Source: Haematobia irritans
Lineage: Eukaryota > Arthropoda > Insecta > Diptera > Muscidae
Direction: 5' to 3'
Length of the DNA stretch: 64,000 nucleotides
Assembly: GCF_050003625.1 (NCBI RefSeq)
Contig: NC_134401.1
Location: 70,832,632-70,896,631 of the forward strand
Positions 1-64,000 of this stretch are shown here, piece by piece; positions within the stretch are counted from its first letter, which is position 1, and each line of letters opens with the position of its first letter. The position numbers were made by a program, and so were the translations under genes. The notes beneath the pieces were generated by a model. It had not been told where the DNA came from. It searched no databases and was given only the letters and a program-made list of their open reading frames with translations.

Positions 1-671
1 TCGATTACTCATAATGGTTCGTTACTTTGCAACGTATCGTAACGTTATCAAATATAATGGGTCGCGCAGATGTCATATATATGCATGATAATATAATCGG
101 GTATATAATTCCCTAATTTGATTTTTTGAGGGTAGTGTGAGTGAGGTTGGCAAATTCGTGTCGGCGGCACTTTGATTTGGGGACTTTACTGCAGTGGTAG
201 ATGAATGAAACCTTGGGTTTGTTTTCTTTGGCGCACTGTTTTCCTTCCCATCCTATAACAGTGATGTTCAAAGGATGGTTGGATTTGTTATGTGCGGCCG
301 AATATTCTTTTTATTTTTATGGATTTTAGTACGTATGATAAATATGGCAAAAACAAACATATGTTTTTGTTGGGGATTGGAATCAATGTTCGCGATGGCT
401 GGGAAGTGGAGAAGATTATGGCGAATGAAGCGTCAGTAATGAAGGATTTTGGATTTTGAAACGTCAGATTATTCTGAGTTTGGATGCTGAGAGGAGTGGT
501 GGTGTTACAAAGGAAAAGAAACAAAAAAGTAGCGATTGTTGCTTGCATTTTATTGAACAAAGTTAGTTACATAAATGAGCAAAGATATAAATACAAACAA
601 TAAAGATACAAAATACATAAGGCAGTTTTGTTTTGAAAGCGTATTAACAAGAAGTAAGCTATGAAACAATA
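1..671. other. Unassigned AT-rich DNA
   Basis: I see no coding pattern, RNA gene or recognisable repeat here. The one open frame on the minus strand (288-560) is low-complexity and has no family resemblance. Other repeat families of the window do not recur in this stretch. Confidence 0.5.
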
Positions 672-877
672 TTACAATTTATTATGGAAAATAATTTATA
701 TAATGTATGGGCCTTTTTCAGGAAATTGAAAAAATTGAGAATGGCAATGCTAGCATTTGACAGTAACGTAAGGCTTGCGAACGAACTAAAGAAAGTTAGA
801 GAAACCCAAATCTAGACGAAAGTGAGTGACTACCGTTCGTTCGCAATTGCTTTCGTTCGGATATCAGAAATAGGCTG
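672..877 (+). mobile_element. MITE family C, 3' fragment
   Basis: This is the right-hand part of the ~700-bp MITE seen complete at 6699-7405. It ends with the family terminus TATCAGAAATAGGCTG and contains the shared block GACGAAAGTGAGTGAC. The left half is missing. Its last ~205 bp plus 55 bp of flank recur in inverted orientation from 1848 onward. Confidence 0.75.
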
Positions 878-1198
878 AAAATGTTTGTTATGTCATGTCA
901 TGTTTCTGAGATATCCTTATAAAAATATAAGGACGTTGAAGCAAATTGAAAGTGATTTTTACATTTGGATCTTTTTTTTTTAACGGAAAGTTAAGCAAAA
1001 ATTCTTAATATACATTCTTAATATACGCTTAAAAGACTAATTATTGGTAAAAACCTGAAAAGAGAAATAAAAAAGTCAACCTTAGTTAAATTAATCAATA
1101 AATAAATAAATTATTAAGTCATAAAAAACATTTAATAAAATACTGTTTGCCTGCGGACATCGACTCGAAACTTTCCCAGCTTGCGAATATTATTATAT

Positions 1199-1502
1199 AC
1201 ACCCAAAAAATTTTGTTACTCATAATAACAAAAATGTTTGCTAAAACAGCAGTTTTTGTTTGTTGAAGAATGGACAGCAGTAGCATGTAGTAGTTTCAGC
1301 AAACATTCGTTAGTTGAAACAGCAAACATTTGTTACAGCTAAAATAGCAAACAGATGCTGCTGAATTAGCAAACGTGTTTGCTAAAAGTTTTTGACAAAC
1401 ATCGCTGCTAAAGTAGCAAACTGCGTTAGTTGAAATAGCTAACATTTTTACTGCTATAACAACTAAAAATGTTTGTTGTCCCAGCAACAAAATTGGTCGT
1501 GT
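1199..1502. mobile_element. Short MITE-like element rich in AGCAAAC motifs
   Basis: The two ends resemble inverted repeats of each other (ACAC..AATTTTGTT at the left, AACAAAATT..GTGT at the right). Between them lie at least five AGCAAAC and two GTTTGCT motifs in an irregular array. No coding capacity is evident. A TA target duplication is not clear on the right side, so the classification is tentative. Confidence 0.4.
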
Positions 1503-1843
1503 TTTAACGATATGTTGAAATGAAACCCGTAAATCATTTAATACTATAACTTCTACATTTATTAAATGTGTGAAATAAATTGAATTCCATCAAACTATTG
1601 GAAGTTTAGTTGGATTGTTGTCCAGGATTTTTTTTGTTTCTTTTTCTTCTTTGGCATTATACACGCGGATAAAACATAACATGTTAAGACAATCTGTAAT
1701 GAAAAGTAAACAAAAAAATAAAAATAAACAATTAGTAATTACCCTAGTTTACACTAAAATTTACATTTGATGAGAGTTTGCTTTTTTATGTATTTTTATC
1801 TCTTGAATTCGAAAATAGAGGTTAAAGATTTGTAATGAAACAG
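1503..1843. other. Unassigned DNA
   Basis: AT-rich sequence with homopolymer runs. I recognise neither a gene nor a repeat in it. Confidence 0.5.
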
Positions 1844-1885
1844 TTTCTGAGATATCCTTATATTTTTATAAGGATATCTCAGAAA
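1844..1885. repeat. Perfect 19-bp hairpin with 4-nt loop
   Basis: The left arm 1844-1862 is the exact reverse complement of the right arm 1867-1885, with a TTTT spacer. It lies just outside the left terminus of MITE C1. The right arm also belongs to a ~55-bp flank inverted relative to 878-932. Confidence 0.85.
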
Positions 1886-1910
1886 CATGACATGACATAA
1901 CAAACATTTT

Positions 1911-2596
1911 CAGCCTATTTCTGATATCCTAACGAAAGCAATTGCGAAGGAACGGTTGTCACTCACTTTCGTCTAGATTTGGGTTTCTCTAACTTCCTTT
2001 AGTTCGTTCGCAAGCCTTACGTTACTGTCAAATGCTAGCATTACCAGATCTCAATTTTTTCAATTGCCTGAAAAAGGCCCATACATTTTAAAAAATATTT
2101 TCCATAAAATTCAGTCTGGCATCGCCATTTATTTGGCAAACTTTTCCCGCATCTGATATTTGGTTTAGCTCAATAATTCTTTTAACAAATTAGCCCGCGT
2201 AGAGATATAAGGATCCATATTTCTGCATTAATTACAGTTCAGTTATCCTTTTAATGAGTGTTTCCTTCGAAATGTTTGTGTTTGTACGTGTTACACTTTC
2301 TCTTAAACTGTCTCTATGGCGGTTTAAAAAAAAAATAGATAGATATAAATCACTTTTATCACATATTTGCATTAAAAGCTTTAATAAATTTATCAATTAT
2401 TAAGTTTTTCCTTATTTATGAATGCCTTTTTCCACAAAACGAAAGGTCTTTACCAAGTGAGTGGTTTTGACATTTCAGTTCGACAAAATGCGAACGAATC
2501 GACTTTCGTTTAGATACCCCTTAGAGAAACCAAAATCAGCCGTTTTTCGTTTTGTATGCGAACGAAGACTAGAATTCGGATAGCAAAAATAGGCTG
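1911..2596 (-). mobile_element. MITE family C, complete copy C1
   Basis: It begins with the terminus CAGCCTATTTCTGATATCC and ends with the imperfect inverse ATAGCAAAAATAGGCTG, 686 bp in all. Relative to the copies at 6699 and 51357 it is in the opposite orientation. No transposase is encoded. Copy 6699-7405 is flanked by TAA on both sides. A 3-bp TWA target suggests a PIF/Harbinger relative, but the flanks of C1 and C3 are not decisive. Confidence 0.8.
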
Positions 2597-2800
2597 TTTA
2601 TTTTGTAGACTATTGTTATTTATAGGAATTGTATTGAATGATGACATCAAAGTTTTTGATTTGATTCATACTAAAAGCATACATTATTTTCTTAAGGCCG
2701 TATTTAGTTGGCATTATTTCGCTAAAATAGCAACGTTGTAATGTTATGTTGGTTTTGATACTCACATTTAAGGTGAACTTTGCCAATTGTGATACATTCG

Positions 2801-2889
2801 GGAAGAGAGAAGTTCACCAATGTAGTATCGCAATGGACTGAATAGTCTAAGTGAGCCTGATACATCGGGCTGCCACCTAACCTAACCTA
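2801..2889 (+). mobile_element. SINE, 3' fragment
   Basis: This holds only the last ~90 bp of the tRNA-derived SINE described at 31908. It starts inside the AGAGAGAAGTTCACC block and ends in the tail CCTAACCTAACC. It lies next to a complete inverted SINE copy. Confidence 0.8.
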
Positions 2890-2903
2890 CATTCGGGTAC
2901 AGT

Positions 2904-3247
2904 TTAGGTTAGCTAGAGTGGCAGCCCGTTATTTCAGGCTCACTTTGGCCATTTAGTCCATTATGATACAGCAGTGTTGAACTTCTCTCTTGTCAGTGAG
3001 TGTCACCCGATTCAATGCATGAAGCTTAAAGACAAGGAATCTCCTTTTATAGCCGAGCCTAAACATAATTTCCTATTGCGATGAAAATTTTAGAGTAGCT
3101 TTGAAACACTCAGAAATGTCACCAGCATTACAGAGGGAGTAATCCACCAATCCACCGTCGCAAAAGTTTATGGTGTTTGGTCGAAACTAGGATTGAATCT
3201 ATAACCGTTTGTATGCAAAGCGTGCATGAACCATTGTACGACGGTTG
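2904..3247 (-). mobile_element. SINE, old near-complete copy
   Basis: Read on the minus strand, this carries the tRNA-like head, the central block and the LINE-like 3' end in the same order as the copy at 31908. It is clearly more diverged: the A and B box regions are mutated and the tail is reduced to about two AACCT units. It is therefore an old insertion. Confidence 0.8.
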
Positions 3248-3638
3248 CTCCCATATATCAATAATAGTAATTTTCCAATCTAAAATTTATTAAAAACAAA
3301 AGGACTTTAAAAGGAATATAATATTATACAATACAATACTTACCAAATATAACAAAAAAAAAATTGGAAAATATATTCCAAAACAAAACAAAATAATTTT
3401 TCGGCTTGTCTCGTGTTTTCTTTTAAAAGTGATGCTTTGACGGCGTTGGCGTTTGACATATAGACGTTGACATTTGTCAAGAGAGTAAAAGAGCATTTTA
3501 CTTTCTTTGCTTAAAATTGCTGAAAATTACGAGAATGCAATCTAGTAACTATTTGTATATTTAAAATTTGAGCTTCAAAAACATTAAACGTATTCAGTTT
3601 TTTTAGCTTCCAGTATAATTACGGACATGTACATTTTA
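3248..3638. other. Unassigned DNA
   Basis: AT-rich spacer between the old SINE and MITE M1. Nothing recognisable was found. Confidence 0.5.
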
Positions 3639-4233
3639 TGCGCTTTACAGACTATCAGTTATCCCGGACGGAATGTCGGTGTTTGTAAAGAATCTTACAG
3701 TGTGTCGGACCGATACGACTTCTCGGCGATGACTAAATAATCGGTAAATGTGTTATTGATCCCATAAACATGCAGCCAAAGATTATAGAAGAGGAAGATG
3801 GGAGATTGGCTACTGAGCACATCAAACCATATACCACATTAGTTTAATACTCGAACCAAACGCGTATACGACAAGTATTGACATAGCATTAAAATGCAAA
3901 TAAAAATAAATTAAGAGCACGAAATAAATTTCCATAAAGGGGAAAATGTAATGTTTTTTGTTGTTGTCTAAAATTTAACATTGTTTCATTAAGAAAATTA
4001 CATTTTTCATTTAAAAAATAAAAACTGAAAGGCTACAAACATGTATTAAACGAATCTGTTAAATGCAACATTTGGTATGACGCAAGCCAATCTCCCATCT
4101 TCCTCAAATCTATAATCTTTGCATGCAGCAGTATCGATTATGCCTTCGGACTTAACTTATAATGTGCACAATATATGGGATATGTTCGACACGAGCACTG
4201 TCGTCCGGAATAACTGATAGTCTGTAAAGCGAA
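3639..4233. mobile_element. MITE family M, copy M1 (split by a hAT-like MITE)
   Basis: The ends TGCGCTTTACAGAC and GTCTGTAAAGCG are inverted repeats of about 30 bp. TTA flanks the element on both sides (3636-3638 and 4234-4236). Without the nested insertion at 3777-4121 it matches the 242-bp copies at 37906 and 39902. The 3-bp TWA target is typical of PIF/Harbinger-type MITEs (family knowledge). No protein is encoded. Confidence 0.85.
3777..4121. mobile_element. hAT-like MITE (family H2) nested in M1
   Basis: The termini CAAAGATTATAGA and TATAATCTTTG are inverted repeats. An exact 8-bp duplication, CATGCAGC, flanks the element (3769-3776 and 4122-4129). The other M copies show the empty site at the same point. 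An 8-bp target duplication with CAAAG ends fits the hAT superfamily. Other copies lie at 60695-61050 and 63226-63582. Confidence 0.88.
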
Positions 4234-4560
4234 TTACTTGTGTTTTGTTGTTATCAAACGCTCCAGCAAAAACTTGCAATTTCTCAATCTGATAACTGTC
4301 AAAAGTAGTCTCATCCTCTCTTTTGTCGGCTTTTTGGCATAATCAATCGACTTCTTGAGATAATTATCAAAAATTATTGGGTTCTCGAACGGAACACTAA
4401 ATAAATATGGTATCAAAGTAAGACCAAAGCAAAGTAGTTGGAAATTGGCAGACACTTTTTTTTTAATAGCTGCGCTGCTCCCTTTGTATTCGCGATTCAA
4501 TAATATATGGAGGAGGTAAAAATAATTTTTGCTGTCAGAATCCGGAATTTCGTCGGAAAA
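4234..4560 (-). other. Unrecognised open reading frame without clear start
   Basis: The minus strand stays open for about 108 codons from just after a TGA to a TAA at 4234-4236. There is no in-frame ATG near its beginning, so in a eukaryote it could only be a terminal exon, a fragment or chance. One hydrophobic stretch (FQLLCFGLTLIPYLF) could be a membrane segment. I know no matching family. The stop codon falls in the target duplication of MITE M1. Confidence 0.2.
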
Positions 4561-4882
4561 TCATCTTGACAAATAAGGCTCATTTCCACCCCGGCGTATA
4601 TGTCAAAATGCAAAATTGTTTTATCTGAGGGTCCTCTATTCTCAACGTACGACTGTTTAGTTTGGTTAGTAGCCTTGAGGAGTTACTTGAGGACTTGAGG
4701 AGTCACAAATGAACTTGTTTTATGGTTGGTGTTGAATTGGACAACGCTAACTTTTAACAGTTACGTGTCACACAAGCAACTCTTTTGCAGTAAACGTAAT
4801 GATGCCCAGCACAACGATAGAATTCACATGAATATATTTGGATGAAATTGCTTTTCATTATCAACTGCATACTTTTCGCTTT
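4561..4882. other. Unassigned DNA
   Basis: No repeat family of this window and no credible coding pattern is present. Confidence 0.5.
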
Positions 4883-5247
4883 AAGGCCGGTATGCACCTC
4901 TAGCGAAAATTTTCATTCCCATAAGAAATGCCTTGCTATTTATGCTAACGAAATTTTCGGTAGCGTTCAATTTCGTAAGCTGGTACGTACCTCTAATGAA
5001 ACTAACAGGGTTGTCAAAAGCATATTTTGGCAGCAAACATTTAATTTATTACAATCATTGTGTGCGTAAAAGTTTTAAAAGGTCTGTAAATAATAAACAA
5101 TTTATTTGAGGAATATTTGGAACATATGTTAACAATTTATAAAGCGATTAGCTGGTTTAAAATTTGTGTACACAGCCCTGTTTTTTTGTTGTAGACTTAA
5201 ATAAATTTTTGCTACCGAAAATTTCGCTAGAGGTGCATACCGGCCTT
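4883..5247. mobile_element. MITE family G, copy 1
   Basis: The end AAGGCCGGTATGCACCTC is repeated in reverse complement at 5230-5247, giving long terminal inverted repeats that continue into TAGCGAAAATTTTC. It is noncoding and about 365 bp long. A second, more diverged copy lies at 14933-15191. The target duplication is unclear, so I do not assign a superfamily. Confidence 0.75.
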
Positions 5248-6024
5248 TATTATGAAATAAACATCCGAACATTTATCACAAAACATTAAAATTTTCTTCG
5301 AATACGAAAATACCAGCTCTTATTGGAAAATACTTTACAAAAATGTAGAGTCCTGTTAGAAGATCTTCATCAAGTTCAGTTTTTCTGCGGCTGTTTTTGC
5401 ACGGGAAATAAAATTAGGCTTTTGTAGAACAGCCATATATCGACTACAGAAGACAGCGTTTACTATTAACAGCAGACTTTTTTCTATGAGTGTACTTTGA
5501 TACTCTCGTACCTTTATCTTACTGAGACTGACGGACAGACTTAGACTGGAACTTCTGCAAATAAAATAAATATCTACTAAAGTTTTTTATATTTATGCCA
5601 GTGTTGTGTGTTAGTAAAAGGGGGTATTCATTAACGCGTATTTGTTTTGGGTTGCGCCTGAGTTAGGCATTATAAGTAGTATTTAGGCCGAGTTCACCCT
5701 AGGACTAAGTTAGAGTTAATAGGGCTGGAAAAACACTAAAACTGTGAAACAAGAGATACATGGAAAAAAAGTTATATGTTTTATTCACGGAAGGTATATT
5801 TTGACGTTACTAATACTTACGTGATCTAGACGGACGGACGGAAAGACATTAGACCGAGGAAATGAATTCGTGATGTCTTGGCGAAATGCTTCTGGATGCG
5901 AATGATCCAGCTGTCAATGGGAGAATTTGAGCATTACTTGTTTATGAGTTTAAATTGTTTTGATTAGATACTTATCTTTTATGAATTGTTTATTTTATTG
6001 GAGGATAATTGTAAATTCTTGCCT
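5248..6024. other. Unassigned DNA
   Basis: No gene or repeat is recognised. A short GACGGACGGACGG run near 5830 recalls the CGTCCGTCCGTC block of the R-type repeats but is too short to assign. Confidence 0.5.
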
Positions 6025-6119
6025 TAGGTAAGGTTAGGTTAAAGTGGCATTCCGATTAAGATTCAGGCTCACTTAGACTATTCAGTCCATTGTGATACCA
6101 CATTAACTAAAAGTACCTT
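6025..6119 (-). mobile_element. LOA-like LINE, 3'-end fragment
   Basis: On the minus strand this is the last ~90 bp of the LINE family complete at 7758 and 24913: the block ending in AGTTAATGTGGTATCAC, then the shared LINE/SINE 3' end, then a short AACCT tail. The TTAACTAAAAGTACC part is LINE-specific, which separates it from the SINE. Confidence 0.8.
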
Positions 6120-6698
6120 CTGGCCTTTGTTATTCTTTTCCAAGTTCATGATTCCAATTTACCTGAAAGAGAAAAAGGATAATAAAATATTTTATAATGT
6201 TGTTTGAAAAGAAATAATATGGGTGTTGCGTGATTGAATATGGAAGGCTAAGGAAGTTATAAGGGAAGAGGTGATTTAAAGGTCATGTGAGTAGCATTTG
6301 GGGTGTTCCGAATAGATGGGACACGGGAACACCATTGTTGGGGAGGGTTAGGCCACGGCATGCTTTGGGAATCCGGCATGCCAGCAAACCAATATGAGTG
6401 GGGATTGTGTAAAAAATTGTCTTATGATTTTTGATACGTACCTGTTGTGTTTTGTGATGTCCATCAAAGGCTGGTTGTTTGTTTTTATTTTTTTTTTGTT
6501 AGCTGCCAGAGGACTGAGTTGCCAATGAACCGCGCCCCACTGACTGAGCCAAATGCCGGCAACACCGTTCAGCAACCAGAGCACGGCAACTCGGTTCCTC
6601 ACTACAGATGGCAGTAGCCCCGGGCTGTGACAATATTAATTGTAAAAATGTAATAAATGATCTTTGTACATACGAAAGAATTTAAGTTGTTAATTTAA
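6120..6698. other. Unassigned DNA
   Basis: No recognisable gene or repeat. An open frame on the minus strand at 6348-6602 has no known resemblance and I do not call it. Confidence 0.5.
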
Positions 6699-7405
6699 CA
6701 GCCTATTTCTGATATCCGAATTCTGCTGTTCGTTCGCATACAAAAGGAAAATCAGCTGATTTCGGTTTCTCTAAGCTCTATCTAAACGACAAGTGAGACG
6801 AAAATCAATGCGAACGAAAACGTAACGTTACCACTAAAATTGGGTTTCTCTAACTCCATTCGTTCGCATTTTGTCGAACAGAAATGTAAAATCCACTCAC
6901 TTTGCACAAACTTTTCGTTTTGTGGAAAAAGGCATTCATAAATAGAGAAAAACTAATTATTAAGTTTTTTAATAAATTGATTAACGCTTTTTGGTGCAAA
7001 TATATGATAAAAGTGGTTTATATCGATCTATTTCTCTTTATAACCGCCATGTAGACCGTTTAAAGGAAATTCTAAAAACGAACGCCTATAAACATGAAAC
7101 ACTCATTAAGAGGAAAACCGAAACCTAATTATTGCAGAAATATTGAGCTAAACCAAATATCAACAATGAGAAAAATTTGCAAAATAAACGGCGATGCCAG
7201 ATTGAATTTTATGGAAAATAATTTTTAAAATGAATGGGCATTTTTCAAGTAATTGAAATAATTGAGATCTGGTAATATTAGCATTTGACAGTAACGTAAT
7301 CCATACGAAAGAACGAAAGGAAGTTAGAGAAACCCAAATCTAGACGAAAGTGAGTGACTGCCGTTCGTTCGCAATTGCTTTCGTTCGGATATCAGAAATA
7401 GGCCG
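6699..7405 (+). mobile_element. MITE family C, complete copy C2
   Basis: It is 707 bp with termini CAGCCTATTTCTGATATCC and TATCAGAAATAGGCCG. TAA stands on both sides. The interior matches C1 and C3 throughout, including the paired blocks GGGTTTCTCTAACT and its inverse near each end. It is noncoding. Confidence 0.85.
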
Positions 7406-7456
7406 TAAGTTCTGTTGTCTTATTCGTGTTTAATGTTTATTTTTGGCTTTTGCGTT

Positions 7457-7740
7457 TGGAATACTGTCCCGACCACCAGTGCGACCAACAGCGTTTCCCA
7501 GATACATGTGGTATACCAAATTGTAGGGAATAACGTCCTCTATCACCGTTGTCACTTTTGTGTACGAAGTCCATTCCTGCCCTCAGCGCTGGAAATACTG
7601 TCCTGACCACAAGTGCATCCAACAGTTTCTGGAAAATGTTGCTCTACACTCGGCGTTTCCCAGTAGGTATTGATGTCCTCTATCAAGTTCCGTTGTAACT
7701 TTTGTGTATGAAGTCGATTCCTGGACTCCACATGGGAAAT
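7457..7740 (+). repeat. Two imperfect ~140-bp tandem units
   Basis: Two consecutive units share the order AATACTGTCC.GACCAC.AGTGC, CAACAG, GCGTTTCCCAG, TCCTCTATCA, TTTTGTGTA.GAAGTC, ATTCCTG. They stand immediately before the LINE insertion and are not part of it, because the LINE copies at 24913 and 50956 lack them. Function is unknown. Confidence 0.7.
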
Positions 7741-7757
7741 AATTTAAGTAACAATGA

Positions 7758-8256
7758 GCTGCCATCCTCCAAAAGGGATCAACGCTCGTTTGCCTCAGTT
7801 GCTAAAGACAGCCTTGTGATGGCTATCATAAATAAAGGAGCATTGGACGGTATGGTTCCAAAGCAAAAATGGGGGGAAATTGAGAATGCTTTGTCTGGCG
7901 TCTACTCACAGGTGCTGGAAAAGTTTCCCGGCCCAGATCCTCGACACCAAGAGGCTGGTTGGTATCAAGGACGTTTTAAGCTAGTCGCATTTGAGGACCA
8001 GAGGTCTATAGAATGTTTTAAAGCTTCTCTGATACTAATTGGTGAAGTTTGGGAAGGAGCTGCTCTAGAGTTAGTCGAGAAGAAAGACATACCGGCTAGA
8101 CCAAGAGCACATGCGTGGATACCTGCAAACCCTCCTGACCCTGAATCTATTTTAAATAGACTTCACAATGCAATCCAGATCTTCCAACAGCTGATTGGAA
8201 GGTTGGCCGTTTGGATGAAGTGGATGGGCCAAGACGGCATGCAGTGTTTATATTGA
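7758..8256 (+). pseudogene. LINE ORF1 (gag-like) remnant of L1
   Basis: The frame reads ELPSSKRDQRSFASV, then MAIINKGALDGMVPKQKWGE, and continues to ARAWIP-like proline-rich sequence near PANPPDPESI. The same protein is seen in the copies at 25232 and 50850. No CCHC knuckles are visible. It may be the DUF4780-type ORF1 reported in such elements (from memory). A frameshift after NRL replaces the C-terminus, and the N-terminus is missing. Confidence 0.65.
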
Positions 8257-8400
8257 ACACTCAGTCTTTGCCAAATCTAGCAAAGTCTCAGAGCCGTTGA
8301 AAGTTGAACCTATGGTTATTGCGAGAGTCACCGATATCTCTGAAGAGGACATTCTTGATGACTCGATTGAAGCGGCTGATGACGGTTGTTGAAAAACTCG

Positions 8401-11400
8401 ATGGTCCTACGGATCCTCCAGAATAGTCTTCATCATTGTAAGGCTGCATGTGCTGCCTTAAAAGTTCTCCTGATGAAAGGGACATAGTTCTTATTCAAGA
8501 ACCATATGTTTATAGAAACAAAATACGTGAATTAAGTACTCCGGGGTTCAAACTATTGCAGTATACTGGTAATGATGTAATTCGAGCCTGTATAATTGCT
8601 AAAAACGAGCTTAACTTGTTTCTGCTTAATCCAATGTGCAATGCAGACACTGTCGTTGCCAATTTAGAAATAGCCAAATACAAATATTGGGTATCTTCGG
8701 TCTATATGGGGCATGACAGGGAGATGCCACCATGTGCCGGTAAGACCTTAGTTGAGGAGTCACTGAAAACAAAGACGAAACTCATTATGGGATGCGATGC
8801 GAATGCGCATCATAGTATATGGGGAAGTAGTGATACTAATGCAAGGGGAGAGTCGCTAATAGAGTTTATTTTTCGTACTAATCTGGTAGTTTGCAACAAG
8901 GGAGATGCCCCAACCTTTGTCACTAAAAACAGGCAAGAGGTTTTGGACATCACCTTGGCCTCGCAAGAACTGAATGAAATGATATCTAAGTGGCATGTTT
9001 TAAGTGAACACAGCTTCTCAGATCATCGCTACATCAGTTTCAAATGTGATGTTCATACCACCAAGACCATATTTCCGCCAAATGTTAGGAAAGCTGACTG
9101 GAATAGGTATAGGGAATCGTTCAATATGATGATACCGGAAATACCAGAGACAAATATGAGCACTGTGCAAGTTATCGAACACGCAGTGGAGAGGATTACT
9201 AAGGCCTTCCACATTTCACTGAAAGCTGCATGCCCTAAAGGGAAGCCAACCTAAGGAGTTAGGTAATATGAGGAAATCGTGCATGAAGCTCTTTAACAAA
9301 GCAAAGTCCACCAGAGCTCCTGTGGATTGGGATGCTTACAAGAAGAATCTGAGAGGATACAAGCGAGAACTGAGAAAGGCTCAGCATAACTCTTGGAATG
9401 ATTACTCCAGCAGCATTGAGAATACGTCCGAGGCTTCCAGACTACGTAAGGTGCTAGCATCCACGAGCCCCGCTCCAGGTTTCATTAAAACATCGGAGGG
9501 CAATTGGACAACGTCCAGTGAGGAGACGCTGGAGGTACTATTGGACACACATTTTCCCGGTACGCAGACGGTTGAACAATGCACTGGCGGTGCCACAGTG
9601 GCTCAGCGGTCGCTTCCTATCGAGGAAATTGTATCAGAATCTAGAATAAAATGGGCGTTAAATAGCTTTGGATCATTCAAATCCCCCGGACCTGATGGAA
9701 TTACTCCGGCGGAGTTACAAGCGGTGGCTGACAGAATTATCCCCTGGTTGTCGGCGATATATATCGGATGTATCAACTTAGCATATATTCCACGAAAGTG
9801 GAGAGAATCAAAAGTCGTTTTCATACCTAAAGCGGGAAAAGCCTCTCACTCGGATGCGAAGGATTTCCGACCAATCAGCTTATCCATAAGACTCTGGAGA
9901 GGATGATAGATATTTATCTTAGAACTAGCGTCGATTCAAGTTTGCTCTCGAAACGACAACATGCATACTCGAAGGGCAGGTCTACTGAGACCGCATTACA
10001 TGAACTAGTCAGCTTTATTGAAAGCTCACTATCTGTCAAAGAATACACAATCGTGGCATTTCTAGACATCGAAGGGGCGTTCAATAACGTCCATCCGAGC
10101 TCGATATTAAATGGACTGACAACTCTGAATGTTGATCCAGGTATACTTAGGCTGCTAGACGAACTTTTAAGGAAGAGACGCATCTCAGCCACACTAGGAC
10201 AAGCAAACATACAAAGGTATGTGAACAGAGGCACTCCTAAAGGAGGAGTTCTATCACATCTTCTTTGGAATGTTGCTATAAACGACCTTCTGGTTTCCCT
10301 AGAAAAAGAAAGGATACAAGTGGTGGCATACGCAGATGATGTGGCGCTAGCAGTCAGGGGAAAATTCCCATCAACAGTTAGAGATATTATACAGAGAGCC
10401 CTCCGGATGACTGAGAAATGGGCGGAAGATAATGGTCTTGGGGTGAATCCTGCAAAGACAGAACTAGTCATGTACTGCAAAGATCGCAAAACTCCCACGG
10501 TTAGGCCCATTTCCTTAGGGGGTATTGAAATTCCCTTTATGGAGTGTTCAAAATACCTTGGCGTTATTTTGGACAGGAAGCTGAACTTTAAGCTTAATAT
10601 TGAAGAAAGGGCGAGGAAAGCAACGGTAGCTTTATACTCGTGCAAAAAGGCAATAGGGAAAAAGTGGGGACTAAAACCAAAAAAATACATTGGCTATAGA
10701 CGGCAGTGGTTAGTCCTATAATGCTATATGGTGTTGTAGTCTTGTGGCCGGCACTTCACCAGCCGACAAGTTTAGACAAAGTTCATCGTATGGCGTGCTT
10801 GTGTATCTCAGGTGCATTCAGCAAGACAGGAACAAACTCCCTTAATGTCATACTGCATATATTGCCTTTAGACATTTTGGCCAAACAGTCAGCTGCAACA
10901 ACGGCTGTGCGGTTGCGCGAGCTATCGCTGTGGTCGGAAAAAAGTTACGGTCACAGTTCGGTCCTCAAAATAATGCCAGATGTGCCTAACGTAGCGGATT
11001 ACACTTTGGCGAGTCCACATTTCGACAAAAAGTTTGAGACTCTAATTCCCAACAGTGAGGCGTGGTGTACACGGACCCCGGGGAATAAAAGATATATAGA
11101 TTTCTACACTGATGGCTCCAAATTGGATGGTCAAGTGGGTTTCGGAGTATATTCTAAAGATCCGGAACTTCGAATAGCGAAATGATTACCTGATGACTGT
11201 AGTGTTTTTCAGGCTGAAATATTAGCAATAAGAGAAGTGGTGAATTGGCTGAGAAGTAATGCTCCAAGCAATATTGGCATTAATATATACTCAGACAGTC
11301 AACCTGCAATAAAATCCTTGGACTCTGTGTTCCTCAACTCGAAAACGTCCAACGACTAACGCAAATCTCTCAATGAGATGGCTGAGCAGCACAATATTCA

Positions 11401-11947
11401 CCTAATATGGTTACCTGACCACAGGAACATACCGGGGAACTGCGAAGCAGATGAGCTAGCAAGGCTAGGAACTACCTTACATATTCCAGGGGAACTAGAA
11501 TCTGTTGGTGTGCCTCTGGCTACCTGCAAGCTCTTACTGCGTGAGAAGGCTGTCATGATGGTAAATGTTCGATGGGAGAATTGTAAGGGTTGTAACGACA
11601 CCAAGCAAATATGGCCCCATTTAAACTTAAACCGCACACTAGATATGCTAGTGTTCTCGAGACGCCAGATATCACTCCTGATATATGCTATAACGGGTCG
11701 CTGCCTGATAGGCGATTTTGCAAAAACTATTGGTGCGAAGTGTAATGACTATTGTATGAGCTGTCATGATGCAGAGGAAAAGGAATCAATAAAAAACCTC
11801 TTGTGTGAGTGTCCTGCATTTTGTGTAAGGCGTAAGCAAATTTTAGGGGCATATAGCTTCAGATTACTGGCGGACCTGGAAAACGTTAACTTAAGCAGTC
11901 TGCTAATGTTTTTGGAACAATCTGGTTGGTTCAACAGAAGAAAATAA
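8401..11947 (+). pseudogene. LINE ORF2 of L1: endonuclease, reverse transcriptase, RNase H (broken)
   Basis: Domains in order: APE-type endonuclease (LIQEPYV near 8480, GCDANAHHSIWG near 8790, SFSDHR near 9010); reverse transcriptase with palm motifs FLDIEGAFNNV (10060) and YADDVAL (10330); RNase H beginning FYTDGSK (11105) with SDSQPAI (11292) and the C-terminal cysteine region CMSCHDAEEKESI. Frameshifts lie near 8480, 9250, 9900 and 10690. A TGA replaces AGA at 11183 and there is a further stop near 11357. It cannot make an active protein. Confidence 0.85.
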
Positions 11948-12092
11948 TCGAGAAGGTTCAACGGTCAAAACTAGAAGTGCCCATATGTAATAGGTACTTT
12001 TAGTTAATGTGGTATCACAATGGACTGAATAGTCTAAGTGAGCCTGAATCTTAATCGGGCTGCCACTTTAACCTAACCTAACCTAACAATGA

Positions 12093-14281
12093 TTTAAAAT
12101 ATTATATAATATTATATAATAATATAAAATAATTTATATATTTTAATTGGTTATGTATTATATTATTTTACTATATTATTTTTTTAACAATCTCTCCGTA
12201 TACCATAACAACACGATTGCAACTAAAACAACAAACCAACCGGCAAACATATCGATTACATCGACGACAGGTATCGATTAATATAAAGATAAATGGAGAT
12301 AAAAGAAATATAAGAAAATGTCCTATATTCTTACAAGTGAGCTTCCTTAAGTTTTGAAATGATTGAATACTTCTTAGTACGAATGAACTAAAATATTTGT
12401 CTATGCCAAGTGTTATTTGTATGTACGATAAGCTTTCTATAATAAGGGAATTATCATTTTATAAGAAATTTTACTAAATTTGAGGAAACGTGGTTTTAGT
12501 TCGGTTTTTGTTTATTTTAACGAACGCTTTATTATCAGTGAATAAAATTTTCTTGTTCAGTAGTAAATTCTTATACCCAGCGAAGAAAACAGTATTAGTA
12601 AAATTCCATGCCTTATTCTAGTTAATGAACTATTCCTAACTGCTTGCAGTTTAGGATTTTTTTTTACTTAAAAAAGTAAATTGTATTATTTCACACTAAA
12701 ATTGCACTTAATGGAAATAAAATGGCTAAACTAAATTGATGAACATTTTTTCCTTTAGATTCGAGCGCACTTTTTTCTGCGTGAATGAAACGTATTGCCG
12801 TGCTCTCCAAACTGCATATACTTTCTCTGTGATATTCCAGCAATCGAAAGCAGTTGCTGCAACATCCTTTATAAACATTATAAAATTGTACGGAATAGTA
12901 CAATTGCATAGACCGATAATTTAATTATGATGGCTTCAAGGTAATACCGAAGTTTAATAATGAAAGGGACAGTTTCTCAATTAGTATAATAAATATGTAG
13001 TAGAAACAACAAACAAGACGATGTAATTACTATTTTTAAATTACAGTAATCGAATTGCGACCAATCTTTTTTCTGGATGTACGTAAATTCCGATTAAATT
13101 GTTGTATTCTATGTATAAATAGTGACATTTATCACTAAATCAAAAAATCCCTGTGAAACCTCTGTCACATTGACAAGAACTCTTTGTTTATTTCTCAGAG
13201 TAAACATCGTGTTATCGACACTCATTGTTTAAAAATTTCCCCCTATTTCTCCATAACTTCGTGTACATTCATGTAAAAAATCAACCACCACTCGCAGGGA
13301 TGTGGCGGTTCGTTCATAAATACCAGAAGGAAGTGTCACGGTTTTAAGCGGCAAGGAATAAGGGAAGTATTAAAAGGGTGTCTTTTTCTCTTCGCTAAAA
13401 CAAAAATCGTTAATAGAAGTTTTATGGATAAGAATGATGTTTCCTCGTAAATGAAAAACAAAAAGATTTAAGATTTTATAGCTAAAGTGCTCATTATCGG
13501 TTCCCAAGTTCTATAATCCAAAAAATCTACCCAATAAGATATATAACATATTGTTGTGCGCTATTAAAATATGTATGAATGAAAAAGAAATGTAGATAGC
13601 ACAAAAATAAAACTTAATAATATTGGAGACTAGTGACATTTTAGAAATAAAGTTGTTATGTAGCCCAATGGATTTGCAGTTTGGAAAATTCGCATTACCA
13701 AAGGTTGTATAATGGAATGATACACACACATACATAAGTATGTATGTACACATATATGTGTACGCAGAAAGTTGGTTTAAATTCGTTGATATATAACCGT
13801 TTTTGGCACATAATTATTGGAGGAGAAGTGTTGCTGTACAATGGCATTAGTTATTGAAAAAGTGTAAAGCTTTAAATAACCGAAATTGAGAAAACGTACT
13901 AATACTATCGGCTAATTTTTAGATGTCCTCGAATATTTGCTTAAGGCATGCACACCAGTGGTCTGTGTACCTACTCTATTACGAGCAATACAAACGTACA
14001 CTCGCCATTTCATACAGAATCCTCTGCCTGGTGTGCCCACCATCGATAAGTCACAAAAATTGAAAAAAGAGAAAAAAATGCTAAAATGTATCAGATATGA
14101 AAGAATAGCAATATTCACATGAATGAAATATAAACGAACGAGTGGAACGAAACCCAGTATTTGCGAATGTTTATAACAAAATGAACTAGTAAGATATATG
14201 TCCACACTAAATAAATATTTTTTACTCGCATGAAGCAGTGACTAGCCGTTAAGGCAGGCATGTAATAAAGTCTACTAAACT
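12093..14281. other. Unassigned AT-rich DNA
   Basis: About 2.2 kb with no recognised gene or repeat family. There is a run of TATAAT-type low-complexity sequence just after the LINE and a small palindromic ACATACAT/ATGTATGT cluster near 13730-13760. Short open frames look like chance. Confidence 0.5.
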
Positions 14282-14438
14282 CTGTTCGAATAAACTAACT
14301 GAAGGAAAAAGCGTCCGTAGGAAATTTAATACAAAGTCTTCCCATCAGTAAATTGTGTTGTTCGGCAGTGGTAATATATGGCACACAAATATCATTACAT
14401 CTAACATCAATAAATGCCAATGTTGTGTTTCTATTTTC

Positions 14439-14826
14439 ATGAAGACACTTGGCCGATCGAATCGTATCGAATGGCTGTCTACTTCTGTTGAAACATGTCG
14501 TAATGGCAAGAGAGGTAAGTTTAAATAACATTTATTTAAAATTGTTTAAGCTTGTTATTGGTTTATAATATTAAAATACATTTTGTTTGGTAGTATTTTC
14601 AAAGATTAAAAACATTCCGGAAAACGTACAGATGAAGTGTTCCTCTGTGGTGGACATTATTACCACAAATATATTGAACAAATATAGGCTCAAAACGATT
14701 GGTATGACACAAGATTATTTCACGTTGTGTGAAGTTCAATCAGGATCAGAAATAACAATTATTATCACATATTATCAATTTAAACCTGGCATACTTTTCT
14801 ATTCTATTACTTCCATAACTTTCTAG
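14439..14826 (+). CDS. Candidate two-exon gene, unrecognised
   Basis: A strong splice donor AGAG|GTAAGT ends a frame at 14514. An acceptor TTTGGTAG|TATTTTC follows at 14593/14594. The intron would be 79 bp, a normal short fly intron, and joining keeps the frame open (AGA G|TA TTT) to a TAG at 14824-14826. From the ATG at 14439 the product would be ~102 residues. The upstream frame is open from about 14355, so a further exon is possible. I recognise no domain. It could be chance, but it is the best host-gene candidate in the window. Confidence 0.3.
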
Positions 14827-14932
14827 ACAATGTACTTTATTCTGATGCTGTGTCACACGTGAAGTAAACATACTGATTTATTTTAAGGGAGACTTGAATT
14901 GATGCTGTGGGCTCTCCAAGTTAGTTAGATTT

Positions 14933-15191
14933 AAGGCCGATATGAACCTCTTGCTAAATTTTCGGTAGCAAAAATTTATTTAAGTCTACAACAAACAACC
15001 ACTTGTGCATAGAGTGTAGAGAAACATAATGCTCTGTAAATAATCAACAATTTATTTGAGGAATATTTGGAACAAATATTTACATATGTTTAAAAGCGAT
15101 TAGCTGGTTTAATATTTGTGTCAATTATGTTTTTCTACAGTCTATAAACAAAGCGTTTTTTTTGTTTTTGCAAAACGTGCATACCGACCTT
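14933..15191. mobile_element. MITE family G, copy 2
   Basis: It starts AAGGCCGATATGAACCTC and ends GTGCATACCGACCTT, a diverged form of the inverted ends at 4883-5247. The interior shares AATAATCAACAATTTATTTGAGG-type sequence with copy 1 but is about 100 bp shorter. Confidence 0.75.
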
Positions 15192-15287
15192 TAAGATAAA
15201 CATTCGTCTGTGGGACGTATCATACACAAAAAAGTAGCTCTTACTATATGACAAGTTTTGAACTTCAATGTGTTAATCGCACTTCTA

Positions 15288-15432
15288 CACCTTCAAAAAA
15301 ATCGTTTCTCTAACATATGTCCCAAACATATTTTGCAGGAAGCACATATATTATTGGATATTTCCGAAACATTATTATGTTTGTTTTATGTAAACATATT
15401 ATATGTTTGGAAGCATTTTGAACCCAAAAATA
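15288..15432 (+). mobile_element. X-family element, left-end fragment
   Basis: After a TA dinucleotide it begins CACCTTCAAAAAAATCG and follows the left ~145 bp of the complete X element at 15594. It stops where R-repeat sequence begins. Confidence 0.75.
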
Positions 15433-15901
15433 GGGGCACAAGGACGAACGCTATTGAATTTGGAAGAAATCGGATCAAATTTAGATATAGCTCCCATATA
15501 TATGTATGGCAAAAGGTAATCTTGTTCATCGCCCTTCAAGTCTGCAAAATTTCATCCAAATCGGTTCAGATTTAGATATAGCTCTCATATATACACCCTC
15601 AAAAAAAATCGCCTCTTTAACATATGTTCCAAACATATTTTGCAGGAAGCACATATATTATTGGATACTGCCGAAACATTAATATGTTTGTTTTATGTGA
15701 ACATATTATATGTTTGGAAACATTTTGAGCCAAAAATATTATATGCTTGGAAGAATTTTTCCAAAGACGATTGTGCTCATTTCCTAACATACTCGTTATT
15801 TGCACTTCCACGAAATATTTTAATTCTTGGCACCTTTTTCTGTAATACAAATAATGTTGAAGAAATTATTCACTTTTATAATTTTTTTAAATTTTACCTT
15901 T

Positions 15902-15982
15902 CGCCTGCACGGAGAATCGAACCGAGTACCATACAGTTTGTAAGCCAACACACTATCCACTGGGCTACGTAGCTGTTATGGT
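15902..15982 (-). other. tRNA-like segment with A and B boxes (left arm of X2)
   Basis: On the minus strand it reads TAGCCCAGTGGATAG (A-box-like) and, ~40 nt later, GGTTCGATTCTC (B-box-like), with tRNA-like spacing. No T-run follows directly. Versions lie in X4 (20839-20911), X6 (57226-57297) and, as the plus strand, X3 (18761-18828). I treat it as a tRNA-derived Pol III promoter, not a working tRNA gene. Confidence 0.6.
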
Positions 15983-16088
15983 CACCAGCAGATAATTATC
16001 GTTATAAGTTACATTTATATAGCATAGTTTGCAGCGCCCACGAGCCCATGCAAACATAACATTATTTAACAGAAACATACATTTGTTT

Positions 16089-16160
16089 GCCACGTGGAGC
16101 AGTGGTTAGCATGTCTGCCTTGCATGCAAAGGGTCGTGGGTTCAATCCCTGCTCCGACCG
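16089..16160 (+). other. tRNA-like segment with Pol III terminator (right arm of X2)
   Basis: It reads GCCACGTGGAGCAGTGGTTAGC (A box), then GGGTTCAATCCC (B box) and GCTCCGACC as the 3' side. A long T-run follows at about 16167-16175, which should end Pol III transcription. It resembles the head of the SINE at 31908, including the following GAACAC. Versions lie at 22475-22545 and 57412-57472, also followed by T6-T7. Confidence 0.65.
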
Positions 16161-17460
16161 AACACTTTTTTTTTGTTTTTTTTTTTAATTTACACATTTA
16201 TATTTATACTATATTAAATTTTTATAATAAAACTTCGAAATGTGGGTTATAGTCATTAACAGTGCTTGATATAAACGAAATTGACTGATTTTTGGATAAA
16301 ATATTATTTTTTTATTGCAAAAAAAAAAAATTTGGTACAAAACTTTAAAATTTGGAAGGAATTCAAAAACTAACAAAAGAAGAACGTGGAGTCGAGTATA
16401 AACATACATAAATAATTTTATAATATAAATATAAATTTATTTAGGCGTGAGCAGTTTTTTACTAGCATTTAACACCATCGGTCTAAAATGCCTTTTATTT
16501 TTTTTTTTAATAATTCATTTTAAAGAAAATAAAATTTTTAAATTGTTTTAGCTGCAAAACTCGAACTTAATGCCCGCTTTTATATTTGAAGGTGTCCGTC
16601 AACTCCTCTTGGACTACTTATTAATAAAGAGGAACTAAACTTTGTTTTTATACATTTTACTGTGTAATTTTCACTATTTCCTTCTTATTTAATTTTACTG
16701 TCCCAACTCTAAAAAGAGTATAGTGCCCTTTCGTTATTTTTATGAAGACCCCTGATTTCTTTTAACGAACCAAGAAAAAAATTGTGCCCATAATGCCAAA
16801 ATGATAAACAAAACACATGTTCACACATACAGAAAATGCTGCTCTCAAGGCGAAAACACAGGCTTTTTTTCAAATGTCTATTCTCTTGGTTCCGAATGTC
16901 CATTCTCTTTATTCAAATTAAATAATATTTAAACTTAAGCATATCAAATTTTTGGCCTTATCATAAAACAGTTTTCTGAAACAACATACAAGCGGTTTCA
17001 CAGAAATTGTTCTCTTTTGATTCTTTCGCTGTGTTATGTTGATATCTTTTGTCAACTCTCCCGGTTTCCATCTCTATTTCTTTCTCTATACTCTCTCTGT
17101 CGCTTTGAATAAAATATCACATCATATGTATGTTTAGTCGAAATTTGTAAATTTATACATGCTTGCATTCACACATATGATTTTTATGAAACATTCATGC
17201 CCCAAACATAATATATTCTAACATATTAACATAGATGTCCCAGACATTTAGTGTTAGTTTAGGAACATTACATGTTTGCACTTAAATATATTGTGTTTTA
17301 AAATTGTGCCCGAAACACATTTTGTTTATATCGGAACATATGAAAAACATATTTTTCTAAGAGTGTATGTATCGCCCGATTTTCCCAAATTTGGCCACAA
17401 TACCCTTATTTATCAACCGATCTTACTCAAAGTTGGCTTAATGTAATCTTCTATAGCACT

Positions 17461-17812
17461 AGGTTAGATTTGGTTTGGTTAGGTGGCAGCCCGATGTATC
17501 AGGCTCAATTAGACTATTCAGTCCATTGTGATACCACATTGGTGAACTTCTCTCTTATCACTGAGTGCTGCCCGATTCCATGTTAAGCTCAATGCCAAGG
17601 GACCTCCTTTTTATAGCCGAGTCCGAACGGCGTTCCACCTTGCAGTGAAACCAAAATTAGAGAAGCTTTGAAACCATCAGAAATGTCACCAGCATTGCTG
17701 AGGTGGGATAATCCACCGCTGGAAAACTTTTTTGGTGTTCGGTCGAAGCAGGAATCGAAACCACGACCTTATGTATGCAAGGCGGGCATGCTAACCATTG
17801 CACCACGGTGGC
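17461..17812 (-). mobile_element. SINE, complete copy in the R repeat
   Basis: On the minus strand it has the full order head (GCCACCGTGGTGCAATGG), body and LINE-like 3' end with AACCT-type tail. TTCTATAGCACTA before it and TTCTATTCTAGCACTA after it are the target duplication (one side gained 3 bp). The R copy at 60240 shows the uninterrupted site. Confidence 0.88.
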
Positions 17813-18421
17813 TTCCTTCTATTCTAGCACTAACTATATGTGCAAAAAATCATCGAAATCGGTTCAGATTTAGATATAGCTCCCATATATATGTATAGCC
17901 CGATTTTCCCAAATTTGGCCATAGATGCAAAATTTCATCGAAATCGGTTCAGATGTAGATATAGCTCCCATATATGTATCGCTCCATTTTGAAAAATTCG
18001 CCCCTAATAACCTTATGTTTGACCATACAGGCCTCATTTCTTAACTGATCTTACTCACAAAAAAGGTAACCTTTTGTGGTATTAATCAAACCCGCAAAAT
18101 ATTATGCAAATTGGTTCAGATTTAGATATAGCTTCCATATATATGCATCGCTCAATTTTCCCAAATTTGGCCATAGTACTCTTATTTATTAACCAATGTT
18201 ACTCAAATATAAAATTTTGATGTACTAGCCGATCGTATTTATACGTACTTGTAGCTCTTACATAAGAATATTGCTCGATTTTTTACAAATTTGGATTTAT
18301 TACCAACACTAATTGAACGATTTTCTCTTTTTGATAATGGGCTCAATATTAGTGGCATACTAACTCCGTAGGTGCAATATCAACTACAGCCAGTGTTGCT
18401 AGAAATAGGGGAAATTCCCTA

Positions 18422-19211
18422 CACGGATGAAAAAGACTGTTTTTCATATGTTTGGCTATAAACATTATATGTGTGGAACACAAATTTTTAAACACAATAT
18501 TTTTGAGTGCAAGCATATAATGTTCATAAACTAGCATAACATGTTTGGGACATATATGTTATATGTTAGAACATATTATGTTTGGGACATAAAATGTTTG
18601 TAAATATAATATGCTTGGATGCAAACATATATTAATTTAGAAATAGCCTATAAACATATATGTGTTTAGTAGCGTGGAGCGCTATTTAACAGGGAGCGAT
18701 ATTGAATTAAGTTGGTGATTGTTGCTTGTTATTACAAAATTAACATTTTATTTTTCCTTGGGCAATTGGTCAGCTACTTCTTTGATCCTTACAAACTGTG
18801 TGGTCCGCTGTTCGAATCCCCGTCCGGCAAAAGGAAAAATTAAAATAAAAAAAATCATACAATTGAATAATTTCTTCTACAATGTTTGTATTACAGAAAA
18901 AGGTGCTAAGAACTAAAAAATCTCGTGGAAGTGAGAAAGATTTGGGCAGAAACAAAATTTTATATTATATGTTCACATAATAACATATTGTTTTTTGGAA
19001 GACAACATTATTGAATTTGGATGCAAAAATACAAAATGTTTGGAACTTAGACTACCCAGATATATATTGTTTAGACCAATATGCTTTCAAACATATTATA
19101 TATTGGAAGAGATCAAACATATAAATGTTTGGACAATACCCAAAAATGTATATGATTGAAGCAAAATATGTTTGGGAGTATATGTTACAGAAGCGATTTT
19201 TTGTGAGCGTG
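18422..19211 (-). mobile_element. X element X3, inverted and internally deleted
   Basis: TA flanks it (18420-18421, 19212-19213). The left end CACGGATGAAAAAGACTG and right end AGAAGCGATTTTTTGTGAG are the X termini in inverted order. Only one tRNA-like arm remains, with B box GTTCGAATCCCC at 18810-18821. At 790 bp it is less than half the length of X2. Confidence 0.75.
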
Positions 19212-19429
19212 TATATATAGGGTTTTTCTAATATTTAGCGTCTTGTAGGGACGTAGGGCCACAATGTAGGGACATTTTCACTCAACACAATTTGTAATAA
19301 TTTTTACATTTTGGTGGCTCTAGAGGAGGAAATTAGAACCCGGCAAAGGCTTGACCTTTAACAATGTGTGTTAACAACAGTTAGAGCGAAAAAAAATCTA
19401 ACAAAATTTGAAGATTACCACAAATCTTC

Positions 19430-19790
19430 CAAACAAATATTTCTATAGAAATTTTAGCATTGTTGTTGTTTTTTTATTCCAGCTTAAAACCATACATTGA
19501 CTAAACTACAAGTTTAGCTTAAATAGAAATTTTAGTCAAAAACTTTATTCCTGTGGAAAATTTTGTCAACATTTTATTTCCATAGAAAATTTTGTCAAAA
19601 TTGTATTTCTATAGACATTTTTGTTAAAATATTATTTCTCTAAAAAATTTTCCCAAATTTTTTATTTCTATGGAATTTTTTCTCAAAATTTCATTTCTAT
19701 AGAATTTATTGTCAAAATTGTATTTCTATAGAAAAATTTCTCACGAAAATTTGTTTATAGAAACTTTTTCCAAAATTTTATTTTTATAGA
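19430..19790. repeat. Minisatellite, ~35-bp units of ATTTCTATAGAAAATTTTGTCAAA type
   Basis: About eight to ten diverged units repeat the core TTTCTATAGAAAATTTTGTC followed by AAAATTTTA. Units are clearest at 19538-19760. It lies inside element V just before MITE W. Confidence 0.75.
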
Positions 19791-20310
19791 CACTCAGAAA
19801 AAAGGGGCTCTATGTTAATGCCTACTGAACTTTATTTTAGTTCATGAAGATTAGTTGATTTTAGTTAAATTTTGCACAATATGAGTAAATGTTCCTTATT
19901 TGAATAATATTTTGCTAACTTTAATGGCGTGAATTAAAAATAAAAATAAAGTTGTATACAAATATAGTGCACAATTTTACTAAAAAATAAAATAGTTCAT
20001 ATTTTCCTAAAATGACAGAAGTTTGCTTAAATTGAGTTCATAAATCTCTCAAATGAGTAAATTTTAATAAAATTGTACATGTCTTGAACTTCGTACAACG
20101 CTGAAGACATTTTAACAATTTTTAAATCTAATTTTTTCTTTCAACATAGGTTAGGTTAGGTCAACATATGAAATTTTCTTAAACAACAGAAACATTTAAT
20201 TATTTTTAAAAAAATTTTCTTCAGTTTGACAAAAAGTATTAACATGTTGAAATTAGAAAACTATTTTAGTTAAAATTTTCTAAAATAAACCTACATTTTC
20301 TTTCACGGTG
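19791..20310. mobile_element. Possible MITE W
   Basis: The stretch begins CACTCAGAAAAAAGG and ends TTTTCTTTCACGGTG, which are approximate inverses. The interior is AT-rich with repeated TTTAGTTAAA and TTTTAGTTCA words. No clear target duplication is present, so this is tentative. Confidence 0.4.
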
Positions 20311-20959
20311 GGTTCATTATTTTTTGGTGGAGATTTAACAAAAAAAATACTATTTTGGGTAGAATTCTACCAACTGTGGCAACCGTGGTGGTAATACAAA
20401 TTTGTATTCTAAGTTATATACGTTGCATATTCATGTTTTAAGATAATAAAGTACTTAGACTATTTTTGTTTTGTAAAATTTGTTTAAATTTAACGAAAAT
20501 ATTGTAGGGAAAATTGTTTCGGAATGTGTGGGAAAGTATGGAACTTTTTTTGTCCTTGAACATTTTACCAGGCAACACTGACTATGAGCTATAGTCAGAT
20601 TGATACAAAGCACCCATAAACATGTACCCCTTAATTTTCTTAAATATGCAACTGCGGTTTATCTCCCATAACTATATCAATGTTACCCCACAAATGCTTA
20701 TGTTTACTAATTCAGTAGGGGTGGTTTAGGGTATGATATAGTCGGTCCCGCCCGACTTTCTACTTTACTCACTTGTCTTTAATACAAACAATGTTTAAGA
20801 AATTATTCAATTTTATAAATTTGTTAAATTTTACCTTTCGCCTGGACGGAGAATCGAACCGAGGACCATACAGTTTGTAAGCCAACACACTATACATTGG
20901 GCTACGTAGCAGTTATTGTCATCAATAGATAATTAACATATCGTTATAAGTTATATTTA

Positions 20960-22391
20960 GTAGTAGTAGTAGTAGTATTCCTCTTTATTCAAAAATATTG
21001 GATTTCACAATTAATAATTTTTCTTATTGCTTATTGAATAAAAAGATAAAAATTTAATTTTGACATTGTTCAGTTGAACGTCTGTCTACAAAAAATATTT
21101 TACGTAGAATTTTGTTTTTGATATAATTTTTTAAAAATTGTTGTTTTATATAATTATTTAACAATTGTATTGTTGTACCAAAAATTTTCTATAATTAAGC
21201 GCAGTTTTTAGGTATTTGGTTAATCCGCTCCAATCGTTCTCCTCCGTTCCATCTAAAATTAAAATGGTATCCTCTTCGCTTAAGTTATACTTTTGAAAAA
21301 AGCTATATCTGTACTCGGCTAAAACAGGACATTTAGCCAAAAAATGCAGGAATGTTTCTCTTTCATTAAGATTACATAAACAGCATATTTTCTCTGGCTC
21401 GCTTGCATTGAATCTGTTCTCATTTAGTTGAATCATTCCTGCGCGGGCTTTCATAATCCATGTTATGTAGCTTGTTTTGTTCGTATCAGTGATATAATAG
21501 GCGGCTTTTTCGTTCTGTTCTCTTGACGTTGTAATACCAGGCCAATTAAGGTTCAAATTGCATGCCAAATTTTGTATTTCTTTCACCCAGAAGAGTTCTC
21601 TTTGAATGAGAATTTTAGATAAAAAGTTCGGCAACCTGTTTTCGTGATAATTGAACAGAATTTTGTCTATATATCTCAGATGCAAGGATAATGTATATAT
21701 GTGACTTTCCTCTGCGAATGTTTCAAGCATTATGAAATAATTTGGGGTGTTACTTGGAAGCTGAAGAATTTTCTTTATAAAATATCTTTGCAGGCAATCG
21801 ACGGCTTCAAAGCAACCAAAGCCCCATACCTGTGCCGCATATGATTGAATGGATCTACAAACTGCTAAATAAAGTTTCCATTTCATTTGCAAACTTATGG
21901 TATTTTTTCCAAGAACTGATTGCCAAGTTGTGTTTAATGCGTACCGTGCTTGAATATTTCTGGTCTCGATATGTTTTTCAAACTTCATCTTTGGTGTCAA
22001 TATTACGCCCAAATATTTATACTGTGAAGCAATTTAACTTCCTCTCCTCTGAAACTCAATTTTTCTCGATTTGAAATTCGTCCACCATTACGAAATATTA
22101 CGATCTCAGATTTAGTTAGATTTACTTCTAAATTCCATAAATTACAATATGTTTCCAAATTGTTAATCATATCTTGTAGGACATCTATTTCATTTGCTAG
22201 AACCACAATGTCATCTGCATATAATAAAAGGCGTATATTGCGTTTCTCTATCCATAAGCCACCTTTTAGAATTTCATGCAAATCATTTATGTATAATGAA
22301 AATAGAATAGGTGACATAAGACAGCCTTGTTTCACTTCTGACTCCGTTTGAAAGTATTCAGAGATCTCTTCTCCGGTCCTGAATTTATTTA
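20960..22391 (-). mobile_element. Second LINE type, 5'-truncated, with (TAC)n tail
   Basis: AAGTTATATTTA flanks it on both sides (20948-20959, 22392-22403). On the minus strand the element ends with a run of TAC triplets, a microsatellite tail instead of poly(A). The 5' half, including the endonuclease, is missing. It sits inside X4. Confidence 0.85.
21158..22391 (-). pseudogene. Reverse transcriptase, C-terminal half, of the (TAC)n-tailed LINE
   Basis: Visible RT motifs are EVKQGCLMSPILFSLYINDL and LLYADDIVVLA; thumb sequence follows. A cysteine-rich C-terminal motif CCLCNLNERETFLHFLAKCP ends the protein. A frameshift near 22010 separates two otherwise long frames. The apparent N-terminal residues before FRTGEEI are read-through of X4 sequence. 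No RNase H is seen. I do not assign a clade. Confidence 0.8.
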
Positions 22392-23882
22392 AAGTTATAT
22401 TTATATAGCATAGTTTACGGCGCCCGCGAGCCGATGCAAACATAACATTATTTAACAGAAAGATACATTTGTTGGCCACGTGGAGCAGTGGTTAGCATGT
22501 CCGCCTTGCATGCCAGGGGTCCTGGGTTCAATCCCTGCTCCGACCGAACCCCAAATTTTTTGTCACATTTATTTTTACAGATATTCCAAAAATATAAACG
22601 AAGTGGACTGAGCTTTTTGATAAAATATTATTTTTATTGCAAAAATAACAATTTTGTAGCAAAAAATGTTTGTATAAAAGTTTTAAATTTTCGAAGAAAT
22701 TCTAAAAGTTTAACAAAAGAAGAACGTGAAGTCGAGTATAAACATAAAAAATTTACAATATACACATAACATTATTTAGGCGTTAACTATTTTTTACCAA
22801 TATTTAACACCATTTTAAATGCATTTAATATTTATCGTATTTAGAAATACTAATAAATACGAATTTTTATTGACGAATAATTTTGTACTTAATTTAATTG
22901 TTACCTTTAAGGCCGGTATTAAGTTGGCATTATCGCTCGAAAATTGCCATGTTCTCACGTTTACTTTTCTTTAACAATTCAATTTAAAGAAAATAAACTT
23001 TATTTTTGATCATTCCCCACCAAGTTATAATATAACTTGTCAAAAAAATTTAATGTTATTCTGCTTTTAGAGATTCGAGTTTTGCCGCTAAAATGAAAAA
23101 TAATTTTAGCGACAAAAGTCGAACTTAATGCCCGATTTTATTTTTGATAGTTTCCGTCAACTCCTCTTGGACTACATATTAATAAACTTTGTTTTTATAC
23201 ATTTTACTGTTTAATTTTTCACTGTTTCCCCCTTTTTTCATTTTACTGTCCCAACTATAAAAAGATAAAGCCCTTTCGTTATTTTTTGATGATCATTTTG
23301 TAATTTTTATATATTTTCCACTGTTTTTTTAGTTTAATTTACTTTGTCTGAATATTTTGACTTTCTCGTCGTACGTTCCGATTTATTTGACGAACTAAGA
23401 AATAAAATTGTGTCCATAATGTCAATATGATGAACAAAACACATGTCCACACATTCATAAAATGCTACTATCAAGGCAAAAACACATACTGGTTTTTAAC
23501 ATGTCTATTCTCTTAGTTTCGAATGTCTATTCTCTTTACTCCGAATACTCATTTCAATATTTAAATTAAATAATATTTTGACTTAAGCACTTATTAATAT
23601 GCCAAGCACATAGCCAAAACAAATGAACTCATAATACAGTTTTCCGAAACAATATACAAGCAGTTTCACAGAAATTGCTCTCTTTTGATTGTCTCGCTGT
23701 GTTATGTTGATATCTTTCGTCAACCCTCCCGATTTCCATCTCTATTTCTATAATCTCTCTTTCTCTCTGAATAAAATATCACAACATGTATATGTTTACT
23801 CGAAATTTGTAAATTTATATGTGTTTACATTCACACATATTATTTTTATGAAATATTCATGTTCCAAACATAATATATTCTA

Positions 23883-24422
23883 GTTGAAATTCCAAGAATT
23901 TTATGAAAATCTCGTAATAATTATTATTTTTAACTCTTTTTCAGTTCATACGACTACTTAAAATTAGTGAAAAATTTTACTTAAAGTGATGTACTCTGAT
24001 ATAGTTTTAAATTACAAAGATTTGATCAGTTTTTCGTACCGGTAATGAAATTTTTATTTTTATTTAAACATATTATACAAATTTTTCATACCATTCAGTT
24101 CAATTTTATACAAATTAATGGCTATTTTTCTTAAATGATAGTAAAAATGTTTTTAATGTTTTTCTATGGTGCTCAAAATTTCTACAAATTTTAAAGAAAT
24201 TTTCTGTGGTTTTTATTAACTTAACTGGATTAGCTTTATAATACCATTTTTATCTCAAGCGAGTTCATGTTTTATTACTGCATAGGAAATTTCTACCAAT
24301 TTTAAAAAATTTTTTGTTGTTAGTATAGAAAATTGCTTTGTTCTTAATACATTTTGCAACGAATGTAGTTCATTTTTCTTACTGTAAAGTACTCATTAGA
24401 ATAATATTAAAATAATTCGAAC
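23883..24422. other. Unassigned AT-rich DNA
   Basis: It shows repeated AATTTTTAC, TTCATTTTTCTTA and GGAAATTTCTAC words, possibly an old W-type element. No gene is seen. Confidence 0.4.
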
Positions 24423-24424
24423 TA

Positions 24425-24511
24425 CACCCTCAAAAAAAAAACAAATCGCGTCTGTAATATATACTCCCAAACATTCTGCTTCAAGCATATATTTTTTTAG
24501 CGTTGGTCCAA
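24425..24511 (+). mobile_element. X-family element, left-end fragment
   Basis: After TA it reads CACCCTCAAAAAAAAAACAA, then words of the X left end such as TACTCCCAAACATTC. It stops before the unknown open frame that follows. Confidence 0.55.
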
Positions 24512-24912
24512 ACAAAATGTTGCGATACACTATGGATCTACTTGTACCGAGAGTTCCAAGTCAAGCAAAAAGTTTTTGTTACAGTTTTTAAGCATAATAA
24601 ATCGTTTTAGAAACCTAGTTACGTCAATTATAAAGTTGAAGTTTTAGATAATGAAATATCTAAAATAATCAAGTCCCATATAAATCAATTTCAAGAACGA
24701 TATTCAGAAGAAAACTTGTCATTTCATAATAATGATTTAGTATTTGACTCCCAACTGCAAAATGTTTCAATAAACTATAATATGCATCCCAATATTAATC
24801 GATCCAATACTAATTTGGGCTCCATCGCGGATACAACCGCAATTTCAATATATAATGAGACATTAAATTCGAACGATAATGTGGTTACACTAGCCCAGAG
24901 TTTATTATAGTC
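24512..24912 (+). pseudogene. Unknown protein-coding remnant Z, left part (interrupted by LINE L2)
   Basis: One frame reads as Asn/Ser-rich protein from about 24565 to 24910 with a single stop near 24611 (residue text includes VLDNEISKIIKSHINQFQ and NDNVVTLAQSL). A plausible continuation in the same style lies beyond the LINE and hAT-like insertions, at 31090-31221, ending CPRRSARV and a stop. I do not recognise the family. It could be the ORF1 of another retroelement or a host-derived copy. Confidence 0.4.
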
Positions 24913-25014
24913 TATTCAACCGTCGAACGGAACGGACGTGTTTTTCAATAGCGGATAAACTCATCGTAATAGGTACCTACTAAGAATTTCAAGTGTGGTG
25001 GGATATTAAGCCAC

Positions 25015-26196
25015 CATGCAGCGAAATTCCAAGTCATCCACTGGGTTGCTAACTTCAGGGCCCAGTGGACGGGTATCGACTTATAAATCTGGGCAATGAC
25101 CAAGAATTAGGCCCAATTAGTCCACCTGTAGACGGCTCGACAGGTGGCGACACTCTGACAAGTCTAACTTTTTCTGAGGTAACGACATCAAAAGGAGGCA
25201 ATCCCTCACGAAAGAGATTCAAGGAAATGCTTTGTTTATCCTAAAGAAGTTAGGATCAGTCGACCCAAGCACGCTGTCGGCTAAACAAAGCGATTCCTTA
25301 AAATGGGCTCAAGGAATTCTTGAGACTGGAAAAAGGGAACGATCGCCGGATGAGCTGCCATCCTCCAAAAGGGATCAAAGATCGTTTGCCTCAGTTACTA
25401 AAGACAGCCTTGTGATGGCTATCATTAATAAAGGAGCATTAGACGGTATGGTTCCAAAGCAAAAATGGGGGGAAATTGAGAATGCTCTGTCTGTCGTCTA
25501 CTCACAGGTGCTGGAAAAGTTTCCCGCCCCAGATCCTCGACACCAAGAGGCTGGTTGGTATCAAGGACGATTTAAGCTAGTCGCATTTGCGGACCAGAGG
25601 TCTATAGATGTTTTAAAGCTGCTCTGATACTAATTGGTGAAGTTTGGGAAGGAGCTGCTCTAGAGTTAGTCGAGAAGAAAGACATACCGGCTAGACCTAG
25701 AGCACATGCGTGGATACCTGCAAAACCTTCTGACCCTGAATTTTATTTTAAATAGACTGAAACAGTGTAACCCAGATCTTCCAACAGCTGATTAGAAGGT
25801 TGGCCGTTTGGATGAAGTGGATGGACCAAGACGGCATGCAGTGTTTATATTGAACACTCAGTCTTTGCAACATCTAGCAAAGTCTCAGGGCCGTGTATGT
25901 TATGGCTTTCATTATATCCAAATGAAGGTGTATAAAAACGATCAGCTAAAGGAGTAAGCGGATCCTCTTGCGAAGTCGAGGGAGATACCAAAGTTGAAGA
26001 CATGGATAGATACCGTATGCGTGAGGAAGTTTCTACTGCCTCAGAACTCACCAAAGTTGAACCTATGGTTATTGCGAGAGTCACCGAGATCCCTGAAGAG
26101 GACATTCCTGATGACTCGATTGAAGCGGCTGATGTGACGGTTGTTGAAAATCTCGATGGTCCTACGGATCCTCCAGATAAATCTTCATCATTGTAA
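25015..26196 (+). pseudogene. LINE ORF1 (gag-like) of L2
   Basis: The clear part runs from ALFILKKLGSVDPSTL (25230) through SPDELPSSKRDQRSFASV to PARPRAHAWIPAK, and in another frame from 26002 to the TAA at 26194-26196 (ending DPPDKSSSL). Frameshifts lie before 25230 and near 25610. The intact family protein would be about 365 residues, judging by copy L5. It probably binds the element RNA, as LINE ORF1 proteins do. Confidence 0.6.
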
Positions 26197-29100
26197 GGCT
26201 GCATGCGCTGCCATAAAAGTTCTCGCGATGAAAGGGGACATGGACATAGTTCTTATTCAAGAACCATACGTTTATAGAAACAAAATAAGTGAATTAAGTA
26301 CTCCAGGGTTCAAACTATTGCAGTATACTGGTAATGATGTAAATCGAGCCTGTATAATTGCTAAAAACGAGCTTAGCTTGTTTCTGCTTCCTTCAATGTG
26401 CAATACAGACACTGTCGTTGCCAATTTAGAAATAGCCAAATGCAAATATTGGGTATCTTCGGTCTACATGGGACATGACAGGGAGATGCCTCCATGTGCC
26501 GTTAAGACCTTAGTTGAGGAGTCACTGAAAACAAAGACGAAACTAATTATGGGATGCGATGCGAATGCGCATCATAGTATATGGGGAAGTAGTGATACTA
26601 ATGCAAGAGGAGAGTCGCTAATGCGTACTAATCTGGTAGTCTGCAACAAGGGAGTTGCCCCAACCTTTGTCACTAAAAACAGGCAAGAGGTTTTGGACAT
26701 CACCTTGGCCTCGCAAGAAATGAATGAAATGATATCTGAGTGGCAGGTTTTAAGTGAACACAGCTTCTCAGATCATCGCTACATCAGTTTCAAAGTTGAT
26801 GTTCATACCACCAAGACCATATTTCCGCCAAATGTTAGGAAAGCTGACTGGAATAGGTATAGGGAATCGTTCAATATGATGATACTGGAAATAACAGAGA
26901 CAAATATGAGAAATGTGTAAGATATCGAACACGCAGTGGAGCGGATTACTAAGGCCTTCAACATTTCACTGAAAGCTGCATACCCTAGAGGGAAGCCAAG
27001 GGGGAAAAATCGATCACCATGTTGGTCTACGGAATTAAGTAATATGAGGAAATCCTGCAGGAAGCTCTTTAACAAGGCAAAGTCCACTAGAGCCCCTGAG
27101 GATTGGGACGCTTACAAGAAGAATCTGAGGGGATACAAGCGGGAACTGAGAAATGCTCAGCATAACTCTTGGAATGATTACTGCAACAGTATTGAGAATG
27201 CGTCCGAGGCTTCCAAACTGCGGAAGGTTTTAGCATCCACCAACTGCGCTCCAGGTCTCATCAAAACATCGGAGGGCAATTGGACAACGTCTAGAAATCA
27301 GACGGTAGAACCAGGTTCTGGCGGTGCCACAGTGGCTCAGCTGTCGTTTCCTATCGAGGAAATTGTATCGGAATCTAGAATAAGATGGGCGTTAAATAGC
27401 TTTGGACCATTCAAATCCCCCGGACCTGATGGAATTACTCCGGCGGAGTTACAAGCAGTGACTGACAAAATTATCCCCTGGTTGTCGGCGATATATAAAG
27501 GATCAACTTATCATATATCCCAGGAAAGTGGAGAGAAACAAAAGTCGTTTTCATACCTAAAGCGGGAAAAGCCTCTCACTCTAGGGCGGAGGATTTCCGA
27601 CCAATCAGCTTATCCTAATTCCTACTTACGACTCTGGAGAGGATGATAGATATTTATCTTAGAACTAGCATCGATTCAAGTTTGTTCTCGAAACGACAGC
27701 ATGCATACTCGAAGGGCAAGTCTACTGAGACCGCATTACATGAACTAGTCAGTTTTATTGAAAGCTCACTATCTGTCAAAGAATACACAATCGTGGCGTT
27801 TCTAGACATCGAAGGGGCGTTCAATAATGTCCATCAGAGCTCGATATTAAATGGACTGACAACTCTGAATGTTGATCCATGTATACTTAGGCTATTAGAC
27901 GAACTTCTAATGAAGAAACGTATTTCAGCCACACTAGGACAAGCAAACATACAAAGGTATGTGAACAGAGGCACTCCCCAAGGAGGAGTTCTATCACCTC
28001 TTCTTTGGAATGTTGCTATAAATAACCTTCTGGTTACCCTAGAAAAAGATGGGATAAAAGTGATGGCATACTCAGATGATGTGGCTCTAGCAGTCAGGGG
28101 AAATTTCCATCCACAATCAGAGATATTATTCAGAGGGTCCTCCGGATGACTGAGAAATGGGCGAAAGACAAAGACAGAACTAGTCATGTACTGCAAAGAT
28201 CGCAAAACTCCCACTGTTAGGCCCATTTCCTTAGGGGGTATTGAAATTCCCTTTGGTGAGTGTGCAAAATACCTTGGCGTTATTTTGGACAGGAAGCTGA
28301 ACTTTAAGCTTAATATTGAAGAAAGGGCGAGAAAAGCAACGGTAGCTTTGTACTCGTGCAAAAAGGCAATAGGAAAAATGTGGGGACTAAAACCAAAAAT
28401 TGTGCATTGGCTATACACGGCAGTGGTTAGACCTATAATGCTATATGGTGTTGTAGTCTGGTGGTCGGCACTTCACCAGCCAACAAGTTTAGACAGAGTT
28501 CAGAGTTCAGCGTTTGGCGTGTTTGTGTATCTCAGGTGCATTCAGCAAGACAGGAACAAATTCCCTTAATGTCATGCTGCATCTATTGCCTTTAGACATT
28601 TTAGCCAAGCAGTCAGCTACAACAACGGCTGTGCGGTTGCGCGAGCTATCGCTGTGGTCGGAAAAAAGTTACGGTCACAGTTCGGCCCTCAAAATAATGC
28701 CAGATGTGCCTAACGTAGTGGATTACACTTTGGCGAGTCCACTTTTCGACAAAAAGTTTGAGACAGTGAGGCGTGGTGCACCCAGATCCCGGGGAATAAA
28801 GAATATATAGATTTCTACACTGATGGCTCCAAATTGGATGGACAATTGGGTTTCGGAGTATATTCTAATGATCTGGAACTTCGAATAGCGAAAAGATTAC
28901 CTAATCACTGTAGTGTTTTTCAGGCTGAAATATTAGCAATAAAAGAGCTGGCGAATTGGCTGAGAAGTAATGTTTCAAAAAATGTGGGCATTAATATATA
29001 CTCAGACAGTCAACCTGCAATAAAATCCCTGGACTCTATGTTCCTCAACTCGAAAACTGCCATCGACTGTCGCAAATCTCTCAATGAGATGGCTGAGCAG

Positions 29101-29663
29101 TACAATAGTCACCTAATATGGGTGCCTGGCCATAGGAACATAACGGGGAACTGCGAAGCGGATGAGTTGGCAGTACAATAGTCACCTAATATGGGTGCCT
29201 GGCCATAGGAACATAACGGGGAACTGCGAAGCGGATGAGTTGGCAAGGCTAGGAACTTCCTTACATATTCCAGGGGAACTAGAATCTGTTGGTATGCCCC
29301 TGGCTACCTGCAAGCTCATACTGCGTGAGGCCCCATTTAAACTTAAACCGCACACTAGATATGCTAGTGTTCTCGGGACGTCAGATATCACTCCTGATAT
29401 CTGCTATAACGGGTCACTGCCTGATAGGTGATTTTGCAAAAACTATTGGCGCGAAGTATAATGACTATTGTATGAGCTGTCATGATGCGGAGGAAAAGGA
29501 ATCAATTAAACACCTCTTGTGTGAGTGTCCTGTATTTTGTGTAAACCGCACGCAACTGTTAGGAGCATATAGCTTCAGATTACTGGCGGATCTGGAAAAC
29601 GTTAACTTAAGCAGTCTGCTAATGTTTTTGGAACAATCTAATTGGTTCAACAAAGAAAAATAA
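26156..29663 (+). pseudogene. LINE ORF2 of L2: endonuclease, reverse transcriptase, RNase H (broken)
   Basis: The ATG at 26156 lies within the last 41 nt of ORF1 and opens MVLRILQINLHHC, the endonuclease N-terminus. LIQEPYV, GCDANAHHSIWG and SFSDHR follow. The RT has GTPQGGVLSPLLWN and, at the active site, YSDDVAL instead of YADDVAL. RNase H motifs are SDSQPAI, FQAEILAI and WVPGHRN. Breaks: stop near 26918, frameshifts near 27640, 28150, 28550 and 28780, and a 73-bp tandem duplication at 29097-29242. Confidence 0.85.
29097..29242 (+). repeat. 73-bp tandem duplication in LINE RNase H
   Basis: Two identical or near-identical 73-bp units start at 29097 and 29170 (GCAGTACAATAGTCACC). Each encodes HLIWVPGHRN and following residues. 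The extra unit shifts the frame. The same duplication is in unit B near 34872-35017, so it predates the large duplication. Confidence 0.9.
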
Positions 29664-29809
29664 TCAAGAAGGTTCAGCGGTTAAAACTAGAAGTGCCCAT
29701 ATGTAATAGGTACTTTTAGTTAATGTGGTATCACAATGGACTGAATAGTCTAAGTGAGCCTGAATCTTAATCTGGTTGCCACTTTAACCTAACCTAACCT
29801 AATTTAGAC

Positions 29810-31061
29810 CAGAGCTTCCCAAATGGTGGGGCGCCCCCCCTAGGGGGTCACCACGAGATTCTAGGGGGGGGGGGGCGCAGCGTCATTTTTGGTTGAGCAG
29901 GTTTTGTATCATTAAATTTGTTCACAGAAAAAAATTCCGTAGTTAAACTAACGCTAAATTTAACTTATTTTTATTGGAAAAAATCTATTTACATGTAGTT
30001 AAATTTTATTATTTTTATCCAAATTTTCTACAGCTAAATGAAATCTTACTTTTTTTTAGTATGTCTCAAATTTTCATGAATTAAACTTGAGTATAAAGTT
30101 CAATAACCGTAGACATAAGTTCAATATGAACTAAAACAAATTAACATTTTCGTACTATTCCCAAAAATAGTAAGAATGAACTACTACTCGTATATGGTTA
30201 AAATGGTCATGATTTAGCGCCAATGATTTTCTTCTTTAAAATTTAGTTCAATTTTCGTGCGTGGTAGTTCATTCTTCCTATAAAACAGTTCACTTTTTTC
30301 GGTATTAAAACAACACTAATTGTTAAGTTCAACAAAACATCAATAATAAAAACTACAAAAATGCGAAATGTTCATTTATAACCACAGTAAGAAAATAATA
30401 GAAGTTGCATGAAATTCTATAATTTGTTGTAGGTTTTCCATTATTAGTCGTTCACTTTATTTACAACGGCTAAATTTCTTGCTAAAATATCAGAACCAGT
30501 ACCGACTTTTGTATTCACACATTTTAAAAATTTTGAATCCATTTTCATCACTTTTAGACATAAAATCAAAATATCTGCCTTGCCTTCATGTTCAAACTGC
30601 CGTCATGTTGAAACAATTGCCAAATTTTCCACTAAAGCTGAGTACGATGTTCAGTTTTCAAGCTGAAAACCAGCTTATTTTCACGGTTACTTTTTTCAAT
30701 CAATTAATTTCGAAATATTAATTGGTTCGCAATCAATACATTGGATATTTTCCATCCATAATTTGAAGAGACTTGATAAAAATGTTATCATCTTCATATA
30801 TATTTTTGCACTTTTAATTTAGTGTTTTGGTGAAAAACACGAACATAGTACTCACCTGTGTTGATAAACTCTTTTATATTAATATACATAAACATTTTTA
30901 TTTTTAATTATTTAATTAGTTATTGTTAATCATATTTTCAGCTTTTGTTAATGTTTATTTCTGTTTGTTTGGGTAAACAAAATTTGTTTTAGGTTGTGGG
31001 GCGCAACGAAATTGATACATTTTTTAGGGGGGCGCGAATCAAATTGGGTTGGGAAGCTCTG
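29810..31061. mobile_element. hAT-like noncoding element H3 (unit A)
   Basis: The ends are CAGAGCTTCCCAAATGG and CAAATTGGGTTGGGAAGCTCTG-type inverses, each followed by a G/C-rich GGGGCGC block. Flanks ATTTAGAC and CACTAGAC share TAGAC and may be a mutated 8-bp duplication. No transposase frame is present in 1.25 kb. It landed directly after the L2 tail. Confidence 0.75.
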
Positions 31062-31687
31062 CACTAGACGATTAACCTTCTTCAATTCACTCCAATAATA
31101 TTAAATATTTTCAAGCAAGTCCTTGTACATTGGATAACAGCGTAGACTTTACAATAGGAAATAACAATTTGCAAGGAACACCGGTAATTCAAGATTGTCC
31201 TAGAAGGTCAGCCAGAGTGTGAAAATTTCCAAATTAGCTCAAGGACTATGTTCATTATTAACGAAGGAGGATGTTTCGGTACACTATGGATCTACTTGCC
31301 TATTATGCACTTAGCACGTTTGATTATAAATAGTAGGCTATTTCAGTTTCATTCTAGTAGGCTACGAAATATTCATTTTTTATGTATTCATTTTGAGTTA
31401 ATAAATTTTCTAGAATTGGCAGAATCGTTTTGATATAATATAACACATGGGAATAATGGTTCTGTTGATTAGGAACTGAATATTGTTTTTAAGGTTATTT
31501 GGGACGCTGAATCCAAATCTGCACTTGGTTTTTTCTATCAGCTCGACTTTTCGAGTTATACCGTTGTGTTCAAAATTAAGGCACTTCCGCTACATATATT
31601 GGAATATTACAATCGGTGCACAACTTTTGATTTTGTTCACGATTTAGTGAGTTGACATAAATTGCGATTCCCATACAAAAATAATAT
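31062..31687 (+). other. Z remnant, right part (unit A)
   Basis: The frame continuing Z runs about 31090-31221 (NNIKYFQASPCTLDNSVDF, ending RRSARV, stop). Downstream, TACACTATGGATCTACTTG at 31270 repeats a word found at 24519. The block 31455-31625 recurs around 42520-42551 and 50957-51030. Z is therefore a dispersed repeat of unknown type. Confidence 0.45.
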
Positions 31688-32705
31688 TGTTACGTTTTTA
31701 TATTGTGGCGTGTTTAATAACCCGTTAAAAAAACACAGTTCTTTTCAAATAACGACAATCTACAATTTATTTGCATAACTGATAGGTTTCACTTATTTGC
31801 TCTACGATCACTTTTGGCTTACGACTGACTTTACAGCTCCCTCCGCCAGGGGCTTATATACCGTGATTTGACGATTTCGAAAATTCTGGATAGTCTGGCT
31901 TACCATTGCCACCGTGGTGCAATGGTTAGCATGCCCGCCTTGCATACACAAGGTTGTGGGTTCGATTCCTGCTACGACCGAACACCAAAAAGTTTTTCAG
32001 CGGTGGATTATCCCACCTCAGTAATGCTGGTGACATTTCTGAGGGTTTCAAAGCTTCTCTAAGTGGTTTCACTGGAATGTGGAACGTCGTTCGGACTCGG
32101 CTATAAAAAGGAGGTCCCTTGTCATTGAGCTTAACATGGAATCGGGCAGCACTCAGTGATAAGAGAGAAGTTCACCACTGTGGTATCACAATGGACTGAA
32201 TAGTCTAAGTGAGCCTGATACATCGGGCTGCCACATAACCTAACCTAACCTAACCTACAACCATCTAGAACTATCTAGATACAATTTATCTAACAGCCAT
32301 ATTCAACTGGTTATCTTCATTGCCTACAACCATCTAGTGTCCGTCAGATGTCGCACATGAATAGCTGATTATGTTCATAGTCTTGCCTACAATTATGTAA
32401 TCATTTTGTCGTTTCTGTTCATAGTCTTGCCCCCAATTATCTAGAACAATCACTTTGTCGTTTCTGCCTATCTCGTAATTTAGCTGACAGAGGGTTGTGC
32501 TCATATTATTACAACAATAACAAAACAAAAGAGGTTACTACAATTACTTTGAAACTAAGAACACAAAAGATTTTTAGGAAAATACTAGAAAATAAAGAAA
32601 TGATTTTGAATGTGATGACGTAATTTGACCGTTACAATTTGAAATTTTAAATTAACGGAAACTAATTTGAATAAACTTAAATCTAGAAATATCAAATTCG
32701 TAACA
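31688..32705 (-). mobile_element. Gypsy-type LTR with SINE insert (unit A)
   Basis: It begins TGTTACG and ends CGTAACA and matches the 606-bp LTR at 41879-42484 once the SINE at 31908-32256 is removed. On the minus strand a TATATAAG box sits near 31853-31860. Only this LTR and the 3' part of pol are present in unit A. Confidence 0.9.
31908..32256 (+). mobile_element. tRNA-derived SINE, best-preserved copy
   Basis: It has a tRNA-like head with A box TGGTGCAATGGTTAGC and B box GGTTCGATTCC, then a unique body (31980-32165). The 3' ~70 bp reads TATCACAATGGACTGAATAG, TCTAAGTGAGCCTGA and so on, nearly identical to the 3' end of the LOA-like LINE, with tail (AACCT)4. A T5 run lies just after the head. 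It is noncoding. Mobilisation by the LINE is inferred from the shared tail. Confidence 0.92.
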
Positions 32706-32834
32706 CTGCCTTCCGCTTAAGCCTGTTCGTCCCGAACAGGCACAGAACCCGTTCCGTATGGAGCCAAACGTTCCAGGTGAACGACTTTCATCTTTAACCT
32801 TGGGCTGTCGTCCATTTGAATGCGGTATACAACA

Positions 32835-33589
32835 TCATTGATCTTCTTGATGACTTATATGGGACTTCCCACTGTGTTTGTAGTTTAGGGTTGCGGGTTG
32901 AATAGCGGGTTGTCCTTCTCTAAAGCCCTCAGTGTTCGCTGCACGATCATATCTCGCCTTCATCCTGTTGCTGACCATTTTTATTTTGTTTCGCACTGAT
33001 TCGTGAATTTTACCAAATGTGTTTGGTATGTCGTTACTGGTTTCTTCCATGGCGAGCTCATTGGGTGTATCGCCGAATATCAAATCTCCGGGCAACTTCA
33101 ATTCCGTTCCGAATAGGACCTTGGCCGGTGTTCGTGACGCAAAAACTTTGGTATATGCTCGTCCCAGTCTCGTTGGCCGTTATCCACCACCTTTCGAAGA
33201 TGTTCTTCCAGAGTGCGATTAAACCTTTCTACTATGCCATCAGACTGTGGATGCAATGGCGTAGTCCTTGTTTTCTTGATACCTAGGGAGTCACACATCT
33301 CTTGGAATATGGCCGTTTCAAACTTTCTTTCTTGGTCTGAGTGTATCTCGGACGGCACACCGTAGCGACATATCCAGTTCTTGTCGACTACGTCTACAAT
33401 CGTCTTCGCCTCTTGGTTTGGAATGACATAAACTTCTGGCCATTTGCTGAAGTAATCCACGACCACAAGGACATATCGGTTTCCAGAATCATTTACTGGG
33501 AAAGGCCCCGCAACGTCCATTGCTATTCTTTCAAATGGCGCTCCTGGCCTATACTCTTGCATAAGACCTGGCCTATACTCTTGCATAAG
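32835..33589 (-). pseudogene. Gypsy pol, integrase core and C-terminus (unit A)
   Basis: On the minus strand it reads the integrase catalytic core (MDVAGPFPVN, VVDYFSKWPEV, TTPLHPQSDGIVERFNRTLEEH) and then, after a frameshift and deletion near 33110, the C-terminal segment LPGDLIFGDTPNEL. The first residues are duplicated (MQEYRPGLMQEYRPG) because of the 23-bp repeat at the duplication junction. Nothing upstream of the core is present. Confidence 0.88.
33543..33589. repeat. 23-bp direct repeat at the duplication junction
   Basis: The 23 bases at 33543-33565 are repeated at 33567-33589, separated by one A. The second unit abuts LINE sequence (GGGCGTTCAATAATG) at 33590. Unit B has the 23 bases only once, at its corresponding place. 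Confidence 0.92.
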
Positions 33590-35576
33590 GGGCGTTCAAT
33601 AATGTCCATCAGAGCTCGATATTAAATGGACTGACAACTCTGAATGTTGATCCATGTATACTTAGGCTATTAGACGAACTTCTAATGAAGAAACGTATTT
33701 CAGCCACACTAGGACAAGCAAACATACAAAGGTATGTGAACAGAGGCACTCCCCAAGGAGGAGTTCTATCACCTCTTCTTTGGAATGTTGCTATAAATAA
33801 CCTTCTGGTTACCCTAGAAAAAGATGGGATAAAAGTGATGGCATACTCAGATGATGTGGCTCTAGCAGTCAGGGGAAATTTCCATCTACAATCAGAGATA
33901 TTATTCAGAGGGTCCTCCGGATGACTGAGAAATGGGCGAAAGACAAAGACAGAACTAGTCATGTACTGCAAAGATCGCAAAACTCCCACTGTTAGGCCCA
34001 TTTCCTTAGGGGGTATTGAAATTCCCTTTGGTGAGTGTGCAAAATACCTTGGCGTTATTTTGGACAGGAAGCTGAACTTTAAGCTTAATATTGAAGAAAG
34101 GGCGAGAAAAGCAACGGTAGCTTTGTACTCGTGCAAAAAGGCAATAGGAAAAATGTGGGGACTAAAACCAAAAATTGTGCATTGGCTATACACGGCAGTG
34201 GTTAGACCTATAATGCTATATGGTGTTCTAGTCTGGTGGTCGGCACTTCACCAGCCAACAAGTTTAGACAGAGTTCAGAGTTCAGCGTTTGGCGTGTTTG
34301 TGTATCTCAGGTGCATTCAGCAAGACAGGAACAAATTCCCTTAATGTCATGCTGCATCTATTGCCTTTAGACATTTTAGGCAAGCAGTCAGCTACAACAA
34401 CGGCTGTGCGGTTGCGCGAGCTATCGCTGTGGTCGGAAAAAAGTTACGGTCACAGTTCGGCCCTCAAAATAATGCCAGATGTGCCTAACGTAGTGGATTA
34501 CACTTTGGCGAGTCCACTTTTCGACAAAAAGTTTGAGACAGTGAGGCGTGGTGCACCCAGATCCCGGGGAATAAAGAATATATAGATTTCTACACTGATG
34601 GCTCCAAATTGGATGGACAATTGGGTTTCGGAGTATATTCTAATGATCTGGAACTTCGAATAGCGAAAAGATTACCTAATCACTGTAGTGTTTTTCAGGC
34701 TGAAATATTAGCAATAAAAGAGCTGGCGAATTGGCTGAGAAGTAATGTTTCAAAAAATGTGGGCATTAATATATACTCAGACAGTCAACCTGCAATAAAA
34801 TCCCTGGACTCTATGTTCCTCAACTCGAAAACTGCCATCGACTGCCGCAAATCTCTCAATGAGATGGCTGAGCAGTACAATAGTCACCTAATATGGGTGC
34901 CTGGCCATAGGAACATAACGGGGAACTGCGAAGCGGATGAGTTGGCAGTACAATAGTCACCTAATATGGGTGCCTGGCCATAGGAACATAACGGGGAACT
35001 GCGAAGCGGATGAGTTGGCAAGGCTAGGAACTACCTTACATATTCCAGGGGAACTAGAATCTGTTGGTATGCCCCTGGCTACCTGCAAGCTCATACTGCG
35101 TGAGGCCCCATTTAAACTTAAACCGCACACTAGATATGCTAGTGTTCTCGGGACGTCAGATATCACTCCTGATATCTGCTATAACGGGTCACTGCCTGAT
35201 AGGTGATTTTGCAAAAACTATTGGCGCGAAGTATAATGACTATTGTATGAGCTGTCATGATGCGGAGGAAAAGGAATCAATTAAACACCTCTTGTGTGAG
35301 TGTCCTGTATTTTGTGTAAACCGCACGCAACTGTTAGGAGCATATAGCTTCAGATTACTGGCGGATCTGGAAAACGTTAACTTAAGCAGTCTGCTAATGT
35401 TTTTGGAACAATCTAATTGGTTCAACAAAGAAAAATAATCAAGAAGGTTCAGCGGTTAAAACTAGAAGTGCCCATATGTAATAGGTACTTTTAGTTAATG
35501 TGGTATCACAATGGACTGAATAGTCTAAGTGAGCCTGAATCTTAATCTGGTTGCCACTTTAACCTAACCTAACCTA
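33590..35576 (+). mobile_element. LOA-like LINE 3' half, copy L3 (part of unit B)
   Basis: This is the duplicate of L2 from the RT domain to the tail. It was not inserted by retrotransposition: its left edge is the duplication junction. The frame has the same breaks as L2 (YSDD active site, 73-bp duplication). It encodes nothing intact. Confidence 0.9.
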
Positions 35577-35584
35577 ATTTAGAC

Positions 35585-36836
35585 CAGAGCTTCCCAAATG
35601 GTGGGGCGCCCCCCCTAGGGGGTCACCACGAGATTCTAGGGGGGGGGGGGCGCAGCGTCATTTTTGGTTGAGCAGGTTTTGTATCATTAAATTTGTTCAC
35701 AGAAAAAAATTCCGTAGTTAAACTAACGCTAAATTTAACTTATTTTTATTGGAAAAAATCTATTTACTTGTAGTTAAATTTTATTATTTTTATCCAAATT
35801 TTCTACAGCTAAATGAAATCTTACTTTTTTTTAGTATGTCTCAAATTTTCATGAATTAAACTTGAGTATAAAGTTCAATAACCGTAGACATAAGTTCAAT
35901 ATGAACTAAAACAAATTAACATTTTCGTACTATTCCCAAAAATAGTAAGAATGAACTACTACTCGTATATGGTTAAAATGGTCATGATTTAGCGCCAATG
36001 ATTTTCTTCTTTAAAATTTAGTTCAATTTTCGTGCGTGGTAGTTCATTCTTCCTATAAAACAGTTCACTTTTTTCGGTATTAAAACAACACTAATTGTTA
36101 AGTTCAACAAAACATCAATAATAAAAACTACAAAAATGCGAAATGTTCATTTATAACCACAGTAAGAAAATAATAGAAGTTGCATGAAATTCTATAATTT
36201 GTTGTAGGTTTTCCATTATTAGTCGTTCACTTTATTTACAACGGCTAAATTTCTTGCTAAAATATCAGAACCAGTACCGACTTTTGTATTCACACATTTT
36301 AAAAATTTTGAATCCATTTTCATCACTTTTAGACATAAAATCAAAATATCTGCCTTGCCTTCATGTTCAAACTGCCGTCATGTTGAAACAATTGCCAAAT
36401 TTTCCACTAAAGCTGAGTACGATGTTCAGTTTTCAAGCTGAAAACCAGCTTATTTTCACGGTTACTTTTTTCAATCAATTAATTTCGAAATATTAATTGG
36501 TTCGCAATCAATACATTGGATATTTTCCATCCATAATTTGAACAGACTTGATAAAAATGTTATCATCTTCATATATATTTTTGCACTTTTAATTTAGTGT
36601 TTTGGTGAAAAACACGAACATAGTACTCACCTGTGTTGATAAACTCTTTTATATTAATATACATAAACATTTTTATTTTTAATTATTTAATTAGTTATTG
36701 TTAATCATATTTTCAGCTTTTGTTAATGTTTATTTCTGTTTGTTTGGGTAAACAAAATTTGTTTTAGGTTGTGGGGCGCAACGAAATTGATACATTTTTT
36801 AGGGGGGCGCGAATCAAATTGGGTTGGGAAGCTCTG
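35585..36836. mobile_element. hAT-like noncoding element H3 (unit B)
   Basis: Duplicate of 29810-31061 with the same CAGAGCTTCCC/GGGAAGCTCTG ends and only a couple of base changes. Confidence 0.75.
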
Positions 36837-37458
36837 CACTAGACGATTAACCTTCTTCAATTCACTCCAATAATATTAAATATTTTCAAGCAAGTCCTTG
36901 TACATTGGATAACAGCGTAGACTTTACAATAGGAAATAACAATTTGCAAGGAACACCGGTAATTCAAGATTGTCCTAGAAGGTCAGCCAGAGTGTGAAAA
37001 TTTCCAAATTAGCTCAAGGACTATGTTCATTATTAACGAAGGAGGATGTTTCGGTACACTATGGATCTACTTGCCTATTATGCACTTAGCACGTTTGATT
37101 ATAGTAGGCTATTTCAGTTTCATTCTAGTAGGCTACGAAATATTCATTATTTATGTATTCATTTTGAGTTAATAAATTTTCTAGAATTGGCAGAATCGTT
37201 TTGATATAATATAACACATGGGAATAATGGTTCTGTTGATTAGGAACTGAATATTGTTTTTAAGGTTATTTGGGACGCTGAATCCAAATCTGCACTTGGT
37301 TTTTTCTATCAGCTCGACTTTTCGAGTTATACCGTTGTGTTCAAAATTAAGGCACTTCCGCTACATATATTGGAATATTACAATCGGTGCACAACTTTTG
37401 ATTTTGTTCACGATTTAGTGAGTTGACATAAATTGCGATTCCCATACAAAAATAATAT
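36837..37458 (+). other. Z remnant, right part (unit B)
   Basis: Duplicate of 31062-31687. Compared with unit A it lacks 4 bp near the paired AGTAGGCTA words. It ends with ATAT, the left target duplication of the gypsy element. Confidence 0.5.
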
Positions 37459-37678
37459 TGTTACGTTTTTATATTGTGGCGTGTTTAATAACCCGTTAAA
37501 AAAACACAGTTCTTTTCAAATAACGACAATCTACAATTTATTTGCATAACTGATAGGTTTCACTTATTTGCTCTACGATCACTTTTGGCTTACGACTGAC
37601 TTTACAGCTCCCTCCGCCAGGGGCTTATATACCGTGATTTGACGATTTCGAAAATTCTGGATAGTCTGGCTTACCATT

Positions 37679-38268
37679 GCCACCGTGGTGCAATGGTTAG
37701 CATGCCCGCCTTGCATACACAAGGTTGTGGGTTCGATTCCTGCTACGACCGAACACCAAAAAGTTTTTCAGCGGTGGATTATCCCACCTCAGTAATGCTG
37801 GTGACATTTCTGAGGGTTTCAAAGCTTCTCTAAGTGGTTTGACTGGAATGTGGAACGCCGTTCGGACTCGGCTATAAAAAGGAGGTCCCTTGTCATTGAG
37901 CTTAATGCGCTTTACAGACAATCAGTTATTCCGGACGGAATGTCGGTGTTTGTAAAGAATCTTACAGTGTGTCGGTTCGATACGACTTGTCGGCGATGAC
38001 TAAATAATCGGTAAATGTGTTATCGATCCCATAAACATGTAGCAGTATCGATTATGCCTTCGGACTTAACTTATAATGTGCACAATATATGGGATATGTT
38101 CGACACGAGCACTGTCGTCCGGAATAGCTGATAGTCTGTAAAGCGCATAACATGGAATCGGGCAGCACTCAGTGATAAGAGAGAAGTTCATCACTGTGGT
38201 ATCACAATGGACTGAATAGTCTAAGTGAGCCTGATGCATCGGGCTGCCACATAACCTAACCTAACCTA
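37679..38268 (+). mobile_element. SINE in the LTR, split by MITE M2
   Basis: Same SINE insertion as at 31908, duplicated with unit B. SINE sequence lies at 37679-37905 and 38151-38268. The break is after GAGCTTAA, within the body. Confidence 0.9.
37906..38147. mobile_element. MITE family M, copy M2 (242 bp)
   Basis: It reads TGCGCTTTACAGAC to GTCTGTAAAGCGCA with TAA on both sides (37903-37905, 38148-38150). Unit A has GAGCTTAACATGG uninterrupted at the homologous place, proving the insertion and its 3-bp duplication. Noncoding. Confidence 0.95.
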
Positions 38269-38845
38269 CAACCATCTAGAACTATTTAGATACAATTTAT
38301 CTAACAGCCATATTCAACTGGTTATCTTCATTGCCTACAACCATCTAGTGTCCGTCAGATGTCGCACATGAATAGCTGATTATGTTCATAGTCTTGCCTA
38401 CAATTATGTAATCATTTTGTCGTTTCTGTTCATAGTCTTGCCCCCAATTATCTAGAACAATCACTTTGTCGTTTCTGCCTATCTCGTAATTTAGCTGACA
38501 GAGGGTTGTGCTCATATTATTACAACAATAACAAAACAAAAGAGGTTACTACAATTACTTTGAAACTAAGAACACAAAAGATTTTTAGGAAAATACTAGA
38601 AAATAAAGAAATGATTTTGAATGTGATGACGTAATTTGACCGTTACAATTTGAAATTTTAAATTAACGGAAACTAATTTGAATAAACTTAAATCTAGAAA
38701 TATCAAATTCGTAACACTGCCTTCCGCTTAAGCCTGTTCGTCCCGAACAGGCACAGAACCCGTTCCGTATGGAGCCAAACGTTCCAGGTGAACGACTTTC
38801 ATCTTTAACCTTGGGCTGTCGTCCATTTGAATGCGGTATACAACA

Positions 38846-39586
38846 TCATTGATCTTCTTGATGACTTATATGGGACTTCCCACTGTGTTTGTAGTTTAGG
38901 GTTGCGGGTTGAATAGCGGGTTGTCCTTCTCTAAAGCCCTCAGTGTTCGCTGCACGATCATATCTCGCCTTCATCCTGTTGCTGACCATTTTTATTTTGT
39001 TTCGCACTGATTCGTGAATTTTACCAAATGTGTTTGGTATGTCGTTACTGGTTTCTTCCATGGCGAGCTCATTGGGTGTATCGCCGAATATCAAATCTCC
39101 GGGCAACTTCAATTCCGTTCCGAATAGGACCTTGGCCGGTGTTCGTGACGCAAAAACTTTGGTATATGCTCGTCCCAGTCTCGTTGGCCGTTATCCACCA
39201 CCTTTCGAAGATGTTCTTCCAGAGTGCGATTAAACCTTTCTACTATGCCATCAGACTGTGGATGCAATGGCGTAGTCCTTGTTTTCTTGATACCTAGGGA
39301 GTCACACATCTCTTGGAATATGGCCGTTTCAAACTTTCTTTCTTGGTCTGAGTGTATCTCGGACGGCACACCGTAGCGACATATCCAGTTCTTGTCGACT
39401 ACGTCTACAATCGTCTTCGCCTCTTGGTTTGGAATGACATAAACTTCTGGCCATTTGCTGAAGTAATCCACGACCACAAGGACATATCGGTTTCCAGAAT
39501 CATTTACTGGGAAAGGCCCCGCAACGTCCATTGCTATTCTTTCAAATGGCGCTCCTGGCCTATACTCTTGCATAAGACCTCTACTT
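38846..39586 (-). pseudogene. Gypsy integrase core and C-terminus (unit B)
   Basis: Motifs are as in unit A: MDVAGPFPVN, VDYFSKWPEV, the DD(35)E core with PLHPQSDGIVERFNRTLEEH, then a frameshift and a deletion near 39120, and LPGDLIFGDTPNEL. The N-terminal zinc-binding part lies beyond the repeat insertion at 40761-40870 (NCEKCIKAKGPRR). Confidence 0.88.
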
Positions 39587-39587
39587 T

Positions 39588-40759
39588 TTATACTCTCCAC
39601 CATAGGATAGGGGTATATTAACTTTGTCATTCCGTTTGTAACACATCGAAATATTGCTCTAAGACCCCATAAAGTATATATATTCTGGGTCGTGGTGAAT
39701 TTCTGAGTCGATCTGAGCATGTCCGTCCGTCTGTTGAAATCACGCTAACTTCCGAACGAAACAAGCTATCGACTTGAAACTTGGCACAAGTGGTTGTTAT
39801 TGATGTAGGTCGGATGGTATCGCAAGTGGGTCATATCGGTCCACTTTTACGTATAGGCCTCATATAAACGGACCCCCAAATATGGCTTGCGGGGACTCTA
39901 ATGCGCTTTACAGACTATCAGTTATTCCAGACGGAATGTCGGTGTTTGTAAAGAATCTTACAGTGTGTCGCATAGATACGACTTGTCGGCGATGACAAAA
40001 TAATCGGTAAATGTGTTATCGATCTCATAAACATGCAGTAGTATCGATTATGCCTTCGGACTTAACTTATAATGTGCACAATATATGGGATATGTTCGAC
40101 ACGAACACTGTCATCCGGAATAAGTGATGGTCTGTAAAGCGCATAAGAGAAGAAAGTTTCATCCGATCCAGCTGAAATTTGGTACATGGTGTCAGCATAT
40201 GATCTCTAACAACCATGCAAAAATTGGTCCACATCGGTCCATAATTATATATAGCCCCAAATTAACAGATCCCCCGATTTGGCTTGCGGAGCCTCTAAGA
40301 GAATCAAATTTCATCCGACCCGGCTGATATTTGGTACATGGTGTTAGTATATGGTCTCTAATGACCATGCAAAAAATGGTCCATAATTACATCCGAGTCA
40401 GTTGAAAATTGATACATTGTGCTAGTATATGGCCGTTAACAACCATGCCTAACTAGGTCCATATCGGTCTATAGTTATATATAGCCCTCAAATAAATCGA
40501 TCCCCAATCACACAAAAATTGGTCCATATCAAGTTCATAATTGTATATAGCCCCCATATAAGCGACCTCCATATTTCAATTCTGGATCTCTACCACGTAT
40601 GGACTAACTCACAATTTAGAAAACGATGTTAAGAAGTTTAAAGATACCACAACCCAAGTAATTCGATTGTGGATGACAGTCTTTAGTACAAGTTTCTATG
40701 CAATCCATGGTGGAGGGTACATAAGATTCGGCCTGGCCGAACTTACGGCCGTATATACT
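39588..40759. repeat. R-like dispersed repeat inserted in gypsy integrase
   Basis: It starts CTTTTTATACTCTCCACCAT and ends near GGCCGTATATACTTG. The interior has several diverged units with TTTCATCCGA.CC.GCTGA, AAATTTGGTACATGGTG and CATATCGGTCCATAATTATA. It interrupts the integrase between the CxxC motif and the catalytic core. MITE M3 lies inside. Noncoding; I recall such repeats from fly genomes but give no name. Confidence 0.7.
39902..40143. mobile_element. MITE family M, copy M3 (242 bp)
   Basis: The ends TGCGCTTTACAGAC and GTCTGTAAAGCGCA are flanked by TAA (39899-39901, 40144-40146). It is the same length as M2 and highly similar. It is nested in the R-like repeat in the gypsy element. 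Confidence 0.93.
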
Positions 40760-40760
40760 T

Positions 40761-41839
40761 GTTCGTCTTGGCCCTTTCGCCTTTATGCACTTCTCGCAAT
40801 TTGTCACCCATTCAGCAATTGATTTCTAGCATCCAACCCAGTAGAATCGTTGCTTCACTTTCTCGGCTGTTTTGATTATTCCCAAGTTCCCAAGTTGCCT
40901 GCTGCTTCATTTCTTGCATTATCTGCCTCAGAGCCTCTTTTACCAACTCAATCACGGATTTCAATTCTTCACAATCGGTCTCCTCTTGTACAAGTGCAAA
41001 TGTTACTGTTTCTGTGAATGTAGCTTTTTGTGCGGCATATGGTGCACATTTTATCTCAGGATCTCGAATGCCATACACAAAAGTCTCAATCTTGATACGA
41101 TCTATAAGAGAATGATTTTCTCCAGGGCATGTCAAAAGCACCAAAGCAAAGTTGGAATACTTTGTATTACACCGGCAGCATTACCCTTCAATGCCAACAG
41201 AAGTTCAATTGCTCTGTCGTTGTCATTCCACATGTTTCTGGATGCCACCGTCTCAAATTGGAATTTAAAAACACCAAATGCAGATGAGCCATCAAAAACA
41301 TGAGTTTTGATTTTTGGGCCCTCGATTACGCGCACTGGACCACCTTTCATTTCTACTTCTGACATTTTTTTCTCAAGGTGTAGAAATTTTTCATCGTGAA
41401 CCACAAATTTCTTATCCAAGTCCACAATTTGACTTTCAATGTGGTCTACGCGTTTCTCCATACCTTCCGAAATTTGTTGTAACTTTTCATTAAGAATTCT
41501 AGAATTTTCGTCAAATTTCGCCACCAAATTTCTAGAGTTTTCTTCTATTTTTCGAGAATTTTGCTCCATCATTTTTCTAGAATTTTGTTGCATTTTTAGA
41601 GAATATTCTTCCATCATTTTTCTAGAATTCTCTTGCATTTTTAGAGAATTTTCTTCCATCATTTTTCTAGAATTCTCTTGCATTATATAATCGAACTCAT
41701 GTGTTTCGATATCAATACTGCGCCACTCGAACTCTTCCAGTTTTCGCTTTTGTAATGGAGCCTTATTTCCTGTAGTCGGCTGCTCCATTTTGCTCAATTC
41801 CTTCTTCAAGTCTTCCACTCAAAGCTGATTAAACTTCAT
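40761..41839 (-). pseudogene. Gypsy gag fused to integrase zinc-binding remnant
   Basis: The ATG at 41837-41839 is followed by a TGA at codon 7. The frame then continues with a Glu/Ser/Lys-rich coiled coil built on 45-bp repeats (41515-41690), and capsid-like sequence up to ALKGNAAGVIQSIP. A frameshift and deletion lie near 41140. The part 41144-40890 (CPGENHSLIDRIKIETFVYG) is capsid C-terminus. Near 40875 gag joins directly to integrase (KVKQRFYWVGC, NCEKC). CCHC knuckles, protease, RT and RNase H are absent. Confidence 0.8.
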
Positions 41840-41878
41840 TGTAGATTTTTTTTTCATTATTTCACTTCCGACACCAAT

Positions 41879-42484
41879 TGTTACGTTTTTATATTGAGGC
41901 GTGTTTAATAACCCGTTAATAAAACACAGTTCTTTTAAAATAAAGACAATCTACAATTTATTTGCTTAAGTGATAGGTTTCACTTATTTGCTCTACGATG
42001 TGTACTGTATCACTTTAAGCTTACGACTGACTTTACAGCTCCCTCCGCCAGGGGCTTATATACCGTGATTTGACGATTTCGAAAATTCTGGATAGTCTGG
42101 CCTACAACCATCTAGAACTATTTAGATACAATTTATCTAACAGCACATATTCAACTGGTTATCTTCATTGCCAACAGCCATCTAGAATGTTCTACTAGTG
42201 TCCGGCAGATGTCGCACACGAATAGCTGATTATGTTCATAGTCTTGCCTACAATTATCTAATCTTTTTGTCGTTTCTGCCTATCTCGTAATTTAGCTGAC
42301 AGAGGGTTGTGCTCATATTACTACAACAATAACAAAACAAAAGGGGTTACTACAATTATTGTGAAACTAAGAACACAAAACATGTTTAGGAAAGTACTAG
42401 AAAATAAAGAAATGATTTTGAAATTTTAAATTAACGGAAACTAATTTGAATAAACTTAAATCTAGAAATATCAAATTCGTAACA
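41879..42484 (-). mobile_element. Gypsy 5' LTR (606 bp)
   Basis: TGTTACG...CGTAACA. On the minus strand a TATATAAG box lies at about 42055-42062, and an AATAAA polyadenylation signal about 95 nt downstream (near 41957-41962), the usual order for an LTR. It has no SINE, so the SINE in the other LTR arrived after gypsy integration. Confidence 0.9.
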
Positions 42485-42551
42485 ATATATTCTAATGTTT
42501 AAATGTAGTAAGTTAGCTTTTTATGGTTCTGTTGATTAAGAACTGAATATT

Positions 42552-42875
42552 AGGTTAGGTTAGAATAGGTGGCAGCCCGATGTATCAGGCTCACTTAGAC
42601 TATTCAGTCCATTGTGGTACCACATTGGTGAACTTCTCTCTTATCACTGATTGCTGCCCGATTCCATGTTAAGCTCAATGACAAGGAACCTCCTTTTTAT
42701 AGCCGAATCCGAACGGCGTTCCACATTGCAGTTAAACCACTTAGAGAAGCTTTGAAACCCTCAGAAATGTCACCAGCATTACAGAGGTGGGATAATCCAC
42801 CGCTGAAAAACTTTTTGGTATTCGGTCGAAGCAGGAATCGAACCCACGACCTTGTATATGCAAAGCGGGCATGCT
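42552..42875 (-). mobile_element. SINE, head-truncated copy
   Basis: On the minus strand the B-box region (GGGTTCGATTCC), body and LINE-like 3' end are present. The A box is lost: homology stops within GCATGC. It is inserted in Z sequence; ACTGAATATT precedes it. Confidence 0.85.
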
Positions 42876-43042
42876 CGAATTTTCGGCATATAGGTTAGGT
42901 TAGGTTAAAGTGGCAGCCCGATTAAGTTTCAGGCTCACTTAGACTATTCAGTCCATTGTGATACCACATTTAACTAAATGTACCTATTACATATGGGCAC
43001 TTCTAGTTTTAACCACTGAACATTCTCTATTATTTTCTTTTG

Positions 43043-44894
43043 TTAGGTTAGGTTTGGTTAAAGTGGCAGCCCGATTAAGATTCAGGCTCACTTAGACTAT
43101 TCAGTCCATTGTGATACCACATTAACTAAAAGTACCTATTACATATTGGCACTTCTAGTTTTAACCGCTGAACCTTCTTGATTATTTTTCTTTGTTGAAC
43201 CAACCAGATTGTTCCAAAAACATTAGCAGACTGCTTAAGTTAACGTTTTCCAGATCCGCCAGTAATCTGAAGCTATATGCTCCTAAAAGTTGCTTGCGCT
43301 TTACACAAATTGCAGGACACTCACACAAGAGGTGTTTAATTGATTCTTTTTCCTCCGCATCATGACAGCTCATACAATAGTCATTATACTTCGCGCCAAT
43401 AGTTTTTGCAAAATCGCCTATCAGGCAGCGACCCGATATAGCAGATATCAGGAGTGATATCTGACGTCTCAAGAACATTACCATATCTAGTGTGCGGTTT
43501 AAGTTGAAACGGGGCCATTTGCCATCATAACAGCCTTCTCACGCAGCATGAGCTTGCAGGTAGCTAGGGGCATACCAACAAATTCTAGTTCCCCTGGAAT
43601 ATGTAAGGTAGTCCCTAGCCTTGCCAACTCATCCGCTTCGCACTTCCCCGGTATGTTCCTATGGTCAGGCACCCATATTAGGTGAATATTGTACTGCTCA
43701 GCCATCTCATTGAGAGATTTGCGGCAGTCGATGGCCGTTTTCGAGTTGAGGAACACAGAGTCCAAGGATTTTATTGCAGGTTGACTGTCTGAGTATATTA
43801 ATGCCCACATTTTTTGGAACGTTACTTCTCAGCCAATTCGCCACCTCTTTTATTGCTAATATTTCAGCCTGAAAAACACTACAGTGATTAGGTAATCTTT
43901 TCGCTATTCGAAGTTCCAGATCATTAGAATATACTCCGAACCCCACTTGTCCATCCAATTTGGAGCCATCAGTGTAGAAATCTATATATTCTTTATTCCC
44001 CGGGGTCTGTGTGCACCACGTCTCACTGTTCGGGAGTAGAGTCTCAAACTTTTTGTCGAAAAGTGGACTCGCCAAAGTCTAATCCACTACGTTAGGCACA
44101 TCTGACATTATTTTGAGGACAGAACTGTGACCGTAACTTTTTTCCGACCACAGTGATAGTTCGCGCAACCGCACAGCCGTTGTTGCAGCTGACTATTTGG
44201 CCAAAATGTCTAAAGGCAGTAGATGCAGCGTGACATTAAGGGAATTTGTTCCTGTCTTGCTGAATGCGCCTGAAATACACAAACACGCCATACGCTGAAC
44301 TTTATCTAAACAAGTCGGTTTCTGAAGTGCCGGCCACCAGACTACAACACTATATAGCATTATAGGTCTAACCACTGCCGTGTATAGCCAATGCACAATT
44401 TTTGGTTTTAGTCCCCACTTTTTTCCTATTGCCTTTTTGCACGAGTACAAAGCTACAGTTGCCTTTCTCGCCCTTTCTTCATTATTAAGCTTAAAGTTCA
44501 GCCAAAATAACGCCAAGGTATTTTGTACAATCACCAAAGGGAATTTCAATACCCCCAAGGAAATAGGCCTAACCGTGGGAGTTTTGCGATCTTTGCAGTA
44601 CATGACTAATTCTGTCTTTGCAGGATTTACCCCAAGACCATTGTCTTTCGCCCATTGTTCAGTCATCCAGAGGGCCCTCTGAATAATATCTCTGATTGTG
44701 GATGGGAATTTTCCCCTGACTGCCAGAGCTACATCATCTGCGTATGCCACCACTTTTAGCCTTTCTTTTTCTAGAGTAACCAGAAGGCTATTTATAGCAA
44801 CATTCCAAAGAAGAGGTGATAGAACTCCTCCTTGGGGAGTGCCTCTGTTCACATACCTTTGTATGTTTGCTTGTCCTAGTGTGGCTGAAATATT
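43043..44894 (-). mobile_element. LOA-like LINE copy L4, 5'-truncated, nested in L5
   Basis: TTTTCTTTTG flanks it (43033-43042, 44895-44904). Outside the flanks, L5 sequence stops at its ORF2 end and resumes with its 3' UTR. L4 starts within the RT at ISATLGQANIQ and ends with an AACCT tail. It is thus a later insertion of the same family. Confidence 0.92.
43182..44894 (-). pseudogene. LINE ORF2 of L4: RT C-terminal part and RNase H
   Basis: Reads GTPQGGVLSPLLWN, YADDVAL (intact active site), thumb region, then FYTDGSKLDGQVG, FQAEILAI, SDSQPAI, and CMSCHDAEEKESIKHL. Frameshifts lie near 43495, 43800 and 44190. The long frame 44193-45083 that appears to start MSCHDAEEK is an artefact: its first 60 codons belong to L5. 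Confidence 0.85.
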
Positions 44895-44904
44895 TTTTCT
44901 TTTG

Positions 44905-47900
44905 TTGAACCAACCAGATTGTTCCAGAAACATTAACAGACTGCTTAAGTTAATGTTTTCCAGGTCCACAGGTAATCTAAAACTATATGCCCCTAAAATT
45001 TGCTTACGCCTTACACAAAATGCAGGACACTCACACAAGAGGTGTTTAATTGATTCCTTTTCCTCCGCATCATGACAGCTCATACAATAGTCATTATACT
45101 TCGCACAACTAGTTTTTGCAAATTCGCCTATCAGGCATATCTAGTGTGCGGTTCAAGTTTAAATGGGGCCATATTTGCTTGGTGTCGTTACAACCCTTGC
45201 AATTCTCCCATCGAACATTTTGAGGACCGAACTGTGACCGTACATTTTTTCCGACCATAGCGATAGCTCGCGCAACCGCACAGCCGTTGTTGCAGCTGAC
45301 TGTTTGGCCAAAATGTCTAAAGGCAATAGATGCAGCATGCCATTAAGGGAATCTGTTCCTGTCTTACTGAATGCGCCTGAAATACACAAGCACGCCTTAC
45401 GCTGAACTTTATCTAAACCTGTCGGTTGCTGAAGTGCCGGCCACCAGACTACAACACCATATAGCATTATAGATCTAACCACTGCCATATATAGCCAACT
45501 AGCGTAACCCGGCCCGCTTCGCTGCGCCTTCCGAATCATATTTGGAGGAATATTTTGCGTTAACTTAGTCAACTATATCCTTCGTGCTGAAAACAAATTC
45601 GAAAAGATTTGAATTCTTTTAAACAAATCGGACTACTTGATTTGTCGTTTATAGGTACAAATCCGGCGGGAGAGGGTGTACCTTCTTCTATATTTCTTGT
45701 GAATTTTAAGTGTGGTTTGTCAAGGAAAGGTATCCTTCTCCTCAACATATCTGAAAATTAAGCACTATATTATAATAACATACAAAGAATTACTGTTTCC
45801 CATCCAATAAATCGGAAAAAGCAAAAATAGTAAACAATTTTACCACATTAACATTTGCTAAAATGTTGGAAAATGATGCACCCTCTACGTTGGCTGCCAA
45901 TTTCATGTAAATTTAAGTTCTTTACTAAAAAGAAGTCTGGCAGAAGCCTGTGCAAAAATCATAAAATTATGTACCGAGTTCCCATTTACGGACAACCCTC
46001 TACTTTCAATTTAAGAAAAAAAAAACGGACAAAAGGGAAGCCTCCCCCCACCTTCGCTCCACTCCGACCTGATATCGGACTATCACGTACCCTATATTAA
46101 TTTCGCAACTACTCAATGGTCCCTATAAATTCTATCGAAGTAAATCGACAAAGTTTATTTCAATTTTCCCCAACCAGATATCGAAAAATCATATACTAAT
46201 TTAAAAATCATGTATAAATTTAATCACCTCCTCCCACGTTCCCTGTAAATTTCAAGTAGATCGGCGATGTTTAAATTTTGCTCTATTGTTTAAAAGGGAC
46301 GTCACTTTCCCCGATACAATATCGACAAACACCGTAGTGAATAGCACCCCTAACCTTCCCTGAAAATTCTTGAAACTTTGCTTCAAGTGTGGGGCAAGGA
46401 AGGTTGCCTCTTCGTTCATAACCTTCCCCGACTGCCTATGTAAATTTCAAGAAAACTTAAATTTTTTTTGCAGTTTTAGAGGAGGGCCTCCTCCCCGACC
46501 AAATGTCGAAAAGCGTACTTTTGTAAACGTCCCAGAAAATGTCAAGCAAATTATAAGCCTAAAGGGGCGGCCTCTCTTCCGTCCAAATATCACAAAATCA
46601 GGTATCAACTATTACGGTTGACGGAGGTTACGATCTCTCCAAAGTGCTCTGTAAATTTCAAGTAACTCGGTAAAGTTTAATTGTTTCTCTGCATGTACTT
46701 AAGAGAAGCGGATGTCTCCCTATGCCCTTTTATTTTTATTAAAAAATCAGGAACCTGATATAAATTTCATAACCTCACCCATTTTTTCTGTAAAATTTCA
46801 GTCGGGGGAGTTTAGTTTTGTTTTCACTGTACTTTAAAAAAAAGTCGGGCAAAGGGGTGGTCCCCCTCCCCGACCTAATATCGAAAAATAATGTAGCGGA
46901 TTTTTGTCCAGATGCCAACCCCAACATTCAATGAAAATTTCAAGCAAATCGCATAATTTTGTTCCAAGTTTCAAAAAGTAGGGCAAGGGGGAGGTCCCCC
47001 TCCCCATCCACATATGAAATCATCGGGTACCCCATATTAATTCCATAACCTCATCACATGTTCTCTGTAAATCTCAGATAATTTAGAGAATTTTAGTTTT
47101 TTCACTGTACTTTAAAAAAATTCGAACAAAGGGGAGGCCCCCCTCCGCCACAAAATATCGAAATATAAAGTAGCGGATCTTTGTCTAGATGCCAACCCCA
47201 ACCTTCAATGAAAATTTCAAGCAAATCGGTCAACTTTGGTCCAAATTTCAAAAAGTCCGACAAAGGGGAGGTCCCCCTCCGCGACCAGGTGTCAAAAAAT
47301 GAGGTACCCTATTTTCACCACATGAACGCCCCCTACGATCTCTGAAAGTTTCAAGTAAATCGGTTCAGCCGTTTCGTAGCCAACTCGGACCATACAAACA
47401 AACAAAAAGTCGCTTAAGGGGAGGTACCCCCTCCCGATCAAATTTCGAAAAAAAAAATTGCGAATCTTTGTCTAGGGATCACCCCCTACTATCCCTGAAA
47501 ACTTCGTGCAAATCGGTCAAGTTTGGTTTAATTTTCAAAAAGTCGGACAAAGGGGAGGTTCCTCTCGCGACCATATGTCAAAAAATGAGGTACCCTATTT
47601 TCAGCACATGAGTGCCCCCCACGATCTCTGAAAGTTTCAAGTAAATCGGTTCAGCCGTTTTCGCGCCAACCCGGAACATACAAATAAACAAACAAACAAA
47701 TAAACAAACATAATTTGAATTTTATATATATAGATGCACAATTTTCGGTTTTAGTCCCCACTTTTTTCCTATTGTCTTTTTGCACGAGTACAAAGCTACC
47801 GTGGCTTTTCTCGCCCTTTCTTCAATAATAAGCCTAAAGTTCAGCTTCCTGTCCAGAATAACGCCAAGGGATTTTGCACACTCACCAAAGGGAATTTCAA

Positions 47901-49808
47901 TACCCCCTAAGGATATGGGCTTAACCGTGGGAGCTTTGCGATCTTTGCAGTACATGACTAATTCTGTCTTTGCAGGAGTTACTCCAAGACCATTCTCTTT
48001 CGCCCATTTCTCAGTCATCCGGAGGGCTCTCTGTATAACATCTCTGATTGTAGATGCGAATTTTCCCCTGACTGCTAGAGCCACATCGTCTGCGTATGCC
48101 ACCACTTTTATCCTTTCTTTTTCTAGGGGAACCAGAAGGTTCTTTATGGCAACGTTCCAAAGAAGAGGTGATAGAACTCCTCCTTGGGCAGTGCCTCTGT
48201 TCACATACCTTTGGATGTTAGCTTGTCCTAGTGTGACCGAAATATGTCTCCTCATTAGCAGGTCGTGTAGCAGTCTAGGTATACATGGATCAACATTCAG
48301 AGTTGTCAGTCCATTTAATATCGAGCTCGTATGGACGTTATGCCCCCTCGATGTCTAGAAACGCTACGATTGTGTATTCATTGACAGATAGTGAGCTTTC
48401 AATAAAGCTGACAAGTTCATGCATAGCGGTCTCAGTATACCTGCCCTTCGAGTATGCATGCTGTCGTTTCGAGAACAAACTTGAATCGACGCTAGTTCTA
48501 AGATAAATGTCTATCATCCTCTCCAGAGTCTTAAGTAGGAATGAGGATAAGCTGATTGGTAGGAAATCCTTCGCACTCGAGTGAGAAGCTTTTCCCGCTT
48601 TCGGTATGAAAACGACTTTTGTTTCCCTCCACTTTTCTGGAATATATGCCAAGTTTATACATCCTTTATATATCACCGTCAACCAGGGGATAATTCTTTC
48701 AGTCATTGCTTGTAACTCCGCCGGAGTAATTCCATCAGGTCCCGGGGATTTGAATGGCCCAAAGCTATTTAACCCCCAACATTTTCTAGATTCCGATACA
48801 ATTTCCTCGATAGGAAATTACCTCCAGAACATGGTTCAACCGTCAAATTTCAGGAAAATGTGTGTCCAATAGTACCTCCAGCTCACCCCACTGGACGTTG
48901 TCCAATTGCCCTTCGATGTGTTAATGAAACCTGGAGCGGGGTTAGTGGATACTAGTACCTTCCGTAGTGTGGAAGCCTCGGACGTATTCTCAATACTGCA
49001 GCAGTAATCATTCCAAGAGTTATGCTGAGCCTTTCTCAGTTCTGGCTTGTTTCCTCTCAGATTCTTCTTGTAAGCGTCCCAATCCTCAGGAGCTCTGGTG
49101 GACTTTGCTTTGTTAAAGAGCTGCCTGCAGGATTTCCTCATATTACTTAACTCCGTAGACCACTAGGGTGGTCGATTTTCCCCCCTTGGCCCCCCTCTAG
49201 GGCATGCAGCTTTCAGTGAGTTCCGGAGAGGCCAATGTGACGTCCAAAACCTCTTGTCTGTTTTTGGTGACGAAGATTGGTGCATCTCCCTTATTGCAAA
49301 CTACCAGGTTAGTACGCAAATTAAACTCTATTAGCGACTCTCCCCTTGCATTAGTATCACTACTTCCCCAAATACTATGGTGTGCATTTGCATCGCATCC
49401 CATAATGAGTTTTGTTTTTGTTTTCAGTGACTCCTCAACTAAGGTCTTAACGGCACATGGAGGCATCTCCCTATCGTGTCCCATGTAGACCGAAGATATC
49501 CAGTATTTGCATTTGGATATCTCTAGACTGGCTACGACAGTGTCTGTATTGCTCAATGAAGGAAGCAGAAACAAGTTTAGTTCGTTCTTAGCAATTATAC
49601 ATGCTCGATTTTTATCTTTACCGGTATTATGCAAAAGTTTGAAACCCGGAGTGCTTAATTCACAGATCTTATTCTTATATATGTATGGTTCTTGAATAAG
49701 AACAATATCTATGTCTCCTTTCATCATGATACCTTTTAAGGCAGCACAAGCGGCCTTACAATGGTGAAGATTTATATGGAGGAACCGTAGAACTATCCAA
49801 ATTTGCAA
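44905..49808 (-). pseudogene. LINE ORF2 of L5, in pieces
   Basis: Pieces in order on the minus strand: endonuclease 49808-49197 (LIQEPYI, GCDANAHHSIWG); linker 49141-48836; RT N-part 48706-48338 (VVFIPKAGKAS, ISLSSFLLKTLERMIDIYLR); RT palm 48255-47735 (GTAQGGVLSPLLWN, YADDVAL); after the Helitron, thumb 45498-45230; then, past a deletion of RNase H, the cysteine region to 44905. Frameshifts separate most pieces. The SFLLK wording is what suggests the LOA clade to me. Confidence 0.82.
45499..47734 (-). mobile_element. Non-autonomous Helitron in LINE L5
   Basis: On the minus strand the insert begins TCTATATATATAAAATTC and ends GGGTTACGCTAG, lying between A and T of the LINE sequence TGCA|TTGG. 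5'-TC, 3'-CTRR and A|T target without duplication are the Helitron hallmarks. LINE L4 at 44385 shows the uninterrupted site. The 2.2-kb interior has diverged repeats with AAAGTCGGACAAAGGGGAGG and CAAGTAAATCGGT and no Rep/helicase frame. Confidence 0.9.
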
Positions 49809-50850
49809 CCACCGTCACATCAGCCGCTTCAATTGAGTCATCAAGGGCTTCCTCTTCACAGATCTCGTTGACTCTCGCAATAATCCGCGGTTCAGCTTTG
49901 GTGATGTTTGAGCCTGTAGGAACTTCCCGCATACGATGTTCGTCAATGTCTGCAGTTCTTATGTCTCCTTCGGCTTCGCAAGATTTTTTCATTGTATACC
50001 TTCATATGGATACCATGAAAGCCATAACTTACACGTCCTTCGGTCTGGGCTAGATGTGGCAGTGACTCAATGATCAATATAAACACCGCATGTCGTCTTG
50101 GTCCGTCCACCTCATCCAAACGACCAACCTTCCAATCGGCGGTTGGAAGATCTGGGTTACATTCCTTTAGTCTGTTTATTATCGACTCAGGATCAGGAGG
50201 GTTTGCAGGTATCCATGCATGTGCTCTAGGTTTAGCCGGTAGGTCTTTTTTATCGACTAACTCCAAAGCGGCTCCTTACCAAACTTCACCAATTAGCATC
50301 AAAGCAGCTTTAAAGCAATCCATTGACCTCTGGTCCGCAAATGCTATTAATTTATATCGTCCTTGATACCATTCAACATCTTGCCGTCGAAGACTTGGTC
50401 CGGGAAACTTTTTTCGCACCTCTGAGTAGACACCAGGCATCGCGTTCTCAATTTCCCCCCATTTTTGCTTTGGACCATACCGTCCAATGCTCCTTTATTA
50501 ATGATAGCCATCACAAATCTGTCTTTTGCAAATGAGGCAAACTATCTTTGATCCCGTTTAGAGGATGGCAGTTCATCCGGTGATCGTTCCCTTTTTCTAG
50601 CTTCAAGTATTCCTTGAGCCCATTTTAAGGAATCGCTTTGCTTAGCCAACAACGTGTTTGGGTCCACATATCCTAATTTCTTTAGGATAAACAAAGCATT
50701 TCTTCGTTCTTTGAATCTCTTTCGTGAGGGATTACCTCCTTTTGATGTCGTTACCTTAGAAAAGGTTCGACTTGCCAAAGTGTCGCCACCTGTCGACCCG
50801 CCTGCAGGTCGACTAATTGGGCCTGACTCTTGGTCACTGCCCAAATTCAT
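49756..50850 (-). pseudogene. LINE ORF1 (gag-like) of L5
   Basis: The ATG at 50848-50850 opens MNLGSDQESGPISRPAGG, giving the family N-terminus that L1 lacks. The frame continues RKRFKERRNALFILKKLG, ERSPDELPSSKRDQR, and stops at 50542. After frameshifts it goes on as RAHAWIPANPPDPESI and ends near SSPL at 49756. The reconstructed span is about 365 codons. No zinc knuckles are visible. Confidence 0.7.
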
Positions 50851-50956
50851 AACTTCAGTCGATTTTCCACCACACGTAAAATTCGTAATAAGTACTTATT
50901 ACGATGAAATAATCCGCTATTAAAAAAAAACGTCCGTTCAGTTCGACGGTTGAATA

Positions 50957-51356
50957 AAAGTTTCGGGATATACCTTTATGTTCAAAATTAACGCACTTCC
51001 TCTACATATGTTGAAATAACTTGAAAACGGTTCACCATATTTTATTTAAAAAAAAAAATATCCGAAACTCCCAAACCATATTCTCTTTAAGTCGCGCTTA
51101 CATGGTTTTTAAAATTTCCAAGTCGTTTTAGAGATATCAATTTTCCAAGCAGTTTTAGATATTGTTCTTTAAAAATTCCTAAAAAATAAATATGGGACAA
51201 AAATAAGTAAATATTTTTCCACAAATTAAAAAAAATTTATTAGACGTAAATAATTTTTTTCACTTGTTAAAGAAAATTTTGTAGTAAAATTTGCGAATTT
51301 AAAGAAATAATGAACTATTTTGTGAGAAATACGAATTTAGTAAATCTTTATGCTTA
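50957..51356. other. Z fragment and unassigned AT-rich DNA
   Basis: The first ~70 bp (TTATGTTCAAAATTAACGC, CTTCCTCTACATATGTTG) match Z at 31570-31620. The rest is AT-rich without a recognised feature. Confidence 0.5.
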
Positions 51357-52091
51357 CAGCCTGTTTCTGCTATCCGAATTCTAGTCTTCGTTCGCATACA
51401 AAACGAGAAACAGCTGATTTTGGTTTCTCTAAGGGGTATCTAAACGAAAATAGAAACGAAAGTCAATGCGAACGAAGACGTAACGTAAGCTCTAAAATTG
51501 GGTTTCTAGAACTCGATTCGTTCGCATTTTGACGAACTGAAATGTCAAAACCACTCACTTGGTAAAGACCTTTCGTTTTGTGGAAAAAGGCATTTATAAA
51601 TAGGAAAAACTTAATAATTGATAAAATGATTAAAGCTTTTATTGTAAATATGTGATAAAAGTTAATTATATCGATCTATTTTTTCTTTATAACCGCCATA
51701 GAGACCGTTTAAGGGAAAGTCTAACAGGAGCAAACACAAACATTTCGAATGAATCACTCATTAAAAGGACAACTGAACTGTAATTATTGTAGAAATATGG
51801 AAATACAAATCCTTATCTCTCTACACGGGCTAATTTGTTAAAAAAATTATTGAGCTAAACCAAATATCAAAAGCGGGAAATGTTTGCCAAATGAACGGCG
51901 ATACCAGATTGAATTTTATGGAAAATCATTTTTAAAATGTATGGGGCTGTTTCAGGAAATTGAAATAATTGAGATCTGGAAATGCTAGCATTTGACAGTA
52001 ACGTAAGCCATGCGAACGGAAGGAAGTTAGAGAAACCCAAATCTAGACGAAAGTGAGTGATTGCTTTCGTTCGGCTATCAGAAATAGGCTG
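51357..52091 (+). mobile_element. MITE family C, complete copy C3
   Basis: 735 bp from CAGCCTGTTTCTGCTATCC to GGCTATCAGAAATAGGCTG. The interior aligns with C2 throughout. Flanks TTA and TCA are not a clean duplication. Confidence 0.85.
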
Positions 52092-52452
52092 TCAAAGTAA
52101 AGCTTGACCGGCTTCGGTCTGTTAGTTCTAAAAGCATATTGTAATGGACTGAATTACATTTTATTGATGTTGTTTATGCATTTGCTTAATAAAATATGCT
52201 AATATTGAACTAAAACACTCCAAATTTTCTTTAAGTACAAACATCATTTTTGGCTTAAGCCAAAAAAATCCGCTTCGGTCGAACTTTAACGCAAATCCTT
52301 ATCATTTAAACAGGTTTTTTTCTTTTATTTAACAAAAAAACATTTTCAGTATTAATTTTCAGTGAAGGTGAGCGACAAACTGGAAAAACGTATACGTCTC
52401 TCAGACGTAGATTAGCTGCCTAGGGTTAAACAGCGAAAAATATTTGTAAATA
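52092..52452. other. Unassigned DNA
   Basis: AT-rich spacer between MITE C3 and the mariner. Nothing recognised. Confidence 0.5.
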
Positions 52453-52605
52453 AAGGATGATACGGTCAAAATTTGGTCAATATAAACTTGACGTATTTCT
52501 TTCAATTTTGCATTTAAAAAACCTGAACACCCCTCATTTTGAAGGTGTATGTGTGTAGAATGTTGCTCCTATTTTGATTTTGGAATTCACTCTTCAGTTG
52601 TCAAA

Positions 52606-54183
52606 ATGCCGTCCAAGCAAGAAGAGCAGCGTATCAAAATTTTGCTCGCGCATCGCGAAAATCCGAGCTACTCGCACGCAAAGCTGGCAAAATCGCTAAA
52701 AGTTGCCAAATCAACCGTTACAAATGTAATTAAAGTGTTTGGGGAACGTTTGTCGACAGCCAGGAAGTCTGGATCGGGGGGAAATCGAAAACCGGAAGCC
52801 GGTGAGACGACAAAGAGAGTTGCCGGTAGTTCAAGCGAAACCCCAACCTCTCTCTCCGAGATGCCGCAAATAAGCTGGGTGTATCGTCTACAACCGTGCA
52901 TCGAGCCAAAAAACGAGCCGGACTATCGACTTACAAGAAGGTAGTGACTCAAAATCGCGATGATAAACAAAATACGACGGCCAAAGCGCGATCCCGGAGG
53001 CTGTACACGACGATGCTGACGAAGTTTGACTGCGTGGTAATGGACGACGAAACCTACGTCAAAGCCGACTACAAGCAGCTTCCGGGACAGGAGTTTTATA
53101 CGGCAAAAGGAAGGGGAAAGGTAGCAGATATTTTCAAGCACATAAAACTGTCAAAGATCGCAAAGAAATATCTGGTTTGGCAAGCCATCTGTACCTGTGG
53201 CTTGAAAAGCAGCATTTTCATAGCTTCCGGGACTGTCAACAAAGAAATTTACGTGAAAGATTCATTTTTAAAGCGGATAGCATTGCTTGTAGTTTGCAGT
53301 TTGAAGGGTAAGGAGTTCCAAAGACGAATAGTGTATATGAAGAATTGCCTTTCGGATACTAGTGATCGTATCATAGGATGTATTATTTTCAGTCCTCTGT
53401 TCGAACGGGCAAACTGGATACGGCTATAGAGGTTTGGTGGGCTTTTAGTATAAACTATTTTATGAAGTTGAACCAGAAATTTTACTTTCAACAAGTTTTC
53501 GAATTTAATATTGAATATTTTATATGCATACTCTGATATTCGGTCATAGCGTCGCTTGTTGAAAATATATCGAGCAATGTTGTTGTAGGCAATTTTTAAC
53601 TTTTGGGAGTCTGAATAGTTTGAGCTTGCAAAGATTTCACATCCGTACAAAAGTTTTGGAATTAGAAATGTTTTTGCTAACAACATTCGAATAGGTTGCG
53701 GCGTACTTGTCCGAACAGCCCATAGATTTCGTAGCATTCCGTGAACATTTCCGACTGCGCTAAGAATATGATCTGACCATGTAAGTTTTGAATTAAATAT
53801 TATTCCCAAATTCTTATGCGTGTTTGAATAAACGTCTGCTGCCTTTCCTGAAGAAACACGGTTGTTCCGTACTGTTTTGGCCGGATTTGGCATCTTGCCA
53901 TTACGGTAAAAAGGCCATGGAGTGGTACGCCGCCAACAACGTGCAGGTGGATCCCAAGGACAAGAACCCTCCCAACACGCCAGAGCTCCGCCCAATTGAG
54001 AAATACTGGGCTATTGTCAAGCGGAACCTAAAGAAGACCAAAAAAACTGCTAAGGACGAGCAGCGGTTAAAGGCAAACTGGCTTTCTGCGGCGAAGAAGG
54101 TGGACAAGGTGGCTGTACAAAATCTGATGGCAGGTGTCAAGCGTGAGGCCCGGCAATTCGGATTTGGAAAAGCGAAAGCCTAA
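52606..54183 (+). pseudogene. Mariner transposase, DD37E type (broken)
   Basis: The ATG at 52606 opens MPSKQEEQRIKILLAHREN, then an N-terminal helix-turn-helix (HAKLAKSLKVAKSTVTNVI). A single-base loss near 52830 shifts the frame before LRDAANKLGVSSTTVHRAKK, the second DNA-binding motif. Catalytic residues: first D in VMDDETY (53040), second D in FWPDLASCHYGK (53890), E in ELRPIEKYW with 37 residues between. The C-terminus ends GFGKAKA, stop at 54183. The frame is interrupted after YVKE by the patch at 53261-53820. Confidence 0.93.
53261..53820 (-). repeat. 560-bp internal LINE fragment inside the mariner transposase
   Basis: It matches 54656-55215 at a fixed offset of 1395 bp with no indel and few substitutions. 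It starts and ends inside LINE coding sequence, with no 5' end, tail or target duplication. Around it the transposase frame is otherwise continuous (GTGAAAGA | TGTTTGAATAAACG). Confidence 0.93.
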
Positions 54184-54376
54184 CTGAAATTTTTCCTGAA
54201 TTTTAAACTAATTGAACTTGAAAAAGAAATTTAATTTGATTTTTTAAATAAACGATTTCATCCATTTACACGCGTTTTCCCTTGACCAAATTTTGACCGT
54301 ATCACCCTTTACTCTGTTGGATAAGCTACACTTGTAGTTTAGTCAATGCATGGTTTTAAGCTGAAATCATGATGCC

Positions 54377-56041
54377 TGCGTTTATTTTATTTTATTTTAT
54401 TTTATTTAATAATTTGTAAAACTAGTACAACAAGATGATACATCTTATAAATTACAGTACTAGATTCATGTTTTATCAGAAATAATGTGTAAATGTGTTG
54501 GTGTAGGAGGAAACAAATAAATATTAATATAAATATGAATATGAAAATTAATTAATATAACATTTTTCTTTTTAATAATTGAATATTTTTATAAGTTAGC
54601 AATATTTTATATTGTGAACAAGATTGTTAAACAGTTAAGAAAAGATTTTAAATAATTCATTTTTAAAGCGGATAGCATTGCTTGTAGTTTGCAGTTTGAA
54701 GGGTAAGGAGTTCCAAAGACGAATAGTGTATATGAAGAATTGCCTTTCGGATACTAGTGATCGTATCATAGGATGTATTATTTTCAGTCCTCTGTTCGAA
54801 CGGGCAAACTGGATACAGCTATAGAGGTTTGGTGGGCTTTTATTATAAACTATTTTATGAAGTTGAACCAGACATTTTACTTTCAACAAGTTTTCGAATT
54901 TAATATTGAATATTTTATATGCATACTCTGATATTCGGTCATAGCGTCGCTTGTTGAAAATATATCGAGCAATGTTGTTGTAGGCAATTTTTAATTTTTG
55001 GGAGTCTGAATAGTTTGAGCTTGCAAAGATTTCACATCCGTACAAAAGTTTTGGAATTAGAAATGTTTTTGCTAACAACATTCGAATAGGTTGCGGCGTA
55101 CTTGTCCGAACAGCCCATAGATTTCGTAGCATTCCGTGAACATTTCCGACTGCGCTAAGAATATGATCTGACCATGTAAGTTTTGAATTAAATATTATTC
55201 CCAAATTCTTATGCGATTGAACAAAATCAATTGCAACATTTTCAATGCATAGTTTAGTAGAGATACTTTCAATTTCCACTGTTTTATTTTTTGCAATAGC
55301 CAAATATTTTGTTTTTGAGGGATTTAAATGGAGACCATTATTACGAGCCCAATTTTGTATGAGATTTAGGTCTGAGTTTATATCATTTATGCATGATTCA
55401 ATAGTGTGTATATGGGCACTTGTGTAAACTTGTACGTCATCAGCATACATATGTAAGTTACATGTTTGTGGTATTTCCGTCAAATCATTGATATAAATAG
55501 TGAAAAGAATTGGACCAAGGATTGATCCCTGAGGAACTCCTCGGGATATTTTATTAGGTATAGATCGTTTGTTGTTTAAAAACACTATCTGTGAGCGAGA
55601 TTTAAGATATGATGATATTAGCTTGCAAGCGTTTTCAGAAAAAAAGAATAATTTCTCAAGTTTGGATAGCAGTATTTTATGGTCAACCGTGTCGAACGCT
55701 TTGCTATGGTCGAGAAGTACTAGAAATGATACCATTTTTTCATCAAGTCGTTGGCGTATAGTTTCTATAACTTCGGTGAGCGCTGGAATACAGTTCCTTT
55801 GCTGCCGGAATCCAGATTGTTTTTCAGATAGAAGTTTGAAATTGTCCAGGTATTTTATTATCTGCTCATTCATTATGCGCTCTAAAACCTTTGAAAGAAA
55901 AGGTAATATTGCAATTGGTCTGAACTCATTTTTAGCTTTAGGAAGTGGTATTATTTTCGCGACTTTCCATTCAGTTGGGAAGGTAGACTTAGTTAGGCAA
56001 GTATTAAGTAAATATGTAAAAAGATGATGGGCACGAAGTAA
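54377..56041 (-). mobile_element. Third LINE type (CR1/Jockey-like), 5'-truncated
   Basis: On the minus strand it runs from RT to a 3' UTR and a (TAAAA)n tail at 54377-54408. Homology begins at ~56041, so the endonuclease is missing. It is the probable donor of the 560-bp patch in the mariner. A target duplication is not evident. Confidence 0.85.
54635..56035 (-). pseudogene. Reverse transcriptase of the CR1/Jockey-like LINE
   Basis: A long uninterrupted frame covers PTEWKVAKIIPLPKA, FRPIAILPFLSKVLERI, SGFRQQRN, LLDHSKAFDTVDHK, GVPQGSILGPILFTIYINDL, MYADDVQVY and the C-terminal domain to FKNELFKIFS. All main RT motifs are present and the active-site YADD is intact. It lacks an endonuclease and, as usual in these clades, an RNase H. 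Without its 5' half it is non-functional, though its open frame suggests recent insertion. Confidence 0.85.
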
Positions 56042-56189
56042 ATATGGAACGATTACTCATTGTTGAAATTGAACCAAAATAGAGTGTGTAAAAATATGTG
56101 ATGTTTACTTGCACGACTTTATAAATACAAATAAACGATGAATTAGTTTGTAAATACATAAAGTTAATTTTGTGTTTTCTTTTCTCAAG

Positions 56190-56420
56190 TGGCGTCCATT
56201 TTTCGACGATAAAAAAGTTTTTTTTTCATAAAGATTAAAACATTTTAGGTTGTGACCATGTTCTTTTAACTGGACGAAAAATATTTTTGACGAATACCTA
56301 ACATTTTAAATCGTGACCATTGTCTTTTAATGGAAACAAAATTCTTTTTATCAATATAATAACGTTTTAGATGAGGACAATTTTATTTTTCTTAGAACCA
56401 TGTTCACTGAGCTAACTTGG
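56190..56420. repeat. Three diverged ~65-70 bp tandem units
   Basis: Units share ACATTTTA..T.GTGACCAT.. followed by TCTTTTAA and a T-rich stretch; third unit GTTTTAGATGAGGACAATTT. Function unknown. Confidence 0.6.
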
Positions 56421-56558
56421 TTGCAGGTGAAAATGTTACATGGTCGCCGCAAAAATAGTTCCTATCATATTATTTTGCTCTTCGAATATGATTGTGACAA
56501 TCATGTTTCTTCTCTGCGTGCATGTAGGAAGACGAAAGGAGGAAGAAAAAAATAATTT

Positions 56559-56680
56559 TTTTACAGAAACAGAGAAAAATTATTCTCGAATCGGCCGTGA
56601 GACACTAGCCATTGTTTTTACCTTGAATAAGTTTATCACTTTCGTTTGGGAGACCTTTCCCGCTGCTTACATTCAAACAT
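56559..56680 (+). pseudogene. Gypsy-type RNase H fragment
   Basis: The frame contains EKNYSRIGRETLAIVFTLNKF, which fits the conserved start of the RNase H/connection region of Ty3/gypsy pol (EKNYS, ..ALAIVF..KF). Only ~40 residues are recognisable, and no LTRs are near. It is the same strand as the window, unlike the gypsy element at 37459. Confidence 0.7.
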
Positions 56681-56933
56681 TGGTACGAATATTCCATCAA
56701 AATTGTCAAAGATTTTTCTCAACTACAAACTTGTGTACAAAACAGAAATTGAAATTGTGAAGGCTGATTTCGATAAAATCATAGCTTTTTAACAGAATCA
56801 GCTATCAATTAGCCCGGACCCATGCGTATTAGAAAACTATAGACAAGAATATAAAAACAGTAACAAGGCAATGCACCTCTTGTTTTCATGTAAAATCTAG
56901 CCCTCCAAAAATTATATTCATGCACCCTCAAAA

Positions 56934-58789
56934 AATCGCTTTTCTAAGATATGTTCCAAAAATATTTAGCAGGAAGCACATATATTATTAGATATTGCCG
57001 AAACATTATTATGTTTATTTTATGTGAACGTATTGTATGTTTGGACGAATTTTGAGCCCAAAAATATTATATGGGTGGAAGAATTTTCTCCCAAAGAAGA
57101 TTGTGCTCATTCCCTCCCATAATTTTCACTTCCACAAAAGTTTTTAGTTCTTGGCACCTTTTTCTGTAATACAAATAATGCGGAAGAAATTATTCAATTT
57201 TATATTTTTTTTAAATTTTAACTTTCGCCTGAACGGAGAATCGAACCGGGAACCATGCAATTTGTAAACCAACACACTACCACTGGGCTACGTAGCTGTT
57301 ATAGTCACCAACAGACAAATATCGTTATAAGTTACATTTATATAGCATAGTTTGCAGCGCCCACGAGTCCATGCAAACATAACATCATTTAACATTTGTT
57401 GGCCACGCGGAGCAGTGGTTAGCATGTCTGCCTTGTATGCAAAGGGTCGTGGGTTCACTCCCTGCTCCGACCGAACAACATTTTTTTATTTGCACATTTA
57501 TATTTATACTATATTAAATTTTTATAATGAAACTTCGAAATGTGGGTTATTAAAGACAGTCAGAAAAGAACAGTGCTTGATATAAACGAAATGGACTGAG
57601 TTTTTGGATAAAATATTATTTTTTTGATTGCAAAAATAACAATTTTGTAACAAAAAACTGTATTTGGTATAAAAGTTTGAAATTTTGGAAGGACTTCAAA
57701 AACTCTAACAAAAGAAGAACGTGGAGTCGAGTATAAACATACATAAATAATTTTATAATATACACATAAATTTATTTAGGCGTTGAACAGTTTTTAACTA
57801 GCATTTAACACCATTTTAAATGCCTTTAAATTTTCTCGCATTTTGAAATACAAATAAATACGAATATTTATTAACGAATAATTTTGTACATAATTTCATT
57901 TTTACCTTTTGGGCCGGAATTAAGTTGGCATTATCGCTCTAAAATGGCCATGTTTTTACGTTTTCTTTTCTTTAATAATTCATTTTAAAGCAAATAAACT
58001 TTGCTTTGGATCGAGTTTTGTCGCAAAAATTAAAAAAATTAAACTCGAACTTAATGCCCGCTTTTATTTTTGAAAGTGTACGTCAACTCATCTTGTACTA
58101 CTTATTATAAAACTTATTTTTTTTTTCTGAAGACCCCATTGTAATTTTTATATATTTTCCACTGTTTTTTTTTTTTTAATTTCCTTTCTTGGTAAATATT
58201 TTGACTTACTCGCCGTACGTTCCGATTTCTTTTGACGAACCAACAAAAAAATTGTGCCCATAATGCCAAAATGATAAACAAAACACATGTCCACACATAC
58301 TTAAATTGCTGCTCTCAAAGCAAAAAAACATTTTTTAAGTCCATGCTCCTGGTTCCGAATGTCTATTCTGTATTCTATTAGATTTAAGCATATCAAATTT
58401 TTGGCGAAGCCTTATTAACATGCCAAGCGCATAGGCAAAACAAATGAACACGAAAAACTGTTCATTCTCTGTGTTATATTGATATCTTTCGTCAACCCTC
58501 CCGGGTTCTTTTTCTATACCCTCTCTCTGTTGCTCTCTGAATAAAATATCACAATATATATATGTTTACTCGAAATTTGTATATATGTTTACATTCACAA
58601 TATTAGTTTTATGAAACATTCTTGTCCTAAACATATTATACTCTAACATATTAACATATGTGTCCCAAACATTTAATGCTAGTTTAGTACATTACATTTT
58701 TGCACTTAAATATATTGCGTTTAAAAATTATGCCCGAAACACATTTTGTTTATATCGGAACACATGAAAAACATATTTTTCTAACAGTG
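56934..58789 (+). mobile_element. X element X6 with both tRNA-like arms
   Basis: It runs from CACCCTCAAAAAATCGC to ATTTTTCTAACAGTG. The flanks are TG on both sides instead of TA. The left arm 57226-57297 (minus) and right arm 57412-57472 (plus; A box GCGGAGCAGTGGTTAGC, B box GGGTTCACTCCC, then T7) are in the same divergent arrangement as X2. It aligns with X2 over its full length. Confidence 0.82.
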
Positions 58790-59315
58790 TGAGTAGAATC
58801 AAAATTTTAGGGCAAAGTAAAATAGATTACTCTGGCGAATTTCAGGCTTAATTTTCTCTGGTTGTAATGGTTGTAATCTTAGTTGGTTGAGATAGAAATA
58901 ATAAAGATCACTCCCATTTCAAAATCAACCATTGAAAAACTGTTTGTCCTATTTTCAAGACATTTTTATTTAGTGTATAGGATATGTTAGTGTATAGGAT
59001 ATTTGCATTATCATCAGTAATTAATGTCGATCGATGTTTAAATGCTCGTATTTCAAAAATGGACCGCTCCTGGACATCCGCAAATGAATGGCCTTTCCGA
59101 ACGCCAAGGAAACACCACACATAACGGACTATTTATTTTGAAAATATATTAGCCACATTATATTTTTTTATTATATGTTTTTATTATCCAAAATTTCTGG
59201 ACATTATCAGTAGCCGCGTCATCAGGAACGATGCTAACCTCTCATAACGTTGTCACTTTTTTTCCCTAAACTTTTTGAATGCTTTTTAGGCATTTTTATT
59301 ATCTATTGAAATATG
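58790..59315. other. Unassigned DNA
   Basis: A small repeat (GATATGTTAGTGTATAGGATAT) near 58980 is the only structure. An open frame on the minus strand (58908-59120) has no known match. The right end is probably the 5' region of the LINE that starts its ORF1 at 60675. Confidence 0.4.
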
Positions 59316-59323
59316 GTCAAAAC

Positions 59324-60489
59324 CAGGGATCCGGAGCGGAGCGGAGCAAGCCCTTTTTTTGCCGGAGCGGGAGCGGCATTTCTAAAATCCGGAGCGGAGC
59401 GGAGCGGAGTGGTTTCCAAATGAAAAACCGCTCCGCTCCGAATAAAATATTACTTGAATGAAATGTGTAAATTTGAAATTACACTGTGTAGGTAATTTCA
59501 AATTTAGCTAGTACTTAGCGTAGTGTGAGTAAACGTTTAAAATGTACGATATGTATTTTTGTACGTACGTATATTGGGGAAAACACAACGTGTTTTTTAG
59601 TAATTGTTTTCAAGAACGGCAAATGTCAAAATATATATCTAGTATGTGTTGTAAAAGTAACAACAGTACTTTCGATCAATTTCATCCCGTATTACTACAA
59701 AGATGTTTGTAATGAACGTCAAATAAATGCAATTAAACGATCTTATTTATATTTAATTTTTTAGTTTTCTACACTGAAAAAAATATTGTCGTGAAGTCAA
59801 AGATTCCAGAATCACCTCCTGAGTCGATCTAGCGCTTGGCGTCCGTCCGTCCGTCTGTCCATGTATTTGTTGTTCACAGGATTTCGGTCGCAATTAAAAA
59901 CCGATTTTGATGAAATTTGGTACAGGGAGTTTTTTTGGGCACAAGGACGAACGTGATTGAATTTGGAAGAAATCGGATCAAATTTAGATATAGCTCCCAT
60001 ATATATGTATTGCCCGATTTCGACAAATGGGGTCACGTTGCACTTTTTTTACTAACCGATCGTCGTCAAATTTAGCACAAAATAATCTTCTGTATCACCT
60101 TTAAGTCTGAAAATTTCATCGAAATCGGTTCAAATTTAGATATAGGTCCCATATATATGTATCGCCCGATTTTGTCAAATTAGGTCATAAAACCCTTATT
60201 TATCAACCGATCTTACTCAAAGTTGGCGAAATGTAATCTTCTATAGCACTAACTATATGTGCAAAAAATCATCGAAATCGGTTCAGATTTAGCTATAGCT
60301 CCCATATATGTACCGCCCGATTTTTCTAAATAAAATAAAACTCAATTGAACAAATAATACAATGTTTGTAGTATAATTTTCTCGAAGAGGAGCGGAGCGG
60401 AGCGATTTTTTTTCTCGGAGCGGAGCGGTTTTTTTTCTCCGGAGCGGGAGCGGAGCGGAGCGAAAAAAATGGACCGCTCCGGATCCCTG
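59324..60489. mobile_element. hAT-like MITE H1 with GGAGC-rich arms
   Basis: The termini are CAGGGATCCGGAGCGGAGC and the inverse. An exact 8-bp duplication GTCAAAAC flanks it (59316-59323, 60490-60497). Both arms carry arrays of the pentamer GGAGC, inverted relative to each other. An R repeat occupies 59808-60340 inside it. Noncoding. The 8-bp duplication and CAGGG ends fit hAT. Confidence 0.92.
59808..60340 (+). repeat. R repeat inside H1
   Basis: It begins with the CCTGAGTCGATCTAGCGC and CGTCCGTCCGTCCGTC blocks, then TTTTGATGAAATTTGGTA, followed by three ATTTAGATATAG..CCATATAT units. It is nearly identical to 62397-62890 apart from a ~37-bp segment absent there. Confidence 0.8.
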
Positions 60490-60497
60490 GTCAAAAC

Positions 60498-61090
60498 TAC
60501 GTTTTTCTCTAACCCTTGCTACCAGTATAAGTTTTTCAACATATTTCAAAGCTCACATCCTCAAAAAATCGCTTCTCTAACATTTGAACTTAAAAAAAAA
60601 CTATACACCCAAATTTCAAACAACATAATAGTGAAAAAAGTGACAGATTGCACAGTGCAAATAAATAAACATTAATGATGTCAGCATTCGAAACCAAAGA
60701 TTATAGATTTGAGGAAGATAGGAAATTGGCTTGCGTCATACCAAATGTTCATTTACCAGATTAGTTTAATACATGTTTGTAATATTTTAGTTTTTTTTTC
60801 GTTTTTATTTTTTAAATGAAAAATATAATTTTCTTAATGAAACAATGTTAAATTTTAGGCAACAACAAAACAAATTACATTTTCCCCTTTATGGAAATTT
60901 ATTTCGTGCACTTATTTCATTTTATTTGCATTTTAATGATATGTCAATACTTGTCGTATACGCGTTTGGTTCGAGTATTAAACTAATCTGGTAAATGGTT
61001 CGATCTCCCCAGTAGCTAATTCCCTATCTTCCTACAATTTATAATCTTTGTTCGAAACAACCCAAAAATCTAAACAATTATTCTCTACTC
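60498..61090 (+). pseudogene. LINE 5' UTR and ORF1 start, copy 1 (split by H2)
   Basis: After H1 the sequence runs to ATGATG at 60675 and opens MMSAFET. It is split at that point by MITE H2 (60695-61050) with TTCGAAAC duplication, and continues TQKSKQLFST only to ~61090, where homology to copy 2 ends. The frame is identified from copy 2, which goes on into a coiled-coil ORF1. Confidence 0.65.
60695..61050. mobile_element. hAT-like MITE H2 in ORF1 start (copy 1)
   Basis: CAAAGATTATAGA ... TATAATCTTTG, flanked by an exact 8-bp duplication TTCGAAAC (60687-60694, 61051-61058). It is in inverted orientation relative to the copy at 3777. Confidence 0.93.
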
Positions 61091-62286
61091 TTTAAAATTA
61101 ATAAAATTGTCTTTAAATTTGTTTCCTTTTTGCATCTTGCCTACAAAGCAAAAAATCGTTAAAAAATAAGACATGTTTTTCAACACTTTATTTTAAAGAC
61201 GCTTTTTACTTGAAACATAGCATAATTTCTACTGGAAGTCGAGTCTTAATATGGAAAAAAAATAACTCGTTAACTCGTTTTTAAAGGATTTTGATAACAA
61301 CTGACGAAAAAAATCTAAAAAAATGAAAAATTAACATTTGCTTCCTAGAAGCATGTACATAACCCCCAAATTTAAAAGAGAATTACGTCTTTAAAGTATC
61401 CTTACTTGTATTCTCCGCTTCTTTGGCTCGGAATTAATACCCAAACTGTTAAAGTAAAGACAAAATCTTTGGAACCGGACATGCTTGTTTTCATTCACAT
61501 TTGCTTTACTATTGTACTATATCCTAGCATTCTCTTATTTCTGATATTAGTTCTCGCAAATTTAATTAAAATTATGGATAGTTTCAATTTTGGTTGAAAA
61601 ATGTGCGCATATACATTTATTATACAATAAAGGGGAAAAAAACGAAATTAGGTAACACTAGATCTGAGTAAGAATATTCGTAGGTATACCACGGACTGAT
61701 GTCGATGGAGATTGTTGCAAACATAAACATACACACACACATTACAAATATAACAAAACCTCTTCTCTACGTCTGTTGCAAAACAAAAAAAAACTTTCGG
61801 AGAGTAGTTACTTCTACTCTGTGTATAGACTCTCAATTCCAATCAGCGTTGCCGTTTTGGTCCGATCGGACCAAAATTGGTCCAAAAGATTTCTAATTTT
61901 TAAATTTGGTCCGATGGTCAGACCAAACAGAATTTGGTCCATTTTGGTCCATTTTCATAAATTTGGTTTCTATCACATATTAAATAGTAGATGGTGCACC
62001 GCAAATAATATTGTCAGGAGGCCAAATATTTCACATGCTTAAAATACGAATACGAATTTTGCTTAGAATAGAAGACGTATTTCTCTGAAAAAAAGTTTTT
62101 CCTTGTCTAAAAGTCTCTAAACTTTTCAATGAAGTCTGTTTGTCCTTATAGCTAAGTGATTCGACATAAAAATGTGTATCCTAACATGAATGCAAATTTC
62201 GTTTTAATGAAGTCAAAATGGATTTAATATTTCTGAAAAAATCTTCAAAATTAATAAAATATTTCAACACATTGTTTTAAAGTCAT
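61091..62286. other. Unassigned DNA with a TTTGGTCC cluster
   Basis: Mostly AT-rich and unrecognised. At 61850-61960 the word TTTGGTCC or its inverse GGACCAAA occurs about six times after CAGCGTTGCCG, which may be a decayed MITE end. Confidence 0.4.
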
Positions 62287-62890
62287 TATACCCTAAACCA
62301 CATAGTGTAGTGTAGGTATAATAAGTTTGATCTGCCAAAAAATGTGCCTACAAGAAATATTAATTTTAGACCCCATAAAATATATACCGATCGACTCAGA
62401 ATCACCTCCTGAGTCGATCTAGCGCTTGGCGTCCGTCCGTCCGTCTGTCCATGTATTTGTTGTTCACAGGATTTCGGTCGCAATTATTAACCGATTTTGA
62501 TGAAATTTGGTATTGAATTTGGAAGAAATCGGATCAAATTTAGATATAGCTCCCATATATATGTATTGCCCGATTTCGACAAATGGGGTCACGTTGCACT
62601 TTTTTTACTAACCGATCGTCGTCAAATTTAGCACAAAATAATCTTCTGTATCACCCTTTAAGTCTGAAAATTTCATCGAAATCGGTTCAGATTTAGATAT
62701 AGGTCCCATATATATGTATCGCCCGATTTTGTCAAATTAGGTCATAAAACCCTTATTTATCAACCGATCTTACTCAAAGTTGGCGAAATGTAATCTTCTA
62801 TAGCTCTAACTATATGTGCAAAAAATCATCGAAATCGGTTCAGATTTAGCTATAGCTCCCATATATGTACCGCCCGATTTTTCTAAATAA
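62287..62890 (+). repeat. R repeat with complete left end
   Basis: It starts TATACCCTAAACCACATAG and GGTATAATAAG, a left end not present in the R copy at 59808. From 62397 it is nearly identical to 59808 onward. Confidence 0.75.
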
Positions 62891-63622
62891 AATAAAACTC
62901 AATTGAACAAATAATACAATGTTTGTACTATAATTTTCTCGAAGAGGAGCGGAGCGATTTTTTTTTCTCGGAGCGGAGCGGGAGCGGAGCGAAAAAAATG
63001 GACCGCTCCGGATCCCTGGTCAAAACTACGTTTTTCTCTAACCCTTGCTACCAGTATACGTTTTTCAACATATTTCAAAGCTCACATCCTCAAAAAATCG
63101 CTTCTCTAACATTTGAACTTAAAAAAAAAACTATACACCCAAATTTCAAACAACATAATAGTCAAAAAAAGTGACAGATTGCACAGTGCAAATAAATAAA
63201 CATTAATGATGTCAGCATTCGAAACCAAAGATTATAGATTTGAGGAAGATAGGAAATTGGCTTGCGTCATACCAAATGTTCATTTACCAGATTAGTTTAA
63301 TACATGTTTGTAATATTTTAGTTTTTTTTTTCGTTTTTATTTTTTAAATGAAAAATTTAATTTTCTTAATGAAACAATGTTAAATTTTAGGCAACAACAA
63401 AACAAATTACATTTTCCCCTTTATGGAAATTTATTTCGTGCACTTATTTCATTTTATTTGCATTTTAATGCTATGTCAATACTTGTCGTATACGCGTTTG
63501 GTTCGAGTATTAAACTAATCTGGTAAATGGTTCGATCTCCCCAGTAGCTAATTCCCTATCTTCCTACAATTTATAATCTTTGTTCGAAACAACCCAAAAA
63601 TCTAAACAATTATTCTCTACTC
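62397..63622. repeat. Direct repeat of 59808-61090
   Basis: This copy holds R, the right arm of H1 (62891-63018, again followed by GTCAAAAC), the LINE 5' UTR and MITE H2 with the same TTCGAAAC duplication. The offset is 2590 bp at the left and 2532 bp at the right. Both nested insertions are shared, so the composite was duplicated after they occurred. Confidence 0.92.
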
Positions 63623-64000
63623 CAACAACAAATATATATCGTACCAAAGATACACCAACATCGCACAACAATAAGTCTCCGAAGATTCTAAAACTCATTG
63701 AAACTAAATTTGCTAAACAAAATGAACTAATGATATTAAATATTCAAAAGTATGTAAAACAAAGTGTTGATGAAGCAATGCACCAAATCGATTTAAAAAA
63801 TTTGCGCTATGTCAAATAAAGTTGACGAGCTAAATGCTAAAATAAAGATAATAGAGAAAAAACTGCAATAAATGAGTTAAGAGACGAAATCAACAAAATG
63901 AAACAACAAATTCGTCACCAGGAAAACTTAAATGTTTCCACCAATTTGCGTATCTGTGGCATCCCTTTTTTCCAAAATGAAAATTTGTTCCAAATATATC
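63206..64000 (+). pseudogene. LINE ORF1, coiled-coil type, copy 2 (runs off the window)
   Basis: The ATG pair at 63206 opens MMSAFET, interrupted by H2. The frame resumes at 63591 with TQKSKQLFSTPTTNIYRT and KFAKQNELMILNIQKYVKQS to a stop at 63819. In shifted frames it continues VDELNAKIKIIEKKL, INELRDEINKMKQQI and NVSTNLRICGIPFFQNENLF. A coiled coil followed by NLRI.GIP is typical of L1/CR1-type ORF1 proteins. At least two frameshifts make it inactive. The rest lies beyond 64000. Confidence 0.7.
63226..63582. mobile_element. hAT-like MITE H2 in ORF1 start (copy 2)
   Basis: Same insertion as 60695-61050; the 8-bp duplication TTCGAAAC lies at 63218-63225 and 63583-63590. Confidence 0.93.

Follow-up and report, generated by a model that had tools for sequence, protein, structure and literature searches.

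We analyzed a 64,000-nucleotide stretch of the genome of Haematobia irritans, the horn fly, a muscid (the window; contig C5, 70832632–70896631), in which a mariner transposon is interrupted by a piece of a LINE. The mariner is bounded by terminal inverted repeats of 28 bp (left, 52453–52480, plus strand; right, 54282–54309, minus strand) that pair at 27 of 28 positions, with a TA target-site duplication outside both (52451–52452 and 54310–54311, plus strand). Without its insert the element is 1298 bp long. The transposase is read from the plus strand in two parts. The 5′ part (52606–53260) has a one-base deletion near 52829 that shifts the frame, and the 3′ part (53820–54183) holds the second D and the E of a DD37E transposase, separated by 37 residues, within a DDE_3 match (E 2.4e-5) that falls under Pfam's cut-off score. 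Once the two parts are joined, the frame crosses the site as IYVKE-CLNKRL, in register with the relatives P0001–P0004 (P0004 being a partial protein); the intact relative P0001 reads IYVKECLNKRL at the interruption and is 96% identical to the joined part from 52830 on. The earlier note on this DNA had described an otherwise collinear DD37E transposase, which holds for the spacing of 37 and for the frame that rejoins in register, and fails at the frameshift near 52829. No Rfam family matched in the window at the gathering threshold.

By its features, as distinct from a clade placement against DD37E/TRT and L18, the window mariner is like the DD37E/Mosquito (MS) group of Tc1/mariner elements described in the available part of PMC10379824. 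It shares with that group the DD37E signature, the TA duplication, a length of ∼1.3 kb and a transposase of ∼340 aa (in its relatives), and its 28-bp inverted repeats fall within the reported 19–51 bp. The main text of PMC10379824, as available, has no mention of Haematobia or of words beginning with "Musc." Viral, prokaryote contig and phage collections yielded no relatives of the window mariner.

The sequence that interrupts the transposase recurs a short way downstream. Positions 53260–53820 correspond to 54655–55215 (an offset of 1395) over 561 bp, with four substitutions (at 53422, 53448, 53478, and 53600) and no indels, and beyond the limits of this block the similarity on the diagonal ends. 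Donor and target both have the A that opens the block and the G that closes it, which leaves a net insert of 559 bp (53261–53819; hereafter, the patch). The earlier note had equated 53261–53820 with 54656–55215 without indels, which is correct to within one base, though with the four substitutions. The patch is a piece of LINE ORF with its sense on the minus strand, from the C-terminal side of the reverse transcriptase ORF. No mariner bases were lost at the insertion site. Inspecting both junctions for microhomology, as had been suggested, returned 1 bp at each end; because this is at chance level (the expectation is ∼0.44 per junction), it is uninformative, and we rejected it as support for any mechanism.

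The nearby LINE copy (54381–56022, minus strand; RVT_1, E 1.5e-35) was delimited by comparison with the genomic copies L010–L015 and is 5′-truncated relative to L012, L013, and L015. Its 3′ tail occupies ∼54381–54415 (minus strand), seen on the plus strand as TTTTA-type repeats. The presumed donor stretch within it (54655–55215, minus strand) has the length and orientation of the patch and differs from it at four positions. The limits of the patch, at 54656 and 55214 in LINE coordinates, fall inside the ORF region, short of the tail. As the earlier note had claimed, the patch has no LINE ends, no tail and no target duplication, and it thus lacks the tailed 3′ end by which a target-primed LINE insertion is recognized. 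The absent 3′ end and tail are stronger points than the absent target duplication, which is weak evidence because the local LINE has no clear one either; a search for it found nothing beyond a 6-bp word.

We searched the assembly (1.173 Gb, 181 contigs) for other copies of this mariner and scored 40 among 182 first-look candidates, namely, the window copy and 39 others (L002–L008 and L039–L070). In all 39 a single alignment crosses the site with no insert, and 38 of them have a G at the junction column, confirming the empty site that had been predicted. The left patch junction (allowing three or fewer mismatches) occurs once in the whole genome, in the window, compared with zero occurrences of a reversed control. 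A search with the patch itself gave 43 matches, with 40 candidates scored of 150. Thirty loci were fetched, and mariner sequence was present at only two (L009 and L014), both of which are this locus; the other 28 fetched loci (L010–L013 and L015–L038) had no mariner sequence. At the protein level, the junction ORF had 74 matches, none recognizably chimeric, and alignments starting in its mariner-antisense part appear to be LINE matches that were loosely extended. That part alone, compared with 293 proteins, had one match, no better than E 7.3.

These results bear on whether the patch is an old component of a mariner subfamily, which the earlier note had said would follow from finding it in many mariner copies at other loci. 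The 39 empty copies and the single left junction show the opposite pattern, no recognizable chimera appeared among the 74 protein matches, and we found no point in favor of such an origin. We regard it as next to impossible.

The history of the host element can be followed through a sister copy, L003, which has the same one-base deletion. It differs from the window mariner by two substitutions and two deletions (21 and 22 bp), and in the flanking sequence the two loci are alike over no more than a 33-bp stretch at 82%. The element at 52453–54309 and L003, although at unrelated sites, thus have in common, besides the frameshift, nine substitutions by which they depart from the majority. From these common changes, a transposase-dead copy behind the pair seems to have recently moved in trans. 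The shared frameshift likewise indicates that the window mariner was probably already dead when it was mobilized.

The identity of the donor is less clear-cut. We polarized the changes against the nucleotide sequences of other copies in this genome, replacing an amino-acid reading by eye against LINEs of ∼60% identity. Four distant copies (L010–L013) are mutually identical over the 561 bp, and private changes number three in the patch, one in the local copy (T at 54843), and one in L015. The private T of the local copy is absent from the patch, which differs from the four distant copies by three substitutions and from the local copy by four. A column-by-column comparison with 15 LINE copies found the patch's states at 53422, 53478, and 53600 in none of them (L024 is without the last site). 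Taken by itself, the sequence slightly disfavors the neighbor, as assembled, as the donor. Nearness, in contrast, argues strongly for it: Under random scatter, the chance of finding within ∼2 kb one of the six youngest full-span copies (a count that includes the local one) is 2e-5, and that of finding one of all 150 first-look LINE candidates is 5e-4. It is on proximity only that we infer the neighboring LINE to be the template. Sequence and proximity can be reconciled if the changes followed the copying or if the template was another allele of the local LINE. The earlier proposal of a donor 1.4 kb away in the same orientation therefore stands insofar as such a LINE is present, and is weakened by the better match of the four distant copies (three vs. 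four substitutions).

Substitution loads were 3/559 for the patch, 5/1622 for the local LINE outside its tail, and 0–3/1298 for the mariner. The mariner count depends on two letters that none of the other 39 copies has, both of them within a segment missing from L003, and on one further difference from L003 that is found also in nine of the 38 remaining copies. For mariner counts of 0, 1, 2, and 3, homogeneity of the loads gave p = 0.048, 0.18, 0.41, and 0.61, and the comparison of patch with mariner gave p = 0.027, 0.084, 0.16, and 0.26. The three loads are thus not significantly different unless the mariner count is 0, in which case the patch has too many substitutions, a point against the explanation favored below. 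Also against it, a faithful recent copy of the local LINE as assembled would have required both sequences to change afterward, or a different allele to serve as template.

A second capture is found in another of the 39 copies (L068, on contig C3), which reads as mariner 6–1183, a 531-bp retroelement-like insert (L068:1014–1544; C3:34201213–34201743), and then mariner 1094–1298. The insert has a full-length match in the same orientation 5.6 kb away (L071:2533–3075; C3:34195032–34195574), at 96% identity, with nine substitutions and 12 indel bases in the alignment as read by eye. Among the 40 matches scored of 1590 candidates this was the only close one, the next best reaching 83% over part of the insert. 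Part of this donor resembles RNase H (E 0.00043, under Pfam's cut-off score) and the other piece matches no family; the insert is probably a piece of a retroelement too. Microhomology is 3 bp (CAA) at the right junction and none at the left. On either side of the insert stands the same 91 bp of mariner sequence, without a single difference. Such a duplication suggests template switching in which the strand came back to a homologous copy, 91 bp upstream of where it had left; had a loose fragment been captured, mariner sequence would be duplicated only after a break with a stagger of ∼91 nt. The donor is far better defined here than in the window.

Our survey of internal changes in the 39 copies covered the larger ones (insertions of at least about 50 bp), and several of these were not counted as captures. 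The internal insertion of L067 resembles, by eye, a small inverted-repeat element; L039 has ∼2.07 kb inserted with an 8-bp mariner overlap; L055 has a 74-bp internal tandem duplication; and L065 holds a 93-bp dispersed repeat with a 95.7% copy ∼700 bp away, to which other copies are better matches. Two copies, L058 and L059, are without left ends, and extra flanking sequence showed no further mariner at the former and an adjoining inverted copy at the latter.

Some further repeats were noted along the way. A second partial mariner copy, inverted, lies close by at L042, L045, and L059/L075. The ∼93-bp dispersed repeat, which has GGTTA-type units at one end, is found many times in the window (including 17460–17553, 32164–32259, and 42550–42639) and once inside L065. 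Elsewhere in the window, 27812–32134 and 33587–37905 form a 4.3-kb direct repeat at 99.7% identity, either a recent duplication or an assembly feature, and 32129–33569 and 38145–39580 are 99.4% alike.

The patch is a real repair scar, ordinary in kind but unusually clean. The site is empty in the other copies examined, the left junction is single, LINE ends and tail are missing, a LINE lies nearby, and a second mariner holds an analogous insert. We put the probability at about three in four that the window insert is a templated insertion in cis, a gap filled by template switching from the local LINE. The transposase-dead mariner would have broken, or a fork would have stalled, within the transposase ORF at 53260/53261. 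Repair synthesis would then have switched to the same-orientation LINE 1.4 kb downstream, ∼560 nt would have been copied from it, and the copied strand would have been rejoined to the far side of the break with no mariner bases lost. In this sequence of steps the break, its cause, the role of the local LINE as template, and the pathway of the polymerase are reconstructed. The earlier note had proposed templated break repair, and an end-less LINE piece at a clean break and the capture at L068 both agree with it, whereas the break and the pathway remain on the side of conjecture. Its suggestion of an abortive excision is less favored, since the mariner has kept all of its bases and was broken internally; repair driven by excision is the less likely course.

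Template switching need not lead to an exact return with 0 bp lost. The structure of the patch also fits capture by end joining, and end joining of a newly copied strand would give it as well. The patch sequence does not separate local DNA from RNA or from other LINE copies as the source. One such route is endonuclease-independent retrotransposition, or capture of cDNA or RNA, in which a reverse-transcribed LINE fragment plugs the break with no local DNA donor. The patch is the sequence of L010–L013 except for three private changes, without the private change of the local copy, and its lack of a tail, of a target duplication and of both LINE ends fits the class 2 insertions of PMC5110952, as far as that source is available. 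Such a route would leave the proximity of the LINE (2e-5 to 5e-4) unexplained unless the same RNP event produced both, and the case of L068, with its best match in local DNA and its duplicated mariner sequence, speaks against it; we consider it unlikely. We rate somewhat lower still the possibility that end joining captured a DNA fragment from another young LINE copy, with the nearby LINE a coincidence. Its advantages are a match to the four distant copies that is better by a single substitution and clean, lossless junctions that resemble end joining, to be set against a coincidence with a chance of between 2e-5 (six young copies) and 5e-4 (150 candidates) and against the absence of the patch states at 53422, 53478, and 53600 from all 15 LINE copies compared (L024 lacking the last).

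Short-range direct repeats are a frequent place for misassembly, and the patch and the LINE form such a repeat, which raises the question of a local misassembly or chimera. Yet four substitutions, three of them private to the patch, exclude a simple duplication of the same reads, the insert occupies an exact empty site, and L068 offers a similar, more diverged event; an artefact is very improbable. The second, independent capture makes local templated repair the best mechanism, and for L068 and the window together gap filling in cis by template switching is the best reading.

The arrangement is close to that of the single-copy animal Pack-TIRs that, in the available part of PMC8277862, are ascribed to gap filling independent of transposition. 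They too are TIR elements that contain foreign DNA copied from the vicinity, often from <5 kb away, with short microhomology and little loss of the transposon, in an element that predates the capture. Of the animal Pack-TIRs, 56.9% have their parental copy inside a distance of 15 kb, which for the majority of these shrinks to 5 kb; the median microhomology is 2 bp; and gaps have a median of 4.6% of the TE. The window copy likewise holds foreign sequence between two retained TIRs, with a LINE 1.4 kb away (inside the 15-kb limit for a cis donor, if it was the donor) and no mariner bases lost as against a small gap. It differs in its cargo, which is a LINE ORF piece where Pack-TIRs require non-TE sequence, and in its parent, which must be a unique top match and is here outscored by four distant copies; L068 does have a unique parent, among the matches scored. 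The same source argues along similar lines against excision-driven repair for most single-copy animal Pack-TIRs. A literature search of limited coverage for "Pack-TIR" and "mariner" together found no match, which says little, as PMC8277862 itself has Pack-Tigger1, called TcMariner. Class 2 templated insertions, in the available part of PMC5110952, resemble the patch in having no target duplication, no poly(A) tract and end-joining-like junctions; they are attributed to distant sources, often via RNA, whereas here a source lies 1.4 kb away.

This kind of repair scar is already known, and we present the patch as an instructive case. It gains value from a second copy of the same family with an independent local capture and a better-defined donor. 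Together they show, within a single insect genome and with clean structures, how a DNA transposon gains foreign internal sequence, and they contrast in that one shows zero loss and the other a 91-bp duplication suggesting a return onto a homologous template. Two of the 40 scored copies (5%) hold pieces of retrotransposon ORF (a probable one at L068) of ∼0.53–0.56 kb, and each piece has a full-length match downstream of it, at 1.4 kb and 5.6 kb, respectively, with the orientation unchanged. With a family this young and many similar copies that lack an insert, the capture rate and the donor distances could be measured genome-wide and in populations. It is a speculative idea, and on balance a doubtful one, that copies of this young mariner family are recurrent local traps for repair-copied DNA. 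If it were true, breakage inside the element (e.g., by transposase nicking dead copies in trans) would make capture frequent, and frequent capture could seed new composite elements.
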